This document shows positions 1-36,536 of a stretch of 36,536 bases of DNA, one piece after another. The position numbers and the translations under genes were made by a program. Position 1 is the first letter of the stretch, and every line of letters begins with the position of its first letter. This DNA is from Alphaproteobacteria bacterium RIFCSPLOWO2_01_FULL_40_26 (GTDB lineage Bacteria; Pseudomonadota; Alphaproteobacteria; Rickettsiales; UBA1997): contig MEMO01000027.1 of NCBI GenBank assembly GCA_001767955.1, positions 1 through 36,536 of the forward strand, given 5' to 3'. The notes below the pieces were generated by a model, which was given only the letters and a program-made list of their open reading frames with translations, ran no database searches and was not told the DNA's origin.

Positions 1-126
1 ATCAACGAACTAAAAGAAATAACCGACGCACATCTCTACGACGAACTAAACAATCGAGAAGTAATAATCAGATCTGAAATCAAAAAAAATGTTCAGGAGT
101 TTTTGGATAAGATTTTGTCGCACTAG
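1..126 (+). CDS. C-terminal end of an unidentified protein (5' end outside window)
   Basis: Frame 1 is open from the first base to a TAG at 124-126. It encodes 41 residues of a charged, probably helical tail that ends in EFLDKILSH. There is no internal start and no recognisable motif. The gene would run toward atpC, which lies on the opposite strand and ends at 194. I cannot assign a function; chance read-through is possible over so short a stretch. Confidence 0.4.
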   Translation: MNELKEITDAHLYDELNNREVIIRSEIKKNVQEFLDKILSH

Positions 127-193
127 GTGGCCGAAGTTGGGAAGAGCGGGTTGCTCAAGTCAGGACTGTTTCAAAACGAGAATCTATACAAAT

Positions 194-1913
<1,720 letters not shown>

Positions 1914-1961
1914 TTAGAAATCACAAATAAAAGCTCAAGTTAAGAAACTAAACAAACAATA

Positions 1962-3005
1962 ATGAAAAAATTTTTACAAATAACCTTTTTCCTGGCGCTG
2001 CTATTTTCTGCAAACGCAAATGCCAAAAACATCATGATTCTTGCAACTGGAGGAACCATATCCGGCGCGGGAGAATCGGCTATAGGATCAAAATATTCCT
2101 CCTCGCAAATTGATATAGAACAAATCATCAAATCCATCCCCGACATCACCAAACTTGCCGATATAAAAGCTGAACAAATCATGCAAATTGCCAGCCAGGA
2201 TATGAACGATGTGGCCTGGTTAAAAATCGCTAAAAAAGTTAATGATGCTTTATCAAGAAGATCGGTTGATGCAGTGGTAATAACGCATGGCACCGACACC
2301 ATGGAAGAAACCGCTTATTTCCTGAATCTGGTGGTAAAAAGCAAAAAGCCGGTGGTGCTTGTTGGTTCAATGCGCCCGTCAACATCATTAAGCGCTGACG
2401 GTGCACTGAATCTTTACAACGCTGTAGCTCTTGCAGCAAGCGATGCAGCTTACAACAAAGGAGTTTTAGTTTTGATGAATGATGAAGTTTTCGCCGCACG
2501 CGACATTGTCAAAACTCATACCACCAATGTTGCCGCTTTTAAATCACAAAATAGCGGAGCAATCGGATTTGTTTATTACGGCAAGGTAAAACTTTATTAC
2601 ACTCCGCTACGCCTTCACACCAACAACACAATCTTTCACACCAAAAATCTGGAAACACTTCCAAAAGTCGATATAGTCTACGCCCACGCCGGAAGTGATG
2701 AAAACATGATTGACCACCTTGTTGAATCCGGCTCAAAAGCAATAATTCTTGCCGGCGTTGGCGATGGAAACATCAACCAAAAATCAGTGCGAAAGCTGGT
2801 AGAAGCGCGCAAAAAAGGAGTGGTTATTGTCAGAAGTTCCTATCTCGAAGGTGGAGTTGAGCCAAATGTTGAAATCAATGATGATGAATTTGATTTCATT
2901 GTGGCCGATAATTTAAGCCCCAAAAAAGCCAGAATTCTAACTATACTTGCTTTAACCAGAACCAATGACACCAAAAAAATCGGAGAGATGTTTGGGAAAT
3001 ATTAG
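1962..3005 (+). CDS. ansB: Type II (secreted) L-asparaginase
   Basis: This enzyme hydrolyses L-asparagine to aspartate and ammonia. A signal peptide is visible: MKK, a hydrophobic stretch, then a likely cut near ANANA-K at 18-22, so the protein should be periplasmic. The family motifs are intact. TGGTI at 29-33 holds the nucleophilic Thr. HGTDTMEET at 109-117 holds the second Thr-Asp pair. SMRPSTSLSADG is at 136-147, and the ARDIVKTHTT segment contains the catalytic Lys near 184. At 347 residues it is normal for the AnsB type. It diverges from atpD over 90 bases and has no clear Shine-Dalgarno sequence. Together with the secreted gamma-glutamyltranspeptidase at 18.9-20.6 kb it suggests scavenging of amino acids from the surroundings or a host. 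Confidence 0.93.
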   Translation: MKKFLQITFFLALLFSANANAKNIMILATGGTISGAGESAIGSKYSSSQIDIEQIIKSIPDITKLADIKAEQIMQIASQDMNDVAWLKIAKKVNDALSRRSVDAVVITHGTDTMEETAYFLNLVVKSKKPVVLVGSMRPSTSLSADGALNLYNAVALAASDAAYNKGVLVLMNDEVFAARDIVKTHTTNVAAFKSQNSGAIGFVYYGKVKLYYTPLRLHTNNTIFHTKNLETLPKVDIVYAHAGSDENMIDHLVESGSKAIILAGVGDGNINQKSVRKLVEARKKGVVIVRSSYLEGGVEPNVEINDDEFDFIVADNLSPKKARILTILALTRTNDTKKIGEMFGKY

Positions 3006-3006
3006 A

Positions 3007-3148
3007 ACGCCAATTCCGGATAAGAACCTGCCTAAATTTTTCTCGATCTACTCCCCTCTCCCCTTGTGGGAGAGGGTTGGGGTGAGGGGTAAATTTTAAA
3101 ACATAATTTTGGAAAGAATCGATTAAAAAAGTTAATACCCCTCACCCT
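3007..3148 (+). repeat. Palindromic repeat family 1, copy A (right end missing)
   Basis: The copy begins acgccaattccggataag and contains a perfect 9-bp GC-rich stem (3054-3062 with 3068-3076, loop cttgt). The first 93 bases are identical by eye to 36444-36536, and the element is closely related in inverse orientation to 17836-18021. Its central part (about 3104-3148) reads in the opposite sense to its left arm, so the element is itself a large inverted repeat. It lies between the stops of ansB and mrdA, and its hairpins could double as a terminator for both. Confidence 0.85.
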
Positions 3149-3159
3149 AGAGCCTGTAT

Positions 3160-4953
3160 TCAAACCCCCTGAACTTTCATCATAACATCTTTGCCAATCG
3201 GCGCTGCTGTCATTGAACCGCTTTTGCCATGTTCCACCACAACAGAAATAGAATATTTCGGATCGTGAACCGGCGCAAACCCAACAAAAATAGCATGATT
3301 GGCATTAGCATCAGCCTCAGCTTTACTCATTTCTTTTTCACGTTTGGAAATCACCTGCGAAGTTCCGGTTTTTCCTGCCATTTCAAAACCTTTAATCGCA
3401 ATTCTTTTTCCATAAGCAGTGCCGCCTGGCTCATTAACCACGCGATTCATACCTTCCTGCACAAATTTGATAAAAGAATTTTTGATCAAAGGTTCATTTT
3501 TTAACTCATCAAATTGTTTGTAGATGTTGTGATTGCGTACCAGATAAGGCTTGATCGGCACACCGCCATTGGCAATGCGTGCCGTCACCAAAGCCATTTG
3601 CAGCGGAGTTGCAAGAACATTACCTTGGCCTATCGCTGTATTCAGAGTATCTCCACCAACCCATGGCTGGTTAAAAACTTTTCTTTTCCATTCATCAGAT
3701 GGCACTAGCCCTGATCTTGCGCCATAAAGGCTGATATCGAGCTTCTCGCCATAACCGAAACGTCTGGCCATTTCGGTGAATTTTTCATAACCGATCTGAT
3801 TTGCGACGGTGAAAAAATAGGTGTTGCAGGAATGCATTATGCCTCCCATCAAATCCAATGTGCCGTGTCCCTCTTCCTTCCAGCAGTGAAAAACGCGCCT
3901 GCCGAGACGATAATAACCATTGCAATAAACGCGGGTTGCCGGATTAAAACCGCTTTCCAGCGCAGCTAAAACAACCATCAGTTTGAAAGTTGAACCTGGG
4001 GGATAAAGCGCAGAAATTGGTTTATTGTTGAGCGGCTTGCGCAAATCATCGTTCAATTCTTGCCAATATTCTTTTGAAATGCCCTCAACAAAACGATTTG
4101 GGTCAAAAGATGGGGAAGAGGCATAAGCAAGAATTTCACCGGTTTTTACGTCCATAACAACAACTGATGCCGCATCGTTTTTGATTCTTTCCGCAACAAA
4201 TTTTTGCAACGGAAAATCAATGGTGAGACTGATACGCGAACCATCGATTGTTGGCTTTACCGACAAAGTGCGTAGCGGTATTTCGTGAGCGTTAACCTCG
4301 ACATATTTAACACCATATTTGCCACGCAAAGCTTCATCAAAAGTTTTTTCGATGCCGGCTTTGCCGACACGAAAATCGGGGCTCATAAACAAAGCCTGCT
4401 CATTTTCATCAATTTCCTTTTCGGAAGGAAGTGAGACATAACCAAGAAAATGCGCGGTTTCCAAAGGATATGGATAACGCCTGATAATGCCGCTTTCAAT
4501 TGAGATTCCCGACAATAAATGCGAATTGGTTTCGATGCGTGCAAGATCATCCCAGCCAAGATTGTCAATTAAGGAAATAACGCTTTTGCGTCTGGAGTTT
4601 TTTACTTTTGCAAGAAACATTTCCTTATCCTGCGCACTCAAATCAAGGATCTGCGCCAGTTTTGCAATTAGCTCATCGGTATTTCTTTTTTTGTCGAGAT
4701 AGAGAAAAAGGCGAAAATTATTGTCGTTTTTAGTCAAAGGTAAGCCATGGCGATCAAATACTGTGCCACGCGGAGCGGGATTGATCATGGGTTTGATGCG
4801 ATTGCTATCCGACTGCACCGAATATTCCTCATGCTTCCATAACTGCAAATAGCCAAGACGCAGAATCAAAGCCCCGGCCAATGCTGATTGACCAGCGCCA
4901 AGCAAAAAAACACGACGGTTAAAAATTTTGTTTTTGCGAATGTCGCGAAGCAC
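3160..4953 (-). CDS. mrdA: Penicillin-binding protein 2 (peptidoglycan transpeptidase of the elongasome)
   Basis: This class B PBP cross-links peptidoglycan during cell elongation with RodA and the Mre proteins. It has an N-terminal membrane anchor (about 15-33), a PBP dimerisation domain with PRGTVFDRHG near 61-70, and a transpeptidase domain with the three active-site motifs: STFK at 321-324, SCN at 375-377 and KTGT at 528-531. At 597 residues it is normal for PBP2. The start is a GTG that directly abuts the TAG stop of mreD, so the two genes are coupled in the order mreD-mrdA, as is usual in Gram-negative bacteria. A working copy implies the organism still builds lateral cell wall, which is informative if it is intracellular. 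Confidence 0.96.
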   Translation of the reverse strand: MLRDIRKNKIFNRRVFLLGAGQSALAGALILRLGYLQLWKHEEYSVQSDSNRIKPMINPAPRGTVFDRHGLPLTKNDNNFRLFLYLDKKRNTDELIAKLAQILDLSAQDKEMFLAKVKNSRRKSVISLIDNLGWDDLARIETNSHLLSGISIESGIIRRYPYPLETAHFLGYVSLPSEKEIDENEQALFMSPDFRVGKAGIEKTFDEALRGKYGVKYVEVNAHEIPLRTLSVKPTIDGSRISLTIDFPLQKFVAERIKNDAASVVVMDVKTGEILAYASSPSFDPNRFVEGISKEYWQELNDDLRKPLNNKPISALYPPGSTFKLMVVLAALESGFNPATRVYCNGYYRLGRRVFHCWKEEGHGTLDLMGGIMHSCNTYFFTVANQIGYEKFTEMARRFGYGEKLDISLYGARSGLVPSDEWKRKVFNQPWVGGDTLNTAIGQGNVLATPLQMALVTARIANGGVPIKPYLVRNHNIYKQFDELKNEPLIKNSFIKFVQEGMNRVVNEPGGTAYGKRIAIKGFEMAGKTGTSQVISKREKEMSKAEADANANHAIFVGFAPVHDPKYSISVVVEHGKSGSMTAAPIGKDVMMKVQGV

Positions 4954-5454
4954 CTATCTGTCCTCCAACAACTTCAGACTTAAATAATCAAAAAATTTAT
5001 GCATCAAAACATAAAGCACGGCAGATAAAACAAATTGCACCAAAGGAGTGGCAATGCCGTATAACACGCCATTGAAAAGCGACAAAATTGCCCATTTCAT
5101 CAACAAAAATAAAAAACAGAAAAAAATGAATTGTTTCCAGATTTGGCTGAAATTTTCCCTGATCATCATCTTGCTGTTAAGCAGAGAAAAAAGCCTGATT
5201 AGGATGATATAACATAAGGCTGTGGCGCCAAGCGGATTACCGTTAAGCGCGTCATTCCAAATCCCAAGCAGAAACACAAACCACACCGCAAAAACACTTT
5301 TGAAAACCGTAAAATAAAAAATCATCATCAAATCAAACAGCGGCAATAAATGCGAAAGCCCGGCAATCCTGATATCGGAAACATTCAAGATGACGAAAAG
5401 AATGGCGATTAGATGAAGAAGGAAGATGCGGAATGGGGAATTTTGTTCAAACAT
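4954..5454 (-). CDS. mreD: Rod shape-determining protein MreD
   Basis: This inner-membrane protein of the elongasome has 166 residues and several hydrophobic helices (roughly 8-26, 35-65, 78-90, 108-125 and 135-152), the usual size and topology of MreD. Sequence similarity within this family is low, so the assignment rests on topology, length and its place directly before mrdA with no gap (TAG then GTG). mreB and mreC are not in the window. The upstream neighbour is the polyamine operon, separated by a strong inverted repeat at 5461-5519, so mreD-mrdA is probably its own transcription unit. Confidence 0.85.
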   Translation of the reverse strand: MFEQNSPFRIFLLHLIAILFVILNVSDIRIAGLSHLLPLFDLMMIFYFTVFKSVFAVWFVFLLGIWNDALNGNPLGATALCYIILIRLFSLLNSKMMIRENFSQIWKQFIFFCFLFLLMKWAILSLFNGVLYGIATPLVQFVLSAVLYVLMHKFFDYLSLKLLEDR

Positions 5455-5460
5455 AAAAGC

Positions 5461-5519
5461 AAAAAAGTGGTAAGAGGTAAGAAACTGTTTATGATCTACT
5501 TACCACTTACCACTTTTTT
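5461..5519 (-). terminator. Probable bidirectional hairpin terminator after the polyamine operon
   Basis: Arms 5461-5481 and 5499-5519 pair at 20 of 21 positions around a 17-base loop. The A-run at one end and T-run at the other give a U-tract on either strand. It starts inside the stop codon of the deoxyhypusine-synthase-like gene and ends a few bases before mreD. The arm contains a GTGGTAAG repeat, so it may have arisen from a small repeat rather than as a dedicated terminator. Confidence 0.65.
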
Positions 5520-6534
5520 ACCACATTTTCGCAAAATTTCTTCTTTTCCTTTTTTTCCAGAAACCGCGATGATAAGCGTCGGAGGCTAGAAGTGGAACAA
5601 CGGAAGTTGCTTCGGCATAAACCATTTGCTCGAAAGTTGTGTCAACTTTTCCCCAGGAACAGGCCTCTTTCAAGGTTGAAGAAGAGCAAGCGCCATCGCG
5701 TGAATCTGCGACGGTGATTTGCACGGCATATTTGTGCATGTCAACTTCTTTGCCCAAAATTTCGGCGCAAACAACTGTGTCTTGCGCGAAATTTTTTGGC
5801 ACGCCGCCGCCGATCATCAGCAAACCGGTTGTGCCGGCTTTGATTTTGATGTCGGTTAGCTCTTTGAAATCGCGGATGGAATCGATGGTTAAATGTGATT
5901 TTGGATTTTTAACCTGATGCAAAACCAGACCAAAACCGGCGGAAGAATCGGTGAAAGCCGGACAAAAAATCGGCACATTGTGATCGTAAGCCAATTCGAT
6001 CAGCGATTCTTTTTTCTTTGAACTTTTTTTCAAAAATTTGCCCATCTCCCAAATGAATTCGCGCGAAGAGTAAGGCTTTGCTTTCAAGCCATTGGCGATT
6101 TTGAAAATAGTGTGGTCGCAATTCTGCAAATCTTTTTCGTCAATGTAAGTGTCGTAAATTCTGTCGATGTAATTTTTGCGCAGGAATTTGTCGTCGATGA
6201 ACGGTGTGCCTTGATAATGCCTGAAACCAAGCGCTTCAAAAAAATCCATATCAACTATGGAAGCGCCTGTTGCAACGATGGCATCAACCATACCAAATTT
6301 TACCATATCAGCATAAACCTTCATGCAGCCACCGGCAGAGGTTGAGCCGGCAAGAGTCAGGATAATCGAACATGAGCTGTCTTTTAACATCATGTTAAAA
6401 ATTTCTGTCGCTTTTGCCAAATCGCGCGAAGTAAAAGACATGTTGCCCATCTGCTCAATGATTGAACGCGCATCAAATGAGGTGATGTCGATATGTTTTA
6501 CCTGATGTTTGAGAAGTTCTTTTTTTGTGACCAT
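5518..6534 (-). CDS. Deoxyhypusine synthase-like protein, possible homospermidine-type synthase
   Basis: This 338-residue protein belongs to the deoxyhypusine synthase fold family. Visible family elements are the NAD-site segments LAGSTSAGG (61-69) and VATGASIVDMDFFEALG (87-103), IGGGVPKN (241-248), and SWGKV at 293-297, whose Lys296 corresponds to the catalytic lysine that forms the imine with the aminobutyl group. Eukaryotic and archaeal members modify eIF5A. Bacteria lack eIF5A, and some bacterial homologues are known to make homospermidine from polyamines. The decarboxylase encoded in the same operon would supply a diamine, which supports a polyamine role here; the exact product is inference. 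Its ATG lies one base after the upstream DUF2442 stop, so it is probably translationally coupled. Confidence 0.85.
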   Translation of the reverse strand: MVTKKELLKHQVKHIDITSFDARSIIEQMGNMSFTSRDLAKATEIFNMMLKDSSCSIILTLAGSTSAGGCMKVYADMVKFGMVDAIVATGASIVDMDFFEALGFRHYQGTPFIDDKFLRKNYIDRIYDTYIDEKDLQNCDHTIFKIANGLKAKPYSSREFIWEMGKFLKKSSKKKESLIELAYDHNVPIFCPAFTDSSAGFGLVLHQVKNPKSHLTIDSIRDFKELTDIKIKAGTTGLLMIGGGVPKNFAQDTVVCAEILGKEVDMHKYAVQITVADSRDGACSSSTLKEACSWGKVDTTFEQMVYAEATSVVPLLASDAYHRGFWKKRKRRNFAKMW

Positions 6535-6535
6535 T

Positions 6536-6784
6536 TTAAGATTTTAGATTATTGCGAAGAGTGATTGGATCGAGATCTATGACGCCATTTTCCCAACAAA
6601 TCGTTCTTGTTTCGGGATTAATGGAAACTTTTTTGAATTTTTCATAATCATTCCAAAGAGCAAAAACGCCTTTACCTACGAGATGACTTAAATCAGCAAT
6701 ACCAGAAGCACCATCTAAAAATGATAATCTCACCTTATAACCATCAAGCACTCGACAATCTTTAATCCGATATTCCTCAAACAT
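6536..6784 (-). CDS. DUF2442 protein, partner of the DUF4160 protein
   Basis: An 82-residue protein of the DUF2442 type: a short alpha/beta domain with the recognisable pattern GYKVRLSFLDGASGIADLSHL, then W-N-D and TICWENGVIDLDP near the C-terminus. It overlaps the upstream DUF4160 gene by one base (TAATG) and is followed one base after its stop by the deoxyhypusine-synthase-like gene. DUF4160 and DUF2442 genes commonly sit side by side and are suspected to be a toxin-antitoxin-like pair. Nothing in the sequence proves this. Its location inside a metabolic operon is unusual. Confidence 0.8.
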   Translation of the reverse strand: MFEEYRIKDCRVLDGYKVRLSFLDGASGIADLSHLVGKGVFALWNDYEKFKKVSINPETRTICWENGVIDLDPITLRNNLKS

Positions 6785-7044
6785 TATGACAAAGGTTTAA
6801 TTTTATTTGGAATTTGTTGTTTTGATGTCAATTTCCAATCCGCTTCCAATTCTCTTTTATGAATTGATGCCCATTCAACCACAAGCCCATAAGCACGCGG
6901 CGGTAATTCACCTTTGATAATTTTTAAATCTTCAATTGCAATCAGGGCTTCCCACTCTCCATAAATCGCGTGAAAATGTGATGGATTATGATCGTCAAAA
7001 TACATGAAAATTTTAATGCCAAAAAAACGACTTATTTCTGGCAT
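6784..7044 (-). CDS. DUF4160 protein
   Basis: An 86-residue protein with the DUF4160 pattern: it opens MPEISRFFGIKIFMYFDDH, then has NPSHFHAIYGEWEALIAIED and a C-terminal WASIHKRELEADW. The conserved acidic and histidine residues (FDDHNPSHFHA) are present. It begins inside the last codons of the decarboxylase gene (13-base overlap) and ends by overlapping the DUF2442 start. The decarboxylase, DUF4160, DUF2442 and synthase genes thus form one continuous coupled string. The biochemical function of the family is not established; a toxin-like role beside DUF2442 is a suspicion from genome neighbourhoods. Confidence 0.82.
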   Translation of the reverse strand: MPEISRFFGIKIFMYFDDHNPSHFHAIYGEWEALIAIEDLKIIKGELPPRAYGLVVEWASIHKRELEADWKLTSKQQIPNKIKPLS

Positions 7045-8339
7045 ATTGCGACAGCTTGTTCTTCCTCGACTTCTTGATACATCGAAACCAGCGGTTCGTC
7101 AGAAACTTCAATTTGCAGGTTTTTGTTAAAGCCGTTGAAATCAGTTCTGATGCTACGCGAATAGGCGCCGAGCTGGCCGACTTCAATATAATCACCTTCG
7201 GAAATATTTTCCGGCAGCAAAAACGGGCCTTTCATCGAATCGAGCGAGTCGCAAGTTGGGCCATAAAATCCGAAAGAAGTTGTATTAGCAGAAAGTGGTG
7301 TTCGACCCTTGATTCTAATAGCGCGCACTGGATAGACAAAGCCGGGAAAACCGGCATCAAACAAACCGCCATAAGTTCCATCATTGAGATAAAGCATGGA
7401 ATTTTTTTTGCCTTCAACACGCACCAAAAGTGAGCCGGATTCGGCAACCAAAGCACGTCCTGGCTCGCACCAGATTTTGCAATCGGAATCAAAATTAGCT
7501 TGCACAACAGCATCAGAAATTTCTTCGAAATAGCTGCGCAAAGCAATTGGCGCCATGCCGGGATAGAAGGAGGGAAAGCCACCGCCGACATCAAGCACAT
7601 CGAGTTTTATTCCGGCTTTTTCAACAACATTTTTGGTAGCAAGGATGGCGCTGCGATATTCCAGCGGATCCATGCATTGCGAACCGACATGAAAACAAAT
7701 GCCAAAACGCGCGGCATGGGATCTGATTTTTCGCGCCAAGGCCACCGACTTGGATGGAAGCGCGCCAAATTTTCCTGATAATTTTATCGCGGCATTTGAA
7801 TTTGAAACCGCGAGACGCAAGTGCAAACCGAGATCGCGCGCATTGTTGGTCACTTCAAGAATTTTTTTCAGCTCATCGAATGAATCGAGCGAGAAGTCAC
7901 GAATGTCATGGTTGAAATAGGCTTCAAAAATTGCTTCACGCGATTTGATCGGATGCATGAAATACATTTTCGCTTCATTGCCGAAAAGTTCGTTGATCAA
8001 TTTTACTTCAGCAAGAGAAGCCACATCAAAATGTTTTATGCCGCTGTCAAAAAGATGTTTTAGAACTGCAACATCGGGATTGCTTTTTACAGAATAAAGC
8101 ACATCGCTGCTTTCATGTTTGAAGCTACGGAAATTTTCGAGAAAGAATTGCGCTGCACGCTTGATAGAAGCGGGACGGATGAAATAAACCGGAACCGATG
8201 GTTTTAGTGTAAAAACTTCTCTTTCAACGCTGTTTAAATGGAACTTGTCATCCAGCGTTTCGTAGATTTTACGTTGAGGAAAATTGAGATAGTGAATTTT
8301 TCCGCTCACTGCACGGTCATATTCTTGTTGTTGTTCCAT
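7032..8339 (-). CDS. PLP-dependent ornithine/lysine decarboxylase-like protein (alanine-racemase fold)
   Basis: This 435-residue fold-type III PLP decarboxylase shows all key motifs. YSVKSNP has the PLP-binding Lys85, FHVGSQ is at 216-221, and the phosphate-binding glycine run DVGGGFPS is at 250-257. EPGR is at 292-295, GPTCDSLD with the catalytic Cys363 at 360-367, and QLGAYS at the dimer interface. The family includes ornithine, lysine, diaminopimelate and carboxynorspermidine decarboxylases. The motif set GPTCDSLD with LGAYS is the ornithine/lysine type, so the likely product is putrescine or cadaverine. It is first in the operon and should feed the deoxyhypusine-synthase-like enzyme. The N-terminus carries about 45 extra residues before the barrel. 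The upstream 280 bases have no gene. Confidence 0.88.
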   Translation of the reverse strand: MEQQQEYDRAVSGKIHYLNFPQRKIYETLDDKFHLNSVEREVFTLKPSVPVYFIRPASIKRAAQFFLENFRSFKHESSDVLYSVKSNPDVAVLKHLFDSGIKHFDVASLAEVKLINELFGNEAKMYFMHPIKSREAIFEAYFNHDIRDFSLDSFDELKKILEVTNNARDLGLHLRLAVSNSNAAIKLSGKFGALPSKSVALARKIRSHAARFGICFHVGSQCMDPLEYRSAILATKNVVEKAGIKLDVLDVGGGFPSFYPGMAPIALRSYFEEISDAVVQANFDSDCKIWCEPGRALVAESGSLLVRVEGKKNSMLYLNDGTYGGLFDAGFPGFVYPVRAIRIKGRTPLSANTTSFGFYGPTCDSLDSMKGPFLLPENISEGDYIEVGQLGAYSRSIRTDFNGFNKNLQIEVSDEPLVSMYQEVEEEQAVAICQK

Positions 8340-8566
8340 TTCTCCGATTTGAAAAAATTAAGTAAAATGAGTTAAAACTTAATTTTTGTCTGGAATTAGA
8401 TGCTTGATGAAGCCTTGATCTCTCTGGCTTCGTAGCATATAAATCCAAACGCAATTTTGAGCTGCGCGGCAACGTAAGAAACGGATTTTATTTGTAAATA
8501 AAAAATCTTAAAAAAATTTTGTGAGGGAAAATCAGAGTTGTTGCACAAAATGTTGTGTCTGAAATT
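8340..8566. other. Intergenic region upstream of the polyamine operon
   Basis: About 225 bases, very AT-rich, between the decarboxylase start and the double 27-bp repeat. It should hold the operon promoter. I see no convincing -35/-10 pair, no riboswitch-like structure and no conserved small gene; a 70-codon open frame across it is mostly repeat sequence and has no protein character. Confidence 0.4.
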
Positions 8567-8629
8567 AGATCCTGAAACAAGTTCAGGATGACAACCGCAT
8601 CTTGTCATCCTGAACTTGTTTCAGGATCT
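8567..8629. repeat. 27-bp repeat, two copies head to head (long hairpin)
   Basis: Arms 8567-8593 and 8603-8629 are perfect inverted copies of a 27-bp unit (tgtcatcctgaacttgtttc and so on) with a 9-base loop. Further exact copies are at 27352-27378 and 30045-30071. The unit is itself a small hairpin (cctgaa/ttcagg). The last codons and stop of the ABC ATPase gene lie inside the right arm. It may act as that gene's terminator. Confidence 0.9.
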
Positions 8630-9538
8630 AATCAGATGCTTAAAAACTTCTTCCAAATCCGGCTGCTGCGTTGAGATGTCTTTGATGTGAATCTTATGCT
8701 CGCAAAGAATGCGTAAAATTTCCTCCACCTCGATTTTTTCCGGATCATAGGTGATAGAAATTTTATCTTTGGCAAGACGCTTCGAGGCAAGTCCACGAAG
8801 GTTATCATCAATTATTTCACTTGTTGCAGAAATTATCAGCTCCTTGCCTGGCAGAATTTTCATCAGATTTTCCTTGCGGTCATTTGCAATCACCCGGCCA
8901 TGATTGATGATGGCGATTTCGTCGCATAATTCTTCAGCTTCTTCGAGATAGTGAGTAGTCAACAAAACAGTGGTGCCAGTTTTGTTCAGATGTTTGACAT
9001 AGCTCCACAGCTGGTTACGCAACTCAACATCAACACCGGCAGTTGGTTCATCCAAAACCAGAATTTCAGGATTATGAACCAAAGCTTTGGCAACCAAAAG
9101 ACGTCTGCGCATTCCGCCAGACAAGCTGCGCGATGCGGTTTTGGCTTTGTCTTTCAAGCCCAAGATTTCAATGATTTCATCGGTTTTGCGCTGCGATTTT
9201 CTGATGCCGTAATAGCCGGCATAAAATTCCAGAGTTTCGCGCACATTGAAGAAAGGATCGAGAATCAGCTCCTGCGGCACGATACCGATTTTGAATTTCG
9301 CTTGCTGCTGATTTTCATCAATGTCAATGCCGGCGATTTTTACCGTGCCGGAAGTTTTATTCACCAGGCCGGCAAGAATATTGATGATGGTTGATTTGCC
9401 AGCGCCATTTGGCCCGAGAAGCCCAAAAAACGAACTTTTTTTGATCTCAAGACTAACAGATTGCAGCGCAATTTTTTCAGAAGATCTTTTAGATTTTTGA
9501 TAAGTCTTGCAGAGATTTTTTATTTCGATGGCAGGCAT
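8621..9538 (-). CDS. ABC-2 type transporter ATPase, YadG-like
   Basis: A 305-residue ATPase subunit of an ABC exporter. Walker A GPNGAGKS is at 42-49, the signature LSGGM at 139-143, Walker B ILVLDEPTAG near 159-168 and the switch His at 196 in TTHYLEEAEELCD. The whole sequence, including the C-terminal segment, resembles E. coli YadG. The cognate YadH-like permease is not next to it. It starts 19 bases inside the end of grxD and so belongs to the bolA-grxD operon. The final Arg-Ser-stop is read from the 27-bp repeat, so the original C-terminus may have been replaced or trimmed, although total length is normal. The substrate is unknown. Confidence 0.9.
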   Translation of the reverse strand: MPAIEIKNLCKTYQKSKRSSEKIALQSVSLEIKKSSFFGLLGPNGAGKSTIINILAGLVNKTSGTVKIAGIDIDENQQQAKFKIGIVPQELILDPFFNVRETLEFYAGYYGIRKSQRKTDEIIEILGLKDKAKTASRSLSGGMRRRLLVAKALVHNPEILVLDEPTAGVDVELRNQLWSYVKHLNKTGTTVLLTTHYLEEAEELCDEIAIINHGRVIANDRKENLMKILPGKELIISATSEIIDDNLRGLASKRLAKDKISITYDPEKIEVEEILRILCEHKIHIKDISTQQPDLEEVFKHLIRS

Positions 9539-9846
9539 TTTTTCTCTTCCAGAAACTGCTGCAATTCTCCTGACTGAGACATCTCTTTTACAATATCACA
9601 ACCACCAACAAATTCACCTTTGATGTAGAGCTGCGGGATGGTTGGCCAGTCGGAAAAATCCTTGATACCCTGACGGATTTCAGGAGTTGCAAGCACATTG
9701 ATATCAACAAAATCAACGCCGATATTTTTTAAAATCTTCACCACCATTGCGGAAAATCCGCATTGTGGAAAATCTTTTGTGCCCTTCATGTAAAGCACAA
9801 TGTCATTTTCAGAAATGGTTTTTTGAATTTGTTCAAAATTAGTCAT
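9520..9846 (-). CDS. grxD: Monothiol glutaredoxin (CGFS type)
   Basis: A 108-residue single-domain monothiol glutaredoxin. It has the CGFS active site at 29-32, KGTKDFPQCGFS as the glutathione and Fe-S ligand loop, WPTIPQLYIKGEFVGG with the cis-Pro, and GGCD. Such proteins hold a [2Fe-2S] cluster with glutathione and hand it to targets, usually with a BolA partner. The BolA-like gene sits directly upstream with an 8-base overlap, the classic pairing. The ABC ATPase gene follows with a 19-base overlap. Confidence 0.96.
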   Translation of the reverse strand: MTNFEQIQKTISENDIVLYMKGTKDFPQCGFSAMVVKILKNIGVDFVDINVLATPEIRQGIKDFSDWPTIPQLYIKGEFVGGCDIVKEMSQSGELQQFLEEKKCLPSK

Positions 9847-10072
9847 TAGACGAAGTCTTTAGTTGCATGGCATGAAGTGTATCACCGAGAATTTCCTTCA
9901 GCGCCTCATTCACCATTTTATGTTGCTCGATGCGAGTTTTGCCAGAAAAAATTTTATCGCTGATTGCAACAGAGTAGTGATCATTATCACCAGCCAAATC
10001 AATCACTTTGATTCGCGCTTGCGGAAACTTTTCAGTCAGAATTTTTTCCAATTTTTCTTTGGCAATCGGCAT
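9839..10072 (-). CDS. BolA/IbaG family protein, partner of Grx4
   Basis: A 77-residue BolA-fold protein. Visible features are the DHYSVAI strand with His32, the helix-turn segment RIEQHKMVNEALKEI, and LHAMQLKT with the conserved C-terminal His67 that ligates the shared [2Fe-2S] cluster. It is first in the bolA-grxD-ABC string and overlaps grxD by 8 bases. The short form and loop resemble IbaG (BolA2-like) more than canonical BolA. Its likely role is Fe-S cluster trafficking or sensing with the glutaredoxin. Confidence 0.93.
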   Translation of the reverse strand: MPIAKEKLEKILTEKFPQARIKVIDLAGDNDHYSVAISDKIFSGKTRIEQHKMVNEALKEILGDTLHAMQLKTSSND

Positions 10073-10173
10073 CGTTAAATGAATTATTCTTTAAAATTTT
10101 GTGTCCTTTTCGTGCTTCGTGCTTCGGAATTTTAGCCAACGAAGCGCGAATATTCCAGACACAGAATTTGGGG
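10073..10173. repeat. Short inverted repeat with heptamer copies between bolA and the zinc-ribbon gene
   Basis: This 100-base gap holds about 2.7 copies of the heptamer ttcgtgc (10109-10127). They are flanked by inverted arms: aaaattttgtgtcc near 10093-10106 and its near-complement near 10155-10170. The same gtgtcc-type arm recurs at about 17766 and 30009. It looks like a decayed small repeat element. The bolA promoter should also be here, but I cannot place it. Confidence 0.55.
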
Positions 10174-10380
10174 TTAAACGAGTTTGTTTGGTAGCAAAAA
10201 ATCACTGCCGCAATATTGGCAGATTTTTTTTGGCTTGCTGCGTCGCCACATTGAATAAAAAAATCCCGGGAAGAAAAGAGTTGACCATAACAAAAATTCA
10301 ACAAACCCGCTACCGCGTTTGCCTTGCAGGAATTTATTGATGCCTTTGCAATCGCCACAAATCAAAATTTCCTCGTTCAT
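10174..10380 (-). CDS. Small membrane zinc-ribbon protein
   Basis: A 68-residue protein with two CxxC pairs (C8/C11 and C54/C57) that would form one zinc ribbon, bracketing a hydrophobic segment (about 25-44). The layout, metal ligands on both sides of a membrane-embedded stretch, suggests a small membrane-associated zinc-binding protein. It is real rather than accidental because its ATG overlaps the nadE stop as ATGA, the usual coupling arrangement, and the four cysteines are regularly placed. I do not recognise a named family, and its relation to NAD synthesis is unknown. Confidence 0.75.
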   Translation of the reverse strand: MNEEILICGDCKGINKFLQGKRGSGFVEFLLWSTLFFPGFFYSMWRRSKPKKICQYCGSDFLLPNKLV

Positions 10381-12023
10381 TTGTAAAATCTATTAGTGAT
10401 GGGATAGCGCCGATCCTTGTCAAACGACATGTCGGAAATTTTTGGGCCTATTACAGCTTGTCTGCGTTTATACTCACTCGAATAAAAAAGTTTCGCCACT
10501 TTTTTTACCAAATCCTTATCAAAAAATCGTGAAATTTCTTCCACCGATTTTTGCTCTTCGATTAGTGAAAATAAAATTTGATCAAGAATTTCATAGTCGG
10601 GAAGCGAATCGCTATCTTTCTGATCTGGCCGCAATTCTGCGCTTGGAGCTTTGATAAAAATATTTGGCGGAATTACACCGGCGCGGAGTTTTGCCAATTC
10701 ATAAATTTCCGTTTTATACAAATCCTTGATCGGATTGAATGCGCCGCACATATCGCCATAAATTGTAGCATAGCCGCAAGCCAGTTCAGATTTATTGCCG
10801 GTTGAAAGCAGAAGTGCGCCGGTTGAATTTGCAATTGCCATCAGAATATTTCCGCGAATACGCGACTGCATGTTTTCTTTCGCAACTTCTGAAACATTTT
10901 TTACCGTAAAAAGCATAGATTCGAAAACCGGCTCAATCGAAATCACTTCCAGATTCACGCCCAAATTCTCGGCGCAATTTTTTGCATCAATCATTGACTC
11001 TTCAGAAGAATAGCGGCTTGGCAAGGCATAAAGAAAAACATTTTCTTTTCCTAAAGCATCAACGGCAATTGCAGCAACCAAAGCTGAATCGATGCCGCCG
11101 GACATGCCTAGTAGAACTTTTTTAAAACCGTTTTTGTGAACATAGTCGTGTAAGGCAAGAGTGCAGGCGGCATAATTCGTGCTTCGTGCTTCGTGCTTCG
11201 TGCTTCGTGTAGCCTGTGCTGAATTTGTTTCAGCATGCTTCGTGCTTTGATTGGGAAATGAAATTTTTCCTGATTTTTCGAGCTCGATTTGGATTGAATC
11301 TTCTTCAAATTCTTTCAGGCGCAACACAATTTCTCCTGCTTTGTTTATCACAAAAGATGAGCCGTCGAAGACTAGGGAATCCTGGCCTCCCACCTGATTC
11401 ACATAAATCAGGGGTTTGTTCAGATTTGTGACAAAATTTTGGGTGACACGTTGGCGATATTCATGTTTTTTTGACGAGTAAGGAGAGGCGTTGATGACAA
11501 TTACCACATCAAGAATCTGCTCTTGCAAAAGATAAAGATTTTTCAGCGGCCAGAGATCTTCACAAATCAGAATCGCCAAAGTTAATTCACGAAATTCAAC
11601 CAAAGATAAAAACTGTGCGGGCTTGAAATATCTGTGTTCATCAAACACACCGAAATTCGGCAAAGTTTTCTTGTTAATGATTTTTTTGATTTCGCCACGC
11701 TCGATCAGCAAGGCTGAATTGCGGATAATCTCCTTTTTACGCTCGAAGTCGATAGTTGGCGCGCCCAGTAAAATAGCACATTGCGAATTTTTTGTTGCCG
11801 AAACAATTTCAAAAATTTTTTCCCGACATTCGCGAATAAAATATTTTTTCAGCCATAAATCTTCGCAAGGATAACCACAAACCGCCATTTCAGAAAAAAC
11901 CACCAAGTCGCATCCAGCCTCACTTGCCAACTTAAATTGATGCAGAATTTTTTGCGCATTAATCTCCAAATCACCAACAGTTGGATTAATCTGCGCCAGA
12001 TAAATTTTCAGTTTCGGACTCAT
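10377..12023 (-). CDS. nadE: Glutamine-dependent NAD+ synthetase, with a repeat-derived linker
   Basis: A two-domain 548-residue enzyme making NAD+ from deamido-NAD+. The N-terminal nitrilase-type amidase domain (1-250) has Glu45 in VFSEMAVCGYP, Lys118/119 before LPNFGVFDE and Cys154 in ILICEDLW. The C-terminal synthetase domain has the P-loop SGGIDS at 308-313 and the later STGNKSELACGY region. Between the domains, residues about 259-283 are encoded by repeat DNA: five tandem copies of a heptamer (11176-11210) and a hairpin unit (11215-11239), giving a low-complexity stretch with TKHEA-type residues. The frame is kept. The gene overlaps the upstream MNT-HEPN gene by 4 bases (ATGA) and the downstream zinc-ribbon gene likewise. 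Confidence 0.97.
   Translation of the reverse strand: MSPKLKIYLAQINPTVGDLEINAQKILHQFKLASEAGCDLVVFSEMAVCGYPCEDLWLKKYFIRECREKIFEIVSATKNSQCAILLGAPTIDFERKKEIIRNSALLIERGEIKKIINKKTLPNFGVFDEHRYFKPAQFLSLVEFRELTLAILICEDLWPLKNLYLLQEQILDVVIVINASPYSSKKHEYRQRVTQNFVTNLNKPLIYVNQVGGQDSLVFDGSSFVINKAGEIVLRLKEFEEDSIQIELEKSGKISFPNQSTKHAETNSAQATRSTKHEARSTNYAACTLALHDYVHKNGFKKVLLGMSGGIDSALVAAIAVDALGKENVFLYALPSRYSSEESMIDAKNCAENLGVNLEVISIEPVFESMLFTVKNVSEVAKENMQSRIRGNILMAIANSTGALLLSTGNKSELACGYATIYGDMCGAFNPIKDLYKTEIYELAKLRAGVIPPNIFIKAPSAELRPDQKDSDSLPDYEILDQILFSLIEEQKSVEEISRFFDKDLVKKVAKLFYSSEYKRRQAVIGPKISDMSFDKDRRYPITNRFYK
11176..11239. repeat. Heptanucleotide tandem repeat plus hairpin repeat inside nadE
   Basis: Positions 11176-11210 are five head-to-tail copies of ttcgtgc (the last with one change). 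They are followed at 11215-11239 by a divergent copy of the 27-bp hairpin repeat. In that copy both stem arms have changed in a matching way (cctgaa/ttcagg has become gctgaa/ttcagc). A further tgcttcgtgcttt follows. Seven is not a multiple of three, so gain or loss of one unit would shift the nadE frame. Confidence 0.9.
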
Positions 12024-12919
12024 GCAGTTTTAACAGTCAATGTTAGATTATCTAACTTTTGCTGACAGATTTTTTCCGTGATTGCCAAAAGTTTTTTTAC
12101 ATCTTTTGTAAGAATTTCTAAATCCTCTTTTGCCATATAAAAATCAGCATCATATCTGCCACCAATATAGGCTTCATCGAGAAGTTCAAAACGAGCTTTC
12201 TGCTCTCTGGTTTTTTGTGGAAAAAGTTTTTTTAAATCCGGATGGAGATGATTAACATCGGGAGCAAGATATTTGAGAAAATGGTCATGAGGACAATAAT
12301 CTTGGAAGACAAGATAAAGTGTTTTGTAAGCGTGTTCGGCTGCTTGGTGTAATTCAAATGAAGCTTTTCTTAAATACTCTTCATCATTTTTCGCTTTTCT
12401 TAAACAATCGTTAAAATCTTCAAAAAACATTTCCGCTGTTTTGAACCAACGTGCAAAATAATCCTTCGCGATCCTTCGCTTCTCCTGCGGTTTCAATTTC
12501 CTCTTTTTCGCTAGCGTGAATCTCTTTGAATCATAAAGCATGATCCCTTCCTTTTTGATGTCGGAGAAAAAATATTGCCCCTCTGCAAGCTTGATATTCA
12601 GCATCTCAATATCATGAGCTTCAACTTTTTTAACCGGCGCGCTTAATTTTAGTTTTTGACATTTGGAGGAAATTTTATGCCACAAAGATTGATTCTTTTT
12701 TTCGGTGATAACCAGAATGTCATAATCAGAAATTCTTCTAAAACCTGGTTTGTTTGGGATTACATCTTGGGCTTCGCGGTAGGCACCACGGGCATAAGAG
12801 CCAAATAAAATAATCATCTCAACTTTGGCAAGATCGCAAATGGTTGAGACAATTTTCTTCAGTTCGGATTGTTTGTTTTTGGGGAGGTGGGAAATGGAGG
12901 TTTTCATATGCCAAAACAT
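12020..12919 (-). CDS. MNT-HEPN fusion: minimal nucleotidyltransferase with HEPN domain
   Basis: A 299-residue protein. The N-terminal nucleotidyltransferase domain has the GS-containing loop IILFGSYARGAYRE (near 36-49) and the catalytic acidic pair in SDYDILV (Asp65, Asp67). A long helical C-terminal domain contains FELHQAAEHAYKTLYLVF, the typical HEPN pattern. In separate form these domains make HEPN/MNT toxin-antitoxin systems in which the nucleotidyltransferase modifies the HEPN RNase; fused versions exist but their roles are largely unproven. The gene ends in a 4-base ATGA overlap with nadE, so the two are made together. An alternative start lies 4 codons downstream (12907). There is a 23-35 base gap after dusB. 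Confidence 0.87.
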   Translation of the reverse strand: MFWHMKTSISHLPKNKQSELKKIVSTICDLAKVEMIILFGSYARGAYREAQDVIPNKPGFRRISDYDILVITEKKNQSLWHKISSKCQKLKLSAPVKKVEAHDIEMLNIKLAEGQYFFSDIKKEGIMLYDSKRFTLAKKRKLKPQEKRRIAKDYFARWFKTAEMFFEDFNDCLRKAKNDEEYLRKASFELHQAAEHAYKTLYLVFQDYCPHDHFLKYLAPDVNHLHPDLKKLFPQKTREQKARFELLDEAYIGGRYDADFYMAKEDLEILTKDVKKLLAITEKICQQKLDNLTLTVKTA

Positions 12920-12942
12920 AAATTATCAAAGTGCGACTTGGG

Positions 12943-13908
12943 TTAAATTTGTAAGTCATAAAACCTTTCGATTTCAGAATAAACATTGGCATGACCCTGG
13001 ATGGTGTTTATCCTGGCACGAAATTCAGCCGATCCCTTGAGGCCGGAACTATACCAGCCAATATGCTTGCGCGCCAATGGGATTGCGGTTTGCTCGCCGT
13101 AATGATCGATCATTTCATTGATATGATTGAGCACGATTTTTTTCTGTTCTGCGATTGTTGGAGTGGCAATTTTTTCTTCATTTTTTAGCTCGGAATTTAC
13201 TTGCGAAATCAACCATGGTTTACCATAACAGGCTCTGCCGATCATGATGCCATCTGCTTTGGAAAGCTCTAATGCTTTTTTGGCGTCGGCGGAATTTTTA
13301 ATATCGCCATTGGCAATCAGCGGAATTTTTACTGTTTCCTTGACGTGAGAAATCAATTCCCAATTTGCCGATCCATTGTACATCTGACAGCGCGTGCGAC
13401 CATGAACAGTAAGCATTTTGATTCCGACATTTTCAGCTTTTTTGGCAAGCGATGGTGAGTTGAGATTTTCATAATTCCAACCAAGACGCATCTTCATCGT
13501 CACCGGAATTTTCACTGCTTTAACCACGGCTTCCATGATGCGCGTTGCCAGATCTTCATCTTTCATCAAAGCGCTTCCGGCAAAACCATTCACTACTTTT
13601 TTCACCGGACAGCCGAAATTGATGTCGATGATATCAGCGCCCAAATCTTCATTTAATTTTGCCGCTTCTGCCATCACTTCAGGCTCACAGCCGGCAAGCT
13701 GCACCGACATTGGATAATGCGCATCGTCTTTCTGACATTTTTTCAGCGATTCACGTGTTTGTAGAATCATGGCTCTTGATGCGATCATTTCCGAAATCAC
13801 CAAAGAAGCGCCGAATTTTTTTACCAGACGGCGGAATGGCAAATCAGTAACGCCAGACATCGGAGCTAACAATACATTGTTCCGCAAAGAAATTTTACCG
13901 ATCTTCAT
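12943..13908 (-). CDS. dusB: tRNA-dihydrouridine synthase, DusB type
   Basis: This flavoenzyme reduces uridines in the tRNA D-loop with NADPH and FMN. Counting from MKIGKISLRN, it has APMSGVTDLPFR for FMN binding, the catalytic Cys100 in INFGCPVKK, MKMRLGW and HGRTR at 169-173, then the C-terminal helical domain. I place the start at the ATG at 13908, because the family begins this way. A further in-frame ATG is at 13917 and a TTG at 13926. With any of these it overlaps the end of the upstream membrane glycosyltransferase gene (stop at 13895), so the genes are coupled. Length of 321 residues is normal for DusB. Confidence 0.94.
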   Translation of the reverse strand: MKIGKISLRNNVLLAPMSGVTDLPFRRLVKKFGASLVISEMIASRAMILQTRESLKKCQKDDAHYPMSVQLAGCEPEVMAEAAKLNEDLGADIIDINFGCPVKKVVNGFAGSALMKDEDLATRIMEAVVKAVKIPVTMKMRLGWNYENLNSPSLAKKAENVGIKMLTVHGRTRCQMYNGSANWELISHVKETVKIPLIANGDIKNSADAKKALELSKADGIMIGRACYGKPWLISQVNSELKNEEKIATPTIAEQKKIVLNHINEMIDHYGEQTAIPLARKHIGWYSSGLKGSAEFRARINTIQGHANVYSEIERFYDLQI

Positions 13909-15967
13909 TCCTGACATAAATCTCAAAATCGTGGAACATTACTGATTCGGATTTGGAAATCCTATCAAACGAATCGTCCTTAAAAATTTTGTCCGATGGC
14001 GCTTTTTTCGAAAACACGGAATTAACCATACGATTTTCAAAATGAAAATTTTTCAAAAAACTTTTTTTGAAACCGTAATCAAGAAAATAAAATTCCAGAA
14101 TATTGATTCTGCAACGCTTGTAATCAACGGTGGCCGACTTGGAATTATTGACAAAAACCACCTTTGTTGCCGGATTTTTGATAGCATTTTTAACGTCATC
14201 CATCAGGTAAAAATAGGTAAAAACCTCGTCTGGATTTTTGATTGGAAACATCAGGCCGTTTTTCTGATAATTCCCAGTCTGCAGCATGGCGGCATATTGC
14301 TTTTGGCTATTGCCTTTGTTTAGATAATGCAGAGTTGGAAATATGTGACAAAGACAGTCGGAAATCATAACAATTCCATCCTGCTGCCGCGGCGCGTAGA
14401 GCTTGCTATAATAGGCGACAACATCAGACAATCGATTGGGAAAGGTGTAGGGATTTTTGTGAATGGCAACCAGGATCGGCATCTTGGCATAAGAGTAAAA
14501 CTGGCCACAAATCAATGTGGTTATCGCAAATAGCAACAGAGGTGAAAAATGATTTGCGATTTGCGAATAAATTCTTTTTTCAAACAAAAACAAAATCGCA
14601 AAAATGGCTGATAGGTGAATGATAAAACGTAAATCCGGAAATTGCTTTATTGCCAAAGCCACGCAAAGCATTATGGCCACGCAAAGAACCAGAAACAGCC
14701 CGAGATGCGCTCTGACACCATTTTTTTTAAAAATCAGAACCACCACATAAGCCAATGTGAACACCCACCAGAAATTAATACAGCGTATAAATCCGATTCC
14801 TCCATACAGAATTCCAAAATCAAAAACCGACAAAATCATTGCTAAAGCTATGACAATCTGATCTCTGGAGAATGAAATTTCCTTTGAAGAAAACAGATCA
14901 TAAGCAAATTTGGCGTAGCAGATAGTGGCAATTGAGAGGAAAATCGCATATTGATCGAGAGACCCGATATTTTCGAGTAGAATGACAAAGGCAGAAGCAA
15001 TCAAAAAAAGGGTTAAAACCAAATCAGATTCGCTAAATTTCAGGCGCAAAAAAATCAGGAATATGAAAAAAAACGGCATCATGGCGCCGATATTGTAGAT
15101 GATATTCCACGCAAAAAGCTCTTCGTTGTTATATGCCAGATAAGCCTTGGCGGCCATCGGCACCATGAATTCAAAAAATTCCGGCGCAAATTTGATGATT
15201 AAAAACAAATAAAGAGCGCCGATCAAAAGCATGATCAATCTGCTCAAATCAACAATTTTTCTGTTTTTGTAAATCAGATAGAATTCACCGAATATGACAA
15301 AAACCAGATAATGTGGCTTAAGGCATGGAATCAGTCCCATCAGGCATCCACGAGCTATCAAATTCTTGTTGTCAAAATTTTTTATTCCGGAAAGGCCCCG
15401 TCGCAAATCAACTTTCCAAAAAGTCTGAACCATTGATTTATGAGGACTCATCGAGTTTAAAAATGGTAAGAAATGGGGATTTGCGACAGAACCAGAAAGG
15501 CAATAAGAAATATAGGGAAAAAGCAGGATAAGCAGCAGGCTGGTTTTGGTGCCAAACTCGCCCATTGCTATGATGTTGTAGCGCAGAAAAAATCCCAAAA
15601 AACAGCTGATGATGATTAGGTTGTAATGGGCTCTATTTTGATAAATCGCACCACGTTGCAAAATTTTTGATGAGAAAAAAATTGATAACAGGGCAAGCGA
15701 ATTAATGACGATTTCAGAAAGAATCAGCGGGCTTATGCCTGTTAGCTCCGATAGCTTGTATTGCAGCGCATAGAAATAGAACGAGAACGGAAAATTGCCG
15801 TCAAAAAATCCGTAATAATATCCTTTTCCTTCGGTGATTTTTCTTGCCGAATCTATGTAAGCTCCGGTATCAACGCCGATATCCATGGTTGAGCGCAGAA
15901 AAATGCTAATCGCAAAAATCACGCTGCAACAAATCAGGAGAAATTTATTGTCGGAATAAAATTTCAT
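13895..15967 (-). CDS. Multi-spanning membrane glycosyltransferase-like protein (GT-C/GT39 type) with an in-frame repeat insertion
   Basis: A 690-residue integral membrane protein with a dozen or so hydrophobic helices and a C-terminal periplasmic-looking tail. The first extracytoplasmic loop, DIGVDTGAYIDSARKITEGK (30-49), followed by an aromatic FDGNFPFSFYFYALQY, resembles the acceptor/donor loop of GT-C enzymes that use polyprenyl-phosphate sugars (ArnT/PMT-like). Residues about 157-191 are foreign: they are encoded by an 88-bp palindromic element at 15400-15487 plus flanks, and the segment LSG appears on both sides, 35 residues apart. The frame is kept. It diverges from the second such gene with only 24 bases between starts. 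Substrate unknown; cell-envelope glycan modification is a guess. Confidence 0.72.
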   Translation of the reverse strand: MKFYSDNKFLLICCSVIFAISIFLRSTMDIGVDTGAYIDSARKITEGKGYYYGFFDGNFPFSFYFYALQYKLSELTGISPLILSEIVINSLALLSIFFSSKILQRGAIYQNRAHYNLIIISCFLGFFLRYNIIAMGEFGTKTSLLLILLFPYISYCLSGSVANPHFLPFLNSMSPHKSMVQTFWKVDLRRGLSGIKNFDNKNLIARGCLMGLIPCLKPHYLVFVIFGEFYLIYKNRKIVDLSRLIMLLIGALYLFLIIKFAPEFFEFMVPMAAKAYLAYNNEELFAWNIIYNIGAMMPFFFIFLIFLRLKFSESDLVLTLFLIASAFVILLENIGSLDQYAIFLSIATICYAKFAYDLFSSKEISFSRDQIVIALAMILSVFDFGILYGGIGFIRCINFWWVFTLAYVVVLIFKKNGVRAHLGLFLVLCVAIMLCVALAIKQFPDLRFIIHLSAIFAILFLFEKRIYSQIANHFSPLLLFAITTLICGQFYSYAKMPILVAIHKNPYTFPNRLSDVVAYYSKLYAPRQQDGIVMISDCLCHIFPTLHYLNKGNSQKQYAAMLQTGNYQKNGLMFPIKNPDEVFTYFYLMDDVKNAIKNPATKVVFVNNSKSATVDYKRCRINILEFYFLDYGFKKSFLKNFHFENRMVNSVFSKKAPSDKIFKDDSFDRISKSESVMFHDFEIYVRNEDR
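15400..15487 (+). repeat. 88-bp palindromic element, copy 1 (inside the membrane-protein gene)
   Basis: The ends are the perfect inverted repeats gtcgcaaatc and gatttgcgac. It matches the copy at 34770-34857 in inverse orientation at about 81 of 88 positions, and every difference I see is a transition. Near-direct repeats ccggaaaggc (15387-15396) and ccagaaaggc (15492-15501) flank it, exactly 105 bases apart, which looks like a target duplication. The insertion therefore adds 35 codons and keeps the host gene open. Confidence 0.88.
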
Positions 15968-15991
15968 TTATCGTTTATTTGATTGGATAAA

Positions 15992-17506
15992 ATGCATAAC
16001 GAAAACCATAAACTTCCTCTTTTTAAATTGCTCTTGCTATCGCTGGCGCTCTTCCTGATTGCAACGCAAATATGGCATTCGTTTAATTCCCCGCTGTGGA
16101 CTGATGATGCTTTTTTTGGCACGGTAGCAAAAAATCTGGCCAGCGGTAATGGATATTCTTCAAGCGATACGCGCTGGAATTCCGCATTCAGCTCATATAT
16201 CACCGCGGGCCCGGTGATAATTCTTCCCGCCGCTTTAATGATAAAAATCTTTGGCAATCAACATTGGGTTTTGGGACTTACAATCACAATGTTGATCTGG
16301 ATTTTGCTGACGATGATTTTTGTCGCTTGGCGCAGCGATAAAAAATTTCCGGCTTTATTTTTAGCTCTGCTGCTTTGCCTGCTATTTTCAATCAATTCAG
16401 CAAATTATGGGATTTATAATAACAGCTATCTCTCCCTTTGGTATTTGATGCTTGGCGAAATGCCGTCAATTTTTCTGACGATTCTCGGCGCAATGATTCT
16501 GTTCTCACAGGAAAGCCGGAAAAAAATGATTGGCGGTGGGCTGGTTCTTGGTTTGGCCATCATGTGCAAAAATCTTTCGGCAATTGCTTGCACCATCATT
16601 TTGTTAACAAATTCAATAAAAATAATTTTTGGCCAAAAAAATCTGCGCGAAAAAATCCTGCTGATTATGCTTTCGGGCATTGGTTTTGTTGTGCCGTTTT
16701 TAACATTCGAGCTGGTCAAAATAATTTTTCTTGGATTGGATTACTACTTTGAAGCGCAGCTGCAAAATCTGTGGTTTCATCAAGTAGCTGGCGCTTCTAA
16801 AGATCCAAGACCGGTAGAAAAAATTTATCAGGCTTTCACTGTATTTGCCTATTCAATAATTTTGCTGGTTATCAGCGCTGCCTTACTGATTTTTCAGGCA
16901 CGAAACCACGCAAAGAAAAATGCAAACGCAAAAACATATTATTGGCTTGGTATTGCGCTAATTGCGTCTTTTGTTTTCCACGCTTTGTGGTGGATATTCT
17001 TTTCGGTCTTCATCAATTACCGCTATTTGATCGCTGCTTTATTTTACTGTATTTTTGGCATTTCCTTTTTGATTTGCTGCACTGATTCCATTTCCAAAAC
17101 ACTAAAAATTTTGATTTCTTTGATCGTATTATTTCGTTTCCCAAGCTTGATTTACATGGCTTCTCATGCCTTCGACAAAAGCAGCAAACTGCAGGAACAG
17201 CTGCAAATTACAGAAGAAATTGTGAAGTTACAAAAACAGGGAATTGCGATGGTTTCTTGCGGACTCAATTTTGAACTCGAATATTTACTACCGGGAAGCG
17301 GCAATTTCATGGATTGTCGCAATTTGCCAAAAAATTTAATCAACAAAAATTTTATGCTGGTTAATGATTTTGTTATTCCAAACAAAGTTTTGATGGAAGG
17401 CACTAAATCAACCGAAATCAGGGAATTGCCTGATGAAATCATGTTGAGATGTAATAAAAAACACCTCGCGACCGCAACTTATCTTCTGTCGTGGTGCGTA
17501 AAGTAA
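15992..17506 (+). CDS. Second membrane glycosyltransferase-like protein (GT-C/GT39 type)
   Basis: A 504-residue multi-spanning membrane protein with about ten hydrophobic helices. The first loop PLWTDDAFFGTVAKNLASGN carries the paired acidic residues typical of GT-C enzymes acting on lipid-linked sugars, followed by aromatic SSYITAGPVIILP. I prefer the ATG at 15992; a TTG three codons earlier (15983) is also in frame. It is divergent from the 690-residue homologue-like gene with almost no intergenic space, so promoters must lie inside the neighbouring gene or the transcripts are nearly leaderless. The stop codon TAA is part of an apparent 8-bp target duplication of the MITE that follows. Specific sugar and acceptor unknown. 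Confidence 0.72.
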   Translation: MHNENHKLPLFKLLLLSLALFLIATQIWHSFNSPLWTDDAFFGTVAKNLASGNGYSSSDTRWNSAFSSYITAGPVIILPAALMIKIFGNQHWVLGLTITMLIWILLTMIFVAWRSDKKFPALFLALLLCLLFSINSANYGIYNNSYLSLWYLMLGEMPSIFLTILGAMILFSQESRKKMIGGGLVLGLAIMCKNLSAIACTIILLTNSIKIIFGQKNLREKILLIMLSGIGFVVPFLTFELVKIIFLGLDYYFEAQLQNLWFHQVAGASKDPRPVEKIYQAFTVFAYSIILLVISAALLIFQARNHAKKNANAKTYYWLGIALIASFVFHALWWIFFSVFINYRYLIAALFYCIFGISFLICCTDSISKTLKILISLIVLFRFPSLIYMASHAFDKSSKLQEQLQITEEIVKLQKQGIAMVSCGLNFELEYLLPGSGNFMDCRNLPKNLINKNFMLVNDFVIPNKVLMEGTKSTEIRELPDEIMLRCNKKHLATATYLLSWCVK

Positions 17507-17667
17507 CCCCAATAACGCTTAAGAAAAATGCTCATAGCTTTACTCTTTGAAGAACATTACCCCCCTCACAAAATATTTTGTGAGTGGTAATATTTTGTGA
17601 GTGGTAAATGACCTAGAAAGAGTAAAGTGATTACAAATTTTCTTAAGCGTTATTGTGGTTAAAGTAA
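17499..17667. mobile_element. MITE-like palindromic element with 8-bp direct flanks
   Basis: The inverted ends ccccaataacgcttaagaaa (17507 on) and ttttcttaagcgttattgtg (to 17659) differ at one base, and the inner sequence continues as an imperfect palindrome with the centre ctcacaaaatattttgtgag. The direct repeat taaagtaa lies outside both ends (17499-17506 and 17660-17667), as expected for target duplication. There is no transposase inside. It sits between a gene stop and tRNA-Arg. Confidence 0.82.
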
Positions 17668-17675
17668 TGTGTTTT

Positions 17676-17750
17676 GCCCTCGTAGCTCAGGGGATAGAGC
17701 AGTGGTTTCCTAAACCATGTGCGCATGTTCGAGTCATGCCGAGGGCACCA
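17676..17750 (+). tRNA. tRNA-Arg (anticodon CCT)
   Basis: A full cloverleaf can be drawn. The acceptor gccctcg pairs with cgagggc. The anticodon stem gtggt/accat closes the loop ttCCTaa, and the T stem gcatg/catgc closes the loop ttcgagt. CCA is encoded at 17748-17750. It reads AGG arginine codons. It begins 8 bases after the MITE flank. Confidence 0.95.
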
Positions 17751-17835
17751 TTACTGATTATTATGCAAAATTTTGTGTCCGGCATATTTTGCACTTCGGT
17801 AATTTTAACCCAGATCCGTCATTAGAAACTGTTTA

Positions 17836-18021
17836 ACGCCAATTCCGGATAAGGCATCAAGCCAATCTCGATTAGTTCCCTCTTCCCTTGTGGGAGAGGG
17901 TTCAGAAATTTTGGAAAGAATCGATTAAAAAAGTTAATACCCCTCACCCTAACCCTCTCCCACAAGGGGAGAGGGAGTAGATCGAGAAAAATTTAGGCAG
18001 GTTCTTATCCGGAATTGGCGT
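17836..18021 (-). repeat. Palindromic repeat family 1, copy B (complete, 186 bp)
   Basis: The 18-bp perfect inverted ends are acgccaattccggataag and its complement. Inside are two GC-rich hairpins built on ccctctccc/gggagaggg in opposite orientation, separated by an AT-rich core that includes the motif gaatcgattaaaaaag. This is the most complete of three copies in the window. There is no coding capacity. Confidence 0.88.
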
Positions 18022-18098
18022 GTTTAGATTTTCTGTTCGCGAATGCCGGTAATAGTCATAATAATATCTTAACAACCCCTTGACTAGTATCCAATAAG

Positions 18099-18115
18099 CT
18101 ACAAATTCCCTGTAG
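18099..18115 (+). promoter_or_regulatory. Possible operator of the toxin-antitoxin module
   Basis: The dyad ctaca-N7-tgtag lies just upstream of the -10-like tttatagt and 26 bases before the toxin ATG, where an XRE-type antitoxin would be expected to bind for autoregulation. The site is inferred from position and symmetry only. Confidence 0.3.
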
Positions 18116-18140
18116 TTTATAGTTAACACAAACCACCAGA

Positions 18141-18473
18141 ATGTCAGAACAATTTGAAATCATCAGCTACAAGGATGATTCAGGGAAAGATTATTTTTCA
18201 CAATGGGTGAATTCTCTGGATTGGCCGATGAAGAGAATAGTTTTTCGTAGGATAAATAGGGTTAGGTCGGGAAATTTTGGTGATCATAAATCTGTTGGAG
18301 ATAGAGTTTATGAACTTCGACTTGATGTCGGGCCAGGTTATAGGATTTATTTCTCCAAAGAAAAAAATTATGTGATTCTTCTTCTTTGCGCAGGCAATAA
18401 ATCCTCACAAAGAAAAGACATAGAAAAGGCAAAAACTTTTTTGAGGAGGTTTCATGACAAAAAGCAAAATTAA
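18141..18473 (+). CDS. RelE/ParE-superfamily toxin (HigB-like, HI1419 type)
   Basis: A 110-residue basic protein of the addiction-module killer family. Its typical core is IVFRRINRVRSGNFGDHKSV, then VYELRLDVGPGYRIYF and VILLLCAGNKSSQRKDIEKA near the C-terminus. Such toxins are ribosome-dependent mRNA interferases or gyrase poisons; the subfamily in which the toxin gene comes first is usually assigned to mRNA cleavage. Its 3' end overlaps the antitoxin gene by 20 bases. The module is bordered by repeats on its left, which fits horizontal arrival. Confidence 0.9.
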   Translation: MSEQFEIISYKDDSGKDYFSQWVNSLDWPMKRIVFRRINRVRSGNFGDHKSVGDRVYELRLDVGPGYRIYFSKEKNYVILLLCAGNKSSQRKDIEKAKTFLRRFHDKKQN

Positions 18474-18792
18474 AAACTTGTCTGACTACAAAAGTTATGA
18501 TGATTGGGTTGCATCAATTCTTTCTGAAAACAAAAAGCAAACTGATCTTTTTCTAAAAGAAGCATTAAAAGACTTTGAAGAAGACAATGATGTCGGCACT
18601 TTGCTTATAGCCTTAAGACAGGTTGCCAAAGCCAGAGGTGGTTTTACAATTCTTTCAGAAAAAACCGGATTTTCCAGAGAAACTCTATACCGCACCCTAT
18701 CCAAAGCCGGCAATCCAACTATCGTCACTCTGAAATCAATTCTTGATGCTTTAGGCTATTGCCTCACCATGAAAGTTGCGAAGATGGCTTAA
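18454..18792 (+). CDS. XRE-type antitoxin (HigA-like, HI1420 type)
   Basis: A 112-residue protein. An N-terminal part (YKSYDDWVASILSE then LKEALKDFEEDNDVGTLLIA) is followed by a helix-turn-helix: GGFTILSEKTGFSRETLYRT, then GNPTIVTLKSILDALGYCL. This is the characteristic pattern of the probable addiction-module antidote family encoded directly downstream of the killer gene. It should neutralise the 18141 toxin and repress the pair. It has a 20-base overlap with the toxin gene; aggagg lies 5 bases before its ATG, inside the toxin gene, as a strong ribosome-binding site. Confidence 0.92.
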   Translation: MTKSKIKNLSDYKSYDDWVASILSENKKQTDLFLKEALKDFEEDNDVGTLLIALRQVAKARGGFTILSEKTGFSRETLYRTLSKAGNPTIVTLKSILDALGYCLTMKVAKMA

Positions 18793-18866
18793 ACCCGCTA
18801 TTTGCCAAAAGAAATTCACGTTTAATCCAAATCCGTCATCAGAACCGCTCATAATTTTTTAAAAAT

Positions 18867-20600
18867 ATGAAAAAAATAATCATCATTTTTGCGCTTGGCT
18901 TGGTTTTGTCCGCCTGCCAAAACTCTCTAAAAGAATTTTTAGAAAATGCATGGAGAGGGGAAAAATTTTCCGGATTTGACGATTACAAAGTTGTTTCAGC
19001 AAAAAATTACATGATCTCAACTTCGGAAAAACTGGCTTCTGAAGCGGGTGTAGAAATTCTTGCCAAAGGCGGATCTGTGGTTGATGCAGCAATTGCGGCG
19101 CAAATGGTTTTGAATGTTGTTGAACCGCAATCTTCGGGGATTGGCGGCGGTTTGTTTTTGCTTTATTACGACGCTAAAAACAAAAAAAGCGTCTATTTCA
19201 ATGGCCGAGAAAAAGCGCCAAAAAAAGCTTTTTCCGAAATGTTTCTCGATCAAAATGGCGTGGCACGCGATTTTTATGATGTGGTTGGCGGAGGCTTATC
19301 AGTCGGCACTCCAGGCGCTTTAAAAGCTTTGAAAGCAGCGCATGAAAAATATGGTAAATTGCCATGGAAAAATCTGTTTGCGCCGGCAATCAAAATTGCA
19401 AGAGAAGGGTTTATTCTCGATAAAAAAATTCACGTCATACTTGAACAAACGCCTTATCTTTCGCGCTTCGACAGCATGAAAATTTATTTTGATGCAAATG
19501 GCAAACCACGAAAAATTGGCACTAAAATACAAAATTTAAAACTGGCGCAAACTTTTGAAATCATTGCAGGCAAAGGCATCAAACCGTTTTATGAAGGAAA
19601 AATTGCAAATGACATTGTGCAAGCGGTGCAAAATTCCAAAATCAATCCTGGCTATCTTGCACTTGAAGATCTGAAAAACTATCGCATCAAACAAGGCAAT
19701 CTTTTGTGCGGATCTTATCGCATTTATAAAATCTGTTCCATGCCTTTGCCAAGTTCAGGCGGGGTGACGATTCTCGAAATTCTTGGAATTCTCGAAAATT
19801 TTGATCTGGCAAAATTACAACCCTCATCACGCGAAGCCATACATCTGATTTCTGAAGCAACACGTTTGGCCTATGCCGATCGCAACAAATATGTCGCCGA
19901 TGTGCCAAATGTTCCAATCGCACAAATGCTGGATAAAAAATATCTCAAAAGCCGTGCCGCCTTGATTGATATGAACAAAGCAATGACAGAAGTGAAAGCC
20001 GGAGATTTTACAAAAACTGATATTTTGCTTAATAGCACTATGGAAAAACCATCAACCACTCATGTCTCAATAATCGACAAATCTGGCAATGCCGTCTCTA
20101 TGACCAGCTCGATTGAATATCTTTTCGGCTCTGTTTTGATGGTTGATGGTTTCATGCTCAATAATCAGCTCACCGATTTTTCACTGATTCCAGAAATTGA
20201 CGGCAAAAAAATTGCCAATCGTGTTGAACCAGAAAAACAGCCGCGCAGTTCGATGTCTCCAACTTTTGTTTTTGATCAGAAAAATAATCTAATCATGACA
20301 ATTGGCTCGCCAGGAGGGCCGAGAATTATTCAATATGTGGTCAAAACAATTATTGGAAATTTGGATTGGAATCTCGATATACAACAGGCAATTTCTCTGC
20401 CAAATCACGTAGTTTTAAATGACAAAATAGAATTGGAAAACCGCACCAAAATCACAAAATTGAAATCTAATTTGGAAAAAATGGGACATAAGGTTGCAAT
20501 CACCGACATCACAAGTGGTCTGCACGGAATCACAATAAGCAATGACGGTTTAAAAGGTGGCGCTGATCCGAGAAGACATGGAGTTGCTACAGGAAAATAA
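18867..20600 (+). CDS. ggt: Gamma-glutamyltranspeptidase, predicted lipoprotein
   Basis: A 577-residue N-terminal-nucleophile hydrolase that cleaves the gamma-glutamyl bond of glutathione and relatives. It starts with a lipoprotein signal, MKKIIIIFALGLVLSAC, with lipobox LSAC and lipidated Cys17, so it should be anchored in the envelope. The autocleavage and nucleophile Thr is T397 in STTHVS, followed by GNAVSMTSSIEYLFGS. SSGIGGGLFLLYYD (89-102), NRVEPEKQPRSSMSPT (451-466) and GSPGG (480-484) are family signatures. The precursor would split into large and small chains at residue 396/397. With the secreted asparaginase it suggests use of external glutathione and amides as sources of glutamate, cysteine and nitrogen. 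Confidence 0.95.
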   Translation: MKKIIIIFALGLVLSACQNSLKEFLENAWRGEKFSGFDDYKVVSAKNYMISTSEKLASEAGVEILAKGGSVVDAAIAAQMVLNVVEPQSSGIGGGLFLLYYDAKNKKSVYFNGREKAPKKAFSEMFLDQNGVARDFYDVVGGGLSVGTPGALKALKAAHEKYGKLPWKNLFAPAIKIAREGFILDKKIHVILEQTPYLSRFDSMKIYFDANGKPRKIGTKIQNLKLAQTFEIIAGKGIKPFYEGKIANDIVQAVQNSKINPGYLALEDLKNYRIKQGNLLCGSYRIYKICSMPLPSSGGVTILEILGILENFDLAKLQPSSREAIHLISEATRLAYADRNKYVADVPNVPIAQMLDKKYLKSRAALIDMNKAMTEVKAGDFTKTDILLNSTMEKPSTTHVSIIDKSGNAVSMTSSIEYLFGSVLMVDGFMLNNQLTDFSLIPEIDGKKIANRVEPEKQPRSSMSPTFVFDQKNNLIMTIGSPGGPRIIQYVVKTIIGNLDWNLDIQQAISLPNHVVLNDKIELENRTKITKLKSNLEKMGHKVAITDITSGLHGITISNDGLKGGADPRRHGVATGK

Positions 20601-20601
20601 A

Positions 20602-20634
20602 TTTAAGATTTAAGATTTAGGATTTAGGATTTAG
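20602..20634. repeat. Heptamer tandem repeat tttaaga/tttagga
   Basis: About 4.7 copies of a 7-bp unit (tttaaga twice, tttagga twice, then tttag) follow directly after the ggt stop and precede the next gene. This is a second heptamer array, with a different unit from that in nadE. Confidence 0.85.
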
Positions 20635-20660
20635 CTTACTTCCAAAACAACGCTATTTTT

Positions 20661-21158
20661 ATGAAAATTAAGTCTGCAATTTACTTCGTATTATTCACCA
20701 TTCTTGCCTCATCTTCCTTCGCAAAAGAAAGAGGAATAAATCCGGAATTAAGAATAGATTTAAATCAGAAAGATGATCGCGAGGAAATCCATTCCTTCGA
20801 TTTTACCAAATTATTCAATGATGCTGAAGTTTATTTCAAAGCCGCCAAAGCCTGGAATAAACTGAAATGTCAACCAAAAAATGGATTTATCTGCACCAAA
20901 CATGAATGCAAAAAAAGAGACATCAAAACTCATCTCATTCTCGACAAAAAATCCAAAACCATCACACGTTGTGAAATGGAAAATTGCGATAATTTTAAAG
21001 CGGAATTTGAACAAACCGGTGTGTTCTTTAACATTCAAAGCCAAGGCCCGGTTGGCACTTTAATCAGAGTTTTGGGAGATAACCGCTACAAAGAAATCAC
21101 TACTGTTGGCCTGGATGCTTATATTGCCAATGGTGAATGTGTGGTAATTGCTGATTAG
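20661..21158 (+). CDS. Secreted protein of unknown function
   Basis: A 165-residue protein with a clear signal peptide (MKIKSAIYFVLFTILASSSFA, cut near residue 21). The mature part has six cysteines clustered as CQPKNGFICTKHEC and CEMENC and then a late NGECVV, so it could form disulfides in the periplasm or outside the cell. I do not recognise a family. It follows ggt on the same strand with a 60-base gap containing heptamer repeats, and ends 9 bases before the convergent sucB stop. Codon use looks like its neighbours. Confidence 0.75.
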   Translation: MKIKSAIYFVLFTILASSSFAKERGINPELRIDLNQKDDREEIHSFDFTKLFNDAEVYFKAAKAWNKLKCQPKNGFICTKHECKKRDIKTHLILDKKSKTITRCEMENCDNFKAEFEQTGVFFNIQSQGPVGTLIRVLGDNRYKEITTVGLDAYIANGECVVIAD

Positions 21159-21167
21159 AGCCTGTCT

Positions 21168-22346
21168 TTAAAAACCTAATAACTGTTTGGTTTCAAGCTT
21201 CAGAGGATTTTCAATCAACTCTTTCACGCGCACTAAAAAAGTGACGGCTTCTTTGCCATCAACGATGCGATGATCGTAAGATAAGGCTAAATACATCATC
21301 GGACGAATCTCGATCTTACCATTTACCACCACCGGACGTTCTTGAATTTTATGCATTCCCAAAATTCCGGATTGTGGCGGATTGATTATTGGCGTTGACA
21401 TTAATGAGCCGTAAACACCGCCATTGGAAATCGTGAAAGTTGCGCCGGTTAAATCGGGAATTGTCAATTTGCCATCACGCGCTTTCTTGCCTAATTCACC
21501 AATTCCGGCTTCGATTCCGGCAAGACTAAGATGATTAGCATCGCGCAACACTGGTACCACGAGACCTTGTGGCGAGCCAACAGCAACACCAACATCGTAA
21601 AAATTTTTGTAGATGATGTCGGTGCCATCAATTTCAGCATTAACTGCTGGAATTTCTTTTAAAGCCTCAACACAAGCACGCACGAAAAAAGACATGAAAC
21701 CAAGTTTCACGCCATGTTTCTTCTCAAAAACATCCTTGTATTCCGCACGCAAAGCCATGACAGCACTCATATCCACTTCGTTAAAAGTGGTTAAAATTGC
21801 TGCGTTATTTTGTGATTCTTTTAAGCGTTCAGCAATTTTCTGACGCAATTTTGACATCTTTACGCGCTCAATTTGCTTTTCTCCAAAACTAGCTGGAGCT
21901 TTAGTTTGTAAAGGTACAGCAGATTTATTTCCGGAAGAAATCGCTTCCAAAACATCGCCTTTGGTAACTCTCCCATCCTTGCCGGTACCAGAAATTTTTG
22001 TGGTATCGATGTTATTTTCTGCCGCCAATTTTTTTGGCGCAGGAGAAAGTGTGGTTGAAGTGGTTTCGGTTTTAATCTCTTTGACAACAGATGTAACAGC
22101 AGTTGCAGCGCCTTCTTTCATCAATGCCACAATATCACCAACTTTAACATTATCGCCTTCAGCAACTTTCAATTCAGAAATTATGCCATTTGCCGGCGCA
22201 TTGACTTCAAGCGTTACCTTGTCGGTTTCAAGCTCAACAACCAATTCGTCAGCTTTGACGATGTCTCCGGCTTTTTTGTGAAGCTTGGCAATTGTTGCTT
22301 CTGATACCGATTCCCCAAGTGCTGGGACTTTGATTTCTAGAGTCAT
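21168..22346 (-). CDS. sucB: 2-oxoglutarate dehydrogenase E2, dihydrolipoyl succinyltransferase
   Basis: The core subunit of the 2-oxoglutarate dehydrogenase complex, 392 residues. An N-terminal lipoyl domain has lipoylated Lys43 in ETDKVTLEV. It is followed by a linker, a peripheral-subunit-binding domain (about 101-136, with [16 protein letters not shown]) and the catalytic acetyltransferase-fold domain that ends in the active-site motif DHRIVDG at 358-364. There is one lipoyl domain, normal for SucB. It is the last gene of the operon sucA-small-small-sucB, and its ATG lies 2 bases after the stop of the 45-residue membrane protein gene. Confidence 0.97.
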
Positions 22347-22348
22347 GA

Positions 22349-22486
22349 TTAAGCCTTTTTATGTTTATGTGTATTTTTTTTATCGTCCTTACTTAGGTCA
22401 TAAATAATCCACAAGCAAATGCCAAAGAAAGACATGGCTCCTACAAATAGAGCGGTATTGCCAATAATTTCGTTAATATTACTCAT
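22349..22486 (-). CDS. Tiny single-span membrane protein between sucA and sucB (45 aa)
   Basis: A 45-codon gene starting [15 protein letters not shown]. It has one hydrophobic span (about residues 10-31, ending CLWIIYDL) and a very basic tail, [13 protein letters not shown]. Several facts support it as real. A perfect aaggag lies 7 bases before the ATG. Its start overlaps the preceding small gene's stop as ATGA, and sucB begins 2 bases after its stop. The orientation would put the lysine/histidine-rich tail in the cytoplasm. I do not recognise a family. It could tether or regulate the dehydrogenase complex at the membrane, but that is speculation. Confidence 0.72.
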
Positions 22487-22710
22487 AAATCTAACTCCTT
22501 AATTTCTGTTCTGATTTTAACTAAAGAAAGAGACGTGATGATGAAAGAAACCACCATGGTCACAATAACCATGATTAAACGCACCATCGAAATTTCAGTT
22601 GTGATGTTATTAAATAACCACCCAACCAACGAGCTAAAAATAGCTGAAGAGATAGTCATAATCAGCTTGTAAAAGCTGATTTCTTCTTTGAGCCTGTCTT
22701 TGGTTTTCAT
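22483..22710 (-). CDS. Small two-span membrane protein between sucA and sucB (75 aa)
   Basis: A protein of 75 residues from the ATG at 22710 (MKTKDRLKEEISFYK); a TTG start at 22737 would give 84. It has a charged N-terminus, two hydrophobic spans (LIMTISSAIFSSLVGWLF and LIMVIVTMVVSFIITSLSLV) and a charged tail, [11 protein letters not shown]. It begins 7-34 bases after the sucA stop and overlaps the next tiny gene by 4 bases. No family recognised. The organisation fits a real operon member, but no homologue is known to me. Confidence 0.7.
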   Translation of the reverse strand: MKTKDRLKEEISFYKLIMTISSAIFSSLVGWLFNNITTEISMVRLIMVIVTMVVSFIITSLSLVKIRTEIKELDL

Positions 22711-22744
22711 GGTTTTTCGTGATTTGATTTGCGGCAAAACTAAA

Positions 22745-25507
22745 TCAGCCTAACGCCTCGTCAATTAGTTTCTTCTGCTCGCGCGCATGATATGAACCAT
22801 AGCCGGTTGCGGGAGAAGCTGAAGAGGGACGACCAACATATTTCGGACGCGCTGCAATTTCTTCAATCAGCTCTTCGACAAATTTCCACGCGCCCATATT
22901 GCGAGGCTCTTCCTGGCACCAAATTATTTCGGCATTTTGATATTTTTTTAGTTCAACTTTCAGCTCTTCTTTTGGAAATGGATAAAGCTGCTCCAAACGA
23001 ATCAAAGCTATATCTGAAATTTTGCGAGCCTCGAGCAAATCGTAATAAATTTTGCCGCTGCACAAAATCACTTTTCTGGCATTTTTAATTTCGTCTCCAA
23101 TTATTTTTCTGAAATTCAAATCGGAAAATTCATTCAAAGTAGAAACTGCCAGCTTATGGCGCAGTAGTGATTTTGGCGACATCACAATCAGAGGTTTGCG
23201 ATCTTTACTATGAATTTGCCTGCGCAAAACATGAAAGAAATTTGCCGGATTAGTGATATTTACCACGCGCAGATTATTATCGGCGCAAGATTGTAAATAG
23301 CGTTCAGGGCGCGCCGAAGAATGTTCCGGCCCCTGTCCTTCAAAACCATGCGGCAGAAGCATTACCAAACCTGATTTGCGTAACCATTTCACTTCACTTG
23401 AAGCGATGAATTGATCGAAAATAATTTGCGCACCATTGGCAAAATCGCCAAATTGTGCTTCCCAAATTGTCAGAGAATTCGGGCTGGAAAGCGAATAGCC
23501 ATATTCAAAACCAAGCACGCCATATTCTGACAAAACCGAATCATAAACTTCATATTTTGCCACTTTTTCCACAGCAGAAAAAATGCTGTGATGCGCGGCG
23601 CTCTTCGCATCATGAAGAATGGAATGACGATGAGAGAAAGTGCCGCGACCGGAATCCTGACCGGTGATTCTAATCGGAAATCCTTCATCCAAAAGCGAAG
23701 CAAAAGCCAGACTTTCAGAACAACCCCAATCAATATTTTTTCCTGAATTCACCGCTTCAACCCTTGCTTCAAGCTGTTTTACAATTTTTGGATTGGCATT
23801 AAAACCAGCTGGAATTTCAGCGGTTTTTGTAATTAGTTTTTGCAAAATTTTTTGATCAAGCGCGGTGTTTGGCAAAGAATCATCACCATCTTTGATCCTA
23901 CTCCAATCGCCTTTCAGCCAATCTGCTTCCTGCGGTTTATAACTTTCTGCTTTGATAAATTCCGCCGCTAGAAGCGCATCAAAATCAGTGGTGAGTTTTT
24001 CATATTCATTCTGCGAAATCACACTTTTGGCAATCAGTTTTTGCGAATAAATTTTTTCGAGAGTGGGATGATTTTTGATTTTATTATACATCACCGGTTG
24101 CGTGTAGAGCGGCTCGTCGCCTTCATTATGGCCGTAGCGGCGATAGCAGATAATGTCGAGAACCACATCCTTTTTAAACAGCTGGCGATAGCGCGCTGCA
24201 ATAGCTGCAACCTTCACCACGCTTTCCGCATCATCACCATTAACATGAAAAATCGGCGCATCAATTGCCTTGGCGAGGTCGGAAGCATAAAGCGTGCTAC
24301 GTGAATCGGAAGGATTCGCGGTAAAACCAATCTGGTTATTAACGATGATGTGAATCACGCCACCGGTGTTATAACCACAAACGCCATTCATTACCAAATT
24401 TTCTGCAACCGAACCTTGTCCGGCAAAGGCGGCATCGCCGTGAATCAAAACTGCCAGAGCTTGTTTACGAGAAGAATCATTCAACAAATCCTGAATTGCG
24501 CGAACACGACCGCATACAACCGGATTTACAGCCTCAAGATGCGAAGGATTAAAGGCCAAAGACAAACTTACCTGATTTCCGCCAATTTCACGAACCGAAG
24601 AATAGCCCATGTGATATTTCACATCGCCGGATTTAGTGATGTTTTCTGGAATTCCCGGAATGCCCTTAAATTCAGCAATCATTTGATGATATGGCTTGCC
24701 CATAACGCCGGTTAAAGTGTTGAGACGACCACGATGCGCCATGCCGACAATGATTTTTTTCACACCGGATTTACCGGCAACATCAATGATTTTTTCCAAA
24801 GCGTTAATTGAAGAATCGCCACCTTCGACAGAAAATCTTTTCGCCCCCGGAAAACGTTTGTGAAGAAATTGTTCAAATCTTTCGGTGCGAATTATTTCTT
24901 TGAGGATTTTTAATTTTTCATCTTTGGAAAGATCGGAAAGCAAAGTGTTTTCTGCTTCGCGTACCAACCAATTTTTTTGCTCATTGCTTAAAATATAATC
25001 AAATTCGCAACCCACCTTATTGCAATAAATCGCATTAAGACGCGAAATTGCACCAGCATCAATTTCATCAATTCCATGATTTTCCGGATCAAGTTCGGCA
25101 GGTTTCTGGACTGATGTTAAGCCAAGCGGGTCAAGGTTTGCCGCCAAATGACCAAAACGGCGATAAGCCGAAACAAGATTGGCAAGACGCAATTCAACAT
25201 TTTTTCCGATTTTTTCAGCGATAGGTTTTTTTGCTGCTTCATTCTTTGAATTTGAAGAAATATCAAACTCCTGCGAACCAATAATTTTAAGACTTCTCTT
25301 ACTCCATGACGGACCGGAATAATCCGCCAAAACAGATTTCACTTCATCAGAATTGGCAGCAAAAAACTCCGTCCATGAAACATCAACCGATTGCGGATCC
25401 TGTAAAAATTTTTGATAAAGCTCATTAATAAAAATAACATTCGCACTAAAAAACGGCGAAGTTTTGCTTAATTCTTCGGATGACATGATTTTGTTTAAGT
25501 TTTTCAA
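22745..25507 (-). CDS. sucA: 2-oxoglutarate dehydrogenase E1
   Basis: A thiamine-diphosphate enzyme that decarboxylates 2-oxoglutarate and passes succinyl to the lipoyl arm of SucB; 920 residues, normal length. Signatures are YRRFGHLAANLDPLG (115-129), MAHRGRLNTL (256-265) and HGDAAFAGQG (356-365). The ThDP-magnesium motif continues to VNNQIGFT (389-396). The C-terminal GFEYGYSL and WEAQFGDFANGAQI segments are transketolase-like. The listed start is at 25507; a second ATG 7 codons on (25486) begins MSSEELSKTSPFF. First gene of the operon; the E3 gene (lpd) is not in the window. Confidence 0.97.
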   Translation of the reverse strand: MKNLNKIMSSEELSKTSPFFSANVIFINELYQKFLQDPQSVDVSWTEFFAANSDEVKSVLADYSGPSWSKRSLKIIGSQEFDISSNSKNEAAKKPIAEKIGKNVELRLANLVSAYRRFGHLAANLDPLGLTSVQKPAELDPENHGIDEIDAGAISRLNAIYCNKVGCEFDYILSNEQKNWLVREAENTLLSDLSKDEKLKILKEIIRTERFEQFLHKRFPGAKRFSVEGGDSSINALEKIIDVAGKSGVKKIIVGMAHRGRLNTLTGVMGKPYHQMIAEFKGIPGIPENITKSGDVKYHMGYSSVREIGGNQVSLSLAFNPSHLEAVNPVVCGRVRAIQDLLNDSSRKQALAVLIHGDAAFAGQGSVAENLVMNGVCGYNTGGVIHIIVNNQIGFTANPSDSRSTLYASDLAKAIDAPIFHVNGDDAESVVKVAAIAARYRQLFKKDVVLDIICYRRYGHNEGDEPLYTQPVMYNKIKNHPTLEKIYSQKLIAKSVISQNEYEKLTTDFDALLAAEFIKAESYKPQEADWLKGDWSRIKDGDDSLPNTALDQKILQKLITKTAEIPAGFNANPKIVKQLEARVEAVNSGKNIDWGCSESLAFASLLDEGFPIRITGQDSGRGTFSHRHSILHDAKSAAHHSIFSAVEKVAKYEVYDSVLSEYGVLGFEYGYSLSSPNSLTIWEAQFGDFANGAQIIFDQFIASSEVKWLRKSGLVMLLPHGFEGQGPEHSSARPERYLQSCADNNLRVVNITNPANFFHVLRRQIHSKDRKPLIVMSPKSLLRHKLAVSTLNEFSDLNFRKIIGDEIKNARKVILCSGKIYYDLLEARKISDIALIRLEQLYPFPKEELKVELKKYQNAEIIWCQEEPRNMGAWKFVEELIEEIAARPKYVGRPSSASPATGYGSYHAREQKKLIDEALG

Positions 25508-25617
25508 AACGGGATGGGGAGGCGCAAATTAAAGATCGAGGAAGTTAATTGCAAGCATGCTACGAGGCAGAAATCTCTGATTGATCATTTAATTTTAATA
25601 ATTTTAGAACCTGTCCT

Positions 25618-25740
25618 GAATCTTTTTTAACCCCATATTTTAGCATGTTTTTAGCGCTTTTTTGACAAAATTACGAAGCGTATCTGGCAATACGGTGAGT
25701 AATTTTGTCAAAAAATAAGCAAAAACAGGGTAAAATTAGT
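25618..25740. repeat. Palindromic repeat upstream of tRNA-Met
   Basis: Perfect 17-bp arms (25658-25674 with 25699-25715, ttttttgacaaaattac) are joined by a centre with gtat and atac half-sites. Weaker pairing extends outward to about 25640 and 25735. This is likely a MITE-like element or a long hairpin; there are no genes in 25508-25789. The sucA promoter should lie in 25508-25617 on the minus strand, but I cannot identify it. Confidence 0.7.
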
Positions 25741-25789
25741 TAGTGAAAAATTAAACCGGCTACAAACAATACCAAACTTTCCAAAGTTT

Positions 25790-25862
25790 GGCGGAGTAGC
25801 TCAGTTGGTAGAGCAACGGGATCATAATCCGTGTGTCGGGGGTTCAATCCCCTCCTCCGCTA
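25790..25862 (+). tRNA. tRNA-Met (anticodon CAT), elongator type
   Basis: A cloverleaf of 73 bases. The acceptor ggcggag pairs with ctccgct (first pair G-U). The D arm is gctcagttggtagagc, the anticodon stem acggg/tccgt closes atCATaa, and the T stem ggggg/ccctc closes ttcaatc. CCA is not encoded. The sequence matches elongator Met more than initiator (it lacks the three G-C pairs in the anticodon stem) and does not look like the lysidine-modified Ile tRNA. Palindromic repeats lie on both sides. Confidence 0.9.
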
Positions 25863-25875
25863 CGCCTATACCAAA

Positions 25876-25980
25876 CTTCTGCGAGCATTTTTGAGTAAAA
25901 ATCGCGACAGAAAAAGTAAGTTGTATCACTTGATACAGCTTACATTCTCCGTCGCAATTTTTCCTCAAAAATTCTTCGTC
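25876..25980. repeat. Palindromic repeat downstream of tRNA-Met
   Basis: The centre gtatcacttgatac (25923-25936) is flanked by imperfect arms that pair over about 45 bases each side (for example gtaagctgtatca-like and tttttgag/ctcaaaaa). No coding sense. The rest of the gap to 26123 carries heptamer copies at 26013-26060. Confidence 0.75.
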
Positions 25981-26012
25981 ATGGTTCGGCTTCTTCAGCT
26001 TGAATGAGTATA

Positions 26013-26060
26013 TTTCGTGCTTCGTGGATTAAAATTATCGGAGCACGGAGCACGGAGCAC
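26013..26060. repeat. Inverted heptamer arrays
   Basis: The unit ttcgtgc plus a partial second copy (26013-26026) and three copies of ggagcac (26040-26060) can fold back on each other. The unit is the one found inside nadE and downstream of the zinc-ribbon gene. Confidence 0.7.
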
Positions 26061-26123
26061 GAAAAAGCTTGACTATAAGCTTCTTTCTACGACTAATCTA
26101 AAGTTCAACTTTATTTTAGTCAC

Positions 26124-27347
26124 ATGATGAACATTACCAGAACTCTTCAACCAATAATCAACGAAGCAAGCAAGGATTCGCGCGTTTTACTACTTCTTGG
26201 CCCACGTCAAGTAGGTAAAACAACTTTGCTTAAAGAAGCCCAAAAAGGAAAACGTTCTTACATAACACTCGATGATCTCAATTTACGTAATGCTGCCAAC
26301 CATGATCCAGCGGGCTTCATTGAACGTTTAAAATTGCCGGTTCTAATTGATGAAGTACAATATGCGCCCAATCTTTTTCCTTACATAAAAATCGCAGTTG
26401 ATGAAAAAAAAGAGCGCGGATTATTTTGGTTAACCGGCTCACAACAATTTGACATGATGAGAAATGTGACAGAATCGCTAGCCGGACGTGTCGCAATATT
26501 AAAACTACAGGGAATTTCTTTGGCAGAAGAAGAAAACCGTCCCAAAAACACACCTTTTTTACCTGATTTAAAAACCATTAAATCGCGCCAAAAACAGGCA
26601 AAAACCCTGACAATATCAAAAATTTTTCATAAAATCTGGCGCGGTTCTTTTCCAGAAATTGTAGTTAAAAAAGGCAAAAATTGGGAGAGGTTTTATGAAT
26701 CTTATGTCGCAACTTACATTCAACACGATGTGCGACAATATCTGCAAATATCCAACCAAACTACTTTTTATAAATTTATGCAAATTGCCGCTGCCCGCAC
26801 AGCACAATTGATAAATTATACCGATATGGCGCGCGATGTTGGTGTAAGCCAACCTACCATAAAAACATGGCTTGAAGCGCTTCATGCCGCCGGCATCATC
26901 TATATGCTTCAACCATATTTTAACAACAGATCAAAGCGTCTTATTCAAACTCCAAAACTTTATTTTCTTGATACCGGACTTTGCTCATTTTTAACCGGAT
27001 GGCTGAATGAAGATGTGCTTGAAAGGGGTGCAATGTCAGGAGCAATGTTAGAAACCTATGTGGTTTCCGAGATAATAAAATCCTACATTCACAACGGACA
27101 CAACCCGCATGTTTTTTTCTATCGCGACAAGGAAAAACGTGAGATTGATCTGATTATCGAACAAAATAACAAACTCTATCCAATAGAAATTAAAAAAACT
27201 TCTTCACTGCAAAATCTACAATTCCAAAATTTTTCTGTTCTAAAAAATTTAAAAGCGGAAGTGGCTCATGGCGCGGTTCTATGCTTTGTTAAAACCGCAC
27301 TACCTTTAACAAGAGACATTGACGCAATTCCAATAAGTTGGATTTAG
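26124..27347 (+). CDS. AAA+ ATPase with DUF4143 domain
   Basis: A 407-residue protein. The N-terminal AAA_14 domain has Walker A GPRQVGKTT at 26-34, Walker B PVLIDEVQY at 72-80 and sensor TGSQQF. A middle winged-helix-like part (YTDMARDVGVSQPTIKTWL) precedes a C-terminal DUF4143 region with a restriction-endonuclease-like core, REIDLII then PIEIKKT, which may or may not be catalytic. Proteins of this group are very common and often strain-variable; no general function is established. It has its own strand context between repeats and ends in a stop that touches the tagagcctgt repeat motif. A start one codon later (26127) is equally likely. Confidence 0.88.
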   Translation: MMNITRTLQPIINEASKDSRVLLLLGPRQVGKTTLLKEAQKGKRSYITLDDLNLRNAANHDPAGFIERLKLPVLIDEVQYAPNLFPYIKIAVDEKKERGLFWLTGSQQFDMMRNVTESLAGRVAILKLQGISLAEEENRPKNTPFLPDLKTIKSRQKQAKTLTISKIFHKIWRGSFPEIVVKKGKNWERFYESYVATYIQHDVRQYLQISNQTTFYKFMQIAAARTAQLINYTDMARDVGVSQPTIKTWLEALHAAGIIYMLQPYFNNRSKRLIQTPKLYFLDTGLCSFLTGWLNEDVLERGAMSGAMLETYVVSEIIKSYIHNGHNPHVFFYRDKEKREIDLIIEQNNKLYPIEIKKTSSLQNLQFQNFSVLKNLKAEVAHGAVLCFVKTALPLTRDIDAIPISWI

Positions 27348-27351
27348 AGCC

Positions 27352-27378
27352 TGTCATCCTGAACTTGTTTCAGGATCT
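27352..27378 (+). repeat. 27-bp hairpin repeat copy
   Basis: An exact copy of the unit at 8603-8629, 4 bases after the DUF4143 gene stop. It is followed by a decayed motif, taataacggatctggatta, also seen inverted near 17803 and 18823. It may serve as a terminator. Confidence 0.88.
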
Positions 27379-27393
27379 AATAACGGATCTGGA

Positions 27394-27582
27394 TTAAACA
27401 AACTTCTTTGATTCCAAAGATTCAATTCTCTCTTTAGCTGCAATTAAATAGCTCATCAATTCAACTTTTTCATTTTCAGACAATAGATTACTTTGCATCA
27501 CTACACTGGTTTTTTCTAAATCCCCGAAAAATTGTTCAATTGACCATTTGAGAAATAAAAATTCGATATTTTTGCTGGACAT
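27394..27582 (-). CDS. Small protein of unknown function (62 aa)
   Basis: A protein of 62 residues from ATG at 27582 (a TTG lies one codon upstream). It is a charged, amphipathic helical sequence, MSSKNIEFLFLKWSIEQFFG then SENEKVELMSYLIAAKERIE, with no motif I know. It diverges from the XRE gene, with the inverted repeat 27638-27737 between them. Codon use is ordinary. It may be real because its composition is protein-like, but there is no independent support. Confidence 0.5.
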   Translation of the reverse strand: MSSKNIEFLFLKWSIEQFFGDLEKTSVVMQSNLLSENEKVELMSYLIAAKERIESLESKKFV

Positions 27583-27637
27583 CAAAATAAAATTTTAGGT
27601 TGTTGGTCTACTTCAAAATGATAAAAATCAACGATAC

Positions 27638-27737
27638 ATATACCAAATAAACTATCTTTTGGACCCACTTCTGGCTTCGTCTTTTTGCCAAAAATACTTC
27701 GCCATAACTTGGTTAAAAGATAGTTTATTTGGTATAT
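27638..27737. repeat. Inverted repeat between divergent genes
   Basis: Perfect 23-bp arms start atataccaaataaactatct (27638-27660) with the complement at 27715-27737, and weaker pairing continues inside (tttttgcc against ggcaaaaa). It is about 100 bp in all. It resembles a MITE with terminal inverted repeats. It could also carry divergent operator functions because an XRE gene starts 36 bases beyond it. No target duplication is obvious. Confidence 0.82.
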
Positions 27738-27772
27738 ATGTGGACGTGAGTATAATCACGTAAAAAATTCTG

Positions 27773-28027
27773 ATGTCAACGGCTATTTGTTTTTATATGA
27801 AGAACAAAAAAGCCGAAAAAACAGTTTTAAAATTGTTAAATGAATTTGAGAAAATTCGTAAACACAAAGGGTTTTCTCATGACAAGCTTGCAGAATTATC
27901 CGGTCTTAATCGCTCCACTATCAGCCTTCTCGAAAGTAAAAAAATTACTCCAACCATTCTGACTTGTCTCAAAATTGCAGGCGCGCTTGATATTGATCTA
28001 CACGAATTACTTGAACAAGTTAGCTAA
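27773..28027 (+). CDS. XRE-family DNA-binding regulator
   Basis: An 84-residue protein with one helix-turn-helix of the Cro/C1 type: [20 protein letters not shown], then [20 protein letters not shown], ending [11 protein letters not shown]. The predicted first 8 residues are hydrophobic and probably not translated; the second ATG (27797, MKNKKAEKT) is the better start. The 3' end overlaps the convergent uvrB 3' end by 8 bases. It may control itself or the divergent small gene through the inverted repeat in between. Confidence 0.85.
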
Positions 28028-29987
28028 CCAACCGCAAATTTTCTGCTTTTTTTATCTGATCACGCAACGCCGCCGCCCTTTCAAAATCAAGGTTTGTTGC
28101 CGCTTTCAGCATTTCTTTTTTCATAGCTTCAAGTTCGCGCTCGGTTGGGATTTCTGTGAGAATTTGATCTTTTTTCGCATCATTTTTTTTGCTATAAAGA
28201 TTGGCAAGAGCAGAACCTAAAGGCTTGCTGGTTGTGGTTGGAGTGATGTTGTGTTTTTTGTTGTAAGCAATCTGGATTTCCCTACGACGATTCGTTTCTG
28301 CCAAAGCAGCACGAATCGATTTGGTTTCTTTGTCGGCATAAAGGATGACCTTGCTTTTAGCATTACGAGCGGCGCGGCCGATTGTTTGGATCAGCGAAGT
28401 TTCGTTTCTTAAAAAACCTTCCTTGTCAGCATCCAAAATCGCCATCAGCGCACATTCAGGAATATCAAGGCCTTCGCGCAATAAATTTACACCAACCAAA
28501 CAATCATATTTTCCAAGACGCAAATTTTGGATGATCTCAATGCGATCAAGCGTATCAACGTCGGAATGCATATAAATCACATTAATTCCGCGATCATTTA
28601 AATAATCCGCCAAATCCTCGGACATTTTTTTTGTCAAAGTCGTAACCAAAGTGCGAAAGCCGAGCGCCCTTGTTATTTCTATCTCGGCAAGCAAATCAGC
28701 AACCTGATTTTTTGCCGGACGCACTTCACAAAGCGGATCAAGCAAGCCGGTTGGACGGATAATTTGTTCGACAATTTCACCATCGGTTTTCGCCAATTCA
28801 TATTTTCCTGGAGTAGCAGAAACATAGATAGTTTGTGGCTTGAAAGCCTCCCACTCCGTAAATTTTAACGGACGATTATCAAGCGCCGAAGGCAGACGAA
28901 AACCAAATTCCGCCAAAGTTGATTTGCGCACAAAATCGCCCTTATACATGCCGTCAATTTGCGGAATCGAGACATGGCTTTCATCAACAAAAAGCAAAGC
29001 ATCTTGCGGCAGATATTCGAAAAGGGTCGGTGGCGCAGCGCCGGCTGGCCTTCCGGTTAAATAGCGCGAATAATTTTCGATGCCTTTGCATGAACCAACA
29101 TTTAGCAACATTTCCATATCGTAAGTGGTGCGTTGGTTTAAACGCTGCGCGTAGGTGAGATTTCCCTGCGCTTCCAATTCTTGCAGACGAATTGCCAAAT
29201 CGTTTTTGATGTTGGTGATGGAACCGCGTAAAGTCTCAGCTGGAGTCACATAGTGCGACGAAGGATAAAGCGCGATTGCTTCAAGTTTACAAAAATTTTC
29301 GCCGGTTAGCGGATCAAATTCGATAATTTCCTCAATCTCATCGCCAAACATACAAATGCGCCATGCGCGCTCATCGGTGTGTGATGGAAAAACGTCAATC
29401 ACATCACCTTTCACGCGAAAAGTGCAGCGCGAAAATTCGATGTCATTTCTGCTATATTGCAGATCAACCAAACGCAGCAAAAGTTTCTGGCGATTGATTT
29501 CCTCGCCTGTTTTCAAGCGCAAAACCATCTTTGAATAAAATTCCGGCGAACCAATGCCATAAATGCAGGAAACCGAAGCAATCACAATCACATCGCGTCG
29601 CTCAAAAAGCGCACGGGTTGCGGCATGGCGCAAGCGGTCGATTTGCTCGTTGATTGATGAATCTTTTTCGATGTAAGTGTCGGTTTTTGGAACGTAAGCT
29701 TCGGGCTGATAATAATCGTAAAACGACACGAAATAACCAACTTCATTTTCCGGAAAAAATTCTTTCATCTCACCATAAAGCTGCGCCGCGAGAGTTTTGT
29801 TATGAGCCATAATCAAAGCCGGCCGCTGCGTTTTCTCGATGATATTGGCCATGGTAAAAGTTTTACCAGAACCAGTAATACCAAGCAAAACCTGATCTTT
29901 TTTATTCTCGTTCAAACCGGAAATAAGCTTATCAATCGCTTGCGGCTGATCGCCGGCGGGGGAAAAGATGGAGTGAAGTTTAAACAC
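28020..29987 (-). CDS. uvrB: Excinuclease ABC subunit B
   Basis: The nucleotide-excision-repair helicase-like subunit that loads at damage with UvrA and recruits UvrC. From the GTG at 29987 the protein starts [18 protein letters not shown], exactly where the family starts, and has 655 residues. Walker A GITGSGKT is at 36-43, the beta-hairpin [20 protein letters not shown] at 90-109, helicase motifs such as DESHVSIPQ and SATPG follow, and a C-terminal UVR motif ends [13 protein letters not shown]. An ATG 21 codons upstream (30050) is in frame but would add residues read from repeat DNA, so I reject it. Confidence 0.96.
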
Positions 29988-30044
29988 AAACTTTGAATGG
30001 TTGTTATGCAAATTTTGTGTCCGAGAAAAGATGGTTTCAAAACA

Positions 30045-30071
30045 TGTCATCCTGAACTTGTTTCAGGATCT
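30045..30071 (+). repeat. 27-bp hairpin repeat copy upstream of uvrB
   Basis: An exact copy of the unit, overlapping the spurious ATG at 30050. Next to it a gcaaattttgtgtcc motif (30008-30022) recurs. The uvrB promoter must lie here or inside the repeat. Confidence 0.88.
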
Positions 30072-30174
30072 ATTTTTAGAGACACAATATTTTTGATAAC
30101 AACCGTTATTGAGGGCTACTTATAAAAAATCTTGCAGTTTCTTGGTCAAAAAATAGCTTGCCCGCCCTCATTTT

Positions 30175-30249
30175 GCCGGATTAGCTCAGCGGTAGAGCAA
30201 CTGTCTTGTAAACAGTAGGTCGTCAGTTCAAATCCGACATCCGGCACCA
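30175..30249 (+). tRNA. tRNA-Thr (anticodon TGT)
   Basis: The acceptor gccggat pairs with atccggc. The anticodon stem actgt/acagt closes ctTGTaa. T arm gtcag-ttcaaat-ccgac has one A-C mismatch. CCA is encoded at 30247-30249. It reads ACA and related threonine codons. It lies 22 bases before a TA-flanked MITE. Confidence 0.94.
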
Positions 30250-30271
30250 GGCTTTGAATTTATCATGCCTC

Positions 30272-30435
30272 TAGGGCGTGTTGACATTCATTTTTATTCC
30301 CATTTTTCCACAAATTTTTGCTCATTTTTTTGAAGAATTTTTTGCAGTATATCTAATACAGCTGCAAAATTCTTCAAAAAAGTCGCTAAAAATTTCTGAA
30401 AAACTGTGAATAAAAATGAATGTCAACACGCCCTA
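30272..30435. mobile_element. TA-flanked MITE with 27-bp perfect inverted ends
   Basis: Ends 30273-30299 and 30408-30434 are perfect complements (the inner end begins gggcgtgttgacattc), and pairing continues imperfectly through the whole 160 bp. TA dinucleotides sit at both borders, as for IS630/Tc1-type insertion. There is no transposase. The right arm runs into plsC and supplies its apparent GTG start and first residues. Confidence 0.85.
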
Positions 30436-31143
30436 TTTTCTTCTCTCCTCTTCTGGCTCTTCATCAATGCCTGGGGCGCAATTATTCCGATAATTTACTT
30501 TCCAATTTTCATCACGCGCAGCCGCAAACTTGCAGATCATGGCGCCAAAGTGTGGGCGGTTTTTGCCTTGTGGGTTTTAAAAAAATTATGTCGCATTGAT
30601 CACAAAATCGTTGGGCTTGATAAATTGCCGAAAGAACCATGCATTATTGCATGCAAACACCAGTCAATGTGGGAAACTATTGTGATGCATTTGATAGTGA
30701 AACGTCCGGTTTATGTTTACAAAAAGGAGTTGGAAAAAATCCCGTTTTACGGCTGGTTTTTAAAAATCATGAGTGGCATCAAACTCAACCGCAAAGGCGG
30801 AACTTCTGCGCTCAAAAGCTTAATCAGACAAGCAAAAGAATATTTGGCAGAAGGCCAAACCATTGTGATTTTTCCGCAGGGAACAAGAGTGCCACCAAGC
30901 ACTTCAACAAAAGAATATCCATATCAGGCTGGCATCACAGCTCTCTATCTTGCATGCAATGTAAAAGTGATTCCGGCTGCTCTAAATTCAGGAAAATTCT
31001 GGAAAAAACATAAGCTGGTTAAAACCAGCGGTACAATCACGCTGGAGTTTATGGACGCAATTATGCCCGGCTTGTCGAAACAGGAATTTAATAAAAAGCT
31101 GGAAGAAGCGATTGAGAAAAGAAGCGCAGAATTATCGTCTTAA
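30406..31143 (+). CDS. plsC: 1-acyl-sn-glycerol-3-phosphate acyltransferase
   Basis: A 245-residue membrane-bound enzyme that adds the second acyl chain in phosphatidic acid synthesis. An N-terminal membrane span (about 11-35) precedes acyltransferase motif I, KHQSMWET at 84-91. Here the HX4D position holds Glu90, a variant I have seen in alphaproteobacterial members. Motif II/III elements include FYGWFLKIMSGI, the NRKGG loop, and FPQGTR at 156-161. The GTG start and residues MNKNECQHAL come from the right arm of the MITE at 30272-30435, so the native N-terminus was probably replaced. The homology begins near FSSLLFWLFI. It converges on ccmE with a 12-base overlap. Confidence 0.92.
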   Translation: MNKNECQHALFSSLLFWLFINAWGAIIPIIYFPIFITRSRKLADHGAKVWAVFALWVLKKLCRIDHKIVGLDKLPKEPCIIACKHQSMWETIVMHLIVKRPVYVYKKELEKIPFYGWFLKIMSGIKLNRKGGTSALKSLIRQAKEYLAEGQTIVIFPQGTRVPPSTSTKEYPYQAGITALYLACNVKVIPAALNSGKFWKKHKLVKTSGTITLEFMDAIMPGLSKQEFNKKLEEAIEKRSAELSS

Positions 31144-31551
31144 TGATCTGGCGACTTCTGGCGGCATGTAGTTTTCGTCGTGTTTTACCAACAATTCGCG
31201 AGAGAGAAATTCATTTTTTTCTACATTAAAAATGCCTTTTGCCACTACTCCCTGCTTTTCGCGAAACAAATCAGGCAGAATTCCGGTGTAATGAATTTTC
31301 AGATCATTTTCATAATCGGTGATGACAAATTCGATGTTTAAGGCATCAATTTTTTTTATCGTTTCTTCTTTAACCATCCCGCCAGCTCTGATTTGGCGAC
31401 CGCTAATTTTTACACTCTTCAGCTCGGTTGGTGAATAAAAAAATACAATATTTTCACGAAAATTTTTGATTACAAAGATCAGTGCAACAACAGAAATAAC
31501 AAAGGCCGAACCAACAAAAACCAGGCGCCTTCTTTTATGACGATTTGGCAT
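31132..31551 (-). CDS. ccmE: Cytochrome c biogenesis heme chaperone CcmE
   Basis: A periplasmic heme chaperone anchored by one N-terminal span (about 10-28). It has the OB-fold pattern GRQIRAGGMVKEETI, FVITDYENDLKIHYTGILPDLFREKQGVVAKG and the heme-binding LLVKHDENYMPPEV with covalent His124 and Tyr128. Length of 139 residues is normal. It passes heme to apocytochrome c through CcmF. It begins inside the 3' end of ccmD (17-base overlap). The other ccm genes are not here, so the system is split, as is often seen in Rickettsiales. Confidence 0.96.
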   Translation of the reverse strand: MPNRHKRRRLVFVGSAFVISVVALIFVIKNFRENIVFFYSPTELKSVKISGRQIRAGGMVKEETIKKIDALNIEFVITDYENDLKIHYTGILPDLFREKQGVVAKGIFNVEKNEFLSRELLVKHDENYMPPEVARSLRR

Positions 31552-31663
31552 TTTTAACCGAAGAATATCCCGCTACCACAAAAACAAAAAGCAGGACAAG
31601 AGTGATTGCGGTGAGGGCATAAGCTACATAAACGAAATTGGAATAATCGTAAAATTGAAACAT
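31535..31663 (-). CDS. ccmD: Heme exporter protein CcmD (42 aa)
   Basis: A 42-codon gene. The protein starts MFQFYDYSNFVYVAYALTAI and has one membrane span rich in Leu/Val, then GYSSVKNAKSS. The aromatic YSNFVYVAY before the span is the typical CcmD pattern. CcmD helps release holo-CcmE from the CcmABC heme exporter. Its stop lies 17 bases inside ccmE, and tRNA-Phe lies 16 bases upstream. Short length is normal for the family, so confidence comes from pattern plus position. Confidence 0.85.
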   Translation of the reverse strand: MFQFYDYSNFVYVAYALTAITLVLLFVFVVAGYSSVKNAKSS

Positions 31664-31679
31664 CTGAATTTTCTGGCTG

Positions 31680-31752
31680 TGCCTGGAGGCGGAATCGAAC
31701 CACCGACACAAGGATTTTCAGTCCTTTGCTCTACCGACTGAGCTATCCAGGC
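31680..31752 (-). tRNA. tRNA-Phe (anticodon GAA)
   Basis: On the minus strand, acceptor gcctgga pairs with tccaggc. The D arm is gctcagtcggtagagc, the anticodon stem aagga/tcctt closes ctGAAaa, and the T stem ggtgg/ccgcc closes ttcgatt. 73 bases, CCA not encoded. It reads phenylalanine codons. Confidence 0.95.
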
Positions 31753-31811
31753 TTAAAAAGAGGCAAGCAAACTATGGTTCGGGCTTTTATTTTGCAAGTT
31801 CGCAAGCAGGT

Positions 31812-32504
31812 TTAGTTTATCACAATTAGCGACACATTTCTTCCGCAATCTTTTTCTCCCAAATGCGTTGATCTTCTGAAAGAAAAAAAATCTCTGTCAT
31901 TTTCGTAAGTATCGAGGCGTTGATTTTCGATTTTCTCTATGCCGGATTCGTGCAACTTTTTTTCAACATATAACGGAAGATCAAACCAGTATTTGCCTGT
32001 TTTTGCACCATCTTCAAAAAATTTCGCATTAGCAGAATCTTCCTGCAAAAACTCGTCAAAAAACTCCTGCGAAACCTGATAGGATTTTTGCTGGATCATC
32101 GGACCAATAATGGCAGAAATTTTTTCGGCGCCGAGTTTTGTCATCGCTTCAATGGTTGATTTGATAATGCCAAGCTTGGCCCCGCGCCATCCGGCATGAG
32201 CAGCTGCAATGATTTTTTTATCCTCGTCAAAAAATAAAATCGGTGCGCAATCAGCGGTAATTATGCCAATTGTGATATTTGATAAATTTGTCACCAAGGC
32301 ATCAGCCTTTGGCAATTCTTGATCGCCATGAATTTTTGCTTTTGTATCAATCACCACAACATCGCGTCCGTGAATTTGATTCACAAAAAGATTTTGTGTG
32401 CTGACAATATTTTTTTCCTTAAGCATGCGGCCAAGATTGGCGCGGTTTGCAAGCTTGCGATCAATCAAACAATCCTTGCCAAAAAAGTGATATTTTATGC
32501 TCAT
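31812..32504 (-). CDS. pgeF: PgeF / YfiH family protein (Cu-oxidase_4, DUF152)
   Basis: A 230-residue protein of the laccase-domain family. The three metal-binding residues are visible: His45 in NQIHG, Cys86 in TADCAPILFF and His103 in AAAHAGWRG; IGPMIQQKSYQVS follows. Members have been reported as purine nucleoside phosphorylase/adenosine deaminase-like enzymes or as peptidoglycan editing factor PgeF. The true role here is not decided by sequence. It overlaps the thrB stop by 4 bases (ATGA), so the two are co-translated. Confidence 0.92.
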   Translation of the reverse strand: MSIKYHFFGKDCLIDRKLANRANLGRMLKEKNIVSTQNLFVNQIHGRDVVVIDTKAKIHGDQELPKADALVTNLSNITIGIITADCAPILFFDEDKKIIAAAHAGWRGAKLGIIKSTIEAMTKLGAEKISAIIGPMIQQKSYQVSQEFFDEFLQEDSANAKFFEDGAKTGKYWFDLPLYVEKKLHESGIEKIENQRLDTYENDRDFFSFRRSTHLGEKDCGRNVSLIVIN

Positions 32505-33460
32505 ATTTGCGCTTTGAACAAACGTAATTTTGCCAAATATTCTTGAGGATCTTTGATTTTTACCAAAGAATCTTTTGGCGTAAAAAACATGTCATGAAGC
32601 CTTGTTAATAAAAAGCGCATTGATGCTGCAACTAATGCAATTTTTAAAAAATCTTTTTCACTTTCTTCAAATTTTCTGACAGTTTCATAGCCCTTAAACA
32701 AAGCCAAAAATTTTTCTTCATCATCTAGCCAAGCAGTCGCGGTGATGGCAAAATCATAGATCAAAACATCATTGGCGGCAAAATAAAAATCTATTACACC
32801 GCTGATTTTTTGACCCATCACCAAGTCATCTTTCACAAGGGGAGAGTGAGAAATAGAGAAAAAAACATTATCGGGAAAAAGATCGAGATGCACTGCAGAT
32901 GCAGGCAAATCAAAGCGCCATGATTTTTCTAGAAAATCCAGATTGGTTAAAATTTCTTCACGTAAATCTTTCTGATAATTTTCGAGAAGACTTTCAAACT
33001 TTGAAAATAGTGGCCTGAAGCCATTTATTCCAAGATCATTTTCACGCGTCATTTTAAAATCAGCAGCGGCAAGATGCATTCTGGCAAGAATTTTTCCGAC
33101 TTCAAAACAGTGATCAGGCGTAATTTTTTTGATGATTGCACCGTTTAAAAAAGTGACAATTGCAGATTTTTTTCCTTTCAGATCAACTATCGCAGAACCA
33201 GAATTATCAAGGATCGGACATGGACAAACAATTCCCTTCTTTGCCAAATGCAGCTTAAAATTAATAAAAAATGGCAGATCATTTTCCCTGATGCGCGACT
33301 CAAAAATCGTCAAAATAAATTTTCCTTTTTTAGTGATGAGAATGAAATTGGAATTGTCTATTCCCTGCAAAATTTCCTTGAAATCAACAAGCTCGCCGAT
33401 GTTGTATTTTGTAAGATGGAAGATGATTTCTTCTCGTGTTAATTTTGTATGAACGGCCAT
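32501..33460 (-). CDS. thrB: Homoserine kinase, ThrB (aminoglycoside-phosphotransferase fold)
   Basis: A 319-residue protein from the ATG at 33460 (MAVHTKLTREEI); longer frames upstream read repeat-like DNA. It has the alphaproteobacterial ThrB pattern: YNIGELVDFKEILQGIDNSN, KGKFILTIFESR, the kinase catalytic loop HLDLFPDNVF at 191-200 and the magnesium motif IDFYFAAND at 223-231. Homoserine kinase makes O-phosphohomoserine for threonine synthesis. No other threonine genes are nearby, so the pathway may be scattered or the enzyme may have another substrate. It overlaps pgeF by 4 bases. Confidence 0.9.
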   Translation of the reverse strand: MAVHTKLTREEIIFHLTKYNIGELVDFKEILQGIDNSNFILITKKGKFILTIFESRIRENDLPFFINFKLHLAKKGIVCPCPILDNSGSAIVDLKGKKSAIVTFLNGAIIKKITPDHCFEVGKILARMHLAAADFKMTRENDLGINGFRPLFSKFESLLENYQKDLREEILTNLDFLEKSWRFDLPASAVHLDLFPDNVFFSISHSPLVKDDLVMGQKISGVIDFYFAANDVLIYDFAITATAWLDDEEKFLALFKGYETVRKFEESEKDFLKIALVAASMRFLLTRLHDMFFTPKDSLVKIKDPQEYLAKLRLFKAQI

Positions 33461-33497
33461 TTTATTTAGTGGCAAGTGGTAAGTTGATTGATATTTT

Positions 33498-34283
33498 TCA
33501 TGATTTTTTTTCTTCAATTTGGTTCTTATTCCAGGCATTAACCCACATTACATTAGATTTGGTATGGCCTGACCATTTTTTTGACTCGATGCGATCCTGA
33601 AATTTTTGTTGAGGTTTGGAAAGCCTGACTTGTTTTGCTATTTCAATGGTTGCTGCGGCAATTTGCGGATCAATTTTTGGGCGTATTTTCTGGTTAAAAA
33701 TTTTTTCGATGAAATTGGTGGTGTTAACAAAAAATTCCATAACGTCTGCTGTAGCAAAATCGCCATGTGCGATGACATTTCGCGAAACGCTTAACAACTC
33801 AAAATAGCGCGCAAAAAGTTCGGATAAAAACTGTTCTGGTTTATAGGATTTAAGCGCATCAACCATCAGCCTTTGTTTTTCGGATTTAAGAGTGATGATT
33901 TGTGGTTCGCGATTTTTCATATCATAACCGATGCACTTACGAAATTCTTCACCCAGATTAATGCCGCTTTCAAACTCCAAAGCATGCGCCATTTCATGCG
34001 CCAGCACATTGTAATTTAGACTGCGCAAAATGATTTTTAAAAAATTTTTATCGCGGTTGAAAGGCTCGGTTAAAAAACAGCCGACATTAGTGTCCCAACC
34101 CTTGATAATCCTGACTTCAAAATGGAGATGTTTTTGCTGTAATTTAGTCAAAACCAAATCCAAGCCATCCTTGAAAAGTTCAATGCGATAAAGATCCAGA
34201 AATAATTTTACAAATCTCTCGCCTTGATTTTCACCTTCAAACCCAATCTGTGGAGTAATAATTTTTGATAAAAACTTCATCAT
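33498..34283 (-). CDS. Protein with HExxH motif, function unknown
   Basis: A protein of 261 residues from the ATG pair at 34283/34280. The only clear motif is LAHEMAHALEFESG with HEMAH at 96-100, a metalloprotease-like zinc site; FLSELFARYFELLS could supply a third ligand. There is no signal peptide and no membrane span, so it is cytoplasmic, and the C-terminal tail is basic. It lies between fur and thrB on the same strand, 16 bases after the fur stop, so it is likely cotranscribed with fur. I do not recognise a named family. Confidence 0.8.
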   Translation of the reverse strand: MMKFLSKIITPQIGFEGENQGERFVKLFLDLYRIELFKDGLDLVLTKLQQKHLHFEVRIIKGWDTNVGCFLTEPFNRDKNFLKIILRSLNYNVLAHEMAHALEFESGINLGEEFRKCIGYDMKNREPQIITLKSEKQRLMVDALKSYKPEQFLSELFARYFELLSVSRNVIAHGDFATADVMEFFVNTTNFIEKIFNQKIRPKIDPQIAAATIEIAKQVRLSKPQQKFQDRIESKKWSGHTKSNVMWVNAWNKNQIEEKKS

Positions 34284-34299
34284 CTTATCTTGCTGCTTA

Positions 34300-34716
34300 T
34301 CACTTTCTAACCGGTCTACAATACAACTCCAGCTTATGCCCAATCAGCTCAAATCCATGATCGCGGGCAATTTTTTCTTTCAGATTTTCCAATTCTTCAC
34401 TGAAAAATTCATGGACTTCATTGGTAGTAATATCGATTAGATGATCGTGATGTTCATCGCTTTCAAGTTTTTCATAGCGCGCACGGCCCTTTCCGCCAAA
34501 ATCATGTTTGGCAATCACGCCAAGTTCATCAAACATTTTTACTGCGCGATAAACCGTAGCTATGCCGATTTTTGGATTAATTTTAGAAGCGCGACGATAA
34601 ACCTCTTCGACATCGGGATGGTCATGACTGTCTGAAATCACACGTGCAACAATGCGGCGATTCTCGGTTAATCTGATGTTTTTTTCTTCACAAAGTTTCT
34701 CAATTGGGGATGGCAT
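34300..34716 (-). CDS. fur: Fur-family regulator
   Basis: A 138-residue protein from the ATG at 34716 (MPSPIEKLCEEKNIRLTENR). It is a winged-helix repressor with HPDVEEVYRRAS, the DNA-recognition segment IGIATVYRAVKMFDELG (50-66), a metal-binding HHDHLIDI (89-96) and a C-terminal HKLELYCRP. The CxxC zinc site of E. coli Fur is absent, as usual in alphaproteobacterial Fur/Mur. Metal specificity (Fe or Mn) cannot be told. The frame stays open upstream through the 88-bp element at 34770-34857; that extension is not needed by the family and I regard it as untranslated leader. It is divergent from guaB. Confidence 0.94.
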   Translation of the reverse strand: MPSPIEKLCEEKNIRLTENRRIVARVISDSHDHPDVEEVYRRASKINPKIGIATVYRAVKMFDELGVIAKHDFGGKGRARYEKLESDEHHDHLIDITTNEVHEFFSEELENLKEKIARDHGFELIGHKLELYCRPVRK

Positions 34717-34769
34717 ATCTTCTTGTATTCTCGGTTGACACTTGCTGGTCTTCAATCCATTTTGGAACT

Positions 34770-34857
34770 GTCGCAAATCCCCATTTCTTACCATTTTTAA
34801 ACTCGACGAGCCCTTGTAAATCAATGGTTCAGATTTTTCAGAAAGTTGATTTGCGAC
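34770..34857 (-). repeat. 88-bp palindromic element, copy 2 (between fur and guaB)
   Basis: The ends are gtcgcaaatc and gatttgcgac; it is inverse to copy 1 at 15400-15487 with about 81 of 88 matching bases. Near-direct repeats ccattttgg (34757-34765) and ccatttttgg (34862-34871) flank it, again 105 bases apart. The frame in line with fur stays open across it. It sits in the only promoter space available to fur and guaB. Confidence 0.88.
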
Positions 34858-34867
34858 ATGGCCATTT

Positions 34868-34897
34868 TTGGCGGCCAATCTGGTAATTTGCTACAAT
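34868..34897 (+). promoter_or_regulatory. Candidate guaB promoter, possibly leaderless
   Basis: tacaat at 34892-34897, 18 bases after ttggcg (34868-34873), resembles a -10/-35 pair. It ends only 7 bases before the guaB ATG, so transcription would begin at or next to the start codon. There is no Shine-Dalgarno sequence (a T-run precedes the ATG). Tentative. Confidence 0.3.
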
Positions 34898-34904
34898 TTT
34901 TTTT

Positions 34905-36386
34905 ATGAGTCGTAAAGCTATTGAAACTGCACCACAATCTCTCACTTTCGATGATGTGCTGCTTAAGCCAGCATTTTCCAAAGTTTTGCCATCTGATGCC
35001 AACACGAAAACAAAACTGACAAAAAAAATTTCACTGGAAATTCCAATCATTTCTGCCGCGATGGATACGGTAACAGAAAGTCGTTTGGCCATTGCCATGG
35101 CGCAATGTGGCGGGCTTGGCTGTATTCACAAAAATCTTTCCGTTAAAGAACAGGCCGACGAGGTTAAGAAGGTAAAAAGATTTGAATCCGGAATGGTCAT
35201 TGATCCCGTCACAATTACTCCGGATGAAACTTTGGGCGATGCTTTGAATCTGATGAAAACCCACGGAATCTCGGGAATTCCGGTTGTAAAATCCGGCACA
35301 AAAAAACTGGTTGGAATTTTAACCAATCGCGATGTGCGTTTTGCTACCGATAAAAAACAACCGGTAAAAGATCTGATGACTAAAGAAAACCTAGTAACAG
35401 CAAAACCAAATGTGAGCAAATCGGAAGCCAGGACTTTGCTACACAAAAATAAAATTGAGCGCATTCTTATCACCGATTTAGAAGGCAATTGTGTAGGTTT
35501 GATGACCGGAAAAGATATCGAAAAAACTAAACAATTTCCTCACGCCTCAAAAGACAAAGAAGGCCGTCTGCTCGTAGCCGCAGCAACCGGAGTTGGAAAA
35601 GATGGCATAAAACGTGCTGAAAGCCTGATCGAAGCCGGTGTTGACGCTGTTATTGTTGACACTGCTCACGGCCATTCTTTTGGAGTAATCGAAACTTTGC
35701 GCGAATTAAAAAAGCTTTATCCAAGGCAGGATTTTATTGTCGGAAATATTGCAACCAGAGATGCAGCAAAAGCTTTAATCGATGCCGGAGTTGATGCGGT
35801 AAAAATCGGAATCGGGCCAGGTTCAATCTGCACCACGCGCGTGATTGCCGGCGTTGGCGTTCCGCAATTATCAGCTTTGTTTGATGTTGTTGAGTTTTGC
35901 GATAAGGCAAAAATTCCGGTAATTTCTGATGGCGGAATAAGATTTTCTGGCGATCTCGCCAAAGCAATCGCAGCCGGCGCATCATGTGTGATGCTGGGCG
36001 GACTGTTGGCTGGATGTGAAGAAACTCCTGGAGAAATTGTTTTGTTCAAAGGCAGATCTTACAAAGTCTATCGCGGCATGGGATCGCTTGGCGCTATGGC
36101 TCGCGGTTCAGCTGACCGTTATTTTCAACAGGATGTTGGTGATAAATTAAAGCTTGTTCCCGAAGGTGTAGAAGGGCGTGTAGCCTATAAAGGCTCGGTT
36201 GCAGAAGTAATGTATCAACTGGTTGGCGGATTAAAGGCGGCAATGGGATATACCGGATGCGCTACAATTGACGAGATGAGAAAAAATTGTCAATTCGTTA
36301 AAATCACTAATTCGGGATTGCGCGAATCGCATCCGCATTCAATCACTATCACTTCCGAAGCACCAAATTACTCAACAGAAAATTAA
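34905..36386 (+). CDS. guaB: Inosine-5'-monophosphate dehydrogenase
   Basis: This enzyme makes XMP from IMP with NAD+, the committed step to guanine nucleotides; 493 residues. A TIM-barrel with LTFDDVLLKP (13-22) and AAMDTVTES is interrupted by two CBS repeats (about 95-210). The catalytic loop GPGSICTTR has Cys309, followed by SDGGIRFSGD, MLGG and the flap YRGMGSLGAM. All expected residues are present. It is divergent from fur across 188 bases that include the 88-bp element. Its 3' end is duplicated: 36357-36377 is repeated at 36424-36444. It implies de novo or salvage GMP synthesis, unlike Rickettsia. Confidence 0.97.
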   Translation: MSRKAIETAPQSLTFDDVLLKPAFSKVLPSDANTKTKLTKKISLEIPIISAAMDTVTESRLAIAMAQCGGLGCIHKNLSVKEQADEVKKVKRFESGMVIDPVTITPDETLGDALNLMKTHGISGIPVVKSGTKKLVGILTNRDVRFATDKKQPVKDLMTKENLVTAKPNVSKSEARTLLHKNKIERILITDLEGNCVGLMTGKDIEKTKQFPHASKDKEGRLLVAAATGVGKDGIKRAESLIEAGVDAVIVDTAHGHSFGVIETLRELKKLYPRQDFIVGNIATRDAAKALIDAGVDAVKIGIGPGSICTTRVIAGVGVPQLSALFDVVEFCDKAKIPVISDGGIRFSGDLAKAIAAGASCVMLGGLLAGCEETPGEIVLFKGRSYKVYRGMGSLGAMARGSADRYFQQDVGDKLKLVPEGVEGRVAYKGSVAEVMYQLVGGLKAAMGYTGCATIDEMRKNCQFVKITNSGLRESHPHSITITSEAPNYSTEN

Positions 36387-36444
36387 AACCCCCTAAATCC
36401 CCCTCTAGGGGGACTTGGCCTCTGAAGCACCAAATTACTCAACA
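36357..36444 (+). repeat. Direct duplication of the guaB 3' end around a small hairpin
   Basis: gaagcaccaaattactcaac (plus a further a) occurs at 36357-36377, in the last codons of guaB, and again at 36424-36444. Between them lies ccccctctaggggg-type sequence (about 36399-36412), a 5-bp GC stem that could help terminate guaB. The second copy runs directly into palindromic repeat family 1. Confidence 0.85.
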
Positions 36445-36536
36445 CGCCAATTCCGGATAAGAACCTGCCTAAATTTTTCTCGATCTACTCCCCTCTCCCC
36501 TTGTGGGAGAGGGTTGGGGTGAGGGGTAAATTTTAA
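36444..36536 (+). repeat. Palindromic repeat family 1, copy C (cut by window end)
   Basis: It starts acgccaattccggataag and is identical by eye to 3007-3099 over 93 bases, including the ccctctccc/gggagaggg hairpin. It continues beyond the window. Confidence 0.88.

Follow-up and report, generated by a model that had tools for sequence, protein, structure and literature searches.

Two groups of short repeats that enter bacterial genes are the closest described counterparts of the element reported here. The Rickettsia palindromic elements (RPEs) are short, multi-copy palindromic repeats that encode a conserved peptide and lie in frame in unrelated conserved genes, as set out in two reviews (PMC10969869, PMC2229807); their target duplication is entered as '?' in Table 1 of the latter (PMC2229807), and as of 2007 no transposase for repeats of this type had been demonstrated experimentally (PMC10969869, PMC2229807). 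The 107-bp Correia element (NEMIS) of Neisseria is, according to PMC2229807, a MITE with terminal inverted repeats (TIRs) and target duplications; it has a short form, whose open frames are found fused in frame in genes, and a long form, which has stops and is almost wholly intergenic.

The present element occurs twice in the window, that is, in the whole 36,536-nucleotide stretch of DNA that was analysed, which belongs to a genome of 1.44 Mb in 38 contigs (97.5% complete). We read it as a MITE that inserts in phase, would be tolerated in two dozen proteins and was presumably mobilised by an IS5/IS1182-like transposase, and we put the probability of this reading at about 0.88. The first copy (Table 1) lies in the gene for a 690-residue membrane protein, where an earlier, sequence-only reading had marked out an 88-bp element with perfect inverted ends of 10 bp, a direct repeat matching at nine of ten positions over a distance of 105 bases, and a protein motif, LSG, duplicated around the insert. 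The inverted ends (15400-15409 and 15478-15487), the direct repeat (15387-15396 and 15492-15501) and the LSG duplication (CLSGSVAN...RRGLSG) are all present as described; the element is likewise real, but its extent had been drawn too short, since comparison with the other copies and with sister elements leads us to count it as 100 bp, GGCC..ACC. The gain of 105 bp, or 35 codons, without a break in the frame also holds, as the sum of the 100-bp element and a target duplication of about 5 bp. In the membrane protein, the insert lies within a polar stretch flanked by two hydrophobic segments. For the host of the second copy, a Fur family regulator, the alignments of relatives start only past the insert.

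Table 1. Element copies of the window, their repeats and their host genes (positions are those of the window)
Feature	Position	Strand	Description
MITE copy 1	15394..15493	+	100 bp, GGCCCCGTCGCAAATC...GATTTGCGACAGAACC; one of 47 full-length copies
Left target-site duplication, copy 1	15389..15393	+	GGAAA; four of five bases as in the right one; GG next on both sides
Right target-site duplication, copy 1	15494..15498	+	AGAAA
Left terminal inverted repeat, copy 1	15394..15409	+	GGCCCCGTCGCAAATC
Right terminal inverted repeat, copy 1	15478..15493	-	GGTTCTGTCGCAAATC as read on the - strand
Host gene 1, 690-residue membrane protein	13895..15967	-	35 added residues at about 157-191, read in reverse frame 0
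MITE copy 2	34764..34863	-	100 bp; 87% identity to copy 1
Left target-site duplication, copy 2	34864..34868	-	AAAAT
Right target-site duplication, copy 2	34759..34763	-	AAAAT
Host gene 2, Fur family regulator (Pfam FUR)	34300..34878	-	+35 codons, forward frame 1, after codon 5, counted from the start of the called ORF, which may differ from the true start

Copies beyond the window's two were looked for in the genome and found. A first search with the element gave 61 candidates, of which 40 were scored and all 40 matched (best E 4e-55), many more than chance would give; an end-pattern search with fetched flanks established 47 full-length copies, spread over 23 of the 38 contigs. This census takes no account of reading frame and supersedes a search with the 690-residue protein, which was rejected as a copy count because its short open frames represent the query's reverse frame only. 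The copy finder required an exact spacing of 88 bp, so that copies with insertions or deletions would escape it, and the 47 leave out one copy cut by the end of contig C1 and a left end standing alone (C31:59065). The first 41 copies align without gaps. Among all 47 there are 35 distinct cores, the commonest of them shared by six copies; since 35 of the 47 lie within four changes of this core, the spread of the element through the genome looks recent. The TIR pattern GGNNCTGTYGCAAATC gives 36 matches in the genome and none for the reversed control, and the consensus folds better than its shuffles (z of -3.4 and -4.4 for the two strands; -2.3 for copy 1). Rfam gives no match at the element at the gathering threshold.

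The flanks of the copies carry a target duplication: five of five bases are identical on the two sides in 37 of the 47, against 2.9% of mismatched left-right flank pairs. The target is AT-rich, approximately ATWAT, and is followed by G in 41 of the 47 right flanks. At the left end, two bases are nearly always GG, the outer one agreeing with its counterpart in the right flank in 44 of the 47 and the inner one in 31; six left flanks read otherwise, and five of these six are identical to their own right flank there. The assignment of these two bases, to element or to target, is ambiguous; the lengths used here, 100 bp for the element and 5 bp for the duplication, are a choice, made after sister elements in a related genome (G019), where the next base is free. 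On this count the insert measures 105 bp in nearly all copies, while in two its length fits 104 and 106 bp, and in another five the flanks agree at no more than three of the five positions. The 104- and 106-bp inserts arise by the duplications ATATGG and ATTTACGG and lie outside gene interiors (G000:C9:23769 and C17:19686); judged by them, the length of the duplication varies. The element thus shows TIRs, a target duplication, short length without a transposase gene, many copies and, as described below, ends common to an autonomous element, the features by which we call it a MITE.

Each of the 47 sites was read with and without its insert, and the hosts were searched in Pfam; a copy is called interior where at least 15 codons separate it from either gene end, and a gene supported where it has Pfam matches (23 genes) or orthologues (the 690-residue membrane protein). 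So defined, 24 of the 47 copies are interior to supported genes, and every one of them is in frame, stop-free and adds 35 codons. The hosts are Ddl, ParB, NuoG, an AddB-like nuclease, an HHH/OB-fold protein, a Mur/FolC-like ligase, TrmD, an RlpA-like protein, an alpha/beta hydrolase, an ABC protein, a methyltransferase, two Fic-domain proteins, a biotin ligase-like protein, RibF, a P-type ATPase, ComEC, PrmC, a peptidase C26, an iron alcohol dehydrogenase-like protein, MurC, ferrochelatase and a formyltransferase, all from Pfam, together with the membrane protein, from its orthologues; gene symbols (ddl, trmD, murC, hemH, nuoG, parB and the like) are our reading of the Pfam matches. Several of these genes are of types that we take to be usually essential. 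In one ligase gene, the copy (L030, G000:C11:28816-28913) is nested mid-way in another palindromic repeat, CTGAAACAAGTTCAGGATGACA...TGTCATCCTGAACTTGTTTCAG, which is itself in frame and at which relatives are 13-18 residues shorter; this gene thus holds in-frame repeats in two layers.

The other copies are distributed among gene edges, small frames and non-genic DNA. Two keep the frame in reading frames that lack support (one a 149-aa ORF, the other a fragment of a decayed transposase), four are in frame at most 12 codons from a called start (NrdD, IspDF, peptidase S49, Fur), two lie directly ahead of a called start (one of the genes being PDH E2-like), two are in ORFs of 63 and 70 aa, four bring a stop at most 14 codons from the gene end (ParB, aconitase, ThiC, a 131-aa ORF), two bring a stop within a long reading frame, and seven lie elsewhere; of these, one precedes a nitrate-reductase-type gene and another is placed where a DAHP synthase gene starts. 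The parB gene carries two copies (G000:C2:22518 and C2:23549, L021), one in frame after codon 28, the other with its stop 14 codons before the end. As for the two stops within long frames, one falls in an IS1634-type transposase that is truncated at a contig end, a mobile element broken by a mobile element (L025, G000:C26:42608); the other site, which probably is intergenic, lies just past a complete exonuclease domain and is followed by an ORF with its own ATG.

Related genomes hold the same genes without the insert. Orthologues of the membrane protein without residues 157-191, which would be expected if these are an insertion, do exist: their alignments stop at about residue 157 and resume at about 197. 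The protein is matched in 19 of 20 genomes of the genus, its own included, with about 4-8 codons between the two aligned pieces where both sides match; a paralogue in its own genome (C11) is also without the insert. A query of 28 joined segments, from which the two Fic-domain genes were left out, was compared with six relatives, and empty sites were counted from 150 rows among the matches listed, of which one per genome and site was used. The junction is spanned at at least 23 of the 28 sites, in at least 106 site-genome pairs, and for 21 of the 22 interior supported genes in the query it is spanned in relatives with the insert absent; length differences at spanned junctions, among the matches listed, run from -18 to +12 and are never about +35. 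Paralogues may account for some of these spanning matches. NrdD and IspDF were discounted as spanned, the match there coming from the adjacent query segment (5 and 3 residues ahead of the junction); for Fur, the 149-aa ORF (L036) and the peptidase C26 gene (L019), too, no spanning match is listed. For sucA, the best 80 matches are to varied Alphaproteobacteria at 44-50% identity.

The same discontinuity is found against proteins of solved structure: TrmD, ferrochelatase and Ddl each align with their best homologues of this group as two pieces flanking the insert, at sites that presumably are surface loops. For TrmD, 26 of 27 solved sequences are split in this way; the exception, 7kff, aligns as a single stretch (260 to 265 residues), having extra residues of its own in that region. 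The element itself, near full length and at high identity, was found in none of 46 relatives among the candidates scored; among these, one genome (G016) carries two copies that reach 76% over 90-96 bases, and another (G019) has 25-26-base matches only.

Two of the six frames of the element are stop-free, and a third is so in variant copies. The 24 interior copies are read in forward frame 1 (18 copies), reverse frame 0 (five) and reverse frame 1 (one, open because its usual TAA is changed), and the peptide of forward frame 1 (HVANQLSEKSEPLIYKGSSSLKMVRNGDLRQS in the consensus) is predicted for 18 unrelated proteins. As a control, the phase of the target motif was counted in 159 ORFs of at least 200 aa, taken from the window and the fetched loci: of 1241 occurrences of WWWATG, 44% lead into forward frame 1, more than into any other of the six, and 12% into reverse frame 0 (541 and 152), with a small bias in that the set includes the host genes and their target sites. 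The ratio of 18:5 is predicted by target phase alone. The proportion of open frames is not: phase predicts about 56% with WWWATG, 48% with WWWATGG and 45% with a looser motif, and 24 of 26 interior cases are open (P of at least 24 of 26 is 6e-5 if phase alone decides at 0.56, and 1.2% if the variant reverse frame is taken as always open, at 0.72). The excess is best read as selection against stops, from which it would follow that the insert is translated. Substitutions, among which variants are shared between copies, number 24 synonymous, 33 non-synonymous and no stop in the 18 genic frame-1 copies, and 51, 50 and one in the other 29. The earlier proposal that the element is tolerated through a length that is a multiple of three and through stop-free frames is in line with these data (105 bp nearly throughout; 24 interior copies open).

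If the element were cut out of the mRNA, or if the ribosome skipped it, its genes would be functional in any frame, and both the folding of the consensus and the presence of copies in hosts that we presume to be essential are consistent with this; removal or skipping would make the frame irrelevant, however, yet all 24 interior copies are stop-free where 45-56% would be expected, and copies in frames with stops are confined to gene ends (at most 14 codons), the neighborhood of a start, a probable gene boundary, a transposase and non-genic DNA, so that we hold this explanation to be very unlikely. That the 35 residues serve their host proteins, say as a linker or as a site of contact, and that selection for this use rather than tolerance sets their number, is suggested by the occurrence of one peptide, in one frame, in 18 unrelated proteins; but the frames are used just as the target motif alone predicts, and relatives do without the insert, which makes host use highly improbable as well.

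Insertion in phase and tolerance by the hosts thus remain the preferred reading, and the ends of the element point to how it would have moved. The TIR pattern is present in 11 of 20 genomes of the genus, and its reversed control in none; many of these loci are sister MITEs with other interiors. Exact 5-bp duplications flank nine of the 16 that were listed from stretches of G016, G019 and G005 (eight of the 14 distinct ones), and none of the 16 (14 distinct) lies inside a long ORF that stays open, save for a 112-aa ORF starting at the element's edge. In G019 and G016, none of 12 distinct sister MITEs examined is within an ORF of at least 80 aa once removed; one G005 copy breaks a 506-aa frame, so that no strict rule seems to hold. 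Four G005 MITEs (L087, L090, L092, L094) have the same ends around a different, strongly palindromic interior (GGGGCTGGCCTTGTGCCAGCCCGC...), perhaps of nested repeats. Two lone terminal repeats in G019 (L061, L057), possible remnants, lie one reading into an ABC transporter-like frame and one just ahead of a lipoprotein-like frame, labels that are our reading of the translations.

IS with these ends are found in three sister species (G005, G016, G001), of which only that of G005 is intact: it measures 1335 bp, has the TIR GGGGCTGTTGCAAATC and ATACT on both sides, and encodes a stop-free transposase of 335 aa, the sole full-length stop-free one among the matches listed, with the Pfam domains DUF772 and DDE_Tnp_1 and with NCBIfam IS1182 and IS5 models below their cut-offs. 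The G016 and G001 elements, unlike that of G005, show no clear flanking duplication. Compared over 26-base ends, the left end of the MITE consensus agrees best with the right end of the sister IS (20, 19 and 21 identities), whereas the right end of the MITE agrees better with the left end of the IS (17, 17 and 19) than with its right end; in all three IS, this pairing outscores each of 500 shuffles as well as the opposite pairing, over which its lead in G001 is a single point. The G005 transposase has no match in the genome of the element, which holds decayed remains of another IS5 subgroup; the mobiliser is therefore lost or absent from the assembly, and the link to the IS rests on the ends common to the three sister-species elements. 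The element had been taken at first for a self-spreading one, a view that has to be given up: it is a MITE without a transposase gene, whose likely autonomous partner is the IS5/IS1182-like IS of sister species.

These ends also bear on whether the element could be a member of the RPE family proper, inherited or acquired from Rickettsia. As described, RPEs behave in the same way, being 105-146 bp long with a stem-loop and terminal repeats and lying in frame in unrelated conserved genes (PMC10969869, PMC2229807). Ends and duplication, however, link the element to others of its own genus, and a search of 384 further genomes of the class, with two candidates scored in each, gave no match beyond 28 bases; membership in the family is most unlikely. 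Three matches of 26-28 bases (L216-L218) were seen in such genomes (G076, G259, G419). Misjoining of a repeat into genes of the draft assembly, for which one might cite its 38 contigs and the end of C1 within a copy, is extremely unlikely, as misjoins would produce neither exact 5-bp local duplications (37 of 47 copies) nor a frame continuous on both sides in 24 supported genes.

On the reading of a MITE inserting in phase, the element would enter AT-rich DNA, at a target of roughly WWWAT with G as the next base, and duplicate some 5 bp; given its 100 bp, nearly every insertion would add 105 bp, a multiple of three. As two of its six frames, and a third in variants, are free of stops, an insertion in the right phase would lengthen a protein rather than break it. 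The phase of the target motif in genes would favor the main open frame and purifying selection would remove most other insertions, the predicted outcome being what the genome now holds: 24 supported genes with an interior insert of 35 residues, 18 of them with the same peptide. The element is a real, multi-copy MITE, and two dozen proteins very probably owe part of their sequence to it. It is a more tentative thought, which we are inclined to doubt, that the element is adapted to coding DNA, with its 105-bp length, two stop-free frames and codon-phased target acting jointly; if so, roughly half of random genic insertions would give an intact, longer protein, and a transposon lineage would have moved from the intergenic space of its sister MITEs (G019, G016) into genes.

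Taken together, the duplications, empty sites, sister elements and candidate transposase make the spread of in-frame elements, and their tolerance by genes, testable. The copies offer two dozen natural insertions of 35 residues, several of them in well-studied enzymes with solved homologues, and may help to explain how parasitic DNA survives within working proteins.

Among known systems, the element resembles IS6/IS26 in its terminal repeats, which in that family read GGnnCTGTTGCAAA. IS6 elements make an 8-bp target duplication, in contrast to the 5 bp seen here, and the matching IS of a sister species has another type of transposase; the family was rejected as a source, its domain PF13610 being unmatched in the genome and the sister IS carrying DUF772 and DDE_Tnp_1. 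With IS5/IS1182-like IS the element shares the terminal repeats GG..CTGT(C/T)GCAAATC and, in G005, the 5-bp duplication; it differs in being a MITE of 100 bp without a gene, and the IS itself can be placed no more closely than as IS5/IS1182-like, the NCBIfam models falling below cut-off. In the open-access portions of the literature that were consulted, no report of the same element elsewhere was found, and none of the haloarchaeal and Coxiella MITE descriptions there matches it. The Correia element is likewise a MITE with TIRs, duplications and in-frame gene fusions, but differs in its ends (TA), host bacteria and length; its intergenic long form has a close parallel in the sister MITEs of G019 and G016. 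To the RPEs, the likeness proposed in the sequence-only reading is borne out for behavior, with 24 of 47 copies interior and in frame in unrelated genes: both are present in many short palindromic copies with a peptide, a similarity of conduct, whereas the present element shows a target duplication, IS-like terminal repeats and a target phase. It is thus of a kind already known, as a variant set apart by the clarity of its duplication, by a candidate mobiliser, by the empty sites and by a target in phase with the codons.
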